This document shows, piece after piece, positions 1-64,000 of a stretch of DNA of 64,000 nt. The position numbers and the translations under genes are program-made. Under the pieces are notes generated by a model, which was given only the letters and a program-made list of their open reading frames with translations, ran no database searches and was not told the origin of the DNA. This DNA comes from Lysobacter sp. CFH 32150 (GTDB lineage: Bacteria > Pseudomonadota > Gammaproteobacteria > Xanthomonadales > Xanthomonadaceae), in contig NZ_JALDWJ010000008.1 of the NCBI RefSeq assembly GCF_022758295.1, positions 62,001 through 126,000 on the forward strand, in the 5' to 3' direction. The first letter of the stretch is position 1. The number at the start of each line of letters is the position of its first letter.

Positions 1-1
1 G

Positions 2-2227
2 ATGGCGGCCGAGCCGCAGGCGTCCGCCGATATCGCCAGCACCGATCCAGCGCGGGCGTGGGAACTGTTCCTGGACAAGGCCGAATTCGAGCAGGCTTAT
101 CCCGCCTACGACGTGCTCGACAAGGTCGGGTACCGTCCCGATGGCGTCGATGCAGCGTTGTGTCGCGAGCATGCCGATGCGCTGAATGCCGCGGTCGCTG
201 CAGCACCTGTGAGTATCGTCCTGCGTCGCGCCGCCATGCTCTGCGCCGAAGCCGTCGGGGACGATACCGGTGCCGAACACGCCCTGACTGCCCTGGCGGG
301 TCTGGCGAAGTTGGCGTTGTCGCAGGCATCGAACACCATCAATCCCAAGCCGATCCGCGTACTGCGTCCCGACGACGCCTACGCGTTGCTGCATGCCAGC
401 GGCCTCGAGTACCGCTACGACTACTACGCCGAGGTGGCGGTCAAGCGCTATTTCCCACTGGTAATCGCAGCGTGGGATCCCGAGGCCAAGCTCGAGCACC
501 ACCTGGAATTCGATTACATCGACACGATCCAGCGTATCGATCGCAAGGATCGTTTTTCCGGTTTTCCGTTCAACCGCAACCAATACGTCGATGCGTTCGT
601 CGACAGCCAGGTGAAGGCGAACGACATCCTCGGCCTCGACATCCAGGCGGTGCGTGACGCCATCGGCGTGGCCGCCACCAAGGACAAAGTCGCCAAGCTG
701 CGTGTGACCGCCGAACGTGGCGGCATCCAGTCCGCACTCAATTGGCTGTCGCTCTGCGCCAGCAAGCCGTTCCCGGGTTGCGGTGACGGCTTCGTCGACG
801 CGGTACTGCCGCAAGCGGAAAAGCAGTACGCGCTGCCGATGACCTTGCTGGCCTACGCCTATGCCGAGGGTGTCGGCGTCAAACCGGATGCGGAAAGCGC
901 CCGTCAGCTGCTCGACGCAGCGGACAAGCGCTGGCGCTACGACGGTGCGACGCTGACCTATGCGGCACTCTGGGCCATCAACCACAAGAGCGCCTTGCCG
1001 GATGCGCTGCGGCAACGTCTGGTCCAGGCACAAGCGCGAGGCAACGCGAACGCACGGCTGTTGCTGATCCGGGAGAAATTCGTCGCCAATCCGAAAGCAG
1101 CATTCGATGACGCTGAAGTGGCATTCCTGTCAGAGCCGAAGCACAACGGACTCGGCTCCGGTTACGCGATGCTCGCGGGATATCACGCACGGCTCAAGCA
1201 CAAGCAGGAGACCCTCGAATGGGGCAAGCGTGCCGCCGAGGCGGGCAATGCCGAAGCGCAGTCGAACTATGGCCTGGCTTTGCTCGATGGCGATGGCCTT
1301 GCCGCCGACCGCGTAGCTGGCGAGCGCATGCTTGCCGAGGCAGCGCACGGCGGCGATACCTGGAGCCAACGCTATCTGGCCAGCCTCAGCGCGCAGCAAG
1401 GCCGCTGGGCCGATGCCGAAGGCTGGTTGATGGCCGCGGTGGATAGCGGCGACATCAAGGCGGTGCTGTTCCTCGCCGAACTGTACGAATGGGAGCGCCC
1501 AGGCGTCTCTGGCAAAGTCGATCGCGCCGTCGAGATTTATCGCGCGCTGGCCGACGCGGATAACGTCGCCGAAGGGCGTCGACGCCTGGCCGTGATGGCG
1601 CTCGCTGGTCGAGGCATGAAGAAGGATCCCGGGCAGGCGAAGCAGTGGTTGCTGGCCGATGCCGAAAAAGGCGATCACGCTTCGGAATACATGCTCGGGA
1701 TGTCGTACCTGCAAGGCGAGCTTGGCAACGTCGACGAAGCTGAAGGCACGCGCTGGATGGAGCGCGCAATCGAGGCGAAGGAAGAAGGAGCCTATGCCGA
1801 TTATGGTTATTGGCTCTACTACAAGAAACAGACGCCGCAATCCAGGAGCCGTGCACTCGAACTGTGGCGGGCAGGCGAAACCATAGGTGCGGCCGGGGCA
1901 TCCAATAACCTGGCGTGGGCGCTGTGTACGTCCGCCGATGCCGCTGTCTTCGATGCCAAGGCCGGATTGGCCTCTGTCGGGAAAATGGGCAACGTCGAAA
2001 GCCTCGGCGCGACCGCACTCGATACCGTCGCCGCTTGCCATGCCGCAGCAGGCGATTACAAGCGCGCCGCGGAACTGCAGGCACGGGCGATCGAGCTGTT
2101 GAAGAAGGCCAATGCCTCCGCAACGGCAAGCAGCGACGAAGACGACACGCGTGGTTATCGCGACCGGTTGGCGCTCTACGCCAGGCGGCAGCGCTATATC
2201 GAGCCGGTTGTTCGCAAGCAGCCATGA
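2..2227 (+). CDS. Sel1-like repeat protein, 5' end probably outside window
   Basis: The 741 codons visible are rich in tandem helical Sel1/TPR-like repeats, clearest from about residue 275 to 650, with the typical pattern of small residues around G-x-G and A-x-x-W/L-L (for example 'LALLDGDGLAADRVAGERML' and 'MALAGRGMKKDPGQAKQWL'). Such repeats are protein-protein interaction scaffolds, often periplasmic or signalling-related. The first Met lies at base 2 and is not followed by a signal peptide, so the true start and any export signal are likely upstream of the window. No catalytic domain is visible. The last residues are basic. Function unknown beyond the scaffold inference. Confidence 0.8.
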   Translation: MAAEPQASADIASTDPARAWELFLDKAEFEQAYPAYDVLDKVGYRPDGVDAALCREHADALNAAVAAAPVSIVLRRAAMLCAEAVGDDTGAEHALTALAGLAKLALSQASNTINPKPIRVLRPDDAYALLHASGLEYRYDYYAEVAVKRYFPLVIAAWDPEAKLEHHLEFDYIDTIQRIDRKDRFSGFPFNRNQYVDAFVDSQVKANDILGLDIQAVRDAIGVAATKDKVAKLRVTAERGGIQSALNWLSLCASKPFPGCGDGFVDAVLPQAEKQYALPMTLLAYAYAEGVGVKPDAESARQLLDAADKRWRYDGATLTYAALWAINHKSALPDALRQRLVQAQARGNANARLLLIREKFVANPKAAFDDAEVAFLSEPKHNGLGSGYAMLAGYHARLKHKQETLEWGKRAAEAGNAEAQSNYGLALLDGDGLAADRVAGERMLAEAAHGGDTWSQRYLASLSAQQGRWADAEGWLMAAVDSGDIKAVLFLAELYEWERPGVSGKVDRAVEIYRALADADNVAEGRRRLAVMALAGRGMKKDPGQAKQWLLADAEKGDHASEYMLGMSYLQGELGNVDEAEGTRWMERAIEAKEEGAYADYGYWLYYKKQTPQSRSRALELWRAGETIGAAGASNNLAWALCTSADAAVFDAKAGLASVGKMGNVESLGATALDTVAACHAAAGDYKRAAELQARAIELLKKANASATASSDEDDTRGYRDRLALYARRQRYIEPVVRKQP

Positions 2228-2328
2228 AAGTGTGATGGCTGTCCTCGTCTTCATGCCTTGCATGCACTGGCCACACTAACGTGCCCGGCGCGGCCGCCGT
2301 GGCCGCGATCGCAGGGAGAGGCACTCCA

Positions 2329-2547
2329 ATGGGCCGGATGAAGGTATTCGTCATCAGCATCGTTCTGACCATGGCCTCCAGCGCCAGCCTCGCAGGCGGC
2401 GGCGGTTGCCTGGCCGGTCACTACCAGTACTTTGACGCGGCTGGCCAGCAGGTCGGTGCGGAATCGGTCGGGTGCCAGTCCAACTGGAGTTGGGGCATAC
2501 GCACCGACGATGCCGTGTTCGTTGCCAGTTGCGGCGAAGCGAGTTGA
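2329..2547 (+). CDS. small secreted protein, DUF6289-like
   Basis: This encodes a 72-residue protein. The ATG at 2329 is preceded by a good ribosome site (AGGGAGAGG at 2313-2321 region), which is preferred over the upstream GTG at 2281. The N-terminus (MGRMKVFVISIVLTMASSAS) is a Sec signal peptide ending near 'SLAGGGG'. The mature part is about 50 residues with three cysteines and the pattern Y-x-Y-F-D-x-A-G-x-x-V-G ... C ... SWG-I-x-T ... C. This resembles the short DUF6289 family of secreted peptides with conserved cysteines. The family has no established function, and the assignment is by pattern only. The gene ends just before a bidirectional terminator. Confidence 0.6.
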   Translation: MGRMKVFVISIVLTMASSASLAGGGGCLAGHYQYFDAAGQQVGAESVGCQSNWSWGIRTDDAVFVASCGEAS

Positions 2548-2570
2548 GACCCGGACGTTACGAATGAAAC

Positions 2571-2597
2571 AAAAGCCCCGGCTGATCCGGGGCTTTT
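2571..2597. terminator. bidirectional intrinsic terminator
   Basis: An 11-bp perfect stem (AAAAGCCCCGG / CCGGGGCTTTT) with a 5-nt loop has A and T runs on both sides. It sits between the converging small secreted-protein gene (+) and the GNAT gene (-), so it can end transcription from both. Confidence 0.85.
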
Positions 2598-2608
2598 GCC
2601 TTTCCAGG

Positions 2609-3205
2609 TCAATGGTGTTGCCAGTCGTCCGCCAGCAGGCCGAAGATTTCCGAATCGGTGGCCACGTCGCCGACGAAAAAGCGCTGCCGCAGCACGCCTT
2701 CACTGACAAAGCCCAGGCGTTGCAGTAGTCCGCGCGAGGCATCGTTGCGTGGATCGATGTCGGCCTCGATCCGATGCAGTCCGAGTGTGCGGAACCCCCA
2801 GTCCAGCGCCAGCGCGACCGCTTCGCGCGCGAGCCCTTGGCCCCACAGGTCGGAGCGCAGCGCGTAGCCAACCTCGGCGTAGCGATGGCGGGCGTCAAAG
2901 TGGAACAGGGTGCAGGTGCCGATCGCCGCATCGTCGTCACGACCGACCACGATCCAGTTGAGCTTCTCGCGCTGCTCGAAGCCCTCATCGATTTCCGCGA
3001 TCAGGCCTTCGGCCTCGCCACGTTCGGTCATCGGTGGCCGACTCCAGTAGCGTGTCACCGCCGGATCGGAAAACAGGGAGAACAGTCCGTCGGCATCCTC
3101 CGCCCGCGGTCCGCGCAGATGCAGCCGTTTGCCCTGCAGCCTGGGGAAGGCGGGCAGGGAGGCGAGCCTGGTACTGATCGATGCATCGTGGGTACTGCTG
3201 CGCAT
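2609..3205 (-). CDS. GNAT-family N-acetyltransferase (RimJ/RimL type)
   Basis: The product is 198 residues. After an N-terminal 'RLQGKRLHLRGPRAEDADGL' typical of RimJ/RimL-like GNAT proteins, the fold continues with the acetyl-CoA loop 'LWGQGLAREAVALALDWGF' (Q-x-x-G-x-A variant), 'LHRIEADIDPRNDASRGLLQ' and 'LGFVSEGVLRQRFF'. These three blocks are diagnostic for transfer of acetyl from acetyl-CoA to an N-terminal amine or similar small substrate. The true substrate is unknown. The chosen ATG at 3205 leaves a 39-bp gap to the divergent pyk gene; longer in-frame extensions would run antisense through pyk and are rejected. Confidence 0.85.
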   Translation of the reverse strand: MRSSTHDASISTRLASLPAFPRLQGKRLHLRGPRAEDADGLFSLFSDPAVTRYWSRPPMTERGEAEGLIAEIDEGFEQREKLNWIVVGRDDDAAIGTCTLFHFDARHRYAEVGYALRSDLWGQGLAREAVALALDWGFRTLGLHRIEADIDPRNDASRGLLQRLGFVSEGVLRQRFFVGDVATDSEIFGLLADDWQHH

Positions 3206-3244
3206 GGTGTTGTCGTGTCGCGGCGCTGTGATAGTTTCGTCACC

Positions 3245-4711
3245 ATGCCAGAACATAGACGCCGCACCAAAATCCTCGCCACCCTGGGCCCGGCCACCGA
3301 TGCGCCGGGCGTGCTCGATGCCCTGCTGCGTGCAGGGGTCGATGTAGTCCGCCTGAATTTCTCGCACGGCGATCCGGCTGCGCAGCTTGCGCGCGCGCAA
3401 GCGGTGCGTGAGGCCGCGCAACGCGCCAACGTCGAAGTCGGCATCCTCGCCGACCTGCCGGGGCCGAAGCTGCGCATCGAGCTTTTTGCCGAAGGACGCG
3501 TGCAACTCAAGGCCGGCGATCGTTTCGATCTGGTCGCGCGGACCGATGCGCCGCCTGGCAACGCACGCGAGGTCGGCATCAGTTACCTCGGCCTGCCCAG
3601 CGACGTGCATCCCGGCGACACGTTGCTGCTCGATGACGGCCTGATGCAGCTGCGCGTCGAACGGATCGAGGGCGAGCGCATCGTCACCACCGTGCTCAAT
3701 GACGGCGCGCTTTCGAACCGCAAGGGCCTGAACCGGCTCGGCGGCGGCTTGTCGCTGGGGGCGTTGACCGAGCGCGATCGCGAACTGATCGCAGTCGCGG
3801 CGCAGATCGGCGCCGAGTTCATCGCGGTGTCGTTCTGCCGCAACGCCGCCGACATGGAAGAAGCCCGGGCGATTGCGCGCAAGCACGGCAGCGATGCCGC
3901 CCTGGTCGCCAAGATCGAGCGCACCGAGGCGATCGAGAACCTGACTGAGATCGTCGAAGCTTCCGACGCCGTGATGGTCGCGCGCGGCGACCTCGGCGTG
4001 GAGATCGGCGATGCCGAACTGCCAGGCCTGCAGAAAAAGATCATCCGCGAGTCGCTGCTGCGCAACCGCGTCGTCATCACCGCGACGCAGATGCTGCAGT
4101 CGATGGTCGACAGCCCGATCCCGACCCGCGCCGAAGTGCTCGACGTCGCCAACGCGGTCATCGACGGCACCGATGCGGTCATGCTGTCGCAGGAAACCGC
4201 GGCCGGCAGCTACCCGGTCAAGGCGGTCGAGGCGATGGCGCGGATCTGCGTCGGCGCCGAAAAACAGTTCCAGATGGACACCGATTTCGAGAAGGCCCCG
4301 CGCGACCTCGAGCGCGCCGACCAGGCCATCGCGATGGCGACGATGTTCCTGTCCGAACACATCGGCGTGCGTGCGATCGTGGCGATGACCGAATCCGGCG
4401 GCACTGCGCGCTACTTGTCGCGCTTCCGCACCAGCGTGCCGATCTACGGCCTGTCGCGCCACGCCGGATCGCGCCGGCGCATGGCGCTGATGCGCGACGT
4501 GTTCCCCGTCGATTTCGACACTCGTGGCCTGGCCCCGCGCGAAGCCGCGCGCGACGCAGTCAAGCAGCTGTTCGAGTGCGGCCTGCTGACCGGTGGCGAC
4601 CGCGTGATCTTTACCAGCGGCGACCACATGGAACACCACGGGGCGACCAATACGCTGCGTCTGCTGCAGGTCGGGGCGGGCGGAGGGGCGGAAGGATTGG
4701 GCGAGCTGTAG
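3245..4711 (+). CDS. pyk: pyruvate kinase
   Basis: The 488-residue protein converts phosphoenolpyruvate and ADP to pyruvate and ATP in lower glycolysis. Visible landmarks are the N-terminal 'TKILATLGPATD' and 'VVRLNFSHGD', the ADP-site segment 'LADLPGPKLRI', the active-site motif 'AALVAKIERTEAIENLTEI' with the catalytic lysine near residue 223, and the 'ITATQMLQSM' plus 'DGTDAVMLSQETAAGSYPV' signature near 278-325. Length and order match bacterial enzymes. Its position upstream of fba on the same strand suggests a glycolytic cluster, although two secreted-protein genes lie between them. The gene is divergent from the GNAT gene. Confidence 0.95.
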   Translation: MPEHRRRTKILATLGPATDAPGVLDALLRAGVDVVRLNFSHGDPAAQLARAQAVREAAQRANVEVGILADLPGPKLRIELFAEGRVQLKAGDRFDLVARTDAPPGNAREVGISYLGLPSDVHPGDTLLLDDGLMQLRVERIEGERIVTTVLNDGALSNRKGLNRLGGGLSLGALTERDRELIAVAAQIGAEFIAVSFCRNAADMEEARAIARKHGSDAALVAKIERTEAIENLTEIVEASDAVMVARGDLGVEIGDAELPGLQKKIIRESLLRNRVVITATQMLQSMVDSPIPTRAEVLDVANAVIDGTDAVMLSQETAAGSYPVKAVEAMARICVGAEKQFQMDTDFEKAPRDLERADQAIAMATMFLSEHIGVRAIVAMTESGGTARYLSRFRTSVPIYGLSRHAGSRRRMALMRDVFPVDFDTRGLAPREAARDAVKQLFECGLLTGGDRVIFTSGDHMEHHGATNTLRLLQVGAGGGAEGLGEL

Positions 4712-4822
4712 CGCTGGTCTGAGATCGGCGATTGGCACCATTCAGGAGCATGACTGACGGTCATTGACCGCGGCTATTCGTGGTGCTATTTCGTCGCTTG
4801 GGGTAGTTGCCGGAGTCCGGCG

Positions 4823-5398
4823 ATGACGTGCTTCCGCTTCTTGGCAGGCTGTCTGGCAGGTGCACTTTGCGCACCCGTCCTGGCCGCGGAAGGCATCCGC
4901 GTAGTCAACGAAGGCGGGATCCGCGATGAATGGACCCTGCCGCAGGGCTACAAGCTGGCGATGCCGGTGTATCCGGCTGCTTATGTCGAACAGCCCGCCG
5001 AGGTCTGCGTCGCCCTCGGATACCTGATCAACCCGGACGGCAGTACTTCCGATTTCGCATTGTTGAAGAGCTGGACCAGTGTCGATGTCCCGAACAAGGG
5101 GAGCCAGGACTACTGGGCGGCCTTTGCCAATGCCGCGGCCCAAGCCTTGTCACAATGGCGCTTCCAGCCGCGGCCGGAGGTGACGGCACCGCGTCCTGTC
5201 TACACGGTCGCGACCATGATCTTCGCAGGGTCATCGGATTTGCGCAGTCACTGCGCCATCCCCAACCTGGCGACCAGGTTGCGGGAGCTTCGCCAAGACA
5301 CCAGCACCAGACGTAAGATGAACACCGCCTTGTTCGACCGTCTGGAGCTGGATTCCAACCTGCGCGAACAGGACACCATGCGGCAACCACGCATGTGA
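4823..5398 (+). CDS. secreted TonB-C-like protein, first of a tandem pair
   Basis: A 191-residue product with a Sec signal peptide (residues about 1-21, ending 'CAPVLAAEG'). The mature part reads like the C-terminal domain of energy-transducer/TonB-type proteins: 'RVVNEGGIRDEWTLPQGYKL', 'VCVALGYLINPDGSTSDFAL' and 'ALSQWRFQPRPEV'. It lacks the N-terminal membrane anchor and proline-rich linker of real TonB, so it is a free periplasmic or secreted domain, not a TonB. About 40 bp downstream lies a clear paralogue. Function is unknown; expression together with its neighbour is likely. Confidence 0.7.
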   Translation: MTCFRFLAGCLAGALCAPVLAAEGIRVVNEGGIRDEWTLPQGYKLAMPVYPAAYVEQPAEVCVALGYLINPDGSTSDFALLKSWTSVDVPNKGSQDYWAAFANAAAQALSQWRFQPRPEVTAPRPVYTVATMIFAGSSDLRSHCAIPNLATRLRELRQDTSTRRKMNTALFDRLELDSNLREQDTMRQPRM

Positions 5399-5438
5399 AC
5401 CTGTCTGGTAAGCGCGCCTTTTCCTCAAGGAGAATTTC

Positions 5439-6041
5439 ATGAGTCGTCGACTAAAGCTCTACGCGTCGGTTGCAGTGCTCGTTGCGCTCTATGCCACGGC
5501 AGGCACGGCAAAGGACCGGGTTCGAGTCGTCAACGAAGGCGGCATCCGCGATGCATGGATGCTGGCCGACGGAGTCAAGCTGGCAGCCCCTGGTTATCCT
5601 GCGTCGTTTGCCGAACGTGGTGACAATGTCTGTGTGGCGATCGGCTATTCGATCGAGCCCGATGGGTCGACGTCTAATTTCGCGCTGTTGAAGAGCTGGA
5701 GCAGCAGCACGGGTGAAAAGGAACCAGCCACTGGATTTTGGGATGCGTTCACGCAAGCGGGAGCCAATGCCTTGTCGCAATGGAAGTTCAAGCCCCGTCC
5801 CGAAGTGAGCAGCCCGCAACCGACCTATACCGTGGCCACCATGCATTTCATGGGCAAGGAAGCGACGGATCCTGCCGCCCTGAGGGGCAATTGCAAGATC
5901 GAGAACTTGTCCGCGTTCTTGCAGGAACAGAAATCCCGGCAGTTCATGAACGGCAAGGATAAGTACGAACTGGACCGCATGAACCGTCAGATAGAGCAAG
6001 CGCAGATCAAGGCCGCCGCCGCCGCCGCGGGAGTGAGGTAG
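5439..6041 (+). CDS. secreted TonB-C-like protein, second of a tandem pair
   Basis: A 200-residue paralogue of the preceding gene, sharing 'RVVNEGGIRDAWML', 'VCVAIGYSIEPDGSTSNFAL', 'LKSW' and 'ALSQWKFKPRPEV'. It has a signal peptide (about residues 1-24) and a good ribosome site (AAGGAG at 5428-5433). The C-terminus adds a charged helix ending in a run of alanines. The two copies differ mainly in the C-terminal third, suggesting an old duplication followed by divergence. As in the first copy the TonB-C-like fold is inferred from pattern; no membrane anchor is present. Confidence 0.7.
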   Translation: MSRRLKLYASVAVLVALYATAGTAKDRVRVVNEGGIRDAWMLADGVKLAAPGYPASFAERGDNVCVAIGYSIEPDGSTSNFALLKSWSSSTGEKEPATGFWDAFTQAGANALSQWKFKPRPEVSSPQPTYTVATMHFMGKEATDPAALRGNCKIENLSAFLQEQKSRQFMNGKDKYELDRMNRQIEQAQIKAAAAAAGVR

Positions 6042-6151
6042 CAACGGCAATTGAGGTTCCCAGCCGGGTCTGGCTCCGCCTGCCGTTGCGGGCAGGTGGA
6101 GTCATGTTTTGCCGGGCTGTTTCAGGCCGGAGATAAACCTTCCAGGCCAGC

Positions 6152-6157
6152 TATAAT
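6152..6157 (+). promoter_or_regulatory. candidate -10 box upstream of fba
   Basis: A perfect TATAAT lies 32 bp upstream of the fba start. No convincing -35 hexamer is seen at the normal distance, so this may be an extended or activator-dependent promoter, or chance. Confidence 0.4.
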
Positions 6158-6188
6158 GAAGGTTTCCAGTCGGGTCAGACCAGAAACC

Positions 6189-7199
6189 ATGAGCATCGAA
6201 CAGCTTGCTGAAACCGCCCAGGCCATGGTCGCCGCGGGCAAGGGCATCATTGCGATCGACGAGTCGAACGCCACCATCGCCAAGCGCTTCGCCGGCGTCG
6301 GCATCGAGAACAGCGAAGAGCAGCGTCGCGCGTACCGCGAATTGCTGCTGACCACGCCGAAGTTGGGCGAACACATCAGCGGCGCGATCCTGTACGACGA
6401 AACCATCCGCCAGGCGACCAAGTCCGGCGTACCGTTTACCAAGGTCATGATGGACAACGGGATCATCCCGGGCATCAAGGTCGACAAGGGCACGCAGCCG
6501 CTGGCCGGTTTCCCGGGCGAAATGGTCACCGAGGGCCTCGACGGCCTGCGTGCTCGCCTCGAGGAGTACTACAAGCTCGGCGCCCGCTTCGCCAAGTGGC
6601 GCGCGGTGATCAACATCGGCGACGACATTCCCTCCGGTACCTGCATCGAAGCCAACAGCCATGCGCTGGCGCGCTACGCCGCGCTGTGCCAGGAACAGGG
6701 TCTGGTGCCGATGGTCGAGCCGGAAGTGATCATGGACGGCAGCCACGACATCGATACCTGCTTCGAAGTGACCGAAGTCGTGCTGCGTTCGCTGTTCGAC
6801 TCGCTGTACCAGAACAGCGTGCTGCTGGAAGGCACCATCCTCAAGGCGTCGATGGTGCTTCCGGGCACGACCAGCGGCGAGAAGGCCAGTGTCGACGAAG
6901 TAGCTGCGGCCACGTTGCAATGCCTGAAGTCGACCGTGCCGGCGATCCTGCCGGGCATCGTGTTCCTGTCCGGCGGCCAGAGCGACGAGGATGCGACCGC
7001 GCACCTCGATGCAATGAACCGCATGGGCCCGAATCCGTGGCCGCTGTCGTTCTCCTACGGCCGCGCGATGCAGTCGGCGGCACTGAAGCTGTGGTCGCAG
7101 GACCTGGTGAACAACGTCGCCAAGGCCCAACAGACCGTGTACGCACGTGCACGCGACAATGGCCTGGCGGCACTCGGCCAGTGGAGCAAGGCGGCGTAA
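6189..7199 (+). CDS. fba: class I fructose-bisphosphate aldolase
   Basis: The 336-residue enzyme cleaves fructose-1,6-bisphosphate to dihydroxyacetone phosphate and glyceraldehyde-3-phosphate. It is the animal/plant-like class I type: 'AAGKGIIAIDESNATIAKRF' near the N-terminus, 'GTQPLAGFPGE', 'FAKWRAVI', and the Schiff-base segment 'LEGTILKASMVLPG' with lysine 219. No metal-binding histidines of class II are needed or seen. A typical bacterial length, without the vertebrate C-terminal extension. The start at 6189 is chosen because the upstream in-frame sequence is not conserved-looking and carries the TATAAT. A strong terminator follows. Confidence 0.95.
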   Translation: MSIEQLAETAQAMVAAGKGIIAIDESNATIAKRFAGVGIENSEEQRRAYRELLLTTPKLGEHISGAILYDETIRQATKSGVPFTKVMMDNGIIPGIKVDKGTQPLAGFPGEMVTEGLDGLRARLEEYYKLGARFAKWRAVINIGDDIPSGTCIEANSHALARYAALCQEQGLVPMVEPEVIMDGSHDIDTCFEVTEVVLRSLFDSLYQNSVLLEGTILKASMVLPGTTSGEKASVDEVAAATLQCLKSTVPAILPGIVFLSGGQSDEDATAHLDAMNRMGPNPWPLSFSYGRAMQSAALKLWSQDLVNNVAKAQQTVYARARDNGLAALGQWSKAA

Positions 7200-7220
7200 C
7201 ACGCGCTTCGCCCAGATCGA

Positions 7221-7250
7221 AAACGCCGGCCTCGCGCCGGCGTTTTTGTT
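7221..7250 (+). terminator. intrinsic terminator after fba
   Basis: The stem AACGCCGGC / GCCGGCGTT with a short loop is followed by a T-rich tract. It lies directly before the 3' end of the convergent membrane-protein gene and probably serves fba. Confidence 0.8.
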
Positions 7251-7251
7251 T

Positions 7252-7875
7252 TCAAGACGCCGAAGACTCCGGCGCCGTCGCCACTTTGTCCGCCGCACGC
7301 ACCGCCATCCGCCGGTCGATCGCGTCGAGGCCCAGGTCGGACATCGTCTTTAAGCCCGTGAACAACCACAGCGCCCAGGCGCCCGTGCTGCCGGCACCAA
7401 AAATGATCGCAAGGTGCATCGGCACGACCCGTAGGTAAGGCGTGAACATCAACGTGCCGAGGTTGGGTTTGCCACGCACGTCCGCGGCGTGTTGCGCGGC
7501 GTACGTCTGCTGTTGCGAGAGCACGAACGATACGCCGCAGGCAGCGAGGACGAGCGCGTCGCGCCAGCCGACGACGGCGTGCCCGGTAAGCAGGAACACC
7601 AGGTAGCCGACGTGGAAGAATCCGTAGTGCAGCGCGAAGAAATTCGCGGTTGAGCGCTTGCCGCTGTCGTCTTCCGGAACAGGTTTGTCGTTCGACGTGA
7701 AGCCTTCGGTGCTGAATTTGTGCAGTGCCAGCATGCGCTTGCGCGCATACCAGCCGATGATCACGCTCTGCATCCAGTACGGCCACAGCAGCCAGCCGAC
7801 GTTCCAGTCGAACGCCAGCGCGGCCGTCAGCGTGGCGGCATTGGACAGGAGCAGGTTGCGGGCGGACGGGCTCAT
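7252..7875 (-). CDS. membrane protein, DUF6498-like
   Basis: A 207-residue integral membrane protein with about five hydrophobic segments (residues near 8-35, 75-100, 105-125, 145-170, 165-180). The segment '[20 protein letters not shown]' and the early '[18 protein letters not shown]' look like the DUF6498 family, whose role is unknown. Its ATG overlaps the stop of the macro-domain gene upstream (ATGA), so the two are translationally coupled. The link to the ADP-ribose hydrolase is interesting but unexplained. Confidence 0.65.
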
Positions 7876-8396
7876 CGCCCGGCGAGGATAGCGCGATAAC
7901 GCGTGGCCATCGCCGCGTCGAAGCAGCAGAACACCACACGCTGCGGCAACGGATGCACCGCGAGCCAGGCCCGTACTTCCGCCACTGCCAGCGGCGCCGC
8001 ATGTACCGGGGGATAGCCGTAAACGCCGCAACTGATCGCGGGAAACGCGATCGAGTCGAGGCCATGTTCTGCGGCCAGGTGCAGCGATGCCCGATAGCAG
8101 CTCGCGAGCAACACCGGTTCGCCGGAAGTGCCGCCGTTCCAGATCGGGCCAACGGTGTGGATCACGTAGCGCGAGGGCAGGCGATGGCTCCAGGTAATGC
8201 GCGCCTCGCCAGTCGGGCAACGCACGCCCGGCCCCGCTTCCGGCAGCGAGCGGCATTCCGCGAGCAACCCCGGCCCCGCGGCACGATGAATGGCGCCATC
8301 GACGCCGCCGCCACCGAGCAAGGTCTCGTTGGCGGCATTGACGATGGCGTCCACCGCCAGCGTGGTGATGTCGCCATGGATGACTTCGATGCGCAT
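7872..8396 (-). CDS. ymdB: macro-domain O-acetyl-ADP-ribose deacetylase
   Basis: The 174-residue single macro domain begins '[20 protein letters not shown]' followed by '[20 protein letters not shown]', the ADP-ribose-binding loop, then '[13 protein letters not shown]' and '[13 protein letters not shown]'. These motifs are those of the YmdB/MacroD class, which hydrolyses O-acetyl-ADP-ribose and can remove ADP-ribose from proteins; in enterobacteria YmdB also restrains RNase III. The Asn and Asp of the active site are present. Coupled by a 4-nt overlap to the downstream membrane protein. Confidence 0.9.
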
Positions 8397-8519
8397 GTGC
8401 TCATTGCAAGCCCGGCGGCGGCGCAGGTCAACCGATGGCCTACGCGGACGTTACCGCCCCACGGCTAGAATGCCCCGGCCGCCCGTAGATCCACGGCTCC
8501 ACTCAGGCCAGAGAAACGC

Positions 8520-9578
8520 ATGCGAATCCCCACCGCGATCTGCGCCCTGGCGCTCCTGCTGTCCCTGTCCGCCTGCGGCAAGGATGAAGCGGCGGCGAAC
8601 AACCGCGGCGATGATCGTCCGGTCCCGGTGACGACCACGCGCGTGCAGCCGCGCACTTTCAGTGACACCCTGCAGGCGATCGGCACCGCACGTGCGCGAG
8701 AATCGATCACCGTGACGGCAAAAGTCAGCGAAACCGTGCAGCGCGTGCACTTCGACAGTGGCGACGAGGTCGGTGCCGGCGCGGTGCTGGTGACGTTGAG
8801 CGGACAGGCACAGCAGGCCGCGCTGACCGAGGCGCAGGCTGCGGCGAATGAAGCCGATCGCCTGTACCGTCGGCAGAATGAGCTGGCTGTGCAGCAACTG
8901 ATCGCGCGCGCACAGTTGGATACGCAACGCGCCGTTCGCGATGCCGCGCAGGCGCGCGTTGCGCAGATGCGTGCCGCCATCGGCGACCGCAACATCCGCG
9001 CGCCATTCGCCGGCGTGCTCGGCATTCGCCAGATCAGCCCGGGCGCGTTGATCACGCCCGGTACCGTGATCGCCACGCTCGATGACGTGTCACGGATGTA
9101 CGTGGACTTCCCGGTACCGGAAGCCGCCTTGGCCCAGGTCGCTCCAGGCCAGCACATCAGTGGCCGTGTCGCCGCGTATCCGGAGCGCACTTTCGATGGT
9201 TTGGTCAGCACCATCGATGCCCGCATCGATCCGGCCACGCGCGCAGTGACGGTGCGCGCGGATTTTCCCAATACGGATCGCGCACTGCGTCCGGGCATGT
9301 TGGTAAATGTCGAACTGCACCGATCGGAACGGCAGGCACTGCTGTTGCCTGAGATTGCGATCGTGCAGGTCGGTCAGAAGACCTTCGTGTACCGGGTGAA
9401 GGCGGACCACAGCGTCGAGCAGGCAGAAGTCGCGGTTGGAGCGCGCCGTGACGGACAGGCTGAGATCGTGTCCGGCTTGAAAGCCGGCGATCGCGTGGTG
9501 GTCGACGGCACTGGCAAGTTGCGTCCAGGTGCGAGTGTCGCCGAGGGCACGACGCCGACAACGCCAAAGCGGGGCTGA
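8520..9578 (+). CDS. RND efflux periplasmic adaptor (membrane fusion) lipoprotein
   Basis: A 352-residue HlyD/AcrA-family adaptor that would bridge the inner-membrane RND pump and an outer-membrane channel. The N-terminus 'ALALLLSLSACGK' is a lipobox with Cys at about residue 19. The split biotinyl-lipoyl domain is visible ('ITVTAKVSETVQRVHFDSGD' and 'NIRAPFAGVLGIRQISPGAL') around a short coiled-coil hairpin (about 95-145), followed by a beta-barrel domain ('ARIDPATRAVTVRADFPN', 'LRPGMLVNVEL'). The pump gene starts 4 bp after its stop. No outer-membrane factor gene is adjacent. Confidence 0.9.
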   Translation: MRIPTAICALALLLSLSACGKDEAAANNRGDDRPVPVTTTRVQPRTFSDTLQAIGTARARESITVTAKVSETVQRVHFDSGDEVGAGAVLVTLSGQAQQAALTEAQAAANEADRLYRRQNELAVQQLIARAQLDTQRAVRDAAQARVAQMRAAIGDRNIRAPFAGVLGIRQISPGALITPGTVIATLDDVSRMYVDFPVPEAALAQVAPGQHISGRVAAYPERTFDGLVSTIDARIDPATRAVTVRADFPNTDRALRPGMLVNVELHRSERQALLLPEIAIVQVGQKTFVYRVKADHSVEQAEVAVGARRDGQAEIVSGLKAGDRVVVDGTGKLRPGASVAEGTTPTTPKRG

Positions 9579-9582
9579 GCAG

Positions 9583-12500
9583 ATGCGGCTGTCCAACCTC
9601 TCGATCGAGCGGCCGGTGTTCGCCACCGTGCTCAGCCTGCTGCTGATCGTGCTCGGCGTGATGGCGTTTTCGCGGCTGACCTTGCGCGAATTGCCCGCGA
9701 TCGACCCGCCGGTGGTTTCGGTGGAAGTGAGCTATCCCGGCGCCTCGGCGGCCGTGGTCGAGAGCCGCGTCACCCAGGTGCTGGAGGATGCGCTGTCCGG
9801 CATCGAAGGCGTCGAGACGATCGAATCCAACAGCGTCAACGGCCGCGCGTCGGTGACGATCGAGTTCACTCTCTCGCGCGACATCGAAGGTGCAGCCAAC
9901 GACGTGCGCGGTGCGGTCAGCCGCGTTGCCAACCGCCTCCCGGACGAAGCCGATCCGCCGCAGGTGACGAAAGTCGAAAGCGATGCCGACGTGATCCTCT
10001 GGCTCAACATGAGTTCCAGTGGCATGGACACGCTGCAGCTCAGCGACTATGCCGAGCGCTACGTCGTCGACCGGCTCTCCAGCATCGATGGCGTTGCGCA
10101 GGTGCGCATCGGCGGGCAACAGCGTTACGCCATGCGGGTCTGGCTCGATCGCGATGCGCTCGCCGCGCGTGGCATCACGGTCAACGATGTCGAGAACGCC
10201 TTGCGTGCGGAGAATGTCGAGCTGCCAGCAGGCCGCATCGAATCCGAGGCGCGCGACTTCACCCTGCGCGTTGCCCGCAATTACGAAAAGCCCGAGGACT
10301 TCGCGCAAATCCCGCTGGGCAAAGGTGCCGACGGTTACGTGGTGCGTCTCGGCGACGTGGCTAAAGTCGAACTGGCTTCCGCCGAACGCCGCTCCTATTT
10401 CCGCAGCAATGGCGAGCCGAACATCGGCCTCGGCATCGTCAAGACATCGACTGCCAACAGCCTCGACGTGGCGCTCGCAGCGCGGGCCGAAGCCGAACGC
10501 ATGCAGCCCAGCCTGCCGGAAGGCACCCGCATCTTCGTCGCGTTCGATACCACGGTGTTCATCGAATCCGCGGTCGAGCGCGTCTACCACACGCTGGCCG
10601 AGGCGATCGTGCTGGTGCTGATCGTGATCTGGCTGTTCCTCGGCAGCGTGCGCGCAGCGCTGATCCCGGCGCTGACCGTTCCGGTCTGCCTGATCGCGGC
10701 GTTCATCCCGCTGTACGCCTTCGGATACTCGATCAACCTGCTGACCCTGCTCGCGCTGGTGCTGTGCATCGGCCTCGTCGTGGACGATGCGATCGTGGTG
10801 CTTGAGAACATCCAGCGCCGCGCCGATCTTGGCGAACCCAAGCTGGTTGCGGCGGCGCGCGGCACCCGCCAGGTTGCGTTCGCGGTGATCGCTACCACTG
10901 CCGTGCTGGTCGCGGTGTTCCTGCCGATCGGTTTCATGCAGGGCAACACCGGGCGGCTGTTCCGCGAATTGTCGGTCGCGCTTGCCAGCGCGGTCGCGTT
11001 GTCGGCCTTCGTCGCGCTGACCTTGACGCCGATGCTGTCCTCGAAGCTGGTACGGCCGCACCGCGAAGAAAAATCCAACCCACTGCATCGTTGGGTCAAT
11101 GGGCGGCTTGATGCGGTCACTACGCGTTACAAGCGTTTCATCGAGGGCAACGTCGAGCGGCCCTGGCGTTTCGGCGCATTGATGCTGCTCGCGCTCGTGC
11201 TGAGCTTCGGCTTGTTCAAGCTGGTTCCGTCGGAGCTCGCACCGCCGGAGGATCGCGGTTCGTTCAATATCACGCTGACGGGCCCTGAAGGCGCGGGCTA
11301 CGACTACACCGTCAAGCAGATCACGCAAGCCGAGCAGATCATGGCCAGGCACGTCGGCAACGGTGGGCCGGTACGACGGGCGAACACGCGCGTACCGGGC
11401 AGCTTCGGCGCCAGCGAAGACATGCATATCGGTCGGGTCAGCGTGTTCCTCAAGGACTGGCGCGAGCGTGATGTCGAGACCGGCGACGTCGCCAAGCAGG
11501 TGAAAGGCGACTTGGACAAGTTGCCTGGGGTGCGCGTTTCGACCCAGGTCGGTGGTGGCCTGGTGCGCACGCGCGGCCAGCCGGTGCAGATCGTGATCGG
11601 CGGGCCGGATTATGCCGAATTGGCGCAGTGGCGTGACCGGCTGCTGGCGCGCATCGAACAGAATCCGGGTTTGGTCGGCGCCGATTCCGATTACAAGGAA
11701 ACGCGCCCGCAGATGCGCGTCCAGATCGATCGCCAGCGTGCCGCCGATCTCGGCGTCAGCGTGGCCGACATCGGCCATGCGCTGGAGACGATGATGGGTT
11801 CCCGCCGCGTCACCACCTTCGTCCGTGGCGGCGAGGAGTACGACGTCGTCGTCCAGTCGACAAAGGATGGTCGCGCGAGCCCTGCCGACCTGACTGCGAT
11901 CCAGGTGCGTACACGCGATGGCGAGCTGGTGCCGCTGTCGAACCTGGTCACGCTGGGCGATACGGCCGAGGCCGGCAGCCTCAATCGCTTCAACCGCCTG
12001 CGCGCGATCACGATCAACGCCGGCCTTGCGCCGGGATACCGGATAGGCGATGCGATCGCCTGGCTGCAGCAGGCGGTCGAAGAAGAATTGCCCGAGCAGG
12101 CGCAGATCGACTGGAAGGGCGAGTCGCGCGAATACCAGCGCGCCGGCGGTGCGGTGCTGCTGACCTTCACCCTGGCGCTGCTGATCGTGTACCTGGTGCT
12201 CGCCGCGCAGTTCGAGAGCTTCATCCACCCGTTCGTGATCATGCTGACGGTGCCACTGGGTGTGCTTGGCGCGCTGATCGGGTTGTGGCTGACCGGCGGG
12301 ACGCTCAATCTCTTCAGCCAGATCGGCATCGTGATGCTGGTTGGCCTGGCGGCGAAGAACGGCATCCTGATCGTCGAATTCGCCAACCAGCTGCGTGACC
12401 AGGGGCGCAGCGTGCATCAGGCGATCGTCGAATCCGCCGGCGTGCGCTTGCGTCCGATCCTGATGACCTCCATCGCGACCATGGTCGGTGCCTTGCCGCT

Positions 12501-12708
12501 GGTGCTGGCCGGTGGGCCGGGTTCGGCCAGTCGTGGCACGATTGGCGTGGTCGTGATCTTTGGCGTCGGTTTCTCGACGCTGCTGTCGTTGTTCGTGGTG
12601 CCGGCGTTTTACGCGCTGCTCGCACCGTATACGCGTTCGCCGGAAGCGGTGGCGCAGGAGTTGAAACAATTGGAAGCCGAAGTGCAGCCCGTCGGAGGCC
12701 ACGGATGA
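9583..12708 (+). CDS. RND-family multidrug efflux transporter
   Basis: A 1041-residue inner-membrane pump of the HAE1/MexF-AcrB type. It begins 'NLSIERPVFATVLSLLLIVL', typical of the N-terminal helix, and contains the proton-relay helix 'GLVVDDAIVVLENIQRR' with Asp401-Asp402, the duplicated 'AAKNGILIVEF' in the second half and two large periplasmic loops with 'PGASAAVVESRVTQVLEDAL'. It exports hydrophobic compounds using the proton gradient together with the adaptor encoded immediately upstream. The start at 9583 follows the adaptor stop closely, and its stop overlaps the next start by 4 nt. The substrate cannot be read from the sequence. Confidence 0.93.
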   Translation: MRLSNLSIERPVFATVLSLLLIVLGVMAFSRLTLRELPAIDPPVVSVEVSYPGASAAVVESRVTQVLEDALSGIEGVETIESNSVNGRASVTIEFTLSRDIEGAANDVRGAVSRVANRLPDEADPPQVTKVESDADVILWLNMSSSGMDTLQLSDYAERYVVDRLSSIDGVAQVRIGGQQRYAMRVWLDRDALAARGITVNDVENALRAENVELPAGRIESEARDFTLRVARNYEKPEDFAQIPLGKGADGYVVRLGDVAKVELASAERRSYFRSNGEPNIGLGIVKTSTANSLDVALAARAEAERMQPSLPEGTRIFVAFDTTVFIESAVERVYHTLAEAIVLVLIVIWLFLGSVRAALIPALTVPVCLIAAFIPLYAFGYSINLLTLLALVLCIGLVVDDAIVVLENIQRRADLGEPKLVAAARGTRQVAFAVIATTAVLVAVFLPIGFMQGNTGRLFRELSVALASAVALSAFVALTLTPMLSSKLVRPHREEKSNPLHRWVNGRLDAVTTRYKRFIEGNVERPWRFGALMLLALVLSFGLFKLVPSELAPPEDRGSFNITLTGPEGAGYDYTVKQITQAEQIMARHVGNGGPVRRANTRVPGSFGASEDMHIGRVSVFLKDWRERDVETGDVAKQVKGDLDKLPGVRVSTQVGGGLVRTRGQPVQIVIGGPDYAELAQWRDRLLARIEQNPGLVGADSDYKETRPQMRVQIDRQRAADLGVSVADIGHALETMMGSRRVTTFVRGGEEYDVVVQSTKDGRASPADLTAIQVRTRDGELVPLSNLVTLGDTAEAGSLNRFNRLRAITINAGLAPGYRIGDAIAWLQQAVEEELPEQAQIDWKGESREYQRAGGAVLLTFTLALLIVYLVLAAQFESFIHPFVIMLTVPLGVLGALIGLWLTGGTLNLFSQIGIVMLVGLAAKNGILIVEFANQLRDQGRSVHQAIVESAGVRLRPILMTSIATMVGALPLVLAGGPGSASRGTIGVVVIFGVGFSTLLSLFVVPAFYALLAPYTRSPEAVAQELKQLEAEVQPVGGHG

Positions 12709-13589
12709 GCGAAAAACCGCGCTCGCCGTGGTCGGGACGTGGCTCGAAGGCGCCGCCTCGCGGCAAGCACCCGGAGCCGCAACACGCTCCGCAGCGCATG
12801 CCGAGGGAAGGCGTGCATCACGATGGAGAGCCTGCGCACTCGCACGCGCGCGAACATCGTGAAGTCGAATTGCGGCTGTATGGCCTCAATGCGATCCGCG
12901 CCGTATTCGCGCGCCGGCCACAGGCGATCCGCAAGCTGTATCTCACCGAGCAGCGCATCCCCCAATTGCAGCCCTTGCTCAAGTGGTGCGTCGCCAATCG
13001 CGTCGGCTATCGCGTGGTCGAGGACAGCGACCTGCAGAAACTCGCGGCGAGCTCGCACCATGAGGGCGTGGTCGCGGAAGTGCTGCGCGAAGAACCGCAG
13101 CCGTTGACGACCTGGCTACGCGACTTGCCCGCCGGTCCGCAATGCGCGCTGTGGTTGGATGGTGTCGGCAATCCGCACAACCTCGGCGCGATCCTGCGTT
13201 CGGCCGCGCATTTCGGCGTGGGCGCGATCCTGTTGCCGAAGCATTCTGCGCTGGCACTGTCGGGTGCCGCAGCGCGTGTCGCCGAGGGTGCTGCCGAAGC
13301 GGTGCCATTCGTGCGCCTGGGCCGAGAGGACAACGCCATCGCGCAGTTGCACGGGGCAGGGTTCGGGTTGGCGGCGACAGTGGTGCGCGGTGGCGCGGCG
13401 CTGTTCGGACACGAGCTGCCGACACGGTTGGTGTATGTGCTCGGTGCCGAAGGCGAGGGCATGGACCCAGCGCTTGCTGCGGTTTGCGATCTTCGTCTGT
13501 CGATTCCCGGCAGCGGCGCGGTCGAAAGCCTCAATGTCGCCGCAGCGACTGCGGTGTTCCTGGCCGAGTGGGCACGACTGCGACACTAG
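12705..13589 (+). CDS. TrmH/SpoU-family RNA 2'-O-methyltransferase
   Basis: The 294-residue protein has a charged, His- and Arg-rich N-terminal tail (about 1-50), an L30e-like RNA-binding substrate domain beginning 'LYGLNAIRAVFARRP', and a SPOUT catalytic domain with the three family motifs: 'NPHNLGAILRSAAHFGVGAI', 'VYVLGAEGEGMDP' and 'LSIPGSGAVESLNVAAATAV'. These proteins methylate the ribose of a tRNA or rRNA nucleotide using SAM. Layout resembles RlmB-like enzymes, but the substrate is not certain. The ATG overlaps the RND pump stop (ATGA), an unexpected coupling of efflux with RNA modification. Confidence 0.88.
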   Translation: MSEKPRSPWSGRGSKAPPRGKHPEPQHAPQRMPREGVHHDGEPAHSHAREHREVELRLYGLNAIRAVFARRPQAIRKLYLTEQRIPQLQPLLKWCVANRVGYRVVEDSDLQKLAASSHHEGVVAEVLREEPQPLTTWLRDLPAGPQCALWLDGVGNPHNLGAILRSAAHFGVGAILLPKHSALALSGAAARVAEGAAEAVPFVRLGREDNAIAQLHGAGFGLAATVVRGGAALFGHELPTRLVYVLGAEGEGMDPALAAVCDLRLSIPGSGAVESLNVAAATAVFLAEWARLRH

Positions 13590-13956
13590 CCCTTGCTCGT
13601 CATCCCCGCGGCTTTCAACAGCCGAATGGCTGGTCACGCGGGGATCCAGTGACTTTGCCCTGTTCGTCATCCCTGCGGAAGCAGGGATCCAGTGACTTTG
13701 GCTCTTTCGCTTTTAGAAGGTAAGAGCATTCCACTGCTGCGCAGCGGGTCACTTTTCTTTGCTGGCCCAAAGAAAAGTAACCAAAAGAAATGGCCTCCTT
13801 GGCAAGAGCACACCCTGCGGCGTGGGAGGCTGCGGAGATTTTTCGACTCGGCATCCATGCCTCGGTCGAAAAACGGCGCACATCCTGTGCGCCGCCCTCC
13901 GGGTTGTGAGCCAAGTCAGTCAGTCATTTTTCTTTCGAAGCAAGAGCTTCAGATGC
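13590..13956. other. 367-bp gene-free stretch made of repeats
   Basis: No gene is visible. Besides the two palindromes at its left end, the stretch has an inverted repeat around 13750-13787 (ACTTTTCTTTG / CAAAGAAAAGT), a hairpin at about 13839-13873 (TTTTTCGAC / GTCGAAAAA) and a GGCGCAC / GTGCGCC hairpin at about 13875-13893. Chance open frames here are not supported. It separates a + strand operon from the convergent M28 peptidase gene. Confidence 0.75.
13598..13700. repeat. two palindromic intergenic repeats (CGTCATCCC...GGGATCCAGTGACTTTG)
   Basis: Two copies of the same short palindromic unit lie back to back. The first (13598-13657) carries a longer loop; the second (13665-13700) is the compact form. 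Both end in GGGATCCAGTGACTTTG. Such units are widespread intergenic repeats in this bacterial group. They sit right after the methyltransferase gene. Confidence 0.8.
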
Positions 13957-15402
13957 TCACTCCTTCGGCGGCTCGACCTTCTTCAGTTCACTGCCAAAAT
14001 TACCTTCCGCATCCGCGGCCAGGTATGCGAACACCGCGTATGCCGCGACGTTCTGCGCCAACGCCTTCGGGTCGATCTTGTCGAGGGTGTCGTCCGGCGT
14101 GTGGTGGTAGTCGAAGTAGTCGCTGCCGTCCTGCGCCAACCACGCCCACGCCATGCCCTGCGCCGCGAAGGGGCTGATATCGGGGCCGGGACCGCCCTTG
14201 TCGGTGACGTACGCGATGCCGAGCGGCGCCAGCGCGGTGGCGATTTGCGCGGCCGCTGCCTTGGCGTGATCGGGGGCGCTGGTATTGAAGGCATAGATGC
14301 GGCCGGCACCGAAGTCGCTTTCGGCGGCGATCTGGTGCTTGTTGATGTCGCCGACATGCTTGGCCGCGTACGCGCCACCGCCATGCAGGCCCTGTTCCTC
14401 GTTGGCGAAAGCGATCACGCGGATCGTGCGCGCCGGGCGCTGCGGCAACTTGCCGATCAGGTGCCCCGCGGCCATACCGATGGCGACGCCGGCGCCGTCG
14501 TCGATCGCGCCAGTGCCGAGGTCCCAGGAATCGAGATGGCCACCGATCACCACGACTTCGTCAGGCTTGCCGCGGCCGCCCGCTCCTGAACCAGTGATTT
14601 CGCCGATCACGTTGTGCGAGGTCGCGGTGCCGTCCCAGCCGCAATCGAGCGCAAGGCGCACACGGACCGGGCCGCGCTTGAGCAGGCGCGTGAGTTGGTC
14701 GGCGTCGGGTGCCGCCAGCGCCGCCGAGGGAATCGGAGTCAGCCCATCGTCGTAACGGGTGATGCCGGTGTGCGGGTTGCGATGCGAATCGGTGCCGGCA
14801 GAACGCATCAGGTAGCCGCTCGCACCGGCGCGGATCGCCGCCGACGGTCCCGCCGCACGCACGCGCCCACCCGGGCCGTAGCCGCTGCCGTCGCGCGCAC
14901 GCGCCATCGTGTAGTCGATGAACGCGATCTTGCCCTTGAGCGAATTCTTGGGCGCGGCCTGTAGCGCGGCGAGGTCGGCAAAACGCACGACCTCGGCCTC
15001 GACCGTGCCGCCCGGACTGCCGCCGAGCGCGGTGATCGCCAATCGCTGTGCACTCGCGCCCAGCACTTCGGCGTGTTCGCTGCGGCGCTCCCATTTCGGG
15101 AACGTCACTGGCTCCAGCCACACCTTGTCGTAGCCGAGCTGCTTGAACTTCGCTTCGGCCCACTGCACCGCCCGCGCATCGGCTTCGCTGCCGGCCAGGC
15201 GCGGACCGACTTCGGTGGTGAGCGATTCGACGACATCCCAGCCCGTGTTGTCGGCCAGCGCGCGTTCGCGCAATTGCGCGGCGGACTGCATGGCGGCATC
15301 GGAGATGGTGGTTGGAGCCGGCGTGCTCTCCGTTGGCGTGTTCTCCGCGGCCAGCGCGGCAGGCGAAAGGGCAAGTGCGAGCAGACACGAAGCGAAACGC
15401 AT
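13957..15402 (-). CDS. secreted M28-family zinc aminopeptidase
   Basis: A 481-residue exported peptidase. The ATG at 15402 begins a clear signal peptide ('MRFASCLLALALSPAALAAE'); an ATG 14 codons upstream is less likely. After a protease-associated-like insert (about 130-235), the catalytic domain carries the co-catalytic zinc ligands: 'GGHLDSWDLGTGAIDDGAG' (His289 and the following Asp residues), 'FANEEQGLHGGGAY' (Glu-Glu), 'ESDFG' and 'YHHTPDDTLDKID'. It matches the family of bacterial glutamate-carboxypeptidase-like aminopeptidases that trim peptides in the periplasm or medium. Complete and apparently active. Confidence 0.9.
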   Translation of the reverse strand: MRFASCLLALALSPAALAAENTPTESTPAPTTISDAAMQSAAQLRERALADNTGWDVVESLTTEVGPRLAGSEADARAVQWAEAKFKQLGYDKVWLEPVTFPKWERRSEHAEVLGASAQRLAITALGGSPGGTVEAEVVRFADLAALQAAPKNSLKGKIAFIDYTMARARDGSGYGPGGRVRAAGPSAAIRAGASGYLMRSAGTDSHRNPHTGITRYDDGLTPIPSAALAAPDADQLTRLLKRGPVRVRLALDCGWDGTATSHNVIGEITGSGAGGRGKPDEVVVIGGHLDSWDLGTGAIDDGAGVAIGMAAGHLIGKLPQRPARTIRVIAFANEEQGLHGGGAYAAKHVGDINKHQIAAESDFGAGRIYAFNTSAPDHAKAAAAQIATALAPLGIAYVTDKGGPGPDISPFAAQGMAWAWLAQDGSDYFDYHHTPDDTLDKIDPKALAQNVAAYAVFAYLAADAEGNFGSELKKVEPPKE

Positions 15403-15539
15403 GCAGGACTCCAACGGAGAAACACGAAGCCACGAGCTTAGCAACCCGTGGCTTCGTATGGCCCTGTCTCAAGTCATGCGCGACCCGAGCAGTTTTTGCC
15501 GCTGCCCGCAGCGTGGCTTGGGGCTGTTCAGCGAGTCGC

Positions 15540-15944
15540 CTACCGCTTCAACGAATCACGAATTTCGCGCAGCAACAGCACGTCTTCCGGCGGGGCGGCG
15601 GGCGTGGCTTCGACCGGCTTGCGCATGCGGTTGATGGCCTTGACCACGATGAAGATGGCGAGCGCGATGATCAGGAACTGGATGATCGTGTTGAGGAAAT
15701 CACCAATGCCGAGCATCACCGCCGGCACTTCCTTGCCGGCCGCATCCACCGTTGCATCTTTCAGCGTGATCGCCCATTTCGAAAAATCGATACCACCGAG
15801 CAGCAGTCCGATGGGCGGCATGATGATCTTGTCGACGAGTGACGTGACGATCTTGCCGAACGCTCCGCCGATGACCACGCCTACGGCCAGATCGATCGCA
15901 TTGCCACGTGCGATAAATTCCTTGAACTCGCTGACCATGCCCAT
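15540..15944 (-). CDS. mscL: large-conductance mechanosensitive channel MscL
   Basis: The 134-residue channel subunit opens under membrane tension to release solutes during osmotic downshock. The N-terminal amphipathic helix plus first membrane helix '[20 protein letters not shown]' and '[18 protein letters not shown]', the second helix '[20 protein letters not shown]' and a charged cytoplasmic C-terminal helix are all present. The start at 15944 is preferred because GGAGG lies 8 bases upstream. A single-gene unit between the peptidase and the FAH-family gene. Confidence 0.95.
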
Positions 15945-15988
15945 GAGCGCTCCTCCGGCGCCGGTCACGCACCGGCTGCCGGGCGAGG

Positions 15989-16708
15989 TTAACCCGGGGC
16001 GCGCGGGGGCGCGACTACGCCGCGCAGGGTGATCAGGTCGTCCAGGCTGGCGACAAAACGATCGCCCGCCTGGAGCGGGCCGACTCCGGCGGGCGTACCC
16101 ATGAAGACTAGGTCGCCAGCGCGCAGGGCATACAACTTCGACAGCTCGCGGAGGATGTCGGCGACGTTCCAGATCATCTGGTCGAGTCCGGACTGCTGGC
16201 GCAGCGTGTCGTTGACCTTGAGCGACAAGCCGCGCGCAGCGAGCGGGCCGACTTCATGCGCGGGCACGATCTCGCTCACCGGTGCGGCATGGTCGAACGC
16301 TTTGCCGGTATCCCAGGGCAGGCCCTTGGCCTTGGCCGCGGCCTGCAGGTCGCGACGGGTCAGGTCGAGACCGATGCCGTAACCGAAGACCAGCGCGGGT
16401 GCGTCGGCAGGATCGAGCACGCCGATGGGCGCATCGTGGCCGAGCGCGACCACCAGCTCGACTTCGTGATGCAGATCCTGTGTACCCGGCGGGTAGGGCA
16501 CCACGCCATCGACGACGATGGCATCGGCCGGCTTGCAGAAGAACACCGGCTGGCCACGATCGATGCTGGCCCCCATCTCCCTGGCGTGATCGGCGAAATT
16601 GCGGCCGACGCAGTAGATGCGGCGTACCGGGAACGTGCTGTCCGAGGGCAGGCCGCCGCCGCGGACCGGAATACGCGGCGTACTCGCTGCAGGGATGACG
16701 TCGGTCAC
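15989..16708 (-). CDS. fumarylacetoacetate hydrolase family protein
   Basis: The 239-residue protein is a compact single-domain FAH-fold enzyme. Typical motifs are '[17 protein letters not shown]', '[11 protein letters not shown]', the metal-ligand region '[12 protein letters not shown]' (E-x-E), '[20 protein letters not shown]', '[13 protein letters not shown]', and '[17 protein letters not shown]'. Members act as acylpyruvases, oxaloacetate tautomerases or decarboxylases; the exact reaction is not readable. It starts with GTG overlapping the stop of the upstream small membrane-protein gene (GTGA). Confidence 0.88.
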
Positions 16709-16983
16709 GCCGACGGCAGGGCGGTCTTGCCGACTACGCGGAACTCGCCGTCGACCACGCGCTGGTCACGCGCGATGGGTTTGCCGCGGTGCTTCCACAG
16801 CCGATACAGCAGCCCGACGGCCAGCATGGCGACGCCGACGAACACACTGATGAACACCAATGCCAGTAGCAGGCCAAGACCCACCAGGCCGAACGCGAGC
16901 CGCAGCAGCGGATGCCGCGGTTTGCGCGGCGCGAAGGCGTTGCGGAAGGTATTGCTGTCGAAGCGAAACGAGGTGGCGGGCAT
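16705..16983 (-). CDS. small membrane protein of unknown function
   Basis: A 92-residue product with one long hydrophobic stretch that could form two closely spaced membrane helices (about residues 22-55, 'LLRLAFGLVGLGLLLALVFI' and onward), flanked by basic residues, and a polar C-terminal tail. No family is recognised. It is coupled by a 4-nt overlap to the FAH-family gene and lies 80 bp from the divergent Rieske gene. Confidence 0.6.
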   Translation of the reverse strand: MPATSFRFDSNTFRNAFAPRKPRHPLLRLAFGLVGLGLLLALVFISVFVGVAMLAVGLLYRLWKHRGKPIARDQRVVDGEFRVVGKTALPSA

Positions 16984-17063
16984 CGTCGGGATGTCGTAAT
17001 GACCGTGACACAATCCTTGTCCGGCCGGAGGCGGCGAGTATCGGGCGAGGCGCGAGAATTGTT

Positions 17064-17423
17064 GTGACAAATTCGTTAAATAGTGACCAAGCGCAAGGAT
17101 CGCTGGTCGCGATCGCGCAGATCGAGGACGGCGGCTTCGCCGAAGTCGAAGCCACGCTCGACGGCGACGCCGAATCGCTGATCCTGTTTCGCGATGGCGA
17201 CGGTGTGCGCGCCTGGCTCAACGTCTGTCCCCATGCCGGCCGCCGACTCGACTGGGCGCCGGGCAAGTTCCTCAAATCGAAGGACGGGCACCTGGTCTGC
17301 GCGGTGCATGGCGCGACCTTCGAACTGGGGGCAGGCGAATGCGTCGCCGGACCGTGCCGTGGCGCATACCTGCGCGCGGTCGATGTCGCGGTCCGCGATG
17401 GCGCGGTCTATCTCAAAACGTAG
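17064..17423 (+). CDS. Rieske [2Fe-2S] ferredoxin-like protein
   Basis: The 119-residue soluble protein carries both halves of the Rieske cluster site: C-x-H at Cys55/His57 ('NVCPHAGRRLDWAPG') and C-x-x-H at Cys79/His82 ('LVCAVHGATFELGAG'). There is no membrane anchor or oxygenase domain, so it is probably a small electron-transfer ferredoxin or a nitrite-reductase-small-subunit-like protein. No ATG is available; a GTG at 17064 is taken as start, with only a weak ribosome site, so the N-terminus is uncertain. Confidence 0.8.
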   Translation: MTNSLNSDQAQGSLVAIAQIEDGGFAEVEATLDGDAESLILFRDGDGVRAWLNVCPHAGRRLDWAPGKFLKSKDGHLVCAVHGATFELGAGECVAGPCRGAYLRAVDVAVRDGAVYLKT

Positions 17424-17429
17424 TGGGCT

Positions 17430-17499
17430 GTAGGATGGGTTTTAGCCCACCGTTCCCAATTCGACGTAGTGACGACGGTGGGCCAAGGCCCACCCTGCG
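17430..17499. repeat. paired palindromic repeat (GTAGGATGGG...CCCACCCTGCG)
   Basis: Two inward-facing copies of a short unit (17430-17452 and 17476-17499), each itself partly palindromic, form an inverted repeat between the convergent Rieske and SLC13 genes. Related units occur at 44102-44168 and 59928-59953. It may also act as a terminator. Confidence 0.7.
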
Positions 17500-17500
17500 A

Positions 17501-19342
17501 TCAAAACATCAGGTTGACTGCGATCACGACGATCAGCAGATAGACCAGCGCCAGCGGTCCGCCGATGCGCCATAGGTCGCGCGGCTGGTAGCCGGCAGGT
17601 CCGGTGATCATCGACATCACCGGATTCGACGCCGTCATGAAGTTGTTGGAGGCCGACAGCGCGACGATCAACGCGAATGCGGTCGGATTGCCGCCTGCGG
17701 CGAGGGCGAGGTTGATCGCCATCGGCACCATCACGATGGTGGCGCCGACATGGCTGATCACCAGGGAAAAGATCGTGGTAAGCACGCCGATGGCGACTTC
17801 GATCACCCACACCGGTAGATCTTCCGGCAATCGCTCGATGGTGTGGCCGGCGATCCACGCAGCCGCACCGCTGGAATCCATCGCCCAGCCCAGCGGAATC
17901 AGGCAGGCCATCAGGAACACGGTCTTCCAGTTGATCGCGGCGTAGGCCTCGTCGATGTGCAGCACGCCGGCGATGAGCATGCCGGCGACGCCGGTCATCA
18001 GGGCGATCGATACCGGGATGCGCGTCGACAACGCCAGCAGCATGGTGATGGCGAAGATGCCCATCGCGATCTTGAACTTGTGCGGGCGCTGCTCGCCTTT
18101 CGGGTAGTCGGTGACGACCACGAAGTCCTTGCCCTCGGATGCCTGCGCGAGGTCCTGCCAGATGCCATGCAGCACCAGCATGTCGCCGGAACGCAGCGGC
18201 AGCTGGCGAACGTTCTCGCGATGTACCTGCTTGTCGCGGTTGACCGCAAGCAGGCTGATGCCGAACTGCTTGCGCAATTGCAGCTCGGCCTGGGTCTTGC
18301 CGATGTAGTTGGAAGTCGGCGGCACCACTGCTTCGGCGATGCCGGCGCGACTCGGATTGAACAGGTCGCCGAAGGTGCGCAGGCGCGTGCTCAGGCGCAG
18401 GAAATTGTTTTGCGCGAAGTCGGCGACCTGCTGCTTGGGCCCCATCGCGCCGAGCACGCTGCCAACCCAGATGCGTGCATCCGCCGGAGGCGCCAGGCGC
18501 TCTTCGTTGCCGGTCTTCAGCGCGAGCAACAGTGGTGCGTTGCGCAGCGCCTCGGCCTCGCCCAATGACATGCCCACCAACGGGCTGTCGGCGCTGACGT
18601 GCAATTCGTAGACATCGCCTTCGATGCCGTAGGCCTGGGCGAAGTAACTCTGCGTGCGCGCCGGCGTCACGCCCGCGTCGACATCGTCCTGCGCCAGTCG
18701 CTTGTCGCCGAAGAAATAGAAGTACAGCAGGCCGGCGCCGAGCAGGCCCAGGCCGATCGGCAGCGGCGTGAACATGTGCAGCGGTTCCAGCGTCGCCGCG
18801 CCCGACGGCAGGTTGGCGTTGGCCGACACCATCAAGTCGTTGAGCAGGATCAACGGCGAGTTGCCGACCATGGTGAGCGCGCCGCCCATCACGATCGCCA
18901 CAGCCAGCGGCAACAGGAAACGCGACAACGGCAGGCCCGTGCGCGATGACAAACGCGAAGCCACCGGCAGGTACAGCGCCATCACCGATGGGTTCTGCAT
19001 GAACGATGAATTGAGGCCGGCAACCGCTGATGTCAGCAGCAACAGGCGCTGCTCGATGCCGTTCGCGCGCCGCAGCAGCCAGCCGGCGAGGCGATTGAGT
19101 GCGCCGGTGCGATCGAGCCCGGCGCCGAGGATCATCGTCGCGATGATGCTCATCACCGCGTTACCAGAGAAGCCGCCGAACAATTCTTCCGGTGCGACCA
19201 GCCCGGTCAGCCCGAGCAACACCAGCACCACCAGCGCCACCACGTCGGCGCGGATCCGCTCGAAGACGAACATCGCCATCGTGAAACCCACCAGCCCGAG
19301 CACGAGCTTCATGTCGGTGGTGAGCGTCAGCGCGGTGTCCAT
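17501..19342 (-). CDS. SLC13/DASS-type permease with two TrkA-C domains
   Basis: A 613-residue inner-membrane transporter. Hydrophobic helices fill residues about 10-205 and 400-613; between them lie two soluble RCK_C/TrkA-C-like modules (about 225-300 and 315-390, e.g. 'ELHVSADSPLVGMSLGEAEA' and 'SGDMLVLHGIWQDLAQ'). This arrangement is that of the sodium/anion symporter-related permeases of the ion-transporter superfamily, often annotated for sulfate or dicarboxylates. Substrate is not identifiable. The gene starts 13 bp from the left arm of the inverted-flank element, which therefore occupies its promoter region. Confidence 0.88.
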   Translation of the reverse strand: MDTALTLTTDMKLVLGLVGFTMAMFVFERIRADVVALVVLVLLGLTGLVAPEELFGGFSGNAVMSIIATMILGAGLDRTGALNRLAGWLLRRANGIEQRLLLLTSAVAGLNSSFMQNPSVMALYLPVASRLSSRTGLPLSRFLLPLAVAIVMGGALTMVGNSPLILLNDLMVSANANLPSGAATLEPLHMFTPLPIGLGLLGAGLLYFYFFGDKRLAQDDVDAGVTPARTQSYFAQAYGIEGDVYELHVSADSPLVGMSLGEAEALRNAPLLLALKTGNEERLAPPADARIWVGSVLGAMGPKQQVADFAQNNFLRLSTRLRTFGDLFNPSRAGIAEAVVPPTSNYIGKTQAELQLRKQFGISLLAVNRDKQVHRENVRQLPLRSGDMLVLHGIWQDLAQASEGKDFVVVTDYPKGEQRPHKFKIAMGIFAITMLLALSTRIPVSIALMTGVAGMLIAGVLHIDEAYAAINWKTVFLMACLIPLGWAMDSSGAAAWIAGHTIERLPEDLPVWVIEVAIGVLTTIFSLVISHVGATIVMVPMAINLALAAGGNPTAFALIVALSASNNFMTASNPVMSMITGPAGYQPRDLWRIGGPLALVYLLIVVIAVNLMF

Positions 19343-19354
19343 TCGGCTGCGGTC

Positions 19355-19625
19355 TTAGGGCCAGTTAACGCATATGGAGCGGGTCGCGCCGGGCCTGAGC
19401 GCGTGCGAGGCAAGGAAGAGCGAGGGCGCGCATGCCGATACGCAACTGAGCGATGACGCGGCATCGCGTGCGCTCAGGCCCGGCCCTTCGGGTTGCTTCT
19501 CAGTGGCCGTCAGACGGCGCCGCGCGCCTTGGCCTTGCAAGCAGCAAGGCACTGCGTCGCGCAACACCGCCTGGCAGCCACTGAGAAGCAACGCGACCCG
19601 CTCCATATGTGTTAACTGGCCCTAA
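19355..19625. mobile_element. inverted-flank hairpin element, copy A
   Basis: A 271-bp non-coding unit. Outer arms at 19355-19388 and 19592-19625 are inverted repeats, 33 of 34 matching. The 203-bp core (19389-19591) holds two internal hairpins: CCGGGCCTGAGCGC pairing with GCGCTCAGGCCCGG, and GTTGCTTCTCAGTGGC pairing with GGC/GCCACTGAGAAGCAAC on the other side of the CCCTTCGGG turn. Copy B at 50245-50513 has a core of equal length in the opposite orientation and clearly alike in sequence; only the last 7 bp of the arms (GGTCGCG) are shared between copies. The right arm includes the trmB stop codon. No transposase is encoded; non-autonomous mobility is an inference. Confidence 0.7.
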
Positions 19626-20389
19626 TTCCGGTCGTAAAGGAGATCCCACACGCCGTGGCCGAGCTTCTGGCCACGGGTCTCGAAGTGGGTCTGCGGCCGC
19701 CATTCCGGCCGCGATACCGAGCCACGCGGACCGGCTCGGTTGCGCAAGCCGGGCGTGGCATCGAGCACATCCCACATCTGCTCCGCATAGTCGTGCCAAT
19801 CGGTAGCGAGGTGCAAGCGTCCACCGACCGCGAGTTTGCTGACGATCAGCTTCGCGAAGTCGGGCTGGACCAGGCGACGCTTGTTGTGGCGCTTCTTGTG
19901 CCAGGGATCGGGGAAGTAGATGCGGACTTCATCGAGCGATCCGTCTGCGATCTCGTGTTGCAGCACTTCCACCGCGTCGTGGTGGTAGACGCGGACGTGA
20001 TCGCTGCCGTCTTCGGCCAGCGCGTTGAGCAGGCGACCGACGCCAGGAGCATGCACTTCGATGCCGATCAGATCGCGCGCATGGTCGTGCTGTGCGGCGA
20101 AGCGCAGCGCTTCGCCGTTGCCGAAGCCGATCTCGAGCACACGCTTGGCCTTGCGCCCGAACACCGCGTCGAAATCGCGCGGCATGCCCCGGCTCTCAAG
20201 TGGCATGAAATCGAGCCCGAAGCGTGGCCACAGCAGATCGAACGCGCGCTGCTGCGCTGGGGTGAAACGCCCTTGGCGCAGCACGAAGCTGCGGACCTGG
20301 CGGCGGCCAGGCTCGGCAGTGAAGGGCTTGGGCGGGGCTTTGGCGCCGTCGCTGTTGAAGGGATCGGTCATGTGGGGGGAAGGCGCCAT
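19622..20389 (-). CDS. trmB: tRNA (guanine-46-N7)-methyltransferase
   Basis: The SAM-dependent enzyme makes m7G46 in the tRNA variable loop. The 255-residue reading has the TrmB signatures '[16 protein letters not shown]' (SAM loop), '[15 protein letters not shown]', '[20 protein letters not shown]' and '[14 protein letters not shown]'. The start at 20389 overlaps the thiG stop (TGATG), implying coupling; a shorter start at 20371 is also possible, and neither has a strong ribosome site. The stop codon lies inside the right arm of the inverted-flank element. Confidence 0.93.
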
Positions 20390-21192
20390 CAGCCGATCAG
20401 GCCATCGACCGGCGACGAAGCACTGGCGTAACGCTTGCGCGGAATGCGCCCGGCGAGGAAGGCCTCGCGTCCGGCTTCCACCGCCTTCCTCATCGCGCTT
20501 GCCATCAGTACCGGGTCCCTGGCGCCGGCGATGGCGGTGTTCATCAGCACGCCGTGGCAGCCCAGCTCCATTGCGATGGCGGCATCGGAGGCCGTGCCGA
20601 CGCCGGCGTCGACGATGATCGGCACCTTGGCGTTCTCGACGATCTCGAGCAGGTTGTATTTGTTCTGCACGCCGAGGCCGGAACCGATCGGCGCCGCCAG
20701 CGGCATCACCGCGACGCAGCCGATCTCTTCGAGGCGCTTGGCGAGGATCGGATCGTCGGAGGTGTAGACCATCACCTCGAAACCGTCGGCGACCAGGATC
20801 TCGGCGGCCTTCAGGGTCTGCACCACATCCGGATACAGCGTCTTCTGGTCGCCCAGCACTTCGAGCTTCACCAGTTGATGCCCGTCGAGCAATTCGCGTG
20901 CCAGCCGGCAGGTACGGACAGCGTCGTCGGCGGTGTAGCAGCCGGCGGTGTTGGGCAGGATCGTGTAGCGATCCGGCGGCAGCACGTCGAGCAGGTTCGG
21001 CTCGCCCGGCGTCTGGCCGATGTTGGTGCGGCGGATGGCGACGGTCACGATTTCCGCGCCGGCGGCCTCGGTGGCGCGGCGGGTTTCGTCGAGATCCCTG
21101 AACTTGCCGGTTCCGGTGAGCAGACGCGAACGATAGCGGCGGCCGGCGACGATGAGGGCGTCGTCGGGCGCGGGAAAATGAGTGTCGGACAT
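20389..21192 (-). CDS. thiG: thiazole synthase
   Basis: The 267-residue TIM-barrel enzyme condenses 1-deoxy-xylulose-5-phosphate, dehydroglycine and ThiS-thiocarboxylate to thiamine thiazole phosphate. Motifs: '[19 protein letters not shown]', 'TVAIRRTN', '[17 protein letters not shown]', '[16 protein letters not shown]' with the Schiff-base Lys109, '[15 protein letters not shown]' and '[20 protein letters not shown]'. Its sulfur-carrier partner thiS lies 3.2 kb away on the same strand, separated by an oppositely oriented cassette. Coupled downstream to trmB. Confidence 0.95.
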
Positions 21193-21367
21193 ATGTGCAT
21201 GTTACCGCGCCGTTGGTCGGTCGAAGTGGTCCTCTGGTCGGCCCCATGGCCGGTTTTTGTCGGCTGCACCGTGTGGGTGGTCGAGTGGATCAAAACCGTG
21301 CGGTCGGGACACCCCTGAACCTGCACGTGCGGCGGCGTTCCACCCGCGCGCGATGTGCACCATTGCG

Positions 21368-21462
21368 CGGTACGCACAGAGCACACCCGGCGCAAGCCGG
21401 CGTCGCAAAGCTACGGGTCCCGGCGACTCCCCCCGCCGCGGATAGCCGGGTTCCCGTTACCG
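21368..21462 (+). promoter_or_regulatory. GEMM-I (cyclic-dinucleotide) riboswitch, first of tandem pair
   Basis: The stretch matches the GEMM-I layout: closing helix CGGTA (21368-21372) / TACCG (21458-21462), the core ACGCACAGAGCACACC, a CCGGC-GCAA-GCCGG hairpin with a GNRA tetraloop, the hallmark CGCAAAGC at 21404-21411, then CGGGTC...AGCCGGGTT. Known members bind c-di-GMP, or cGAMP in a variant class. By hand alignment to the Vibrio Vc2 aptamer, the ligand-contacting G20 is A here. Confidence 0.85.
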
Positions 21463-21490
21463 CCGGTGGTTCGCATCGCGCGGTCTTCAA

Positions 21491-21579
21491 CACTCAGGTC
21501 TCGTCAAACGCACACCCGGTGCAAACCGGGGCCGCAAAGCATCCGGGTGCCCTCCCAGGCACGGCTGAGCTACCGAGTG
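21491..21579 (+). promoter_or_regulatory. GEMM-I-like riboswitch, second of tandem pair
   Basis: A second aptamer follows 28 bp after the first. Closing helix CACTC (21491-21495) / GAGTG (21575-21579) with GGT/ACC continues it, then CGCACA, a CCCGGT-GCAA-ACCGGG hairpin with GNRA loop, CGCAAAGC at 21533-21540, a TGCC/GGCA hairpin and GGCTGAGCTACCGAG. It is more divergent than the first copy; the Vc2 G20 equivalent is C. Tandem aptamers are expected to sharpen the response or integrate two ligands. Confidence 0.75.
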
Positions 21580-21621
21580 TAATGGGGGAGCGTTTTCTGC
21601 TCCCAAACGGGAACCGCAGAC

Positions 21622-24303
21622 ATGAAACTCAACTGGAGAAAGCCCGCCCTCTGGGCGGCACTCACCGTGGCCACGGTGGGGGCGGCAGCACTTGCCGCCG
21701 AAGCGGATGGACCGGATGTGACACCAACTTACTTTGCGTTGCCGCTACAGCCGGCAACCGGCAATCCGGTCACCTGTATGGAAAACACCGGCTCGACCCT
21801 CGGGCTCGGCTACCCCATGGGCGTCAAGCTCGACGGCAAAGGCACCGGCACTTGGGATATCTACTTGCCCTCCGATGAAACCGGCAGCGGCACGGCCGTG
21901 CCATCTGGCGATCCGGCACCCGGCGGCGGCCTGTCCTTTGCGGGCACGATCGTAGTCACCGACGTTGTCGGCGACAACAACGCGATCAATTTCTACAACG
22001 ACGGGACCTTCCTCGGCGTCAGCGGCGTCATCATCAAGGCAGGCTCTGGCGGCTCACCGCAGTCGTCCAGCGTCTATCCCTATGAGCAACCGCCGGCATC
22101 GATTCCGGTCCCTGGTCCGAACAATGACCTAGTCGACTACGGTTGGCCGGATCCCTATCCGGGTGGTTATCCGGGCCCGCAGATCGAAGACGACAACCTC
22201 GATTCGCCTGCCGGCATCACCCAGGGCATCAGCCATATCGAGTTCTGCTTCTTCAACAGCGAGCCGATCGTGCGCCCGCCGAACATTTCGAAGACGGCGG
22301 ATGGCACCTGGATTCGCTACCACGACTGGACCTTGAACAAGGAAGTCGATCCGGAAGCGATCGAGATGTTCAACGGCGATACCCACGACGTGGATTACAC
22401 CATCACGGCGGCCAAGGATCCGTGGGGCAACTTCACGGTGTCCGGCGTCATCGAGCTGAGCGATCCGCTCGACCAGGGCTTCACTGTCGATAGCGTTGCG
22501 GACACCATCATCTTCGACGCCGACGCAGCCAACACGCCGTTCCACCCGACGTTGAACTGCGCGAACGTGGACGATGGTAGCGACGTATTCCATCGCTGCA
22601 CCTACAGCATCACCCTGAGCAGCAAGACCTACTCGTTCCTCGCTGGAGGTACGGGCGGCGTCAACACTGCAGTGGCGCAGGTCAGCCTGGATGGACAGCC
22701 CGTCCTGACCGATCCCACGGAGGCCACCGCGAACTTCCTGTTCCCGGCTGAGCCGTCGGAAAGCTTCGGCGATGAGCTGGTGCTCGACGACACCATGGTG
22801 CCCGGCGCGCCGGACCACACCTTCACGGACGACGGCGTGTTCCAGTATCCGCACACCTTCGCTTGCCCGGATGACGAGGGCGACAACCCGAACACCGCGA
22901 CTGGTACCTACACCACAGGCCCCGGCACGACCGGCGAGGTGGTGGACCAGGCCAACGTGAACGTGGATTGCCACGTCGTCACGGTGACGAAGACGGCACT
23001 GACCCGCTTCCATCGCGATTTCGACTGGACGCCTGAGAAGAAGATCGTGGTGCGTCCGCAAGATCTGACGGTGGAAGACAAGACCGTGCATTGCTCGCTG
23101 CTGGGCAGCGGTCCGTACGTGGGCAACTACCTGTGCGACGACATCACCATCGAACTGTTGTCGGGCAGCGTGTACGACACGGTGTATTCGCTGACTGCCA
23201 CCAAGGATGCCGGCACGGATAGCGGGCAGCAGGTCTATGGCGTGATCACGGTCAGTTGGCCGGCCGATGCACCGGAACCGGTGTTCACTGGCGATCCGAC
23301 CGATGTGTTGCAGTACGCGGCAGGTTTGCCGGCCTCGATCAACGCGACCGTCAGCAACTGCGTGCTCGGCACCAACGAGATCACGTGCGACTACGTGGCC
23401 GACGTCGGCGACGACCGTAGCGGTATCAACGAAGCAAGCATCGTGCGTCCGTGGGTTTGCTACAACGCGGATGAAACGACCAAGGTGTGCGCTGTTCCGG
23501 GCGAAAGCACTTACACCGGATCGCAGGCCTTCAGCTTCGGTGCTCCGACTACGACTGCGGATGATTGTGTCGCGCTAAGCGATCTGTTCAACGGCACCCC
23601 GGGTCTCAATCTCGGTGCTGGGCTGTTCCCGGAAGGCACCGTGATCGATCCGCTGTGCAACAGCGCCACGCTGTATCGCACCGCGACCGAAATCCCGGGC
23701 ATCGACCTGGATATCCTGGCCGACTGGGCACCGCCGGGCTTCGAGCAGTTCACTCCGGCATGCACGTTCTATGTGCCGAACCTGCTCAAGCTGGCTCTGG
23801 ATGACGGGCTGGTCGAGAGCGACGAGGCAGTGATCGGTGTGTTCGTCTCGGATGCCTGCAACCAGGGTTGCACCCTGACGCAGGGCTACTGGAAGACGCA
23901 CGCGATCTTTGCAGCGAAGCCGCAATTCACCAAGAAGCGTGACGACACTTGGGATTTGGTTGGGGCACAGGCGGAGAACACGACGTTCTTCCTCAGTGGC
24001 ACCAGCTGGATCAATGTGTTCTGGACTCCGCCGAAGGGCAACGCCTACTACAACCTCGCCCACCAGTACATGGCGGCGAAGTTGAACGGCTATGCCGGTG
24101 CGAGTGTTCCGGCCGACGTGGCCGCTGCGATAGCCGATGCAGAAGCATGGTTCTCGCTGTATCCGCCAAGCCACACCTTCTGGAAGACCAACAAGAACCT
24201 GGTGATCACCACAGCCGGTCTGCTTGCGTCCTACAACGAAGGTTCGACCGGTCCTGGCCACTGCTCCGAAGCGCCACAAGCGCTGGTGTTGATGGTCAAG
24301 TAA
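21622..24303 (+). CDS. large secreted protein under riboswitch control
   Basis: The 893-residue protein has a Sec signal peptide (about 1-26, 'WAALTVATVGAAALAAEADG'). The mature chain is acidic, rich in Gly, Asp, Thr and Pro, with paired cysteines and few lysines, as in extracellular proteins. Two related modules occur at about 222-290 and 452-545, sharing [IV]-[ST]-KTA ... HDW/FDW-T ... Y-[ST]-[IL]-TA-x-KD ... V-x-GVI. A C-terminal domain from about residue 746 begins 'CNQGCTLTQGYWKTHAIF' and runs to the end with conserved-looking Trp/His residues. The GCTLT-x-GYWKTH motif is seen in other secreted bacterial proteins of unknown role. No sorting signal or enzyme domain is visible. I infer a biofilm/surface role from the cyclic-dinucleotide riboswitches. 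Confidence 0.75.
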   Translation: MKLNWRKPALWAALTVATVGAAALAAEADGPDVTPTYFALPLQPATGNPVTCMENTGSTLGLGYPMGVKLDGKGTGTWDIYLPSDETGSGTAVPSGDPAPGGGLSFAGTIVVTDVVGDNNAINFYNDGTFLGVSGVIIKAGSGGSPQSSSVYPYEQPPASIPVPGPNNDLVDYGWPDPYPGGYPGPQIEDDNLDSPAGITQGISHIEFCFFNSEPIVRPPNISKTADGTWIRYHDWTLNKEVDPEAIEMFNGDTHDVDYTITAAKDPWGNFTVSGVIELSDPLDQGFTVDSVADTIIFDADAANTPFHPTLNCANVDDGSDVFHRCTYSITLSSKTYSFLAGGTGGVNTAVAQVSLDGQPVLTDPTEATANFLFPAEPSESFGDELVLDDTMVPGAPDHTFTDDGVFQYPHTFACPDDEGDNPNTATGTYTTGPGTTGEVVDQANVNVDCHVVTVTKTALTRFHRDFDWTPEKKIVVRPQDLTVEDKTVHCSLLGSGPYVGNYLCDDITIELLSGSVYDTVYSLTATKDAGTDSGQQVYGVITVSWPADAPEPVFTGDPTDVLQYAAGLPASINATVSNCVLGTNEITCDYVADVGDDRSGINEASIVRPWVCYNADETTKVCAVPGESTYTGSQAFSFGAPTTTADDCVALSDLFNGTPGLNLGAGLFPEGTVIDPLCNSATLYRTATEIPGIDLDILADWAPPGFEQFTPACTFYVPNLLKLALDDGLVESDEAVIGVFVSDACNQGCTLTQGYWKTHAIFAAKPQFTKKRDDTWDLVGAQAENTTFFLSGTSWINVFWTPPKGNAYYNLAHQYMAAKLNGYAGASVPADVAAAIADAEAWFSLYPPSHTFWKTNKNLVITTAGLLASYNEGSTGPGHCSEAPQALVLMVK

Positions 24304-24324
24304 TCGATTGCAGCTAGACCTAGC

Positions 24325-24358
24325 AAACCCCCGGGCTTCGGCCCGGGGGTTTTCTTTT
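24325..24358 (+). terminator. intrinsic terminator after the secreted-protein gene
   Basis: A very strong stem AAACCCCCGGGC / GCCCGGGGGTTT closes on a TTCG loop and is followed by TTTTCTTTT. It separates this gene from the 3' end of thiS on the other strand. Confidence 0.9.
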
Positions 24359-24362
24359 GCGC

Positions 24363-24563
24363 TTATCCGCCACCAAGGGCGTGCACGATTTCGACCCGGT
24401 CGCCCGGCTGCAACGGATGAGCTGCATGCGCACTGCGCGGCACGATCGAGCCATTGATCTCCACTGCAACCCGGCGTTCGGCCAGGCCTTCGTTCCGCAG
24501 CAGGTCGAGGATGCGGTAATCGTCCGGGAGCGTCCGCGATTCGCCGTTAAGGGTGATATCCAT
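24363..24563 (-). CDS. thiS: sulfur carrier protein ThiS
   Basis: The 66-residue ubiquitin-fold protein carries sulfur to thiazole synthase as a C-terminal thiocarboxylate. It starts 'MDITLNGESRTLPDDYRILD', has 'RVAVEINGSIVPRS' and 'LQPGDRVEIVHALGGG', ending in the essential Gly-Gly. It lies on the same strand as thiG but is not adjacent: a + strand cassette with riboswitches and the secreted protein intervenes. It must now be transcribed alone, because the terminator at 24325 and the divergent tRNA flank it. Confidence 0.93.
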   Translation of the reverse strand: MDITLNGESRTLPDDYRILDLLRNEGLAERRVAVEINGSIVPRSAHAAHPLQPGDRVEIVHALGGG

Positions 24564-24620
24564 GGTGCGTATTGTCGCGCGTTGCCAATCCGTGCGCGCA
24601 AGGCCTAGACTTCCCCGGAC

Positions 24621-24694
24621 GCGGGTGTAGTTCAATGGTAGAACTGCAGCTTCCCAAGCTGCTAGCGTGGGTTCGATTCCCATCACCCGCTCCA
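24621..24694 (+). tRNA. tRNA-Gly, anticodon CCC
   Basis: A complete 74-nt cloverleaf: acceptor GCGGGTG / CACCCGC, D-arm with TTCAATGGTAGAA, anticodon stem GCAGC / GCTGC around TTCCCAA (anticodon CCC), T-loop GGTTCGATTCC, discriminator T and encoded CCA. It reads GGG codons. Confidence 0.95.
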
Positions 24695-24753
24695 CATACG
24701 TTCGACGGCGGCTCGCTTACGGTGGCCGCCGTTTTTCCTTTGCAGGAGGCGCG

Positions 24754-25227
24754 ATGCGCCCTCGGATCGTGCTTGGTTGGCGGGAGTGGCTGGCGTTGCC
24801 GGCGCTCGGGATCGCGGCGATCCGCGCCAAGATCGACACCGGTGCGCGCAGTTCATCGCTGCATGTCGATGCGTACTGGCGCTTCGTGGAAGGCGGTGCG
24901 CCGTGGGCAGGGTTCCGCATCACCACCGGCGTGCGCGACGAACAGGTGATCGAAGCGAGCGCGCCGGTGCATGACGAACGTGAAGTCACCGATTCCGGTG
25001 GCAACCGCAGCCGGCGCATCTTTCTGCGGACACCGCTGCTCCTGGCAGGGATCGAGCGCGAGGTTGAAATCAATCTGACCGATCGCCGCGGCATGCTGTT
25101 CCCGATGCTGCTTGGCCGCACCGCGATGGCGCGCACGTTCACGGTCGACCCGGCACGCTCCTTCCTCCACGGCGACCTGCCGGCCCAACTCGCGCGGGCT
25201 TCTGACGAGAGCGACCTGCACCCATGA
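24754..25227 (+). CDS. rimB: RimB-like retropepsin-type protease (ATP-dependent zinc protease family)
   Basis: The 157-residue protein belongs to the family once called ATP-dependent zinc proteases (PF05618), with the aspartic-protease-like motif '[15 protein letters not shown]' and a second conserved block '[18 protein letters not shown]'. In pseudomonads the RimB member trims glutamate tails added by RimK to ribosomal protein S6. The gene has an excellent ribosome site (AGGAGG at 24744-24749) and its stop overlaps the rimK start by 4 nt, supporting that role. No membrane segment or signal. Confidence 0.82.
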
Positions 25228-26123
25228 AACTGGCGATCCTCTCGCGCAACAGCAAGTTGTATTCCACCCGGCGCCTGGTCGAAGCCGCGCGCGAGCGTGG
25301 GCATAGCGTGCGCGTGCTGGATCCACTGCGCTGCTACATGCGCATCGCGTCCGACGGCTTCGCCATGCACCACCAGGGCCGCGCCCTGGCCGGCTACCAC
25401 GCGGTGATTCCGCGTATCGGCGCATCGGTCACACGCTATGGCAGCGCAGTGCTGCGCCAGTTCGAACTGATGGGTAGTTACACCCCGAATCCGTCCGACG
25501 CCATCCTCAAGGCGCGCGACAAGCTGCGTTGCCACCAGCTACTGGCGGCCCAGGGCCTGGGCCTGCCGGCGACGGTGTTCGGTGACAACCCCGACGACAC
25601 CAACGACCTGCTGGCGATGCTTGGCCCGACGCCGCACGTGATCAAGCTCAACGAAGGGACCCAGGGCGCGGGTGTGATGCTGACCGAGAAGCTGTCGGCC
25701 TCGCGCAGCGTGATCGAGGCGTTGCGTGGGCTGTACGCCAATTTCCTGGTGCAGGAATTCGTCGCCGAAGCCAAGGGCGCTGACCTGCGCTGCTTCGTGG
25801 TCGGCAGCCAGGTGGTAGCAGCAATGCGCCGGCAGGCACCGAAAGGGGACTTCCGCTCCAACCTGCACCGCGGCGGCACGGCCAAGGCAGTGACCCCTTC
25901 GGCGGCTGAGCAGGAAACCGCGGTCCGGGCCGCCAGGCTGTTGGGCTTGGGAGTGGCCGGCGTGGACCTGATCCGCTCCAGGCGCGGCCCGCTGATCCTG
26001 GAGGTCAACGCTTCGCCGGGGCTGGAGGGGATCGAGGCCGCCAGCGGCGTGGACGTGGCGGGGGCGGTGATCGACCACGTCCATCGCAGTGCCCAGCGCA
26101 AACGGGTCAAAGCCACGGGCTGA
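25224..26123 (+). CDS. rimK: ribosomal protein S6-L-glutamate ligase
   Basis: A 299-residue ATP-grasp ligase that adds glutamates to the C-terminus of ribosomal protein S6. It begins '[20 protein letters not shown]', contains '[20 protein letters not shown]' and '[10 protein letters not shown]', the ATP-grasp segments '[15 protein letters not shown]' and '[20 protein letters not shown]', and the metal site '[17 protein letters not shown]'. Length and order match E. coli RimK closely. Overlaps rimB by ATGA. Confidence 0.95.
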
Positions 26124-26139
26124 ATGGGCGCTTGGCCGG

Positions 26140-26190
26140 ATTAACGAATTTTTAAGGCCATTTCATACAGGTTTTTAACGCGGCTTTAAT
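26140..26190 (+). promoter_or_regulatory. array of TTTAA-type half-sites with overlapping promoter
   Basis: ATTAA (26140), TTTAA (26151), TTTCA (26161), TTTAA (26174) and TTTAA (26185) recur at spacings of about one helical turn (11, 10, 13, 11 bp), as expected for dimers of an OmpR/PhoP-type regulator. A sigma-70-like promoter TTCATA (26162-26167) with 17-bp spacing to TTTAAT (26185-26190) overlaps the array. An OmpR-type regulator gene lies 260 bp downstream. Confidence 0.45.
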
Positions 26191-26196
26191 CGCCCC

Positions 26197-26328
26197 CTGC
26201 GTAGCCTGTCCGGACCGCAGCTCTGCCTGTAAGCCGCTCGGCAAACCGAAACGGACGAAGCAGATTACGGTAATCGGGGCTTTACTTTGGCCCAGGTACG
26301 GTGCTCCCGTGCCTGGGCCTGTTTTTGT
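26197..26328 (+). ncRNA. candidate small RNA
   Basis: The segment between the promoter above and a strong terminator would give an RNA of about 130 nt. It can form CGG-CAAA-CCG and GATTA-CGG-TAATC hairpins and then the terminator. No open frame fits. The boundaries are predicted from sequence only; it could instead be an attenuated leader of the response-regulator gene. Confidence 0.45.
26290..26326 (+). terminator. intrinsic terminator upstream of the response regulator
   Basis: GCCCAGG-TACGG / CCCGT-GCCTGGGC with a short loop is followed by GTTTTTG after two bases. It sits 127 bp before the response-regulator start, so it ends an RNA that begins upstream of the operon. Confidence 0.75.
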
Positions 26329-26452
26329 CTGCATGCCCGTCTGCGGTCGTCCTGCATGCGTTCATCGCGGCAGGCTCTGGCAGAATTGTTAAGACGTGCG
26401 GAACCCCAGCGCGAGCGCCGGGTCGAACAACCCCACACATTCAGGAACCGCC

Positions 26453-27133
26453 ATGCGCATCCTCGTCATTGAAGACAACCAGGACATCGCCGCCAACCTC
26501 GGCGACTACCTCGAGGATCGCGGCCACACCGTCGACTTCGCCGCTGATGGTGTCACCGGCCTGCACCTCGCGGTGGTCCATGACTTCGATGCGATCGTGC
26601 TCGACCTCAGCCTGCCCGGCCTCGATGGCCTCGAGGTATGCCGCAAACTGCGCAACGAGGCCCGCAAGCAGACGCCGGTACTGATGCTCACTGCGCGCGA
26701 TTCACTCGACAACAAACTGGCCGGCTTCGATTCCGGCGCCGACGACTACCTGATCAAGCCATTCGCGCTGCAGGAAGTCGAAGTGCGCCTGAACGCGCTG
26801 GCACGGCGCGGCCGCGGCGTGCAGACCCGGGTGCTGAATGTCGGCGAGCTCGAATACAACCTCGACACGCTGGAAGTGCGGCGCGAAGGCAAGTTGCTGC
26901 AACTCAATCCGACCGCGCTGAAGATCCTGCAGGCGCTGATGGAAGCCGCCCCGGCGGTGGTGACGCGGCAGGAACTCGAAACCCGCGTGTGGGGCGAGGA
27001 ACTGCCGGATTCTGATTCGCTGCGCGTGCATATCCACGGCCTGCGCGCGGTGGTCGACAAGCCGTTCGCGACGCCGCTGATCCAGACGCGCCACGGCATC
27101 GGCTATCGCATCGCCGCACCCGATGGCGGCTGA
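26453..27133 (+). CDS. OmpR-family response regulator
   Basis: The 226-residue regulator has an N-terminal receiver domain (1-115: acidic pair in 'MRILVIEDNQDIAANL', phosphoacceptor Asp51 in 'AIVLDLSLPGLDGLEV', Thr/Ser in 'MLTARDS', Lys in 'DYLIKPFALQE') and a C-terminal winged-helix DNA-binding domain ('LQLNPTALKILQALM', 'LRVHIHGLRAVVDKPF', 'TRHGIGYRIAAP'). ATG at 26453 has an AGGAA site. It overlaps the sensor-kinase gene by 11 nt, so they form one operon. The repeated half-sites upstream could be autoregulatory. Which known system it matches is not clear. Confidence 0.9.
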   Translation: MRILVIEDNQDIAANLGDYLEDRGHTVDFAADGVTGLHLAVVHDFDAIVLDLSLPGLDGLEVCRKLRNEARKQTPVLMLTARDSLDNKLAGFDSGADDYLIKPFALQEVEVRLNALARRGRGVQTRVLNVGELEYNLDTLEVRREGKLLQLNPTALKILQALMEAAPAVVTRQELETRVWGEELPDSDSLRVHIHGLRAVVDKPFATPLIQTRHGIGYRIAAPDGG

Positions 27134-28430
27134 GAGTACGCGCCGCGCGCGTCGCTACCGACGGCGGCTCCGCAGCCGCATCATCCTGTCGTTCGTGCTG
27201 CTCGGCTTCGGCCTGACCGCGCTGTTCGCCTGGTCGGTCAATCGAGTGCGCGATCAGGTCGAGGACAAGCTGGTCGTCGATGTGATGAACCGCAACATCG
27301 ACTTGTATGCGCAGCAATACGAGCGCGATCCGCGGAACCCGAGCCTGCCGGTCGACCAGATGCGCGCATTCGCGTTCACGCCGGACAAGTTCGAAAGCGT
27401 GCGCCAGAGCCAGCCCGATTGGTACGAGCTGTCCGATGGCATCCACGGCCTCAGCGGCGTCGACGAGGCGGGCCGACCGTTCTCGTACAGGCTGGCGGTG
27501 CGCAAGACGCCCCAGGTGTGGTTCTTCCTCGCCTACGACATGACCACGACGTTGCGCGGGCAGGAACAGTTCAACCGCGCGATCTACGCCGCGGTGGTCG
27601 TGTTCACCCTGTTGTCCTTGCTGGTCGGGTTGTGGGCGGCTTCGCGGGTGATGAGCCCGGTGTCGGAGCTTGCGAATCGCCTGAAGCAGTCCGGTCGCAG
27701 CTCGCAACCAGAAGCACTGGCCGAGCATTTCCCCGACGACGAAGTCGGCCAGCTCGCAGCCGCGCTCGACGATTATGCTGCGCGCCTGACCGAAGTCGTG
27801 CAGCGCGATCGCGAATTCAACGCCGACGTCAGCCACGAGCTGCGTACGCCGCTGGCGGTGATCCGCGGTGCCACCGAGCTCCTGCTGTCGCGGCCGGAGC
27901 TCGACGACCGCATGCAGGCCCGGCTGCGCCGCATCCAACGCGCCGAGCAGCAATGCACCGATCTCATCAGTGCATTGCTGTTGCTGTCGCGCAACGAGCG
28001 GGGCCATGGCATCTGCGATGTCGGCAAGGTCGCCGAGCAACTCCTCGATGCCCATCGCGCGCAGCTCGGTGGCAAGCCGCTCACCTTGCAGCTGGAAGGC
28101 GAGAGCGGATTGATCGTGGATGCGCCGGAAGCTGCGGTTGCCGTGGCCCTGGGCAACCTGATCGGCAACGCGGTGAAGTACACCCCGCAGGGTGACGTGG
28201 TGGTGCGCCTGCACCCCAGTTCCGTGGAAGTCGTCGATTCCGGCCCGGGCCTCACTCCAGAGGACGCCGCGCGCCTGTTCGAGCGCGGCTATCGCGGCAC
28301 CCATGCCGAACATTCGCAGGGTGGCGGCATCGGCCTGTCGATCGTGCGTCGCCTGTGCGAGCTGTACGGCTGGGACGTGCGCGTCGTGCCAGGAGCCGAA
28401 CGCGGCGTGGTGGCGACGTTGAGTTTTTGA
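27123..28430 (+). CDS. membrane sensor histidine kinase
   Basis: The 435-residue kinase has a membrane helix at about 20-42, a roughly 110-residue periplasmic sensor domain without a recognised fold, a second helix at about 158-178, a HAMP-like linker, the dimerisation/phosphoacceptor box 'FNADVSHELRTPLAVI' with His238, and the ATPase domain with N box 'ALGNLIGNAVKYTPQG', 'VVDSGPGL' and 'GGGIGLSIVRRLCELYGW'. It pairs with the overlapping upstream response regulator. The signal is unknown. Confidence 0.9.
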   Translation: MAAESTRRARRYRRRLRSRIILSFVLLGFGLTALFAWSVNRVRDQVEDKLVVDVMNRNIDLYAQQYERDPRNPSLPVDQMRAFAFTPDKFESVRQSQPDWYELSDGIHGLSGVDEAGRPFSYRLAVRKTPQVWFFLAYDMTTTLRGQEQFNRAIYAAVVVFTLLSLLVGLWAASRVMSPVSELANRLKQSGRSSQPEALAEHFPDDEVGQLAAALDDYAARLTEVVQRDREFNADVSHELRTPLAVIRGATELLLSRPELDDRMQARLRRIQRAEQQCTDLISALLLLSRNERGHGICDVGKVAEQLLDAHRAQLGGKPLTLQLEGESGLIVDAPEAAVAVALGNLIGNAVKYTPQGDVVVRLHPSSVEVVDSGPGLTPEDAARLFERGYRGTHAEHSQGGGIGLSIVRRLCELYGWDVRVVPGAERGVVATLSF

Positions 28431-28431
28431 C

Positions 28432-28564
28432 TCCCTCCCCTGCTTGCAGGGAAGGGGTGGGGTGGGGTGTGAGGCGCGCAGCGCCGAATCTTGTCGCGAG
28501 AGGAGCAGGCTCGGCGCTTACGCGCCTCGAACCCCTCCTAGCCCCCCTGCAAGCAGGTGGAGGG
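28432..28564. repeat. nested inverted repeat between convergent genes
   Basis: Outer arms TCCCTCCCCTGCTTGCAGGG (28432-28451) and its imperfect complement at 28542-28564 enclose an inner pair built around GAGGCGCGCAGCGCCGA and TCGGCGCTTACGCGCCTC. It lies between the sensor-kinase and ilvE stops and may terminate both. Confidence 0.65.
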
Positions 28565-28566
28565 AC

Positions 28567-29478
28567 TTACACCGGCTCGAGCCAGCCGTACTTGTCCCTC
28601 GTGCTGCCATCGAACAGGCCAAAGAACAGTGCTTGCAACTGCTTGGTCACCGGTCCCGGCTTGCCGGCGCCAACCTGGCGACCGTCAACGGAACGGATCG
28701 GCGTGATCTCGGCCGCGGTGCCGCACATGAACAACTCATCGCACAGATAGAGGTATTCACGCGGCAGGTCGCGTTCGATCACTTCGATGCCATTGTCGCG
28801 GGCGAGGGCGATGATGGTGTTGCGGGTGATGCCGTTGAGCAGTGCGGCGCTCACCGGCGTGGTATGCAACGCGCCATCGAACACCAGGAACAGATTCTCG
28901 CCGGCGCCTTCGCTCAGCAGGCCGGTGGAAGCGAGTGCGATGCCTTCACCGAAACCAAGGCGGCGCGCCTCGCGCGCGACCAGCTGGCCCGACAGATAAT
29001 TGCCGCCGGCCTTGGCGCCCGCGGGAATGGTATTGGGCGCGAATCGCTGCCAGCTCGACACGCAGGCATCGATGCCTTGCTCGAGCACGCTGGCGCCGAG
29101 GTACTGGCCCATCTTCCACGTGGCGACGGCGACGTCGACCGGTGTTTCCGCGGACAACCCGAAACCGCCGAGGCCGCGATATGCGACCGGGCGCAGGTAG
29201 TCGGTGGTGTTGTTGTTGGCGGTGATCACTTCACGGCACGCGGCGTTGATCTGCTCCAGCGTGTACGGCACCGGCATGTCGTAGATCTTGGCCGAGGCAT
29301 ACAGGCGACGGTTATGGTCGGTGAGGCGGAAGATCGCCGGACCGTTGTGCGTCTGGTAGCAGCGGATGCCCTCGAACACCGACGAGCCGTAATGCAGCGC
29401 ATGCGACATCACGTGGGTGGTGGCCTCGGCCCATGGCTTGATCTTGCCGTTGTGCCAGATCCATTCGGGGTAGTTCAT
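28567..29478 (-). CDS. ilvE: branched-chain-amino-acid aminotransferase
   Basis: The 303-residue class IV PLP enzyme makes leucine, isoleucine and valine from their 2-oxo acids with glutamate. It starts 'MNYPEWIWHNGKIKPW', has 'HYGSSVFEGIRCYQT', 'YLRPVAYRGLGGFGLSAE', the cofactor lysine in 'IPAGAKAGGNYLSGQLV' (Lys156), 'LLSEGAGENLFLVFDG' and 'CGTAAEITPIRSVDGR'. All family motifs are present and length is normal. A single-gene unit on the - strand. Confidence 0.95.
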   Translation of the reverse strand: MNYPEWIWHNGKIKPWAEATTHVMSHALHYGSSVFEGIRCYQTHNGPAIFRLTDHNRRLYASAKIYDMPVPYTLEQINAACREVITANNNTTDYLRPVAYRGLGGFGLSAETPVDVAVATWKMGQYLGASVLEQGIDACVSSWQRFAPNTIPAGAKAGGNYLSGQLVAREARRLGFGEGIALASTGLLSEGAGENLFLVFDGALHTTPVSAALLNGITRNTIIALARDNGIEVIERDLPREYLYLCDELFMCGTAAEITPIRSVDGRQVGAGKPGPVTKQLQALFFGLFDGSTRDKYGWLEPV

Positions 29479-29570
29479 GTTCGCTGCCTGCGCGGGGAAA
29501 CCGCTATTTTGCCCTAGCGCAAGGCTGGAACGCTGCGCGTATGGCGTTAACAGGCGGCTTTAGCAGGACA

Positions 29571-30155
29571 CTACAGGCTTACCCACCAGCAATCGAAGTG
29601 GCGGCGCAAGCCGAACACCGTATGGGACGGCGTGCTGCCGTTGGCCAGGGTCTGCTCGACCCGCAAGGCCACCGTCGGCGCGCGCACGGTGGTTTGCGGG
29701 TAGTAGTCGTCGCTGACGCCAGGATTCCCGCTGCCATCGGGATCGTCCACATCTTCGGGAGGACGCGCAGTGACCGGAATGATGTCCACCAGTGGGCGAT
29801 GGACGATCGCATCGAGCCGGCTCATCACGCTTTCCGCGCCGCTGCTCGAAATGCCCACCCAGTGGTACACGCTGGCCAGGCGATTCGCATCCTGCGCGTC
29901 GATCGCGGTGGTCATTTCGTAGACCAGGTCCTGCAGGTTGCGTGAGCAGCCGACCTGACGGAGCCGCAACCCGCGTGCTTCCGATGACGCCCGCGGCAAC
30001 CGATCGGCGGCGCCGAGCTCGGCGCATTTCTGATCGGTGAAAACCGCGGTGCCATCCGGTCGGGTGCAGCGGCGTACCTGCGCCTGCGCGGAAGATCCCC
30101 ACGGCAGCCAGAGCACGAGTGCGAGCAGGAGCAGCAAACGGGACAGGAAAGGCAT
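29571..30155 (-). CDS. secreted DUF4124-like protein
   Basis: A 194-residue protein with a strong signal peptide (about 1-25, ending 'SSAQAQV'). The mature start 'RRCTRPDGTAVFTDQKC' is the DUF4124 pattern (C-x-x-x-x-G-x-x-x-[YF]-[ST]-D-x-x-C). The rest has 'YHWVGISSSGAESVMSRLDA', 'VHRPLVDIIPV' and a C-terminal 'RRHFDCWWV'. The same blocks occur in the protein encoded 66 bp upstream. Periplasmic or outer-membrane associated; function unknown. Confidence 0.72.
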   Translation of the reverse strand: MPFLSRLLLLLALVLWLPWGSSAQAQVRRCTRPDGTAVFTDQKCAELGAADRLPRASSEARGLRLRQVGCSRNLQDLVYEMTTAIDAQDANRLASVYHWVGISSSGAESVMSRLDAIVHRPLVDIIPVTARPPEDVDDPDGSGNPGVSDDYYPQTTVRAPTVALRVEQTLANGSTPSHTVFGLRRHFDCWWVSL

Positions 30156-30221
30156 CCCCGCAGCCTAACGCCGGCCGGGAATGGCGGAAAGTGCGCAGGC
30201 GAGTGGTGAGCGTGATTGCGA

Positions 30222-30857
30222 TCAGAACTTCACGAAATAGCAGCCGGCATGACGCACGACCTCGAAATCGGTCACCGAGCCGCCTTCGCCGAACACGACT
30301 TGCAACACGCCCCCGTTGCCGGAGTCGGCAGCGCTGGTCGCGAGCCAGGCGCCGGCGTCATCCGCACCGTAAATCCGTGCGGCGTAATAGTGGCTGTCGA
30401 CGACCGGCCGGCGTGCAAGGTGGTCGAGACGATCCATGATGCGTTGGCCGCGGGCATGATCCAAGCCGACCCAGTGATAGCTCTCGGCCACACGGTTGAC
30501 GTTGCCCAGCGCGAACGCACCCTGCAGGTCCATCGCCAGCTGCGTCGGTGTGCGCGCGCAGCCATTGGCGAGCGAGCGCCGCCCGACAGGTCGCGTCGTC
30601 GGCAAATCAATCTCGATGGCGATGCCCTGCTCGATGGCAGCGGCGAGCGACTGGGCTTCTTCGCGCGCGATGCGCCCCAGCATCTCACCCGACATCGGCA
30701 CTGCCTTAGCGCCGAACAATGCGCAGGGCTTGTCGGTATAGACGAGGATGCCGTCGGGGGATTCACAGCGCTGGAGGCCGTCCGCGGCCTGCAACGGTTG
30801 CGAACCCATGATCGCTATGAATACGGCGAGTACGAATCCTGCAATGACGGCTTTCAT
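30222..30857 (-). CDS. secreted DUF4124-like protein, paralogue
   Basis: The 211-residue paralogue has a signal peptide (about 1-24), a DUF4124-type start 'LQRCESPDGILVYTDKPCAL', the shared 'ESYHWVGLDHARGQRIMDRL', 'LARRPVVDSHYY' and a C-terminal 'VRHAGCYFVKF'. Both copies keep four cysteines in similar places, suggesting disulfides. It is probably co-transcribed with the shorter copy downstream. Function unknown. Confidence 0.72.
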   Translation of the reverse strand: MKAVIAGFVLAVFIAIMGSQPLQAADGLQRCESPDGILVYTDKPCALFGAKAVPMSGEMLGRIAREEAQSLAAAIEQGIAIEIDLPTTRPVGRRSLANGCARTPTQLAMDLQGAFALGNVNRVAESYHWVGLDHARGQRIMDRLDHLARRPVVDSHYYAARIYGADDAGAWLATSAADSGNGGVLQVVFGEGGSVTDFEVVRHAGCYFVKF

Positions 30858-30963
30858 GAGGGCACATCCACCAAATCGGATGTGCGTAGCGTCACCCTGC
30901 CTGGATCAATGCACCGTCGCAAAAACTACTTGAATGCGCGCTTGCGCTGAACTCCACAAGAAT

Positions 30964-31794
30964 TCAGCGCAGGTTGGCGAGGACGTTCAGGGTCGGTTTC
31001 GACAAATTGAGGGTGTAGAAATGCAATGCCGGTGCGCCGCCGTCGATCAGGCGTCGGCACAAATCCGCAACAAAATCGGCGGCGAAGGCGCGGATGCTTT
31101 CGACATCATCGCCGTAGGCGAGCATGCGCTTTGCGATCCAGCGCGGAATCTCGGCGCCGCACGCGTCCGAGAAGCGACGCAGCTGGGTGAAGTTGGAAAT
31201 CGGCATGATTCCCGGCACGATCGGGATCTGCACGCCGAGCTTGCGTGCATCGTCGACGAAGCGGAAATAGGCGTCGGCGTTGTAGAAATACTGGGTGATC
31301 GCACCGTCGGCGCCGGCGTCGGCCTTGGCCTTGAAGTGGCGCAGATCGGCGAGCGCGTCGTCGGCCTGCGGATGCATCTCGGGATAGCAGCCGACTTCGA
31401 TATGGAAGAAGCCGTCATGTTCCTTGCGGATGAACTCGACGAGATCCGAGGCATAACGAAAATCGCCGGTATGGCCCATGCCCGAGGGCAGGTCGCCACG
31501 CAGCGCGACGATGCGCTTGCAGCCCATCGCCTTGTAGCGTTCGAGCAACTCGCCCAGTTCGGTGCGGGTACCGCCGACGCAGGAAATATGCGGCGCGGCA
31601 TCGAGGCCGTGGGTGTGATGCAGGCGCTCGACCGTTTCCGGGGTGTACGACAACGTCGAACCGCCGGCACCGAACGTGCACGACACGTACTCGGGCTTCT
31701 GCGCCTTGAGCTTCGCCGCAGTCTTGTCGAGCTGCGCGCGTTGTTCGTCGGTTTTGGGCGGGTAGAACTCGAAGGAAATCGGGAAGCGGGTCAT
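30964..31794 (-). CDS. metF: 5,10-methylenetetrahydrofolate reductase
   Basis: The 276-residue flavoprotein reduces methylene-THF to methyl-THF, the methyl donor for methionine synthesis. Motifs: 'FPISFEFYPPKTDEQRAQLD', 'YVSCTFGAGGSTLSYT', 'IVALRGDLPSGMGHTGDF', 'DGAITQYFYNADAYFRFVDD' and 'PIVPGIMPISNFTQL'. It follows ahcY on the same strand after a gap of 73 bp that contains a GC-rich hairpin, so it probably shares the SAH-riboswitch transcript with partial attenuation. Confidence 0.95.
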   Translation of the reverse strand: MTRFPISFEFYPPKTDEQRAQLDKTAAKLKAQKPEYVSCTFGAGGSTLSYTPETVERLHHTHGLDAAPHISCVGGTRTELGELLERYKAMGCKRIVALRGDLPSGMGHTGDFRYASDLVEFIRKEHDGFFHIEVGCYPEMHPQADDALADLRHFKAKADAGADGAITQYFYNADAYFRFVDDARKLGVQIPIVPGIMPISNFTQLRRFSDACGAEIPRWIAKRMLAYGDDVESIRAFAADFVADLCRRLIDGGAPALHFYTLNLSKPTLNVLANLR

Positions 31795-31835
31795 CGCAAC
31801 ATCCGTCTCGGTGGCCGGGGCATTGCCAGAAACAG

Positions 31836-31859
31836 GGCGGGCGGCCGGAGCCGCCCGCC
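31836..31859 (-). terminator. GC hairpin between ahcY and metF
   Basis: GGCGGGCGGC / GCCGCCCGCC with a 4-nt loop is followed, on the - strand, by CTGTTTC. The T run is poor, so it may only dampen read-through into metF or protect the upstream mRNA. Confidence 0.5.
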
Positions 31860-31867
31860 TGTAGTAC

Positions 31868-33304
31868 TCAGTAGCGGTAATGCTCGGGCTTGTACGGGCC
31901 CTCGATTGCGACGCCGAGGTAGTCGGCCTGTTCCTTGGTGAGCCTGGTCAGCTTCACGCCGATCTTCTCGAGGTGCAGGCGCGCGACTTCCTCGTCGAGC
32001 TGCTTCGGCAGGCGGTAGACGGTCTTCTCGTACTTGTCCTTGTTCGCCCACAGGTCGATCTGCGCGAGCGTCTGGTTCGAGAACGAGTTCGACATCACGA
32101 AGCTCGGGTGGCCGGTGGCGCAGCCGAGGTTGACGAGGCGGCCTTCGGCGAGCAGGAAGATCGCGTTACCGTTCGGGAACACGTACTTGTCGACCTGCGG
32201 CTTGATGTTGATGCGCTTGGCGCCGGAAGCGTTCAGCGCATCGACCTGGATCTCGTTGTCGAAGTGGCCGATGTTGCAGACGATCGCCTGGTCCTTCATC
32301 GCCTTCATGTGATCGAGCGTCAGCACGTCCTTGTTGCCGGTGGTGGTGACGTAGATGTCGCCGCGGCCGAGCGTGCTTTCGATGGTGTTGACCTCGAAGC
32401 CTTCCATCGCTGCCTGCAACGCGCAGATCGGATCGATCTCGGTGACCACCACGCGCGCGCCGTAGGCACGCAACGAGTGCGCCGAGCCCTTGCCGACGTC
32501 GCCGTAACCACAGACGACCGCGACCTTGCCGGCGAGCATCACGTCCATCGCACGCTTGAGGCCGTCGGCCAGCGACTCGCGGCAGCCGTACAGGTTGTCG
32601 AACTTCGACTTGGTGACCGAGTCGTTGACGTTGATCGCCGGTACCAGCAGCTTGCCCTGTTCGGCGATCTGGTAGAGGCGGTGCACGCCGGTGGTGGTCT
32701 CTTCGGACACGCCCTTCCAGTCCTTGACCACGTTGGTCCAGAAGCCGGGACGCTCCTTGGCGACGCGCTTGAGCAGGTTCTTGATGATCTGCTCCTCGTG
32801 CGAGGACGCCGGTTCATCGACCCACTTCGAACCCTGTTCCAGCTCGTAACCCTTGTGGATCAGCAGGGTGACATCGCCGCCGTCGTCGACGACCAACTCC
32901 GGCCCGAGATACTGATTAGGAGCGTGGCCCGGGAAGGTCACCGCGTCGAGCGTGCAGTCCCAATACTCTTCCAGCGTTTCGCCTTTCCATGCGAACACCG
33001 GCGTGCCGGTCGCGGCGATCGCGGCGGCGGCGTGGTCCTGCGTGGAGAAGATGTTGCACGACGCCCAGCGCACGTCGGCACCGATGTCCTTCAGCGTCTC
33101 GATCAGCACGGCGGTCTGGATGGTCATGTGCAGCGAGCCGGTGACGCGGACGCCCTTGAGCGGCTTCGCGGCGGCGTGCTTCTTGCGGATGGACATCAGG
33201 CCCGGCATCTCGTGCTCGGCGATGTCGATTTCCTTGCGGCCCCAGTCGGCGAGCGAGATGTCGGCGACCTTGTAATCGTGGGCAGGTTTGACTTGTGCGT
33301 TCAT
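31868..33304 (-). CDS. ahcY: adenosylhomocysteinase
   Basis: The 478-residue NAD-dependent enzyme hydrolyses S-adenosylhomocysteine to adenosine and homocysteine. Visible blocks: '[20 protein letters not shown]', '[20 protein letters not shown]', '[14 protein letters not shown]', '[20 protein letters not shown]', the NAD-binding '[20 protein letters not shown]', '[12 protein letters not shown]' and the C-terminal 'YKPEHYRY' supplying the cofactor-binding Lys/Tyr. It includes the insert typical of longer proteobacterial forms. Start at 33304 with GGAG at 33312-33315. An SAH riboswitch lies directly upstream. Confidence 0.97.
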
Positions 33305-33322
33305 GGTGTTGCTCCGTTGTTG

Positions 33323-33345
33323 GGAGTCCCTACTGCGGACTCGCA
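33323..33345 (-). promoter_or_regulatory. stem-loop between SAH aptamer and ahcY start
   Basis: GGGAGTCC / GGACTCGC forms a hairpin just downstream of the aptamer and 20 bp before the ahcY start. It is a candidate part of the expression platform; no U run follows, which fits translational control. Confidence 0.45.
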
Positions 33346-33350
33346 TTAAC

Positions 33351-33423
33351 GGGCGCCGTTGTTGCGTGGAACCTCGCCGAGCCTGGCCGTCCTTGCGACG
33401 GTCGCAGCGCCCCTCGGCGGGGC
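33351..33423 (-). promoter_or_regulatory. SAH riboswitch of ahcY
   Basis: On the - strand the sequence has GCCGAGGGGCGCTGCGACC, a variable hairpin, then GGCCAGGCTCGGC and AACAACGGCGCCC. This is the SAH-riboswitch consensus, including the pseudoknot pairing GGGCGC with GCGCCC and the P1 CCGAG/CTCGG helix. SAH binding normally switches ahcY on, clearing a product inhibitor of methyltransferases. Confidence 0.92.
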
Positions 33424-33493
33424 AGGGCACGCGGTATTGCGCCGCGTGCCTGTTTGTTTGCCGTTCCGGACGCAATGTCCGGAATGGCGATGG

Positions 33494-34717
33494 TTACTTC
33501 TTCAGGCCGGCATCCTTGCGCAGCTCGTCGGCCTTGTCGGTCTTCTCCCAGGAGAATGCCGTGGCCTTCTGCTTCTTGCCGTTGCCGTCGACATAGGTCA
33601 CTTCCTTCGGCTTGCGGCCGAAGTGGCCGTAGGCGGCGGTGTCCTGGTAGACCGGGTGGATCAGGTCGAGCATCTTCACGATGCCGTACGGGCGCAGGTC
33701 GAAGTGCTTGCGGATCAGCTTCTCGATCTTGTCGTCGCTGATCTTGCCGGTGCCGAAGGTGGTGACGGAGATCGAAGTCGGTTCGGCCACGCCGATGGCG
33801 TAGGACACCTGCACTTCGCAGCGGTCGGCCAGGCCGGCGGCGACGATGTTCTTGGCGACGTAGCGCGCGGCGTACGCAGCGGAACGATCGACCTTGGACG
33901 GATCCTTGCCCGAGAACGCGCCGCCACCGTGGCGGGCCATGCCGCCGTAGCTGTCGACGATGATCTTGCGGCCGGTCAGGCCGCAGTCGCCGACCGGGCC
34001 GCCGATGACGAAGATGCCGGTCGGGTTGATGTGGATCTTGTTCTTCGGCAGCGACTTCAGCCATTCCTTCGGCAGCACCGGCTTGAGTACGTGCTCATAT
34101 ACGCCCTCGACCAGGTCCTTCTGCTTGATGCCCGGGTCATGCTGCGTCGACAGCACCACCGCATCGAGGCCGACGACCTTGTGCGCGCTGTCGTAGCGCA
34201 GGGTGACCTGCGACTTGGCGTCCGGGCGCAGCCACGGCAGCTTGGAATTCTTCTGCTTGCGGATCTTGGCCTGCTGCTCGACCAGGCGGTGCGAGTAGTA
34301 GATCGGCGCCGGCATGAATTCCGGTGCCTCGTTGCAGGCGTAGCCGAACATCAGGCCCTGGTCGCCCGCGCCCTGTTCCTCGGGCTTCTTGCGGTCAACG
34401 CCGGCGGCGATGTCGGGCGACTGCTTGCCGAGCATGTTGATGATGGCGCAGGTGTGGCCGTCGAAGCCGACATTGGAATTGTTGTAGCCGATGTCGTTGA
34501 TGACCTTGCGTGCCAGCGCTTCGATGTCGACCCATGCGGTGGTCGTGACTTCGCCGGCGACGATCGCGGCGCCCGTCTTCACCATCGTTTCGCAAGCCAC
34601 GCGCGCGCGCTTGTCCTGCGCGAGGATCGCGTCGAGGACCGCATCGGAGATCTGGTCGGCGATCTTGTCCGGATGGCCTTCGGAGACGGATTCGGAGGTG
34701 AAGAGGTAGCTGGACAT
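33494..34717 (-). CDS. metK: S-adenosylmethionine synthetase
   Basis: The 407-residue enzyme makes SAM from methionine and ATP. Signatures: '[20 protein letters not shown]', the ATP hexapeptide 'GAGDQG', '[20 protein letters not shown]' (P-loop-like) and '[13 protein letters not shown]'. The C-terminus is Lys-rich ('[20 protein letters not shown]'). It lies directly upstream of the SAH riboswitch, on the same strand as ahcY and metF, giving an ordered SAM-cycle block. Confidence 0.97.
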
Positions 34718-34924
34718 CAGGCGAATATCCCTTAATTCGGATGAAAAGATGGCCGGTATTGTACAGGCCCCGGCGCGGATGCGCATCTTGCGCTTTTTTG
34801 CCCTGAGAGGGCCATAGGACGCTATGGGACGCTGTCATCGGGCTGTCGCGTAACCGCCACCTGAATGTCGCGGAGCACGTGCAGGCTGCTGGCCAGTGTG
34901 CAGCACTGCGTCCAATCCGCGCCC

Positions 34925-36637
34925 ATGATCCAGCTCGAACGCCGCCTTGCCGAACGTTATCCGCACTGGTTCCGTGGCCGTCGCGCCCGGATCGCCAAAC
35001 CTTTGCTGCGCACGATCGAACGCTGGTCGCGGCTGGACGCGATCGATGCCTTCCTCGCCGCGAATGCCTCGTTGCGCGGCTTCGCTTTCGTCGAGGCGGC
35101 GCTGCAATTCCTGCAGGCACGCTATGAGGTCGATGATGCTGAACGGGCGCGCATTCCAGCGCGTGGGCGGTTGCTGATCGTCGCCAACCATCCTTCCGGT
35201 GCGCTCGATGCACTCGCGCTGCTGCATCTCGTGGGCAGCGTACGCAGCGATGTGAAGATCATCGCCAACGACCTGCTCGGCGCGATCGAGAACCTCGACG
35301 GCCTGCTGCTGCCGGTGCGCATCCTCGGCGGCAAGCCGAGTGCGGAAAACCTGCGCGCGGTCGAGCAGGCTTTGCGCAACGAAGAATGCGTGATCGTGTT
35401 CCCGGCAGGCGAAGTCTCGCGCTTCGGCCCGCGTGGCGTGCGCGATACGCGCTGGCGCCGGGGCTTCCTGCGCTTCGCCCGCGCCTGCGATGCCCCGGTG
35501 CTGCCGGTGCGGATCGCGGCACGCAATTCGGCGCTGTTCTACGGCATCTCGGCGATGTTCAAGCCGGCTGGGACGGCGCTGCTGGCGCGCGAGATGTTCA
35601 CCCGGCATGCGCGTCGCGCCGCGTTACGCGTGGGGCATCCGATTACGATCCCCCCAGACGGCGATACGGAAAGCCAGCTGCGCGACGTCCGCCGTGCGCT
35701 GTATGCGCTCGGCACGCCACGCGAACAGGTACCGATCGGTCCGGAGCCGCTGGCGACCCCGGTGGCACCCGGATTGATGCGCGCAGAAGTCGAACGCTTG
35801 GCGCCACTCGGTATGACGGGTGACGGCAAACGCATCTGCGTCGGCCGCTTGCAGGCCGATTCGCCATTGCTGCGCGAGATCGGCCGTCTGCGCGAACTGA
35901 CCTTCCGCGCGGTCGGCGAAGGCACCGGCCGCAGTCTCGACCTCGATGTCTACGACAGTTGGTACGAACATATCGTGCTGTGGGATGACGCCCAGTCGAA
36001 GATCGCCGGTTCCTACCGCATTGCGCGTGGCGCATCCGTGCTGGCCGAGCACGGCCTCAAGGGGCTCTATACCGCGACACTCTTCCACTATGCGGACGAC
36101 GCGCTGCCGCGCATCGCGCAGGGCATGGAACTCGGCCGCAGTTTCGTCGTGCCGGAATACTGGGGTGGTCGCAGCATCGATTACCTGTGGCAGGGCATCG
36201 GCGCCTATCTGCGCCTGCATCCGCGCGTTCGCTACCTGTTCGGCGCGGTGTCGATCAGCGCCGCATTGCCGATCGCCGCACGAGAGCAGATCGTCGCTTA
36301 CTACGCACGGTTCTTCGGTGCGCAGGAAATCGAAGCGGTGTCGAAGCGGCCGTTCGTGTATCGCGCCGCACCGCCGCAGTTCGGCGAACTCGACGCCGAC
36401 ACCAGTTTCCGCGTGCTCAAGGCCAACCTCGACGCGCTCGGTGCCACCGTCCCGATGCTCTACAAGCAGTACACCGACCTGTGCGAGCCGGGCGGGGCAC
36501 GATTCCTCGCGTTCGGCGTCGATCCGGATTTCAGCGATTCGGTCGACGGCCTGATCGAAGTCGACCTGCAACGCGTGCAGCCGAAGAAGCGCAAGCGCTA
36601 CCTCGAAGCAGCAGCTCCAGTGGAGGCCGCGGCATGA
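34925..36637 (+). CDS. olsF: OlsF-like bifunctional acyltransferase (ornithine lipid synthesis)
   Basis: The 570-residue protein fuses two acyltransferases. Residues about 70-260 are a lysophospholipid-type O-acyltransferase with 'IVANHPSGALDALALLHL' (H89...D95) and 'VIVFPAGEVSRFGPRG'. Residues about 300-560 are a GNAT-fold OlsB-like N-acyltransferase ('REIGRLRELTFRAVGEGTGR', 'YDSWYEHIVLWDDAQSKIAG', 'LELGRSFVVPEYWGG' type blocks). OlsF of Serratia has this order and makes ornithine lipid, a phosphate-free membrane lipid. An ATG at 34925 is taken; one at 34865 would add 20 residues. The next gene overlaps by 4 nt. Confidence 0.82.
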   Translation: MIQLERRLAERYPHWFRGRRARIAKPLLRTIERWSRLDAIDAFLAANASLRGFAFVEAALQFLQARYEVDDAERARIPARGRLLIVANHPSGALDALALLHLVGSVRSDVKIIANDLLGAIENLDGLLLPVRILGGKPSAENLRAVEQALRNEECVIVFPAGEVSRFGPRGVRDTRWRRGFLRFARACDAPVLPVRIAARNSALFYGISAMFKPAGTALLAREMFTRHARRAALRVGHPITIPPDGDTESQLRDVRRALYALGTPREQVPIGPEPLATPVAPGLMRAEVERLAPLGMTGDGKRICVGRLQADSPLLREIGRLRELTFRAVGEGTGRSLDLDVYDSWYEHIVLWDDAQSKIAGSYRIARGASVLAEHGLKGLYTATLFHYADDALPRIAQGMELGRSFVVPEYWGGRSIDYLWQGIGAYLRLHPRVRYLFGAVSISAALPIAAREQIVAYYARFFGAQEIEAVSKRPFVYRAAPPQFGELDADTSFRVLKANLDALGATVPMLYKQYTDLCEPGGARFLAFGVDPDFSDSVDGLIEVDLQRVQPKKRKRYLEAAAPVEAAA

Positions 36638-37455
36638 GCCCGGCGACCGCGCTCCCCAGTTATCGGCGCGCGGTCTTCCTCTCCGACGTGCATCTGGGTT
36701 CCAAGCACTGCCACGCGGCGGAGCTGGCGGATTTCCTCGGCAACCTGCAATGCCAGCGCCTGTACCTCGTCGGTGACATCGTCGATCTCTGGTGGATGGC
36801 GCAAAGGCGCGCGGTCTGGGGCGCAGCGCACAACCGCGTGGTCGAAGCACTGCACCGGCTGCGTCGCGACGGCACCGAGATCATTTACGTGCCCGGCAAC
36901 CACGACCGCCCGATCCGCCGCTTCTGCGGCCTGATGCTGCCGCGCATGTCGATCCGCCGCCGCACCATCCACACCACCGCCGACGGCCGCCGCCTGCTGG
37001 TCACCCACGGCGACGACTACGACAGCGCTACCCACTTCGGCAGCCTGCAGGAAAAATTTGGCGACTGGCTGTACTACCGCATCCTCACCGGCAACAAACT
37101 GTTGAACCTGGTGCGGCGTCGCCTGGGCAAACGCTACTGGTCGTTGTCCGAATTCCTCAAGCGCCAGAGCGGCGCCGCCGAACGCTACATCGCCCGCTAC
37201 GTCCAGGCGGGCCTCGACGATGCACGCAAGCGCGGCCTCGACGGCATCCTCTGCGGCCATATCCATCGCGCGGCACTGATCCAGCAGGATGGCCTGGTCT
37301 ACGCCAACGACGGCGACTGGGTCGAAAGCCTCACCGCGCTTGCGGAAGATCCTGATGGCACCTTACGGTTGTTGTCGCACAACGGCGAGACGCTCGCATC
37401 GTTGCCACCTCGGTTGCAATTGGTGATGGAAGCATCGTGGCCGCGCGCGGCGTGA
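36634..37455 (+). CDS. LpxH-like metallophosphoesterase
   Basis: The 273-residue calcineurin-type phosphoesterase has all five metal-site blocks: 'AVFLSDVHLGSKHC', 'LVGDIVDLWWM', 'IIYVPGNHDRPIRRF', 'LLVTHGDDYDSATHF' and 'ILCGHIHRAALI'. The pattern is that of UDP-2,3-diacylglucosamine diphosphatase-like enzymes (lipid A path), longer than E. coli LpxH. Coupled (ATGA) to the OlsF-like acyltransferase, so a lipid role is plausible; which phosphoester is cut is not certain. Confidence 0.85.
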   Translation: MSPATALPSYRRAVFLSDVHLGSKHCHAAELADFLGNLQCQRLYLVGDIVDLWWMAQRRAVWGAAHNRVVEALHRLRRDGTEIIYVPGNHDRPIRRFCGLMLPRMSIRRRTIHTTADGRRLLVTHGDDYDSATHFGSLQEKFGDWLYYRILTGNKLLNLVRRRLGKRYWSLSEFLKRQSGAAERYIARYVQAGLDDARKRGLDGILCGHIHRAALIQQDGLVYANDGDWVESLTALAEDPDGTLRLLSHNGETLASLPPRLQLVMEASWPRAA

Positions 37456-37499
37456 TCTAAGCCGCGGGCAGAGTCGATGGCCGGGGTAGCATGCCGGTC

Positions 37500-38567
37500 A
37501 TGGATTCCCTGACCCATCTCTTCGTCGGCGGCGCGATCGCTGCCGCCATCGCACCGCCGCAGCATCGGCGTGCGGCCCTGCTCGCCGGCGCGGCGCTGAA
37601 TTCGTTGCCCGATCTGGACGTGCTCCCACTGCTGCTGAGCGACGATCCGGTCGTGCGCATGACCTGGCATCGAGGCGCGACGCATTCGCTGCTGGTGTTG
37701 CCGTTCATGGCCTGGGCGCTCTGGGCCTGGTTCAAGCAGCGGGGCGGCCGCGTGGCGGAAGCGCCGCGACGCTGGTTCTGGGTATTCATGGTCACGCTGC
37801 TCGCGCATCCATTGCTGGATGCCTTCACGGTCTACGGCACGCAGCTGCTGTGGCCGTTGCCGCTGCCGCCGGCGATGTGGTCGAGCCTCTTCATCATCGA
37901 TCCGGCGTTGACCTTGCCGCTGTTGCTGGCGTGCGTGGTGGCCTGGCTCGCTCGTGAACGGCTGCTGGCACAACGTGCGCTGTCGTGCGGGCTGGCGGTC
38001 GCGGTCGCTTATCTCGGCTGGTCGCTGCTGGCCAAGACGATGATCGAGCGGGAAGCGCAACGGTCGCTGGCGATGATCGGGCTGGAGGACGCGCCACGTT
38101 TCTCGGTGCCGATGCCCTTCAACACGTTGTTGTGGCGAGTAGTGGCGATTACGCCGGACGGCTTCGTCGAAGGCGAGCGTTCGCTGGTGGCCGACCGCGG
38201 CCCGATGCAATTCCGCGCCTATCGCTCCGATGTCCCGGCACTCGAAGCGGTGCGCGGTTTTCCCGCGGTGGCGCGACTGCTGTGGTTCAACCACCACTTC
38301 GTGAAAGCGGAAGCGCGCGATGGCGAACTGGTGTTGTCGGACCTGCGCATGGGCGCCGAACCCGACTATTCGTTCCGTTTCGCCGTGGCCGCCCGCGACG
38401 GTGGTGGCTGGCGTGCGATACCGGTCGAACAACTGCAATGGCCGTGGCAGGCGCGACGGCGCCTTGGTGCGATGTGGCTTCGCATCTGGCGGCAACCCGA
38501 GCCAGCCGAATGCGGTGCCGGTTGCCGTCCCGAGACGATGTCAGCCGATTACATGTCATCCGATTAG
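37500..38567 (+). CDS. YdjM/YbcI-like membrane-bound metal-dependent hydrolase
   Basis: A 355-residue protein starting '[19 protein letters not shown]', with '[13 protein letters not shown]', '[20 protein letters not shown]' and '[19 protein letters not shown]' spread over several membrane helices (about 5-25, 60-80, 97-115, 130-155, 160-180). This Asp/His pattern defines the inner-membrane DUF457-type hydrolases. The C-terminal half is soluble and shows no known domain. ATG at 37500 is preferred over 37491. Enzymatic role unproven in the family. Confidence 0.75.
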
Positions 38568-38569
38568 AA

Positions 38570-38597
38570 GCCCCGCGGAAGCATCGTTCCGCGGGGC
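38570..38597. terminator. hairpin between convergent genes
   Basis: GCCCCGCGGAA / TTCCGCGGGGC with a 6-nt loop lies between the membrane hydrolase and metE stops. No long T run is present, so termination is probable but not certain. Confidence 0.6.
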
Positions 38598-38621
38598 CCG
38601 GTTACATGCAGATTTGGTGCG

Positions 38622-40913
38622 TTATGCCGCTGCCAACGTGGCGCGCATCGCCTGCGCCGCCGCCACCATCTTGCGTAGCGCCGCGTCGACCTCCGGCCAG
38701 CCGCGGGTTTTGAGGCCGCAGTCCGGATTCACCCACAGCTGCTGCGGCGTCAGCACGTCCAGTGCCTTGCGCAGCAGGGCCGTGATCTCGGCGGTATCGG
38801 GCACCCGTGGCGAGTGGATGTCGTACACGCCGGGGCCGATCTCGTTCGGATACTGGAACCGAACAAACGCGTCGAGCAGTTCCATCCGCGAGCGGCTGGT
38901 TTCGATCGAGATCACATCGGCATCCATCGCCGCGACGGCCTCGATGATGTCGTTGAACTCCGAGTAGCACATGTGGGTGTGGATCTGGGTCGCGTCGTCG
39001 ACGCCGCTGGCGGTGATGCGGAAGCTGCGCACCGCCCAGGCCAGGTAGGCCGGCCAATCGGCGCGGCGCAGTGGCAGGCCTTCGCGCAATGCGGGTTCGT
39101 CGATCTGGATGACGCGGATGCCGGCGGCTTCTAGGTCGCGCACCTCGTCGCGCAGGGCGAGTGCGATCTGCCCGCACACTTCCGAACGTGGCAGGTCGTC
39201 GCGTACGAACGACCACTGCAGCATCGTCACCGGTGCGGTCAGCATCCCCTTCATCGGCCGCGTGGTCAGCGATTGCGCGTAGCGCGACCATGCCACCGTC
39301 ATCGGCTTCGGTCGCGCGACGTCGCCGTAGATGATCGGCGGCTTCACACAACGCGAGCCGTAGCTCTGCACCCAGCCTTGCTTGGTGAAGGCGAACCCTT
39401 CGAGCTGCTCGCCGAAGTATTCGACCATGTCGTTGCGTTCGGGCTCGCCATGCACGAGTACGTCGAGGCCGGCCTCTTCCTGGAAGCGCACGGCGATCTC
39501 CACCTCGCGCCGTAGCAGCGCTTCGTATTCGTCATCACCAAGACGGCCGGCACGATGCGCGGCGCGCGCCTGGCGCAGTTCGTCGGTCTGCGGAAACGAG
39601 CCGATCGTGGTGGTCGGCAACGGTGGCAACGCCAGCGCCTTGGCCTGCAGCGTGCGGCGGGTGGGGTAGTCGCTCTGGCGTTGGGAGGAACCCGGACCCA
39701 GTGCAGCGAGGCGCTCGCGCACGCGTGGACGCACCACGCCGGGCGCATGCTGGCGCTGCGTCAGCACCGACTGCTGGGCGTCGAGCCTCGCCTGCGCCTC
39801 GGCATTGCCGGCGAGCGCGTCGGCGTACCAGCGCAGCTCTTCGAGTTTCTGGCGGGCGAACGACAGCCAGCCGCGCAGCTGCGGGTCGAGTGCGGTTTCG
39901 GGTTCGAGATCGATCGGCGTGTGCAGCAGCGAGCACGACGGTGCCAGCCACAACCGTTCATCGCCGAGCTGCTGGTGCGCGCGACGCAGCAGTGCAAGGG
40001 TCTGATCCGGCGCGCTGCGCCAGATATTGCGGCCGTCGACAACGCCCGCCGAGAGCACGGCGCGCGCGGGCAGGCTCTTGAGCACGGCATCGAGTTGCTG
40101 CGGTGCGCGCACGAGGTCGACATGCAGGCCATCGATGCCCAGCGTCGCGGCGAGCTCGAGGTTGTCGTCGAGTGCACCGAAATACGTTGCCAACAGCAGT
40201 CGCGGACGTCGCGCCAGGACGTTCAGTTGCGCATACGCACGCCGGTATGCGGCGCGCGCGGAATCGCACAGATCGAGTGCTAGGCAGGGCTCGTCGAGCT
40301 GTAGCCAGTCGGCGCCGGCGGTGTGGAGTTTTTCCAACAGTTCGGCGTAGGCAGGCAACAGCGCATCGAGCAGATCGAGCCGATCGCTGCCGTCGACCGT
40401 CTTGGCCAGCAACAGGAACGACACCGGCCCCAGCAACACCGGCCTGGCGTCGTGGCCGAGCGCCTTCGCTTCGAGGAACTCGGCGACCGGCTTGTCGCCG
40501 ACCAGCGCGAAGCGCTGGCCGCGTTCGAGTTCCGGCACCAGGTAGTGGTAATTGGTGTCGAACCACTTGGTCATTTCCAGCGCGTGCAGATCGTGGCCGT
40601 CGCGTTTGTGGCCCCGTGCGAGCGCGAAATAACCACGCAGGGGATCGTCGGCGAGCAGCGGCCGATAGCGTGTCGGGATCGCATCGAACAGCACCGCGGT
40701 ATCGAGCACGTGGTCGTACAGCGAGAAGTCGTTGACCGGCACCACGTCGGTGCCGGCCTTGCGAGCGAGCGCCCAGTGCCGTTGTCGCAGTTCGCGCGCG
40801 GTTGCCTGCAACGCGTCGGCGTTGCTGTCGCCGCGCCAGTAGTTTTCCAGTGCGCGCTTGAGTTCGCGTTTGCGGCCGATGCGCGGGAAACCCAGATGTG
40901 TAACGAGTGACAT
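38622..40913 (-). CDS. metE: cobalamin-independent methionine synthase
   Basis: The 763-residue zinc enzyme transfers the methyl of 5-methyl-THF-triglutamate to homocysteine. It starts '[20 protein letters not shown]', has '[17 protein letters not shown]', '[20 protein letters not shown]', '[20 protein letters not shown]', and zinc ligands in '[15 protein letters not shown]' and '[17 protein letters not shown]'. ATG at 40913 has AGAGGAA upstream. A cobalamin riboswitch about 250 bp upstream should shut it off when B12 is available, implying a B12-dependent MetH elsewhere. Confidence 0.97.
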
Positions 40914-41452
40914 GTTGAAATTCCTCTTGCCGGATGGGTGATCAAGAGGAACGAAGGCAACCGCGTGAGCGAATCGCGTTGTTGTGAATCGCGCCGCGCG
41001 GTTTCGACCTTCGCCCCCACGGGCGAACCGGACACCGCGGGCAGGCAGGAACGACCGCACCGCCAGTCGTGGCGGCACATGCGGACGCTCCGGCGTTTCC
41101 CCGCGGAAACCCAGGTCGGACGACGCGCCTTGCACGCTTGCGCGTGTTGCGGCACGCCGGCCTGCGGCAGGTCTTCGGGCTCGTGGACACGAGGCGTTGT
41201 GGGCCTCACCTACTGTCCGTCGCTTCCCAGGCTTTCACCCAGTGCATGACGGAGGTCGTTTCCACATACCGCTGCGGGGCAGCCCCGGAATTGGCTCGAT
41301 GAGCCGCACCGGGTTCCCTCTTAGCTTTATCGCTCCATAAGGATTGAGCGATAAAGACCGCTGGCGAGGGGGAAGTTACGCGCGGCGAGGGGTTGCGTCA
41401 ATGCACCGATGCCGCGGGCATGCGGGCCGGGTAGGCATGAGCATACGAGGCC
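40914..41452 (-). other. 539-bp metE leader region
   Basis: No gene is visible. The right part is the cobalamin aptamer; the 250 bp between aptamer and metE are GC-rich with several possible stem-loops (for example GCACGCTTGCGCGTG near 41131-41145) that could form the expression platform. The left-most 90 bp to the dusB stop show nothing clear. Confidence 0.7.
41166..41366 (-). promoter_or_regulatory. cobalamin riboswitch of metE
   Basis: Read on the - strand: P1 half GGTCTTT, then AGAGGGAACCCGGTG, CCGGGGCTGCCCCGCAGCGG, CACTGGG, CCTGGGAAGC, ACAGTAGG and finally GAGCCCGAAGACCTGCC, whose GAAGACC re-pairs with GGTCTT. These are the B12-box elements in order. An 11-bp palindrome (CTTTATCGCTC / GAGCGATAAAG, 41324-41355) forms an extra hairpin between P1 and the core. 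Confidence 0.92.
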
Positions 41453-42466
41453 TCAGGCTGCGGCCGGCAACTCCGGGGCGACCCCGGCGATCAGCGCGTC
41501 GAAATAATCGCGTGTCAGCTGCAACTGCGCTTCGGCGGACTCGGCGCGATTCACGAGGGCACGGAATGCGGCCCGCTGCTCATCGGAATGCTCGGGACGA
41601 TCCTTCGCATACCAACCCAGGTGCTTGCGCGCGATGCGGACACCGGCCGGTTCGCCATAGAACGCGTGCAAATGCGCGAGGTGGCCGAGCAGCACATCGC
41701 GGACCTCCTGCAGCGAGGGTTCCGGCAGCAATTCGCCGGTGGCGAGGTAGTGCGCGATCTCGCGGAAGATCCATGGCCGACCTTGCGCGGCACGGCCGAT
41801 CATCACCGCGTCGGCACCGGAGTGATGCAGCACGAACGCGGCCTTCTGCGGCGAGTCGATATCGCCGTTGGCGATCACCGGGATCGTCAGCGCGGCCTTC
41901 ACCGCCGCGATCGTGTCGTACTCGGCGACGCCGGTGTATTGCTGGTCGCGCGTGCGTCCGTGCACCGCGAGTGCCTGCACGCCGGCGTCCTGTGCGATGC
42001 GCGCGATGGTCAGCGCATTGCGCTGATCGGCAGCCCAGCCGGTGCGGATCTTCAGCGTCACCGGCACGTCGACGGCGTTGACTACGGCTTCGAGAATCTG
42101 GGCCACCAGGGTTTCATCGCGCATCAGCGCCGAACCAGACCAGGCGTTGCAGACCTTCTTCGCCGGACAGCCCATGTTGATGTCGATGAGCTGCGCGCCG
42201 TGATCGACGTTGTAGCGTGCGGCCTCCGCCATCACGGCGGGCACGGTGCCGGCGATCTGCACGCTGATCGGGGCCGGTTCGCCGTCGTGATCCATGCGGT
42301 GGCGCGATTTGCTGGTATTCCAGAAACGCGGATCCGACGTCGTCATCTCCGACACGCACGAACCAGCACCAAGGCGCTTGCACAGCACCCGGAACGGTTT
42401 GTCGGTGACACCCGCCATCGGGGCGAGGATCACCTTCGGGACGATGCTGTGGGAGCCGATCTGCAT
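41453..42466 (-). CDS. dusB: tRNA-dihydrouridine synthase DusB
   Basis: The 337-residue FMN enzyme reduces uridines in tRNA. Family blocks: 'KVILAPMAGVTDKPFRVLCK', 'SVQIAGTVPAVMAEAA', 'IDINMGCPAKKVCN' with the catalytic Cys, 'VTLKIRTGW', 'ALAVHGRTRDQQYTGVAEYD', 'VIANGDIDSPQKA' and 'GADAVMIGRAAQGRPWIFRE'. The order and length fit DusB. In many gammaproteobacteria fis follows dusB; here the metE leader follows instead and no fis is seen. Confidence 0.92.
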   Translation of the reverse strand: MQIGSHSIVPKVILAPMAGVTDKPFRVLCKRLGAGSCVSEMTTSDPRFWNTSKSRHRMDHDGEPAPISVQIAGTVPAVMAEAARYNVDHGAQLIDINMGCPAKKVCNAWSGSALMRDETLVAQILEAVVNAVDVPVTLKIRTGWAADQRNALTIARIAQDAGVQALAVHGRTRDQQYTGVAEYDTIAAVKAALTIPVIANGDIDSPQKAAFVLHHSGADAVMIGRAAQGRPWIFREIAHYLATGELLPEPSLQEVRDVLLGHLAHLHAFYGEPAGVRIARKHLGWYAKDRPEHSDEQRAAFRALVNRAESAEAQLQLTRDYFDALIAGVAPELPAAA

Positions 42467-42492
42467 CCGGGCATTATCGCCGGACCGTACGG

Positions 42493-43089
42493 CTACCGCG
42501 TGAGCTGGTAGAGCTCGAACCTGCTGCCGTCGGCATCAAGGATCAGCAGGAGTTCGTTGGGCCCGGTGCGCAGGAGGCGGCCTGCGCTGTTGGTGTGCTC
42601 GAAGCCGTCGATCGACGGCCGGCGCGGGTCGTAGTCAAGCGGCGGGTCGTCGTTGACGGTGTTCGCACCGAGGAACGCCAGCTGGCGTACGTCGCCTGCG
42701 ATGGGCCAAAGGAACCCGGAGCGCCGCTGCGATCCGCTGATCTTGGCAAAACGATAACCGCAGGCGGCCTTGTCGATGCGCGCCTTGAAGGTCGGGTAGG
42801 CATAGGCGAAATCGGCATGGACCTGGATCGAGCACACGCGCCAATCGCCCTCGATGCGCCCGAGGGGTTGCGGTTTGCGCGCCTGTGCGAGCAGCGTGCG
42901 CGCCAGGCCGGCGCCGGAAATGTATTCGGGATCGTCCGACTGGGTCGGAATGCGCGTCAGCAGCGGTGTCACTTCGGCTTCGACCATCGCCTGATGTCGC
43001 GGCAGTGCGATCGCCTTCCAGTTGCAGCGTTCGGCTGCAGTGGCATCGGCTGCCAGCAGCAATGCGGTGATCAGGAATGCGCGCAACAT
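42493..43089 (-). CDS. secreted DUF4893-like protein
   Basis: A 198-residue protein with a signal peptide (about 1-18, 'LRAFLITALLLAADATAAE'). The mature part has 'RCNWKAIALPRHQAM', 'DWRVCSIQV', 'YPTFKARIDKAACGYRFAKI' and 'SGSQRRSGFLWPI', followed by 'LAFLGANTV'. This matches the pattern of DUF4893 periplasmic proteins, whose role is unknown. It lies 21 bp after ribokinase and 26 bp before dusB on the same strand. Confidence 0.65.
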   Translation of the reverse strand: MLRAFLITALLLAADATAAERCNWKAIALPRHQAMVEAEVTPLLTRIPTQSDDPEYISGAGLARTLLAQARKPQPLGRIEGDWRVCSIQVHADFAYAYPTFKARIDKAACGYRFAKISGSQRRSGFLWPIAGDVRQLAFLGANTVNDDPPLDYDPRRPSIDGFEHTNSAGRLLRTGPNELLLILDADGSRFELYQLTR

Positions 43090-43110
43090 GACCCTGTCTC
43101 CATGGGGGGC

Positions 43111-44079
43111 TCAAATAGTGCCGAAACGAGCCGCGACCTGCGCCAGTCGCGGCATCGATGCGGCCGCGCCCGCGGTTTCGGTCGAGAGCGCGGCATAGCG
43201 ATTGGCGAAACGGACGTGCGCGGCGAACGACGCATCCGGCGTGTTCGCCAGCGATGCCGCCAATGCGCCGTTGAACGCATCGCCGGCACCGGTGGTGTCG
43301 ATCACGTTGGCCGCTTCGGCGGGAAGGCGGTAATGCGCATTCCCGTCGCCGCGGACATTGGATCCGGCGTGCGAAACGAAGCAGCCGGCAGCACCGAGGG
43401 TGATGACGACGCTGCCGTGTGGAAGCAGGCGGCGGCACAGCGCGTGCAGGGTCGCGTCGTCCTGCGTCGTGAGCGTGTTGGCGTTGGCACGTTCGCCGGT
43501 GTGGCGTTCGAGCTGGGCGCAGAACTCGGTTTCGTTCGGAGTGAGCACGTCGGTGAGCGCGAGCAGCGCAGCCGGCACGGCCGCGTTCGCCGGCGCGGGA
43601 TTCAGCAGGGTCGTAACGCCGGCATCGCGCGCGAGCGAGAAGGCCGCGGCGATGGCGTCCGATGGCGTTTCCAGTTGGCCCAGCAGCACGCGTGCGCTGG
43701 TGACGGCAGCAGCTTGTTGTGCGGCGAACGCCGGCGACAACGTGGCATTGGCGCCCGGGCCGATCACGATGCTGTTGCGCCCCGATGCATCGACGAAGAC
43801 GCCCGCCGTGCCGGTTGGCGCTTCGCTGCGCTGGTCGTGCAGCGCGATGCCATCGGCAGCCGCCAACGCGCGTGCGAGTTGCGCGCCGACGTCATCGCCA
43901 AGAGCACAGACGAACAAAGTGTCGGCCCCGGCCCGTGCCGCCGCAGTGGCCTGGTTGAAGCCTTTGCCGCCGGGGCCGGTTGTATACCCACCGCTCAGCG
44001 TCTCGCCCGGTCGCGGCAACGTGGCTGCGGTCCAGACGTGGTCGACGTTGAACGACCCGATGACGACGACGTTAGTCAT
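43111..44079 (-). CDS. rbsK: ribokinase
   Basis: The 322-residue PfkB-family kinase phosphorylates ribose at O5. It has 'VVVIGSFNVDHVWTAATLPR', 'GPGGKGFNQATAAARAGA', 'LLNPAPANAAVPAALLALTD', 'LTPNETEF', and the catalytic motif 'VIDTTGAGDAFNGALAASLA' with the base Asp. Position after a nucleoside transporter suggests use of ribose freed from nucleosides. Deoxyribokinase activity is possible. Confidence 0.9.
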   Translation of the reverse strand: MTNVVVIGSFNVDHVWTAATLPRPGETLSGGYTTGPGGKGFNQATAAARAGADTLFVCALGDDVGAQLARALAAADGIALHDQRSEAPTGTAGVFVDASGRNSIVIGPGANATLSPAFAAQQAAAVTSARVLLGQLETPSDAIAAAFSLARDAGVTTLLNPAPANAAVPAALLALTDVLTPNETEFCAQLERHTGERANANTLTTQDDATLHALCRRLLPHGSVVITLGAAGCFVSHAGSNVRGDGNAHYRLPAEAANVIDTTGAGDAFNGALAASLANTPDASFAAHVRFANRYAALSTETAGAAASMPRLAQVAARFGTI

Positions 44080-44101
44080 GACGTTGGCGGTTCATGATTC
44101 C

Positions 44102-44168
44102 CGTAGGGCGGGTCTTGACCCGCCGCATGTCGATACAGATTCGCTGGCGGGTCAAGACCCACCCTACG
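44102..44168. repeat. paired palindromic repeat (GTAGGGCGGGTCTTGACCC...)
   Basis: Two facing units (CCGTAGGGCGGGTCTTGACC at the left, its near-complement at 44145-44168) form an inverted repeat in the nupC-rbsK gap. Same family as 17430-17499 and 59928-59953. Confidence 0.75.
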
Positions 44169-45462
44169 AACCCAGGTATGTCAGCACGCCCGCGATCGTC
44201 GCGGTCATGAAGGTCGCGATCGAACCACCGAGCACCGCGCGCAGGCCGAAGCGGGCGAGGTCGTGGCGGCGTTCCGGCGCAAGGCCGCCGATGCCGCCGA
44301 TCTGGATCGCGATCGACGAGAAGTTGGCGAAGCCGCACAAGGCATATGTTGCGATCAGCTTGCCCTGGTCGGTCAGCGTCACCCCCGCAACTTTGCCGTT
44401 GACGATGTCGGCGAGTTGCAGATAGGCGACAAATTCGTTGATCACGACTTTCTGCCCGATCAGCGAGCCGACGGTCGTCGCATCCTGCCACGGCACACCG
44501 ATCACCCAGGCGAGCGGGGCGAGCAGGTAGCCGAAGACCGCGGCGAGGTCGGTCGGCTTGCCGAGTACCTGCTGCAACCCAGTGACTTCACCGAGCCAGG
44601 TCAGCGGGGAGTTGATCAGGGCGATGAGCGCGATGAAGGCGAGCAGCATCGCACCGATATTCAGCGCCAGGCGCAGACCGTCGGCCGCGCCGGAGGCAGC
44701 GGCATCGATGACGTTGCTGGCGGTTTTCTCCACTTCCATCTTCACCGTGCCGCGTGTCAACGGATTGCCGGTTTCCGGGATCAACAGCTTGGCCACGACC
44801 AGCGTCGCCGGCGCGGCCATGATCGAAGCGGCGAGCAGATGCTTGGCGTAGAACGCCTGCTGCACCGGATCGCCGGCGCCGAGCATGCCGACGTACGCGG
44901 CGAGCACGCCACCGGCGATATGCGCCATGCCGCCGATCATCATCGTGATCAGTTCCGATTCGGTCATGCGCGAAATGTACGGGCGCACGGTCAGTGGCGC
45001 CTCGGTCTGGCCGATGAAGACGCTGGCGCAGACGCTGGTGGTTTCGGCGCCGGACACGCGCATCACCTTGGTGATCGCCCAGGCCATGCCGCGCACGACC
45101 GTCTGCATCACGCCGAGGTGGTAGAGCACGCCCATCAGCGCGGCGAAGAAGATGATCGTCGGCAGCACCTGGAAGGCGAAGATGAAGCCGAACTTGGAGG
45201 TGTCCATCAGCGAGCCGAAGATGAAGTTCGAGCCCGCGGCGACGAAGCCGAGGATCTTCACGAAACCGCGGCCGAGCGCGTCGAACACGTCGCGCCCGCC
45301 CGGTACCAGCAGCACCAGCGCGGCGAAGGCGACCTGCAGCGAGATACCGGTCAACACCAGGCGCCAGTCGACGGCTTTCCTGTTATTCGAGAACAGCCAG
45401 GCGATGCCGATCAGCACTGCGAGGCCGAACAGGCCGAAGCCGATCCGCGCTAAAACTTCCAT
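44164..45462 (-). CDS. nupC: NupC-family nucleoside:cation symporter
   Basis: The 432-residue concentrative nucleoside transporter has about ten membrane segments. Family landmarks: 'FIFAFQVLPTIIFFAALMGV', 'VSGAETTSVCASVFIGQTEA' (helical hairpin and substrate site), 'IAGGVLAAYVGMLGAG', 'LLAPLAWVIGVPWQDA' and 'TYALCGFANFSSIAIQIGGI'. It imports nucleosides with a sodium or proton gradient. Ribokinase lies downstream on the same strand after a repeat, suggesting salvage. Confidence 0.93.
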   Translation of the reverse strand: MEVLARIGFGLFGLAVLIGIAWLFSNNRKAVDWRLVLTGISLQVAFAALVLLVPGGRDVFDALGRGFVKILGFVAAGSNFIFGSLMDTSKFGFIFAFQVLPTIIFFAALMGVLYHLGVMQTVVRGMAWAITKVMRVSGAETTSVCASVFIGQTEAPLTVRPYISRMTESELITMMIGGMAHIAGGVLAAYVGMLGAGDPVQQAFYAKHLLAASIMAAPATLVVAKLLIPETGNPLTRGTVKMEVEKTASNVIDAAASGAADGLRLALNIGAMLLAFIALIALINSPLTWLGEVTGLQQVLGKPTDLAAVFGYLLAPLAWVIGVPWQDATTVGSLIGQKVVINEFVAYLQLADIVNGKVAGVTLTDQGKLIATYALCGFANFSSIAIQIGGIGGLAPERRHDLARFGLRAVLGGSIATFMTATIAGVLTYLGS

Positions 45463-45585
45463 CCCCTACCCCTGAGTACTGTCACCGTCGACGCCGCAGC
45501 CTAGTGCAGGGAGTGGAGTGCGGCAACCGAGGAGTCACCCGAAGGCTCGGTGCGACCTGCTCGGAGCGCGTCCGCAAGTCCTGGA

Positions 45586-46722
45586 TTACGCGTCCCGCGC
45601 TAGCACCCGATTGCGGCCACTGCGCTTGGCCAGGTTCAAGCGCAAATCGGCGCGACGCAGCAGGCTGGAGAGATCGGTGGCTTCGTTCGGATAGCTGCAG
45701 ACGCCGGCGCTGAATGTCAGTGGCAATGCGTCTGCGCCCTGATCGGGGATGAAGCGGCGCGCGGCGACCATGCGGCGCATGCCGTCGACGCGTTCCCACG
45801 ATGTGCCCAGCGGCTTGCGCAGTAGCAACACGAACTCCTCGCCACCCAACCGCACCAACCACTCGCCCTCTTCCATCTGCTCCTGCAGCGTCGTCACCAC
45901 GTGCAGCAGCGCCCGGTCGCCGGCCTGGTGGCCGACTTCGTCATTGATCCGCTTGAAATGGTCGAGGTCGATCAGCGCCACGCACAGGCTGACACCGTCG
46001 CCGCGCACCGCGTCGAGCAGGCGTGGGAAGCGGTGCAGCAGCCAGGTCCGGTTGGGTAGTCCGGTAAGGCCGTCGGTGCCGGACATCTCCACCAGACGCT
46101 GCATCCGGTACACCACGATCGTGGTGATCAGGGTGAAGATCACCAGCAGCACCAGCCGCTGGACCTGGTTGCTCAGGGTGACGGTGCCGTACTCGCTGGA
46201 GATCAGGTTCTCGGGCGAGGCCGCGATCGCGAACACCACGAATATCAGCAACGCATATTGCGCGATCGTCAGCGCACCGACGAACAAGGTGACACGCCCA
46301 TCGCTACGCAATGCCGTCAGCACGATGGCCAGTACGTAACCGCACCAGACGATCATGCTGTTGAGCGCGGAAGGCAGATCGTTGAATGCCAGCAGGATCA
46401 GCACCAGCGTCGCAGCGGTTGCATCGTAGGCGCCGGACGCGAACGGCAACCATTGGAACCGCCGCTTGCGCCGCGCCAGCGCCAGCCATACCTGTGCGAA
46501 AACGTTGACGAAAACCGCACCGGCCAGGCCGATCATCGTTTCCGCGACGGTGCCACCGGTCATTGCATTCACCAGCGGCAACAGCAGCAGCATTGCCGCG
46601 ACGACGACGCGCAGCCGCGCCACCAGCAGTTCGCCACCCGCACCGACCTCGAGCATGATCTCGTCCGGCCGCGACAGCAGTGCGGTCGCGATGTCGCGAA
46701 TCTTCTGTCCCGAAGCTCCCAT
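45586..46722 (-). CDS. membrane diguanylate cyclase (GGDEF)
   Basis: The 378-residue enzyme makes c-di-GMP from two GTP. Residues about 20-205 hold six hydrophobic helices in an MASE-like sensor, then 'GTDGLTGLPNRTWLLHRF', 'CVALIDLDHFKRINDEVGHQ' and the active-site 'RLGGEEFVLLLR' (GGEEF) and 'FSAGVCSYPNE'. No RxxD inhibitory site is visible ahead of GGEEF at the usual place. The start at 46722 has GGGGGA 5 bases upstream; starts at 46737 or 46743 are alternatives. It could supply the ligand sensed by the riboswitches at 21.4 kb. Confidence 0.9.
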   Translation of the reverse strand: MGASGQKIRDIATALLSRPDEIMLEVGAGGELLVARLRVVVAAMLLLLPLVNAMTGGTVAETMIGLAGAVFVNVFAQVWLALARRKRRFQWLPFASGAYDATAATLVLILLAFNDLPSALNSMIVWCGYVLAIVLTALRSDGRVTLFVGALTIAQYALLIFVVFAIAASPENLISSEYGTVTLSNQVQRLVLLVIFTLITTIVVYRMQRLVEMSGTDGLTGLPNRTWLLHRFPRLLDAVRGDGVSLCVALIDLDHFKRINDEVGHQAGDRALLHVVTTLQEQMEEGEWLVRLGGEEFVLLLRKPLGTSWERVDGMRRMVAARRFIPDQGADALPLTFSAGVCSYPNEATDLSSLLRRADLRLNLAKRSGRNRVLARDA

Positions 46723-46803
46723 CGGTTCCCCCAGCATGCCCATGGCGAGGATAGCGCGGGGACGGGCGTTAAACTGCGTCTACGCTTCAGGAGAGCCAAA
46801 GCC

Positions 46804-47775
46804 ATGCAATACCGCCGTCTCGGATCATCCGGCCTGCAGCTGTCGGCGCTGTCGTTCGGCGCCTGGGTCACCTTCGGTACCCGGATCGGGCGCAGCGAAG
46901 CACGCGAGCTGATCGCCGCGGCCTGGGACCACGGCATCAACTTCTTCGACAACGCCGAGGGTTATGCCGATGGCGAGGCGGAGCGGGTGATGGGCGACGT
47001 GCTTGCGGACCTGCGCTTCCCGCGGGATTCGTGGTGCGTGTCGAGCAAGGTGTTCTTCGGTGCGGCCAAGGATCCGCGGCCGACGCAGAAGGGCCTGTCC
47101 CGCAAGCATGTGGTCGACGCCTGCCACGGCGCGCTCAAGCGCCTGCGCGTGGATTACCTCGACCTGTATTTCTGCCATCGCCCCGATCCCGACTCGCCGA
47201 TCGAGGAAACGGTGTGGGCGATGGACAACCTGATCCGCCAGGGCAAGGTGCTGTATTGGGGCACGTCGGAATGGCCCGCCGCGGCGATCCGCGAGGCGCA
47301 CAAGATCGCGCGCGCACATCATCTGCATGCGCCGACGATGGAACAGCCGCAATACAACCTGCTGCACCGCGAGCGAGTCGAACTCGAATATGCGCCGCTG
47401 TATTCGGAATACGGCCTCGGCACCACGATCTGGTCGCCTCTCGCCTCCGGCCTGCTGACCGGCAAATACAACGAAGGTGTGTCGAACGACTCGCGACTCG
47501 GCCAGGAAGGCTACGGCTGGCTGCAGCGATGGGTATTAGGCGATGCCGAATCACGGCGGATCGAACGCACCCGCAAATACACTGCACTCGCGCAGGAACT
47601 GGGCGTGCCGCCGGCGCCGCTCGCGATCGCGTGGTGTCTGCGCAACCCCCACGTGTCGACGGTGCTGCTCGGCGCCACGCGCAAGGAACAGTTGCTGCAG
47701 AACCTGGAGGCGCTCGACCTCGTCGAACGCTTCGATGAAAGCATCTGGGCGCGGCTTGAGGCCGCGACGTCCTAG
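46804..47775 (+). CDS. aldo/keto reductase, Kv-beta type
   Basis: The 323-residue NADPH-dependent reductase has 'YRRLGSSGLQLSALSFGAWV', 'GINFFDNAEGYADGEAERVM' (catalytic Asp and Tyr), 'VSSKVFFG' (catalytic Lys), 'YLDLYFCHRPDPDSPIEETV' (catalytic His) and 'TIWSPLASGLLTGKYN'. The sequence is of the voltage-gated-channel beta-subunit-like subgroup (YghZ-like), which reduces methylglyoxal and related carbonyls. Complete; divergent from the diguanylate cyclase. Confidence 0.92.
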   Translation: MQYRRLGSSGLQLSALSFGAWVTFGTRIGRSEARELIAAAWDHGINFFDNAEGYADGEAERVMGDVLADLRFPRDSWCVSSKVFFGAAKDPRPTQKGLSRKHVVDACHGALKRLRVDYLDLYFCHRPDPDSPIEETVWAMDNLIRQGKVLYWGTSEWPAAAIREAHKIARAHHLHAPTMEQPQYNLLHRERVELEYAPLYSEYGLGTTIWSPLASGLLTGKYNEGVSNDSRLGQEGYGWLQRWVLGDAESRRIERTRKYTALAQELGVPPAPLAIAWCLRNPHVSTVLLGATRKEQLLQNLEALDLVERFDESIWARLEAATS

Positions 47776-47779
47776 TTTT

Positions 47780-47929
47780 TGTAGGAGCGGCTTTCAGCCG
47801 CGAGCTTTGCGCTTGGGTTCGGGGAGGGCGAATGTATTCGCACGCCCTTTCGCTAATCGAACAGCGTGCGAATACATTCGCTCCCACAGGGGCAAGAACA
47901 AAAGCTCGCGGCTGCAAGCCGCTCCTACA
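47780..47929. repeat. nested inverted repeat with GTAGGAGCGGCTT arms
   Basis: Outer arms 47780-47808 and 47901-47929 match in 28 of 29 positions and carry the GTAGGAGCGGCTT-CAGCCGCGA unit. An inner pair at 47824-47845 and 47864-47885 is built around GCGAATGTATTCGCACGC. The unit lies between the convergent aldo/keto reductase and PDZ-protein genes. Confidence 0.8.
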
Positions 47930-47937
47930 AGAGGCGG

Positions 47938-49080
47938 TCAGCGTGCTTCGACTTGGATCTCGATGATCTCCGGCGCCTCGGGTGGCAGCGGCGCCTCCGG
48001 CGCGAAGGCCATGGCCGGCGCCTCACCGTTGAGGATGATTTCGTGCTCGAACGCCGTGCCCGGCGGTGGAGGCGGTGGCGCTGGCGCTCTCGGCGCCACT
48101 GGCGGTGCGGGCGGAGTTGGCGGCAGCGGTATGCGGGGCAGCGCTTTCGGCACCTTGAGCTTGGTGCTGGCCGATTTGCGATCTCGCAGATAATCGATCG
48201 CGACCAGGCTATCGGCGGGCTTGCCGCGCAATGCGGCCATCGTTTCGCGCGGTGAGTTCACCGTTTTGCCATCGACTTTGTGGATCACGTCGCCGGCTTG
48301 CAGTCCGGCCAGGTCCGGGCCGGTGCTCAGCACCAGCACGCCGCGGGTGGTTCCGAAGTAGCGACCGAGTTTAGGGTCGATCGAGGCGAGGTTGAGGCCG
48401 TTCCAGCGGAAGGCTTCGGCCAGCACTTTGCAGTTGTCGCCCCTGCAATGCCCTTCGGGGCCCATCGTGATGATTTCGGTACGGATGTCCGGATCGATGC
48501 CGAGCGGCCGGGGAAGGCTTAATGCGATCGGCGCACCGCGGCGCATGACGGCGACCTGTCGGTCCAGCGTCGGCGTGACCTTGGTGACCACGGTCTTGCC
48601 GTCGCGCAAGGTGACCAGCTTCACTTCGGTCCTGGTATCCAGGTTGCCGAGCAACTTGCGTGCGTTCTCGACCCGCAGTTCGCCATCGCTACCGAGCACC
48701 TGCACGCCATTGATGCTGACGATGCGTTCGCCACTGCGTAGTCCCGCTTTCGCTGCGGCACTGTCGGGCGTGACCCCGGCGATGCGGACGCCAGCGCGTT
48801 CGTCCGGGGCAAGCAGCACGCCGATCACCGGCTTGCGGACCATGCGGCGCTCGACGCGTCGGATGTCCTCGTCTTCATGGCCAAGCTGGTGCGAGAGTTC
48901 CGCCACGCGGCGCGCAGCGCGGTCCAGGTCGCGCCGCGCAGCGTCGAGTTCGGACTGCGCCGCGGCATCGGCCTTGGGGGTTGGTTTCGGCGTCGGCGTT
49001 TGCGCCGACGCGATGCCGCTGCCGAGGAGCAGGGCCAGAGCAAGGCCGAGTGCGGCCGGTTTCGGAGCGAAGGACTTCAT
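47938..49080 (-). CDS. exported double-PDZ protein with Pro-rich tail
   Basis: A 380-residue protein with a signal peptide (about 1-26, 'LGLALALLLGSGIASAQTPT'). A short coiled-coil (about 38-75) is followed by a PDZ domain (about 85-165, 'AGVTPDSAAAKAGLRSGERI') and a second one (about 240-310, 'GTTRGVLVLSTGPDLAGLQA'). The last 70 residues are rich in Pro and Ala. There is no protease domain, so it is a PDZ adaptor, not DegP/DegS. ATG at 49080 is preferred (GAGG 5 bases upstream). Third gene of the sigma/anti-sigma-like operon, so it may be part of an envelope-stress circuit. Confidence 0.8.
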   Translation of the reverse strand: MKSFAPKPAALGLALALLLGSGIASAQTPTPKPTPKADAAAQSELDAARRDLDRAARRVAELSHQLGHEDEDIRRVERRMVRKPVIGVLLAPDERAGVRIAGVTPDSAAAKAGLRSGERIVSINGVQVLGSDGELRVENARKLLGNLDTRTEVKLVTLRDGKTVVTKVTPTLDRQVAVMRRGAPIALSLPRPLGIDPDIRTEIITMGPEGHCRGDNCKVLAEAFRWNGLNLASIDPKLGRYFGTTRGVLVLSTGPDLAGLQAGDVIHKVDGKTVNSPRETMAALRGKPADSLVAIDYLRDRKSASTKLKVPKALPRIPLPPTPPAPPVAPRAPAPPPPPPGTAFEHEIILNGEAPAMAFAPEAPLPPEAPEIIEIQVEAR

Positions 49081-49146
49081 ATCGACCTCGTGCATGGATG
49101 GATCACGATTCAAGAGATGATCGAAGCGCCGCAAACGTCGCAGCCG

Positions 49147-49689
49147 TCAATCGACCAAGGCCAAGGCGCCGTCGTAACGCTCGCCTTGCGCGGCCAACCA
49201 GCGGCGCGTGCCTTCGAAACCCACCACCGCACGCAGGGCTTCGACGCGATCGCGCCATAACGCCAGTTGCCGCGCGGGTGGCAGGTCCGGCTGCATCAGC
49301 GCGGCATCGATGCTGGCGAGCTGCCGGTCGAGGTCGCCCGCCATTGCGGCCGCGCTGCCGCTCGACACGCGCTCGTCGCGCGCCATCGCCAGCAGGGCCT
49401 CGAGTTGGGCGGATTCGGCATACAACTGTTCGAGTGAATCGGTGGTCGCGACGATTGCAGGCTTGGCAGGGGTATGCGGGGCGAGATCTGTGGAGCGCTG
49501 GCCAATGCGCCACGGCAGGGCGATGGCGAGCAGCAGCGCGGCCGCGGTCGCCAGCCACATCGGCCAGCGTGCGCGCTTGCGCGCGTCGAGCCGGGCAGCG
49601 ACACGCGACCAACCGTCTGTCGCCGGTTGCTCCAGGGGCAAGGCGGCGAAGGCGTCACTCCATTGCTTGGGTGTTCGTGTGTCAGACAT
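49147..49689 (-). CDS. single-pass membrane protein, probable anti-sigma factor
   Basis: A 180-residue protein with an N-terminal soluble segment ('MSDTRTPKQWSDAFAALPLE'), one membrane helix at about 43-62 ('PMWLATAAALLLAIALPWRI') and a periplasmic helical domain. No zinc-binding motif is seen. Its start overlaps the end of the ECF sigma gene by 8 nt, and the topology (cytoplasmic N-terminus, single helix, periplasmic sensor part) is typical of anti-sigma factors. Family not recognised; role inferred from context. Confidence 0.65.
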   Translation of the reverse strand: MSDTRTPKQWSDAFAALPLEQPATDGWSRVAARLDARKRARWPMWLATAAALLLAIALPWRIGQRSTDLAPHTPAKPAIVATTDSLEQLYAESAQLEALLAMARDERVSSGSAAAMAGDLDRQLASIDAALMQPDLPPARQLALWRDRVEALRAVVGFEGTRRWLAAQGERYDGALALVD

Positions 49690-50260
49690 GGATCGGCTCC
49701 GGTACATCGAGCAGCACGCGCAGGCGACGGGTGCCGCGCGCGAGCTGCGATTTGGAGAAGCTGGCAGTGCGTTCCATCAGCACCGCGATCTCCTCGTGGG
49801 TATAGCCTTCGGCGTGGTACAGCCACAGCACGCTGCGCGTGGCGACGGGCAGGGTGGCGAGCGCGCGTTGCAGTGCGGCGGCGTCCGCTGCTGCCGGCGG
49901 TAACGGGCCGTGGTCCTCGGCGAAATCGTCATCGCACTCGACCGCGACTTCGTGCGCGAACTTGCGATCCTTGCGCAGCCGCATCAGTGCCTCGTTGACC
50001 GCGATCTGCCGCAGCCAGCCCCAGAACGGGCTGCCATTCGAACCACGGAATTCCCGGATCCGCCCAAGCACCTTCAACATCGTTTCCTGCAACACGTCCT
50101 GCGCTTCCTCGCGGTTGCCGGCGATGCGCAGCGCCAGCGTGAATACCGGCCGCTCGAACCAGCGGTACAGCTGCTCGAACGCCGCCCGCTCGCCGGCTCG
50201 CGCGCGGGCAAGCAGGGCGTCGGGCACCTCGATCGCGAAGCTGGAAGGAGCTGATGACAT
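49682..50260 (-). CDS. ECF-type RNA polymerase sigma factor
   Basis: The 192-residue sigma factor has region 2 ('AFEQLYRWFERPVFTLALRI', 'DVLQETMLKVLGRI', 'PFWGWLRQIAVNEALMRLRK') and region 4 ('LPVATRSVLWLYHAEGYTHE', 'EIAVLMERTASFSKSQLARG') joined by a short acidic linker. It would direct polymerase to a small stress regulon. The predicted ATG at 50260 and the first codons lie within the left arm of the inverted-flank element, and no ribosome site is visible upstream of it, so the start and its promoter may have been altered by the element. Confidence 0.88.
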   Translation of the reverse strand: MSSAPSSFAIEVPDALLARARAGERAAFEQLYRWFERPVFTLALRIAGNREEAQDVLQETMLKVLGRIREFRGSNGSPFWGWLRQIAVNEALMRLRKDRKFAHEVAVECDDDFAEDHGPLPPAAADAAALQRALATLPVATRSVLWLYHAEGYTHEEIAVLMERTASFSKSQLARGTRRLRVLLDVPEPIHV

Positions 50261-50513
50261 GGGCGAAGTAGGTCGCGTTGCTCTTCAGTGGCCGCCAGGT
50301 GGTGGTGCGTGCCGCAGCGCCTTGCTGGCTGCAAGGTCAAGGCGCGCGGCGCCGCATGGTGGCCACTGAGGAGCAACCCGAAGGGCCGGGCCTGAGGACG
50401 CGCGATGCCGCGTCATCGCTCGGTTGCGTATCGACATACGCGTCCTCGCTCTTCCTTGCCTCGCACGCCCTCAGGCCCGGCGCGACCTACTTCGCCCATG
50501 TCATCAGCTCCTT
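50245..50513. mobile_element. inverted-flank hairpin element, copy B
   Basis: A 269-bp unit. Arms 50245-50277 and 50481-50513 are perfect 33-bp inverted repeats; the core 50278-50480 is 203 bp, equal in length to that of copy A and in the opposite orientation. The inner hairpins are conserved with compensated changes. The outer 26 bp of the arms differ completely from copy A and match the local sequence at the start of the ECF sigma gene, including its ATG and first five codons. No protein is encoded. Confidence 0.7.
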
Positions 50514-50568
50514 TGGCCATGTATCGAGTCTAGATGCGCGCCGGACGGAAACGGTCGCAGCCTGCCCC

Positions 50569-50574
50569 TATACT
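50569..50574 (+). promoter_or_regulatory. candidate -10 box of the SPFH-NfeD operon
   Basis: TATACT lies 33 bp upstream of the SPFH-protein start, with a GGGGAG ribosome site at 50588-50593. A clear -35 is not visible. Confidence 0.35.
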
Positions 50575-50601
50575 CGACCCATCCATAGGGGAGTTCGTGC
50601 A

Positions 50602-51552
50602 ATGACTGGATCGCTGCTTGCCATCGTCCTGCTAGTCGCCGGTGTCGTCGTCCTGTTCAAGGCCGTGCGCATGGTGCCGCAGGGCTACGAATGGACCGTC
50701 GAGGCCTTCGGCAAATACACCCATACGCTGACTCCGGGCCTGCATTTCCTGGTGCCGATCTACCAGGGCGTCGGGCGCAAGATCAACATGATGGAACAGG
50801 TGCTCGAAGTGCCGTCGCAGGACGTGATCACCAAGGACAACGCGGTGGTGAAGGTCGACGGCATCGTGTTCTTTTCGGTGCTGGATGCCGCCAAGGCCGC
50901 ATACGAGGTCGCGCAGCTGGAAGTGGCGGTCCTCAACCTGGTGATGACCAATATCCGTACCTCGATCGGTTCGCTGGACCTGGACGAGTCGCTGTCCAAA
51001 CGCGACGAGATCAACGCCAAGGTGCTGCTGGCGGTGGATGCCGCGACGCATCCGTGGGGGCTCAAGGTCAACCGCATCGAGCTGAAGGACATCCAGCCGC
51101 CGCGCGACCTGGTCGATTCGATGGCGCGACAGATGAAAGCCGAGCGCGAGAAGCGCGCCAACATCCTCGAAGCCGAGGGTTTCCGCCAGGCGGCGATCCT
51201 CAAGGCCGAGGGCGAGAAGCAGTCGGTGATCCTCGAAGCCGAAGGCAACAAGGAGGCCGCGTTCCGCGCTGCTGAAGCGCGCGAGCGTCTCGCCGCCGCC
51301 GAAGCCAAGGCGACCGAGCTGGTGTCGACCGCGATCGCGCAGGGCAACGTGCAGGCGATCAACTACTTCGTCGCGCAGAAGTACATCGAGGCGTTCAAGG
51401 CGCTGGCCGAGGCGCCGAACCAGAAGTTCGTGATGATGCCGATGGAGTCCGCCGGCGTGATCGGTTCGCTTGCCGGCATCGCCGAACTGGCCAAGGAAGC
51501 GATGGATCGCCAACCGAGCCGCACCGCGGTCGCGCCGCGCCAAGGGGGCTGA
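50602..51552 (+). CDS. SPFH/Band 7 membrane protein (QmcA-like)
   Basis: The 316-residue protein has an N-terminal membrane anchor (about 3-20), the SPFH domain ('VRMVPQGYEWTVEAFGKYTH', 'LTPGLHFLVPIYQGVGRKIN', 'DVITKDNAVVKVDGIVFFSV') and a long Ala/Glu coiled-coil (about 170-250). It forms inner-membrane scaffold rings in complex with FtsH in E. coli-type systems. The NfeD-family gene follows 4 bp downstream, the usual pairing. Confidence 0.9.
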   Translation: MTGSLLAIVLLVAGVVVLFKAVRMVPQGYEWTVEAFGKYTHTLTPGLHFLVPIYQGVGRKINMMEQVLEVPSQDVITKDNAVVKVDGIVFFSVLDAAKAAYEVAQLEVAVLNLVMTNIRTSIGSLDLDESLSKRDEINAKVLLAVDAATHPWGLKVNRIELKDIQPPRDLVDSMARQMKAEREKRANILEAEGFRQAAILKAEGEKQSVILEAEGNKEAAFRAAEARERLAAAEAKATELVSTAIAQGNVQAINYFVAQKYIEAFKALAEAPNQKFVMMPMESAGVIGSLAGIAELAKEAMDRQPSRTAVAPRQGG

Positions 51553-51555
51553 GCC

Positions 51556-51987
51556 ATGCGTTGGGATGTCTTCACCTGGGCGGCGGTGGCGCTGCTGCTG
51601 TTCGCGGCGGAAGCGTTGGCGCCGGGCGCTTTCATGTTGTGGCTGGGCTTCGCCGCGGTGGTGGTGTTCCTGGTCGTGTTCCTGGTACCGGGGATTCCGG
51701 TGCTGGCGCAGGTTGCGGCCTTCATCGTGCTCAGCTTCGTTTCGATCCAGATCTACCGGAAGTATTTCCGCGGCCGCCAGCGCCAGAGCGACCAGCCGGC
51801 GTTGAACCGCCGTGCCGCCGCGCTGGTCGGGCGCGTGGTACCGCTGGATCGTGCCATCGTCAACGGCCAGGGCCGCGTGCAGATTGCCGATGCCTACTGG
51901 ACTGTCACCGGCCCGGAATTACCCATGGGCACACCGGTGAAAATCATCGCCGCGGACGGCATGACCTTGAAGGTCGAAGTCGCCTGA
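51556..51987 (+). CDS. NfeD-family membrane protein
   Basis: The 143-residue short NfeD has two to three membrane helices (about 8-25, 28-47, 50-67) and a C-terminal OB-fold domain ('RRAAALVGRVVPLDRAIVNG', 'GRVQIADAYWTVTGPELPMG', 'VKIIAADGMTLKVEV'). It partners SPFH proteins to organise membrane domains. No ClpP-like protease domain, which only long NfeD forms have. Confidence 0.9.
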   Translation: MRWDVFTWAAVALLLFAAEALAPGAFMLWLGFAAVVVFLVVFLVPGIPVLAQVAAFIVLSFVSIQIYRKYFRGRQRQSDQPALNRRAAALVGRVVPLDRAIVNGQGRVQIADAYWTVTGPELPMGTPVKIIAADGMTLKVEVA

Positions 51988-52000
51988 TCGCAGCCATACG

Positions 52001-52025
52001 GTGGCGCCGGCCGCACCGGCGCCAC
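52001..52025 (+). terminator. GC-rich hairpin after NfeD gene
   Basis: GTGGCGCCGG / CCGGCGCCAC around a 5-nt loop follows the NfeD stop by 13 bp. No T run, so termination is uncertain. A GATAAT at 52030-52035 just after it may be a -10 box for gcvT. Confidence 0.4.
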
Positions 52026-52085
52026 ATGTGATAATTGCCGGCTTCCGGCCGCGCTGTGCGGCCGCGCATCCCCCACGGAGCCGGC

Positions 52086-53186
52086 ATGACCCAGAAAACC
52101 ATCCTCAACGACGCCCATCGCGCACTCGGCGCCAAGATGGTCGACTTCGGCGGCTGGGACATGCCGCTGCATTACGGCTCGCAAGTCGAGGAACACCATC
52201 TGGTGCGGCGCGACGCCGGCATGTTCGACGTCTCGCACATGACCGTGGTCGACCTGAAGGGCGCACGTGTGCGCGACTTCCTGCGCCAACTGGTCGCCAA
52301 TTCTGTCGACAAGCTCAAGGTCTCGGGCAAAGCCCTGTACACCGCCATGCTCAATGCCGACGGCGGCGTGATCGACGACCTCATCGTCTATTACCTGGGC
52401 GAAGACTTCTTCCGCCTGGTCGTGAACGCAGCTACCCGCGACAAGGACTTGGCGTGGATCACCGCGCAGGCGAAGCCATTCGATGTGTCCGTCACCGAAC
52501 GCAGCGAGTTCGCCATGATCGCGGCGCAGGGCCCGACCGCGCGCGAGCGCGTGCTCGGCCTGCTCGATGCCGCGGGCGCCGAAGCCGCTGGCAAGCTCGG
52601 CAAGTTCGCCGCCGCCGAGGTGAAGGCGAAGGACGGTACGCCGCTGTTCGTCGCCCGCACCGGTTACACCGGCGAGGATGGTTTCGAGATCGTGGTGCCG
52701 GAAGGCAATGCCGTCGCGCTGTGGAATGCATTGCTCGCCGCCGGCGTGAAGCCCGCTGGCCTCGGCGCGCGCGACACGCTGCGCCTGGAAGCCGGCATGA
52801 ACCTTTACGGCCAGGACATGGACGAAACGATCACGCCTTACGAAGCGGGACTGGCCTGGACCGTTGCGCTCGACGAAGGCCGTGCCTTCACTGGCCGTGA
52901 CGTGCTCGAAGCACAGAAGGCGAAGGGCGTGCCAAGGCAGATGATCGGCCTGGTGATGGACGAGAAGGGCGTGCTACGTCACGGCCAGAAAGTGCTGACC
53001 GCGAACGGTGAGGGCGAAATCCTCTCCGGTACGTTCTCCCCGACGCTCGGCAAGGCGATCGCATTCGCGCGCGTCCCGGCGGGCGCGCCTGGCGACGTCC
53101 GCGTGGACATCCGCGGCAAGGAAGTGCCGGTGCGCGTGGTCAAGTTCCCGTTTGTCCGCGACGGCAAAGCGCAGGAAGGCATTTGA
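52086..53186 (+). CDS. gcvT: glycine cleavage system T protein (aminomethyltransferase)
   Basis: The 366-residue enzyme moves the methylene group from the aminomethyl-lipoyl arm of GcvH to tetrahydrofolate, releasing ammonia. Signatures: '[20 protein letters not shown]', '[20 protein letters not shown]', '[14 protein letters not shown]', '[19 protein letters not shown]', '[20 protein letters not shown]' and '[20 protein letters not shown]'. gcvH follows after about 105 bp. gcvP is not in the window. Confidence 0.95.
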
Positions 53187-53292
53187 ACGGAATTCACTTG
53201 AACAGGCGTCCCCACGCTTCGCTAAACTACGACCCTCTTCCCGCCGTTCCACCCGACCGCAAGCGTCACCGACCACAGCACGGAGCCCCACG

Positions 53293-53688
53293 ATGAGCGA
53301 GATCCCTGGCGACCTGAAATTCCTGAAGTCCCACGAGTGGGCCCGCGTCGAAGGCGACGGCAAAGTCACCGTCGGCATTTCCGATCACGCCCAGGGCCTG
53401 CTCGGCGACCTGGTCTACGTCGAGTTGCCGAACGTCGGCGATCGCATCGAAGCCGGCAATGCCTGCGCCGTGGTCGAGTCGGTGAAGGCCGCTTCCGACG
53501 TCTATGCGCCGATCACCGGCAAGGTCGTCGAGGTGAACGCCGCGCTGTCGGACAAGCCGGAGACGATCAACGAGGACGCCTATGGCGACGGTTGGATCTT
53601 CGTGCTCGAAGCCGAGGAACCGGAGCAGCTCAACGACCTGCTCGATCCCGATGCTTATGCCGAATTGCTGGAAGACGAAGACCACTGA
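53293..53688 (+). CDS. gcvH: glycine cleavage system H protein
   Basis: The 131-residue lipoyl carrier has '[20 protein letters not shown]', '[20 protein letters not shown]' and the lipoylation site Lys65 in '[20 protein letters not shown]'. It shuttles the aminomethyl group between GcvP, GcvT and lipoamide dehydrogenase. The 105-bp gap after gcvT could hold its own promoter. A strong terminator follows. Confidence 0.96.
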
Positions 53689-53712
53689 GGTCGTTCGAAC
53701 ACAGTTGTTCCG

Positions 53713-53744
53713 CTCCGGCCGCATTCGCGGCCGGAGTCGTTTTT
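53713..53744 (+). terminator. intrinsic terminator after gcvH
   Basis: CTCCGGCCGC / GCGGCCGGAG with an ATTC loop is followed by TCGTTTTTG. Confidence 0.88.
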
Positions 53745-54123
53745 GCGGAACGGTTTGTACTTCTCGGGGGGCGATGATCGATCGATCGCGATGCCGCGAC
53801 GGGGAAATATCGGCCGCGCAATTTCGCGCAAATCGGGTGGTGCGGCGCGAAAAATCCGCCCGTCAGCAAAATTATTTTCAGGGGGCGATTCGGGCGTGCA
53901 GCGGAGTTCACCGGCACCCTGCGTGACCCTCGACGATTGCATGCGCGATCAACGCGCGTTGTTTCGTGTTTTGCGAAAGTACTTAAAAAATAGTGCTTTC
54001 ACGTAAATGCGATTACGCGGCGTGCGATTTCAACGCGCGCATCGCGTGCACTCGCCCCCGTGATCGCCGCCGTTCGCGCCGACCCCGCGCCCCGGCCGCC
54101 GCGAAAAAAATTGCGACAGGTTG
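53745..54123. other. gene-free stretch after gcvH
   Basis: About 380 bp without a supported gene. Base composition changes repeatedly: G-rich blocks alternate with A/T-rich patches (for example around 53871-53880 and 53981-54000). No strong hairpin or recognisable regulatory site is seen apart from the terminator on its left. Confidence 0.6.
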
Positions 54124-54152
54124 TTGACAGTTGAAAAAACCGTGATTAGGTT
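54124..54152 (+). promoter_or_regulatory. sigma-70 promoter of candidate RNA/histone-like gene
   Basis: A perfect TTGACA at 54124-54129 is spaced 17 bp from TAGGTT at 54147-54152. The -10 is weak but the -35 and spacing are good. Expected transcription start near 54159. Confidence 0.6.
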
Positions 54153-54158
54153 TCGCCC

Positions 54159-54331
54159 CAGCAGACGTTGCCTGCAGAAGCGAGTGATACGAACAAACGC
54201 GAAAACGAGCAGCACAACACGGACCTCCGCCCGGACAAATTTCACGGTGGACGCAGGCCCCGTTTCCTCCACGAAAACGCAACGTCATCGAATTCTCGAA
54301 ACCCGCAGCGCCCTGCGTCGCGGGTTTTTTT
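54159..54331 (+). ncRNA. candidate small RNA or attenuated leader
   Basis: From the promoter to an intrinsic terminator (ACCCGC 54301-54306 / GCGGGT 54320-54325 followed by seven T) runs a gene-free segment of about 170 nt. It has two CCTCC tracts (near 54225 and 54269) that could pair with ribosome-binding sites and several GGA triplets. A second hairpin (GCCCGGCG / CGCCGGGC, 54334-54355) follows. It is either a free small RNA or a leader that attenuates the histone-like gene downstream. Confidence 0.5.
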
Positions 54332-54475
54332 GTGCCCGGCGCGACTACGCCGGGCATGCCGAATCCGTCCCGGCGCGCCTCGCGCGTCGGCGGTTGATCG
54401 CGGGTCCGACTCCCGCGATGTCGCTTCGAACTGGGCAGTTCTAGCCAAGCAAGTCCACTGACGAGGAGCCATACC

Positions 54476-54907
54476 ATGGCCGTTAAGAAAGCTGCGAAGA
54501 AGAAACCTGCTGCCAAGAAGGCAGCCAAGAAGACCGCCAAGAAGTCGGCGGCCAAGAAGACCGTCAAGAAGGGCGCCAAGAAGGCTGCCAAGAAGACCGT
54601 GAAGAAGGCTGCCAAGAAGGTCGCGCGCAAGCCGGCTAAGAAGGCTGCCAAGAAGACCGCCAAGAAGGCTGCCAAGAAGACTGCTAAGCGTCCTGCCAAG
54701 AAGGCCGCGAAGAAGACTGCCAAGAAGGCTGCCAAGAAGACTGCTAAGCGTCCTGCCAAGAAGGCCGCGAAGAAGACTGCCAAGAAGGCTGCGAAGAAGA
54801 AGCCTGCTGCGAAGAAGGCCGCCAAGAAGCCTGCAGCGAAGAAGAAGAAGGCAGCCCGAAAGGCTGCGCCGGTGGCGATGCCCGCCCCCGTTATGCCAAT
54901 GATGTAA
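54476..54907 (+). CDS. histone H1-like DNA-binding protein
   Basis: The 143-residue protein is almost entirely Lys and Ala in repeating KKAAKKT/KKPAAKK units, like the C-terminal tail of eukaryotic histone H1 and bacterial AlgP/HctB-type proteins, and ends with a hydrophobic 'VAMPAPVMPMM'. It should bind DNA non-specifically and compact the nucleoid. The coding sequence contains a perfect 60-bp tandem duplication (54661-54720 and 54721-54780), so length may vary between strains. A GAGGAG ribosome site precedes the start. Confidence 0.9.
   Translation: MAVKKAAKKKPAAKKAAKKTAKKSAAKKTVKKGAKKAAKKTVKKAAKKVARKPAKKAAKKTAKKAAKKTAKRPAKKAAKKTAKKAAKKTAKRPAKKAAKKTAKKAAKKKPAAKKAAKKPAAKKKKAARKAAPVAMPAPVMPMM
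54661..54780 (+). repeat. perfect 60-bp tandem repeat inside the histone-like gene
   Basis: Bases 54661-54720 and 54721-54780 are identical, coding for 20 residues each. Perfect identity at silent positions implies a recent duplication or ongoing slippage/recombination. Confidence 0.95.
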
Positions 54908-54932
54908 TTAAACCCGATAGCCGTAGTCCAAG

Positions 54933-54968
54933 CCCCTTCCCGCGTGCCCAGGCGGGGAGGGGTTTTTT
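54933..54968 (+). terminator. intrinsic terminator after the histone-like gene
   Basis: CCCCTTCCCGC / GCGGGGAGGGG with an 8-nt loop is followed by TTTTTT. Confidence 0.9.
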
Positions 54969-55013
54969 ATTGGCCGTGGGTTTTATCGACGCGCGCTTGC
55001 AGCGCGCACGTGG

Positions 55014-56417
55014 TCACTTCGGCGAGGCGTTCCCGCGCGAAGCATCGGCGCCGGCGTCCTCAATGCGGCGTTCGGCGTAGAGCAGGTCGTCACTTGGTTC
55101 GATGTCGAGCCAGCGCTGGTCGGGCAAGCCGATGGCGCGGTCGAGGATGGTAGGCAACAGGCCCGAGGGCAGGGAGCTTTCGCTGTTCCAGAGGATCGCA
55201 ATGCCCAGGTCGCGTTCCGGCAACATGGCCACCAGTCCGCGATATCCCTGCACGGCGCCGCCGTGGAAAACGAGTTGGTGGCCGGCGTAGTCGTACACGC
55301 GCCAGCCCAGTGCATAGCTCGCCGAGAACACGCGTTCGCGCCGCCATTTCGAGCCGCGCATTTCACCGGGGGTGGCGACGATCGGGGCGTGCAATGTCGC
55401 CAGCAATGGCGCTGGCAGCACGTCCGGACGATGACCGCCCTGCGCGATCAACCACTGCGCCATGTCGCTGATGCTGGCGTTGACGCCGGCGGCGGGTGGC
55501 AGCTGGTAGTAGGTCGGCTTCGGTGTCAACGCGACCCAGCCGCCGCGACCGCGCACATGCGGTCGCGCCCAGCGTGGGCTGGCGTAGATGCCTTCGAGCC
55601 CGAGGCTGGCGTCGTTCATGCCGAGCGGCTTGAACAACCGGCGCTCCACCGCCTGGCTATAGAAGTCGCCGGTGGCGGCGAACACCACATCGCCGATCAG
55701 GCTGAAGGCGATGTTCTGGTACGCGTAGCAATCGCCGGGCTGGCAATTCATCGGCGCATAGGCGAGCCGCTGCGTGAGGGTGCGGTAGTCGACGTTGCCC
55801 TCGAGGTCGCGGTCGTAAGTGTTGTGGGTGAGGCCGACGCGATGGCTGAGCAGATCGGCGACGGTGACGCGCTTGGCCGCGTACGGATCCTGCAACTGGA
55901 ATTCGGGCAGGTAGTCGCTGAGCTTGCTGTCCCAGCGCAATGCGCCTTCGGACACCAGCAGTCCGGTCATGGTGCCGGCGAAGCCCTTCGACAGCGAAGC
56001 GAGGCGGAACACGGTGTGTCCATCGACCGGCTCGGCGACGCGTGTATCAGTGACGCCGTAACCACGCGCTGACAGCACACGTCCGTTCTGTACCAGGGCC
56101 ATCGCCAGACCGGGCACGCGTTGATTGGCGACCAGCCGCTGCGCCATCGCTTCGAACAGGCGTACATCGAAACCGCTGGCCAGCGGCATGGTGTGTACTG
56201 CCGTTACCGGCGAACGCGCGACGGTGTGCGCGGGTTGGGTGGCGGCGGGTGCGGGGGGCGTGGCAGTGCCGGTGTTGTTCCAGCGCAGCGGCGTCTGCGC
56301 CGCGGAGCCGAGCGCGAGCGGCAGTAACAAACCGATCAAGCCCAGGCGCCAAGCGGAATGGCCCCTGACGTTACCCAGGCTGCCTGACTTGTCCACCCGA
56401 TTCCCCATTGCTTTCAT
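55014..56417 (-). CDS. serine hydrolase, beta-lactamase class C family
   Basis: The 467-residue exported protein has a signal segment (about 22-45, 'LGLIGLLLPLALGSAAQTPL'), then a serine beta-lactamase/DD-peptidase-like domain with S-x-x-K ('FRLASLSKGFAGTM', Ser141 and Lys144), Y-x-N ('CYAYQNIAFSLIG') and H-G-G ('LVFHGGAVQGYRG'). Such proteins include esterases, DD-peptidases and class C-like enzymes; antibiotic hydrolysis cannot be assumed. ATG at 56417 is preferred over a longer start at 56489. Divergent from lemA. Confidence 0.87.
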   Translation of the reverse strand: MKAMGNRVDKSGSLGNVRGHSAWRLGLIGLLLPLALGSAAQTPLRWNNTGTATPPAPAATQPAHTVARSPVTAVHTMPLASGFDVRLFEAMAQRLVANQRVPGLAMALVQNGRVLSARGYGVTDTRVAEPVDGHTVFRLASLSKGFAGTMTGLLVSEGALRWDSKLSDYLPEFQLQDPYAAKRVTVADLLSHRVGLTHNTYDRDLEGNVDYRTLTQRLAYAPMNCQPGDCYAYQNIAFSLIGDVVFAATGDFYSQAVERRLFKPLGMNDASLGLEGIYASPRWARPHVRGRGGWVALTPKPTYYQLPPAAGVNASISDMAQWLIAQGGHRPDVLPAPLLATLHAPIVATPGEMRGSKWRRERVFSASYALGWRVYDYAGHQLVFHGGAVQGYRGLVAMLPERDLGIAILWNSESSLPSGLLPTILDRAIGLPDQRWLDIEPSDDLLYAERRIEDAGADASRGNASPK

Positions 56418-56499
56418 CGGGCAAGCCCCCTGCGTATGCTGCGATTGCTGGCTGATCATAAGCGCCAGTTTCCAGCTTTGCCTGAACAAGGGGACATTG

Positions 56500-57096
56500 A
56501 TGGTTACTTTTTTGATCCTGCTCGCAATTGTGGTTGCGGTGGTGTTCTGGGGCGTGGGGATTTACAACGGGTTGATCACCGCCCGCAACGCATTCAAGAA
56601 CGCCTTTGCGCAGATCGACGTCCAGCTGCAACGCCGGTTCGACCTGATCCCGAACCTGGTCGAAACCGCCAAGGGTTACCTCCAGCATGAGCGGGGCACA
56701 CTGGAAGCGGTGATCGCGGCACGCGGCGCGGCGATGGCCGGCCTGTCAGCGGCCAAGGCCAGCCCGGGCGACCCGACGGCAATGGCGGAACTTGCCAATA
56801 CACAGGGCGTCCTCAACGGTGCGCTCGGCCGCCTGCTCGCCGTGGCTGAGGCCTATCCGGACCTCAAGGCCAACCAGAACATGATGCAGCTCACCGAGGA
56901 GCTGACCTCGACAGAGAACAAGGTCGCTTTCGCCCGCCAGGCCTTCAACGACTCGGTGATGAGCTACAACAACCGGCGCGAAGTGTTCCCGTCGACCATC
57001 ATCGCCGGCATGTTCAACTTCCCCGCAGCAGCCCTGTTGGAGATCCCGACGGATCAGCAGGCGCAGGTGCGGGCGGCGCCCAAGGTCTCGTTCTGA
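56500..57096 (+). CDS. lemA: LemA family protein
   Basis: The 198-residue protein has one N-terminal membrane helix (about 3-22) and the helical LemA domain: 'NGLITARNAFKNAFAQIDVQ', 'LQRRFDLIPNLVETAKGYLQ', 'LTEELTSTENKVAFARQAFN', 'YNNRREVFPSTIIA'. LemA members are often encoded with M48 peptidases, as here, though their biochemical role is unclear. AGGGGA lies 6-8 bases before the ATG. Confidence 0.93.
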   Translation: MVTFLILLAIVVAVVFWGVGIYNGLITARNAFKNAFAQIDVQLQRRFDLIPNLVETAKGYLQHERGTLEAVIAARGAAMAGLSAAKASPGDPTAMAELANTQGVLNGALGRLLAVAEAYPDLKANQNMMQLTEELTSTENKVAFARQAFNDSVMSYNNRREVFPSTIIAGMFNFPAAALLEIPTDQQAQVRAAPKVSF

Positions 57097-57112
57097 TCGA
57101 CTGACACAGAGG

Positions 57113-57132
57113 CCCCTCTCCCAGGAGAGGGG
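57113..57132. repeat. CCCCTCTCC palindrome in lemA-M48 gap
   Basis: CCCCTCTCC-CA-GGAGAGGGG is a perfect short palindrome followed by TTGGGGTGAGGG. The motif is a familiar intergenic repeat in these genomes; in this spot it lies between co-directional genes and is not obviously a terminator. Confidence 0.6.
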
Positions 57133-57159
57133 TTGGGGTGAGGGTTCGGGAGCGAAAGC

Positions 57160-59064
57160 ATGAATTTCTTCGAACGCCAGGCGCAGGCCCGGCGCAACTC
57201 GACACGGCTGGTGGTGCTGTTCGCGCTCGCCGTGATCGGCATCGTGATCGCGGTCGATCTTGCCGCCTACATCGCCTTCGGCAGCCGCGGACGCGATGAG
57301 GGAGAGGGCGCGGTGTTGATCGTATTCACGACGCTCATCACCCTCGGCATCATCGGCCTCGGCTCGCTGTACCGCATCGCCTCGCTGCGCGGCGGCGGCG
57401 AACCGGTGGCGCTGCAGATGGGTGGCGTGCCGGTGCCGGAAAGCACCACGGATACCCAGCTGCGCCGCCTGCGCAACGTGGTCGAGGAAATCGCGATCGC
57501 CTCGGGCGTGCCAGTGCCCAAGATCTACGTGCTCGAGCATGAGGCCGCGATCAACGCCTTCGCAGCGGGCTACTCACCGTCCGACGCGGTGGTCGCGGTC
57601 ACCCGTGGCGCGCTCGACAAGCTCAATCGCGACGAACTGCAAGGCGTGATCGCCCACGAGTTCAGCCACATCCTCAACGGCGACATGCGCCTGAACATCC
57701 GCCTGATCGGCGTGCTGTTCGGCATCCTCATGCTCGGCCTGATCGGTCGCAAGGTGCTTGAGCTCGGCCGCGGTCGCGGCAAGGGGGCTGGTGCGATCCT
57801 GGCGGCGGCGTTGATCGCGATGGTCGTCGGCTACATCGGCCTGTTCTTCGGCCGCATGATCAAGGCCGGCGTGAGCCGCACGCGCGAATCTTTGGCCGAC
57901 GCTTCGGCGGTGCAGTTCACCCGTCAGACCGTGGGTTTGTCCGGGGCGCTGAAGAAGATCGCCGGCCTAGGCGAAGGTTCCAAACTCAACGAACGCGGCG
58001 ACGCCGAAGAGGTCAGCCATATGCTGTTCGGCGACGGGGTCGGTTTCAGCGGCTTGTTCGCCACGCATCCGCCACTGCTGCAACGCATCCAGGCGCTGGA
58101 ACCGAGCTTCCGTGCCGACCAGCTCGACGCACTGACGCGGCGTTGGATGCTGGCGCCGCCGAACGGCCTCGAGGAAGACATCCAACTCGGCTTCGCCGAG
58201 GGCAGCAGTGCGCGCTTGCCGTCCGCGTCAGCCGAGGTCAGCCTCAGCCCGTCGATGGTCGCAGCGCAGGTTGCGCATCCGGCCGCCGACGACTACAGGC
58301 GTGCCGATGCCATCGTCGCCACCATTCCCGAGGCCTTGCGCGACCTCGCTGCACAGCGCGATGCGGTGATGCCGCTGCTGCTCGGCCTGCTGCTGGACGA
58401 CGCCGAGCCGCTGGGCAGCCGCCAGCGTGCCGAAATCGCCGTGCGCCTCGGTCAGCCGGTCGCCGACTATGCGCAGCGCATCCATCAACAGCTGGTCGAC
58501 GACCTGCATCCGCTGCTGCGGCTGCCGCTGGCGGCACTGGCGTTCCCGGTATTGCGGCTGCGTCCGCGTCCCGAGCTCGACACCTTCCTTGACTGCGTGC
58601 ACGCTGTAGTGCATGCCGACGGCGAAGTGTCGCTGTTTGAATATTGCCTCGCTCGTTTGCTGCAGGTGCAGGTCCGCGAATCCCTGGACCCGTCGAAACA
58701 TGCCCGCTTCGGTCGCCGCAAGCTCAGCGACGTGCGCAGCGAGGTTTCGACGCTGCTATGCGTGGTCGCACAGGCCGGCCACGACGACACCGAGGGTGCG
58801 CAGCGCGCCTATCTCGTCGGCATCCAGCGTGTGTTGTCGAACGACCACCTGCCGTACCTGCCGCGTGCGAATGGCGTGCTGGCGCTGGACCCGATCTGGG
58901 CGCCGCTGGATGCGCTGAATCCGTTCGCCAAGGAAGCGTTGATCGAGGGCATCACTGCCGCGATCAGCCATGACGGTCGCGTCAGCGTGGCCGAGGCGGA
59001 GCTGCTGCGCACGATCTGCGGCGTGTTGCATTGTCCGCTGCCGCCGATGTTGGAGCGTTCCTGA
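57160..59064 (+). CDS. M48-family membrane metallopeptidase with TerB-like extension
   Basis: The 634-residue protein has membrane helices at about 18-38, 48-66, 180-200 and 210-232, and the zinc site 'VIAHEFSHILNGDM' (His166, Glu167, His170) with a further Glu in 'RESLADASAVQFTRQ'. This is the HtpX/Ste24-like M48 core. Residues about 330-634 form a long C-terminal extension, part of which ('VVHADGEVSLFEYCLARLLQ', 'ISHDGRVSVAEAELLRTICG') looks like TerB-type helical repeats. Follows lemA, the usual partner. Quality control of membrane proteins is the likely role. Confidence 0.9.
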   Translation: MNFFERQAQARRNSTRLVVLFALAVIGIVIAVDLAAYIAFGSRGRDEGEGAVLIVFTTLITLGIIGLGSLYRIASLRGGGEPVALQMGGVPVPESTTDTQLRRLRNVVEEIAIASGVPVPKIYVLEHEAAINAFAAGYSPSDAVVAVTRGALDKLNRDELQGVIAHEFSHILNGDMRLNIRLIGVLFGILMLGLIGRKVLELGRGRGKGAGAILAAALIAMVVGYIGLFFGRMIKAGVSRTRESLADASAVQFTRQTVGLSGALKKIAGLGEGSKLNERGDAEEVSHMLFGDGVGFSGLFATHPPLLQRIQALEPSFRADQLDALTRRWMLAPPNGLEEDIQLGFAEGSSARLPSASAEVSLSPSMVAAQVAHPAADDYRRADAIVATIPEALRDLAAQRDAVMPLLLGLLLDDAEPLGSRQRAEIAVRLGQPVADYAQRIHQQLVDDLHPLLRLPLAALAFPVLRLRPRPELDTFLDCVHAVVHADGEVSLFEYCLARLLQVQVRESLDPSKHARFGRRKLSDVRSEVSTLLCVVAQAGHDDTEGAQRAYLVGIQRVLSNDHLPYLPRANGVLALDPIWAPLDALNPFAKEALIEGITAAISHDGRVSVAEAELLRTICGVLHCPLPPMLERS

Positions 59065-59129
59065 TGTCATCTCGCTTTGGCGGAGATCAGGCGAAACTAT
59101 GCGTCGTTAATCCTCGGTAGGAAGCGATC

Positions 59130-59900
59130 ATGCGGTTCTTGGTTCTGGGCTTGCTCGGCTTGTTGGTGTTATGGAATCCAATGCCCGCAGAAGCGCAAGG
59201 CAGTGGCCGCCTGAAAGACAGTGGCGATGCTGCGCATCTGTTCGCTTATTTCCCTAAAGACGGTCAGGAGGATCGCTTCGATGAAGGCTATCGCGCGCAT
59301 CTGAACTGGCATCGCGACAAGCACGACCCGCTAGTGTGGTACGGCTGGTATGTCGCAAGTGGCGAGCGGGTCGGTATGTTCATCGACGGCAGCTTTGGCG
59401 CGCCATTTGCAGCATTCGACCAGCGCATCGATCCGAAGAACGACGCTGCTGATGCCGTGCGGACATTCGTGCCGTTTGCCAAAGACGTGTTCCGCGCCAG
59501 TTACCGGGTGCGGCGCGAATTCAGCACTGGTTTTCCGCTCGAGCAGTGGCAGCCTTCGAAGAGCGTGCAGGTGTTCCACTACACCTTGCGCGCGGGCACG
59601 CAGGCTCGTTTCGAGAACGTGCTGCGGGCGGTGCGCCAAGCACTGCGAGGCGTGGACCATGCGCCGGCCCATACGTGGTACGAGCTCGTCATCGGCGGCG
59701 AGACTCCTGGGTACATGTTGATGATCGCGCGCGACGGCTGGACGGCTTACGACCACTACGACGGCAGCCTGGAGCGATTGCTTGCCGGATCGATCGAACG
59801 CACTACGGTGTTGAATGACCTCGCAGCTTGCGTGGCGACGGTGAAGTCGGAGACCTGGAGCTACCGCCAGGACATGAGTTACTTCCCTGGCAAACCATGA
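59130..59900 (+). CDS. secreted protein of unknown function
   Basis: A 256-residue product with a signal peptide (about 1-22, 'FLVLGLLGLLVLWNPMPAEA'). The mature chain contains 'HLFAYFPKDGQEDRFDEGYR', many aromatic residues and one cysteine. No family recognised. It stands alone between the M48 gene and a repeat. Confidence 0.6.
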   Translation: MRFLVLGLLGLLVLWNPMPAEAQGSGRLKDSGDAAHLFAYFPKDGQEDRFDEGYRAHLNWHRDKHDPLVWYGWYVASGERVGMFIDGSFGAPFAAFDQRIDPKNDAADAVRTFVPFAKDVFRASYRVRREFSTGFPLEQWQPSKSVQVFHYTLRAGTQARFENVLRAVRQALRGVDHAPAHTWYELVIGGETPGYMLMIARDGWTAYDHYDGSLERLLAGSIERTTVLNDLAACVATVKSETWSYRQDMSYFPGKP

Positions 59901-59927
59901 GTGGCTACGGTCACTTTCCTGACAGAG

Positions 59928-59953
59928 CCGGTGGGCTGAAGCCCACCCTACGG
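59928..59953. repeat. short palindromic repeat (GGTGGGCTGAAGCCCACC)
   Basis: A single unit of the family also seen at 17430-17499 and 44102-44168, placed between convergent genes. Confidence 0.75.
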
Positions 59954-59959
59954 ATCTGA

Positions 59960-61543
59960 CTAGACGGCACCCCGGATCAAATCCGCCGCACGCTCAGCGA
60001 TCATGATCGTCGGGGCGTTGGTGTTGCCGCCGAGCAAGGTCGGCATGACCGAGGCATCGACGACACGCAGGCCCTCGACGCCGCGTACACGCAATTCAGG
60101 ATCGACCACCGATTGCGCATCGCTGCCCATGCGGCAGGTGCCGATCGGGTGGTAGATCGTTTCTGCCTTCGCGCGGACGAACTCGGCGAGCTCGGCGTCG
60201 GTGAGGTCATTGCGGGCTGGGAAGATCGGTTCGCCGCGATACGGGTCGAATGCCTTCTGCGCGAAGATCTCGCGCGACAGCTTCGCGCACTCGACCATCA
60301 TCTTCAGGTCGAAACCTTCGGCGTCGCCGAGATAGTTCGCTTCGATCCGCGGCTTGTCCGCAGCGCGATTGCTGACCAGGCTGAGCTGGCCGCGGCTGCG
60401 CGGGCGCAGGAAACAGGCGTGCAGCGTGTAGCCGTCGCCTTCGAGGCGATTGCGGCCGTGGTCGTCGAGCATCGCCGGAACGAAGTGGAACTGGATGTCG
60501 GCGCGATTGTCCGGCGCATAACGTGAGCGCAGGAAGGCGCCGGCTTCGGCGACGTTGCTGGAGCCCGGACCACTGTGGTCGCGCAGGTAGTAGTCGAAGG
60601 CGACTTTCACGTCGCTGAGATGGTCGTAGCTGACGCCAGGCGGGCAGTGCTGCAGGGTGCAGATGTCGAGGTGGTCCTGCAGGTTGGCGCCGACATTCGG
60701 TGCGTCGACGACGACTTCGATCCGTTGCTGGCGCAACTGCGCCGCCGGGCCGATGCCGGACAACATCAGCAACTGCGGCGAATTGATCGCACCACCGCTG
60801 AGGATCACTTCGCGCGACGCTTGTTGGTGGAAGGCCTTGCCGAGCATCGAGTAGGTCACGCCATTGGCGCGACCCTTCTCAAACGTGATGCGGCTGGCCA
60901 TTGCATGGGTGTGGATGGTGAGGTTCGGCCGCGACTTCACCGGATTGAGATAAGCCACTGCCGCCGAACAACGAGCGCCGTCCTTCTGCGTGACCTGGTA
61001 GTAGCCGAAACCTTGTTGCTGCGGACCGTTGAAGTCGCGGTTACGCGGATAGCCCGCCTGTTGTCCCGCCTCGATGAAGACCTCCGACAGCGGGTTGGTA
61101 TAGCGATGGTCAGAGACGTACAGCGGACCCTGGTCGCCATGCAGCGCATCGCCGCCGCGGGCGTTGTGCTCGGAACGCTTGAAGTAGGGCAGTACCGTGT
61201 TCCAGTCCCAACCGCTCGCGCCCTCCGCGGCCCATTCGTCGTAATCGCCGGGCACCCCGCGGGCGTAGCACATGGCGTTGATCGAACTGGAGCCACCCAG
61301 CACCTTGCCGCGCGGCCACCACAGCACGCGGTTGTTCAAATGCGGCTCGGGCGTGGTGTGGTAATCCCAGTTCAGACGCTTGTTGTTGGCGATCTTGGCG
61401 ATGCCGGCGGGCATGTGGATGAAGGGATGCCAGTCACGCGCACCGGCTTCCAGCAGCAGCACCTTGACGCTGGGGTCTTCGGACAGCCGGTTGGCGAGGA
61501 CGCAGCCGGCCGAGCCGGCGCCGATGATGATGTAGTCGTACAA
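59960..61543 (-). CDS. GMC-family FAD oxidoreductase (choline dehydrogenase-like)
   Basis: The 527-residue flavoprotein oxidises an alcohol or choline-like substrate. It starts with the FAD-binding 'YDYIIIGAGSAGCVLANRLS', then 'WPRGKVLGGSSSINAMCYAR', the GMC signature 'ILSGGAINSPQLLMLSGIGP', and C-terminal 'YHPIGTCRMGSDAQSV' and 'GGNTNAPTIMIAERAADLI' with the active-site His and Asn. No ATG fits; a TTG at 61543 with GGGGA upstream gives a normal family length, whereas the next ATG or GTG far upstream would run into the divergent gene. Confidence 0.88.
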   Translation of the reverse strand: MYDYIIIGAGSAGCVLANRLSEDPSVKVLLLEAGARDWHPFIHMPAGIAKIANNKRLNWDYHTTPEPHLNNRVLWWPRGKVLGGSSSINAMCYARGVPGDYDEWAAEGASGWDWNTVLPYFKRSEHNARGGDALHGDQGPLYVSDHRYTNPLSEVFIEAGQQAGYPRNRDFNGPQQQGFGYYQVTQKDGARCSAAVAYLNPVKSRPNLTIHTHAMASRITFEKGRANGVTYSMLGKAFHQQASREVILSGGAINSPQLLMLSGIGPAAQLRQQRIEVVVDAPNVGANLQDHLDICTLQHCPPGVSYDHLSDVKVAFDYYLRDHSGPGSSNVAEAGAFLRSRYAPDNRADIQFHFVPAMLDDHGRNRLEGDGYTLHACFLRPRSRGQLSLVSNRAADKPRIEANYLGDAEGFDLKMMVECAKLSREIFAQKAFDPYRGEPIFPARNDLTDAELAEFVRAKAETIYHPIGTCRMGSDAQSVVDPELRVRGVEGLRVVDASVMPTLLGGNTNAPTIMIAERAADLIRGAV

Positions 61544-61680
61544 CCTGCTGTCCCCGTCGAACGCGGTCTGGCCAATTCGCGGCGACGCTACGCCGCTGAG
61601 TTGGAGCAAATACTCCGCGCATGGTAGCGGCAGCGCGGGGCATGGGCTAACGTGCCGCGACCTGTACCGGAGTGCTGCCG

Positions 61681-63003
61681 ATGGCGGCAAACCCTGTAGA
61701 CCTCAAACCCGCGGCGCGCGTCCACAGTGGCGAATGGCATGCGGTGGTCCTGTCGTTCGTGTACTTCTTCTGCGTCCTGGCGGCGTATTACATGCTGCGG
61801 CCGGTGCGCGAGCAGCTCTCCGCTGCCGTGGGATCGACCCAGCTGCCGTGGTTCTACGGGGCGACCTTCGTCGTCATGCTGGCGCTGGCGCCGGTGTTCG
61901 GCGCGCTGGTGGCGCGCTATCCGCGGCGCATCACGGTGCCGAGCATCTATCTGTTCGCCATCATCTGCCTGCTCGGATTCGTGCCCTTGTTCGTCGCTCC
62001 GGAACTGCTGGGCGTGCGCACGCTGGGCATCGTTTTCTTCGTCTGGGTCAGCGTGTTCAACCTGTTCGCGGTGTCGGTGTTCTGGATCTTCATGACCGAC
62101 ATCTGGGACGAAGCGCAGTCGCGGCGATTGTTCCCGGTGATTGCCGTCGCCGGTACGGCGGGGGCGGTAGCCGGGCCACTGCTGACGCGGAGCCTGGTCG
62201 AGGTGATCGGTGTGGCGCCGTTGCTGGTGGCGTCGTCGGTGCTGCTCGGAATTGCAGTGGCGTGCGTAGTGGCGCTGGGGCGTTGGGCGCGCAAGCACAG
62301 CACGCGGCGCCACGACGTGGCGCACGAGGCGGCAGTGGGCGGGAGCATGTGGGACGGCCTCAGGCAGGTTTTTGCCAATCCGTTCATGCGCGGCATGGCG
62401 ATGCTGCTGTTGCTTGCCGACGGCATCGGCACGGTCTGTTATGCCCTGGTCGCCGACTACTCCAATGCAACGTTCACCGATGCCGTTGCGCGTACACGTT
62501 TCGCCGCCAACGTCGATCTGGCGGCGAACCTGCTGACCGTGATTGCCCAGCTCACGCTCACGCGCTGGTTGCTGCCACGCAAGGGGCCTGGCGCGGTGCT
62601 GCTGGTGTGGGCGCTCGCGGGTGCGGCGGTGTTGCTGATGGTGGTGCTTGCCGATGATCCGCACGCGCCGCTGATCGGTGCGATGCCGGCGGTGGCGATC
62701 GCGTTGATCGTTAGTCGCGGCCTTGCCTACGGCATGGCGGAACCTGCACGCCACAGTCTATTCGCACAGGTGCCGCGCAACTTGCGTTACAAAGGCCAGA
62801 ACGCGGTCGACACCGCGGTGTGGCGCTTCGGCGACCTGTCGATCTCGCTGGCGATGAACGCGTTGCGCAGCATCGGCGTCGTGACCGCGGGCTTTGCCGG
62901 TCTCAGTGCCGTGGCGGCGGTGACCGCCGCGGCGCTGGGTTGGCGCCTGTCGAAACAAGTTGAAGGCAGTAAAGCGCCAGCGCAGCAGGCGGCCGGCGCT
63001 TGA
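61681..63003 (+). CDS. MFS transporter, ATP/ADP-translocase-like subgroup
   Basis: A 440-residue, about twelve-helix permease. The early 'YYMLRPVREQLSAAVGSTQL' plus 'PWFYGATFVVMLALAPVFGA' and the late 'RYKGQNAVDTAVWRFGDLSI' resemble the NTP/NDP-exchange (Tlc/Npt) related branch of the major facilitator superfamily, not sugar or drug porters. Free-living members have unknown substrates. ATG at 61681 is used; a GTG at 61672 is possible. Its stop overlaps the next start (TTGA). Confidence 0.8.
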   Translation: MAANPVDLKPAARVHSGEWHAVVLSFVYFFCVLAAYYMLRPVREQLSAAVGSTQLPWFYGATFVVMLALAPVFGALVARYPRRITVPSIYLFAIICLLGFVPLFVAPELLGVRTLGIVFFVWVSVFNLFAVSVFWIFMTDIWDEAQSRRLFPVIAVAGTAGAVAGPLLTRSLVEVIGVAPLLVASSVLLGIAVACVVALGRWARKHSTRRHDVAHEAAVGGSMWDGLRQVFANPFMRGMAMLLLLADGIGTVCYALVADYSNATFTDAVARTRFAANVDLAANLLTVIAQLTLTRWLLPRKGPGAVLLVWALAGAAVLLMVVLADDPHAPLIGAMPAVAIALIVSRGLAYGMAEPARHSLFAQVPRNLRYKGQNAVDTAVWRFGDLSISLAMNALRSIGVVTAGFAGLSAVAAVTAAALGWRLSKQVEGSKAPAQQAAGA

Positions 63004-63881
63004 AACGCCGCTGGCACCGTCTGCCGCTATGGCTGCGACGCACGTTGCTTGCCGCACTGCTGATCGGCTTCGCCTGCGCGGCCTGGGGCTTCGCCTGGGA
63101 ACCACGCACGCTGGTCGAGCGCGATTACGCGCTGACCTTGCCGCGCTGGTCGACGCAATGCGAAGGGTTGCGCATCGATGTCGTCAGCGACATCCACACC
63201 GGCTCGCCGCACAACGGCGTCGACAACCTCGACCGCATCGTGCGCACGCTTGTCGCCAGTGACTCGGACGCGGTGCTGATGGCCGGCGACTACGTCATCC
63301 TCAGCGTGTTCATGGGCGAATACGTGCCGGCGGAGACTTTCGCCGAACACTTGAAGCCGCTGACGGCGCGCAAGCCGGTGTACGCGGTGTTGGGCAACCA
63401 CGACTGGTGGAAGGATGGCGCCAAGGTCCGCACCGCACTCGAATCCGCCGGCGTGGTGGTGCTGGAGAACGAGGCACGCGAGGTCGTGCTGGATGACTGC
63501 AAGCTATGGCTCGTCGGCATCGGCGATCTCTGGGAAGGCAAACCCGATGTCGCGCGCGCGTTCTCGGCCGTGACCGGCGATGCGCCCGCCTTGGCGATCA
63601 CCCACAACCCGGATCTGTTCCCGCAAGTGCCGGCGCGTGCGTCGCTGCTGATCGCAGGCCACACGCATGGCGGGCAGGTGAACCTGCCGCTGATCGGTCG
63701 CCCGGTGTTGCCGATACGCGGACGCTACGCGATCGGTGAATACATCGAGCATGGCAGCCACCTGTTCGTCACGCCCGGCATCGGCACCAGCATCTTGCCG
63801 GTGCGCTTCGGCGTGCCACCGGAGATTTCGCGGCTGACGCTGCACAGTGGAACCGCATTGCATGCTCGAGCGCCGCAGTAG
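63000..63881 (+). CDS. YkuE/YaeI-like metallophosphoesterase
   Basis: The 293-residue protein has an N-terminal membrane helix (about 12-32) and a calcineurin fold: 'IDVVSDIHTGSPHNGVDNLD', 'AVLMAGDYVIL', 'VYAVLGNHDWWKDGAKV', 'LAITHNPDLFP' and 'LLIAGHTHGGQVNLPLIGRP'. The class includes lipid phosphodiesterases of the envelope. Starts with TTG overlapping the MFS stop by 4 nt; no better start is near. Confidence 0.88.
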   Translation: MKRRWHRLPLWLRRTLLAALLIGFACAAWGFAWEPRTLVERDYALTLPRWSTQCEGLRIDVVSDIHTGSPHNGVDNLDRIVRTLVASDSDAVLMAGDYVILSVFMGEYVPAETFAEHLKPLTARKPVYAVLGNHDWWKDGAKVRTALESAGVVVLENEAREVVLDDCKLWLVGIGDLWEGKPDVARAFSAVTGDAPALAITHNPDLFPQVPARASLLIAGHTHGGQVNLPLIGRPVLPIRGRYAIGEYIEHGSHLFVTPGIGTSILPVRFGVPPEISRLTLHSGTALHARAPQ

Positions 63882-63882
63882 A

Positions 63883-64000
63883 GTGAGGATTCGTAGGTAC
63901 ACATGGATGCTTGCCATGTGCCTGGCCGCAGGGGCGGCGACTGCAGTCGATGCGCCCGACGGCGCCCCCACCAAGCCACGGCTCATCGTCGAGGAATCCA
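63883..64000 (+). CDS. exported protein, 3' end outside window
   Basis: From a GTG at 63883 (or ATG at 63862 in the same frame, overlapping the previous gene) the frame stays open to the window edge. It begins 'MRIRRYTWMLAMCLAAGAAT' followed by AVDAP, a clear signal peptide, then a Pro-rich polar stretch. Too short to identify. Confidence 0.6.
   Translation, partial: MRIRRYTWMLAMCLAAGAATAVDAPDGAPTKPRLIVEES

Follow-up and report, generated by a model that had tools for sequence, protein, structure and literature searches.

A probable IS5-type MITE at the start codon and leader of an ECF sigma factor gene in Lysobacter sp. CFH 32150

The palindrome that overlaps the beginning of an ECF sigma factor gene in Lysobacter sp. 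CFH 32150 is in our reading, to which we give a probability of about 85%, an IS5-type MITE that was mobilized in trans, that is likely to lower or condition expression of the sigma gene, and whose two arms are probably kept complementary by template switching. It is one of two copies (copy A and copy B) in the window, which is the whole 64,000-nucleotide stretch of contig NZ_JALDWJ010000008.1 that was analyzed, and the features of both copies and of the sigma locus are collected in Table 1. According to this reading, an IS5-type MITE has taken over both start codon and leader in a stress sigma factor gene. A parent IS is identified for a repeat of which no earlier description was found in the open-licence literature. 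The approximately 90 copies in one bacterial order, with arms that vary between copies and are complementary within each, form a natural data set that allows a direct test of DNA template switching against selection that keeps palindromes perfect.

Table 1. Positions in the window of the element copies, their parts, and the genes and promoter of the sigma locus
Feature	Position	Strand	Remarks
MITE copy B	50245..50513	+ (hairpin 1 first; sigma gene antiparallel)	33/33 arms; homologous to ~15 full-length genome copies
Copy B left arm	50245..50277	+	Terminal inverted repeat and covarying inner part
Copy B right arm	50481..50513	-	Perfect inverted copy of left arm
Copy A	19357..19623	-	Orientation opposite to copy B; between two minus-strand genes; empty site in relatives
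Hairpin 1	50277..50377	+	Stem covaries; the + strand has several conserved G-U pairs
Junction CCGAAGGG, part of CCCGAAGGG	50378..50385	+	Conserved mini-hairpin
Hairpin 2	50385..50480	+	Internal loop GTCATC..CTC / CTCGCTCTTCCTTGCC, strongly conserved; small GTATCGACATAC hairpin
ECF sigma factor, 192 aa, intact	49682..50260	-	Pfam Sigma70_r2, r4_2; best orthologs 60-82% identical
Probable anti-sigma factor, overlapping the sigma gene downstream	49147..49707	-	Assigned from its position alone; Pfam gave no match
PDZ-domain protein, third gene of apparent operon	47938..49134	-	Pfam
SPFH/Band_7 gene, divergent, NfeD gene next	50602..51552	+	Upstream side uninterrupted
Ancestral sigma promoter TGCGACCGTTT...GCATC	50530..50559	-	Gene body moved 269 nt away by the insertion
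Old sigma start (50518-50520) and frame into element, 35 codons to TGA	50413..50520	-	Probable start, from promoter spacing in relatives

In the case of copy B, the canonical unit of 267 nt runs from the outermost A to the outermost T at 50246-50512, and the perfect palindrome of the original prediction is recovered, with arms at 50245-50277 and 50481-50513 that are complementary at 33/33 positions around a core of 203 nt. The palindrome is far beyond chance in dinucleotide shuffles (z = -15.2 for DNA and -12.6 for RNA). The cores of the two copies had been described as equal in length and reversed in orientation; the copies do lie in opposite orientation, both are 267 nt, and their 217-nt centers are 89% identical. 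The arms of copy A are 32 nt long with one mismatch, and its TAG end terminates the upstream gene.

When the 217-nt center was used as a query against its own genome, 31 matches with unrelated flanks were obtained, approximately 15 of them full length, and alignment of the full-length copies together with their flanks gave arms of about 32 nt that read (T)AGGGCCTGTTAAC, about a dozen variable bases, and GGTCGCG. The genome contains 35 occurrences of the end motif and 0 of the reversed control, and the same arm plan, including variants AGAGCCTGTTCAA, is found in other genera. The range of the element covers 73/297 sampled genomes of the family and 33/54 genera. In a genome scan with the internal loop of hairpin 2 as the pattern, the more than 100 stretches among the matches listed belong to Lysobacter, Luteimonas, Dyella, Rhodanobacter, Pseudoxanthomonas, Xanthomonas, and other Lysobacterales. 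Phage and plasmid collections and IMG/VR viral contigs contained no copies. At 15 of approximately 60 gene-end sides, the adjoining gene takes its stop codon from the terminal TAG of the element, which would fit a CTAG/YTAR target preference and tolerance of the element at gene ends. One full-length pair (L006 and L008, G000:C7:172260-172476 and 172849-173065) lies approximately 370 bp apart in opposite orientation, and the copies L031, L050, and L190/L219 carry internal deletions of approximately 55-180 bp, with both ends kept and the palindrome preserved.

Comparison with element-free relatives indicates that the element was inserted as a whole unit. The sigma gene and its divergent SPFH neighbor are a conserved pair in most relatives examined, and the sigma upstream regions of 29 relatives contain neither the core nor the inverted arms; at the copy A site, the element is absent in approximately 28 relatives, where the two flanking genes are adjacent. 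Palindrome and core are thus missing together at both window copies, and no relative was seen that keeps the palindrome and lacks the core. At the sigma locus, the minus-strand order in the window is promoter (50559-50530), ATG (50520-50518), element, and then AGC TTC GCG ATC, with which the conserved body begins, and because the old promoter and ATG lie on the far side of the element and the conserved body lies past it, the insertion point is placed approximately two codons into the old reading frame. For a third copy, which belongs to another genus, the site is occupied in 2 genomes and empty in 18/20 congeners, and one empty allele, GACTACAACC, compared with the filled allele GACTA[GGACC...GGTCC]TACAACC gives a TA duplication. 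The left and right flanks of 87 copies have no identity beyond the shared TA preference that is clearly above shuffling, so that the case for TA duplication depends on this one dated insertion and on the parent IS. Copy B has no TA duplication, and its flanks share TGG.

The parent type is indicated by an 822-bp IS (L349/L347/L348), found in other genera of the family, which encodes a 265-aa transpos_IS5_3 transposase, is flanked by CTA and TAG, and begins TAGGGCCTGTTAACACAT, identical at 18/18 positions to the end of the element copy L004. On the basis of this identity between its outer 18 nt and an IS5-family IS end, the element is assigned as a MITE, a non-autonomous IS derivative; it is short, non-coding, and dispersed in multiple copies, it shares its terminal repeats with an IS, and it has empty sites at three loci. 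The likeness to IS elements of this group, among them the 822-bp IS and ISStma16-like elements, lies in the terminal 18 nt and in the CTA/TAG or TTA/TAA flanks, whereas the IS differs from the MITE in encoding a transposase, in its imperfect inverted repeats of approximately 14-18 nt, and in its dissimilar core. The ends of IS5 elements on plasmids from Xanthomonas and other genera, GARCCTGTTCA or GAGCCTGTTTA, are like those of diverged MITE copies.

In the mechanism that we propose, an IS5 transposase (NCBIfam transpos_IS5_3, NF033580 group) would mobilize the element in trans and would recognize ends T-A-GGGCCTGTTAAC, favoring CTAG/YTAR sites with TA duplication. The transpos_IS5_3 transposase is present in 127/297 family genomes (E<=0.001), with 43 above the curated cut-off. 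No transposase of the DDE_Tnp_1, DDE_3, or transpos_IS5_3 type was found in the CFH 32150 genome, and therefore either mobilization is no longer going on here or the draft assembly lacks the gene; the definition of a MITE does not demand a helper transposase in the host, as an old one may have lost its helper IS. Two other candidate parents were rejected. DDE_3 transposases of the IS630/Tc1 type are rare in the family and absent here, and no matching ends were found for them, and the IS in L315 has true ends GGAAGGTCTGAACAA, the similar end beside it being a remnant of another IS.

The sigma ATG (50258-50260) and the codons that follow it form the minus strand of the left arm (ATG TCA TCA GCT CCT) with an inverted copy in the right arm, just as had been noted, but the interpretation of the arms as inverted copies of the target gives way to one in which they are the element's own ends, with one consensus in approximately 90 copies and no counterpart in relatives. 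A process in which every insertion duplicates its target in inverted form, so that the arms would be host DNA copied in reverse across the element, is largely refuted by these comparisons, and we consider it very improbable. It would account for the presence of sigma codons in the arm, for the variation of arm sequence by locus, and for a 14-nt inverted copy of flanking DNA carried by L002, but not for a single arm-end consensus that matches an IS end at 18/18 positions, for a nearly constant arm length of 32-33 nt, or for the lack of the arm sequence in relatives. The ends of copy B are among the most diverged (4/94), and the outer 20 nt of its arm, taken alone and by simple identity, are no more like another copy than shuffled sequence is, which suits target duplication; for this outer arm, such a process would imply that the element-free sigma gene began GTCATCAGCTCCTTCC. 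Against this, the outer 14 nt fit the end profile in fixed register, with only 60/127,940 random windows scoring as high, and the whole arm agrees at 24/33 positions with a copy in another genus (maximum 22 in 60 shuffles). Even with the outer 20 nt indistinct by simple identity, a host origin for the outermost part of the copy B arm is judged to be unlikely.

The consensus fold consists of a 32-bp terminal stem that encloses hairpin 1, the conserved CCCGAAGGG, and hairpin 2 with its highly conserved internal loop. Among 25 copies, 97.8% of the arm pairs are standard pairs and 26/32 pairs have changed on both sides (0/500 shuffles), and when the partner arm is slid by 1-3 columns, pairing falls to 32-40%. 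Covariation of this kind could be produced in the arms by homogenization at the DNA level, and it is therefore not specific to RNA there. Template switching is known to homogenize inverted arms and to extend stems (PMC8794818). In L002 (G000:C13:189353-189569), the palindrome runs perfectly for 14 nt past the element ends (GCAACGCCGCACC...) as an inverted host copy, and because arm homogenization and this stem extension are what template switching predicts, it is the favored process for the arms. The likeness to the published template-switch hairpins (PMC8794818) lies in compensatory stem changes and in extension of the stem into the flanks, although those hairpins are in RNA genes, whereas the present case concerns the arms of a bacterial mobile element, for which the switches are inferred rather than reconstructed. 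The match between the arms of each copy is thus probably kept by template switching during replication, to which selection for a folded RNA or single-stranded DNA may or may not add.

Selection on the fold could also be given the leading part, such that the element would be first of all a host RNA with a structure, or else a + strand RNA gene that is mobile, with a selected three-way-junction fold and with the IS5-like ends as its vehicle. Compensatory changes occur in 68/103 consensus pairs, and conservation is higher in unpaired than in paired columns (0.82 vs 0.75), both of which are in keeping with such a gene. Selection on one RNA strand predicts an excess of G-U over A-C mismatches, and among 94 copies this is seen only in hairpin 1 (219 G-U and 36 A-C on the + strand), so that no overall verdict for RNA follows; the arms (51 G-T and 66 A-C) and hairpin 2 (57 G-T and 94 A-C) have no + strand bias. 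Four to five + strand G-U pairs of hairpin 1 (alignment columns 57-71 with 100-114 in L001-L080) are kept in approximately 64-92% of copies, which is a sign that the + strand folds as a single strand, and hairpin 1 and the conserved loops may have a role as RNA or as single-stranded DNA. Orientation relative to tandem genes has no preference (24 vs 18), no Rfam family scores above the gathering threshold for the element (the weak microRNA-like scores being chance), and shortened copies persist, all of which argue against a structured RNA gene as the primary identity, an alternative that we regard as unlikely. Similarly doubtful is a composite in which a mobile element has a conserved fold of one strand as RNA or single-stranded DNA, its 32-bp ends co-evolve by template switching, giving every copy a perfectly self-complementary end sequence of its own, and the end at the sigma locus serves as both a start codon and a structural switch.

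The preferred reading, insertion of an IS5-type MITE, has direct implications for the sigma gene. The element had been predicted to occupy both the promoter and the leader; it does occupy the leader, but the promoter is intact just beyond the element at 50559-50530 on the minus strand. In 26/29 relatives, the promoter motif (TGCGA..TTn and a GCATC box) lies no more than 220 nt ahead of the SSFAI motif, in a coding region that continues ...SSFAIDV, and in the upstream regions of the sigma orthologs (L091-L119), TGCGACsnTTT and a GCATC box near the start codon are highly conserved across the family. This conserved promoter is probably an autoregulated ECF promoter with an mRNA that is leaderless or nearly so. 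The sole in-frame start of the sigma gene is now the ATG of the arm, and the claim that no ribosome site precedes it is upheld, as the sequence before this ATG (CGCGACCTACTTCGCCC) contains nothing like a Shine-Dalgarno site; such an absence is not peculiar to CFH 32150, since in relatives the interval between the GCATC box and the ATG is no longer than a few to some tens of bases. A consensus scan found no sigma-70 promoter or terminator inside the element. We infer that transcription of the sigma gene still begins at the old ECF promoter and reads through the element, so that the mRNA would carry a 269-nt palindromic leader with the start codon within a 33-bp duplex, and translation would begin at the ATG supplied by the element.

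The predicted fold of this mRNA (-222 kcal/mol, z = -12.6) pairs the start codon and the codons next to it within the terminal stem, and on this model the insertion likely lowers or conditions expression of the sigma gene and the downstream genes of the operon. Because the 5' leader of the operon is the inserted element and its start codon lies in a long perfect stem, control through RNA structure, as the original prediction proposed, appears plausible from the modeled fold. The intact sigma ORF argues either against complete silencing, with a sigma gene that remains functional, or for a recent insertion. One could go further and propose that copy B has been co-opted, with the displaced promoter and hairpin leader forming a regulated switch, for example one that works as a thermometer, through RNase III, or by antitermination. 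In favor of this, neither the sigma ORF nor its new start nor the old promoter is damaged, the copy B arms are perfect though far from consensus, and the minus strand of the right arm reads AAGGAG-N8-ATG, which shares its frame with the old start codon and serves the upstream 35-codon frame. We hold co-option to be distinctly unlikely, however, as it would rest on a single genome of its genus, and the stability of a perfect 33-bp stem is too great for a simple thermometer.

Several known families of short repeats invite comparison with the element. The bcr1 repeats of the Bacillus cereus group, ERIC/RU, and Correia elements are short, non-coding, intergenic, and mobile with a conserved structure, and REPs are served by Y1 (RAYT) transposases. 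The element resembles bcr1 (listed in PMC2267715), ERIC/RU, and Correia as a short mobile intergenic non-coding repeat with a conserved fold, and differs from them in sequence, in its Lysobacterales host range, in its parent IS, and in the 32-bp covarying terminal stem that encloses two hairpins. REP and REPIN sequences are likewise palindromic, dispersed, and intergenic, but REPs are 20-40 nt (PMC3733652), whereas the element is 267 nt, outside the REP size range, and has arms of 32-33 nt and DDE-type IS5 ends.

Other features were noted in the window. Positions 47779-47930, 3' of the PDZ gene in the sigma operon, contain inverted 30-nt repeats TTGTAGGAGCGGCTTTCAGCCGCGAGCTTT that are 97% complementary and REP-like. 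Rfam matches identify two tandem c-di-GMP-I riboswitch aptamers at 21370-21577 (+), a SAH riboswitch at 33344-33421 (-), and a cobalamin riboswitch at 41149-41377 (-). Finally, a 143-aa histone-H1-like protein with AAKK/TAKK repeats that derive from 12-nt units is encoded at 54476-54907 (+).
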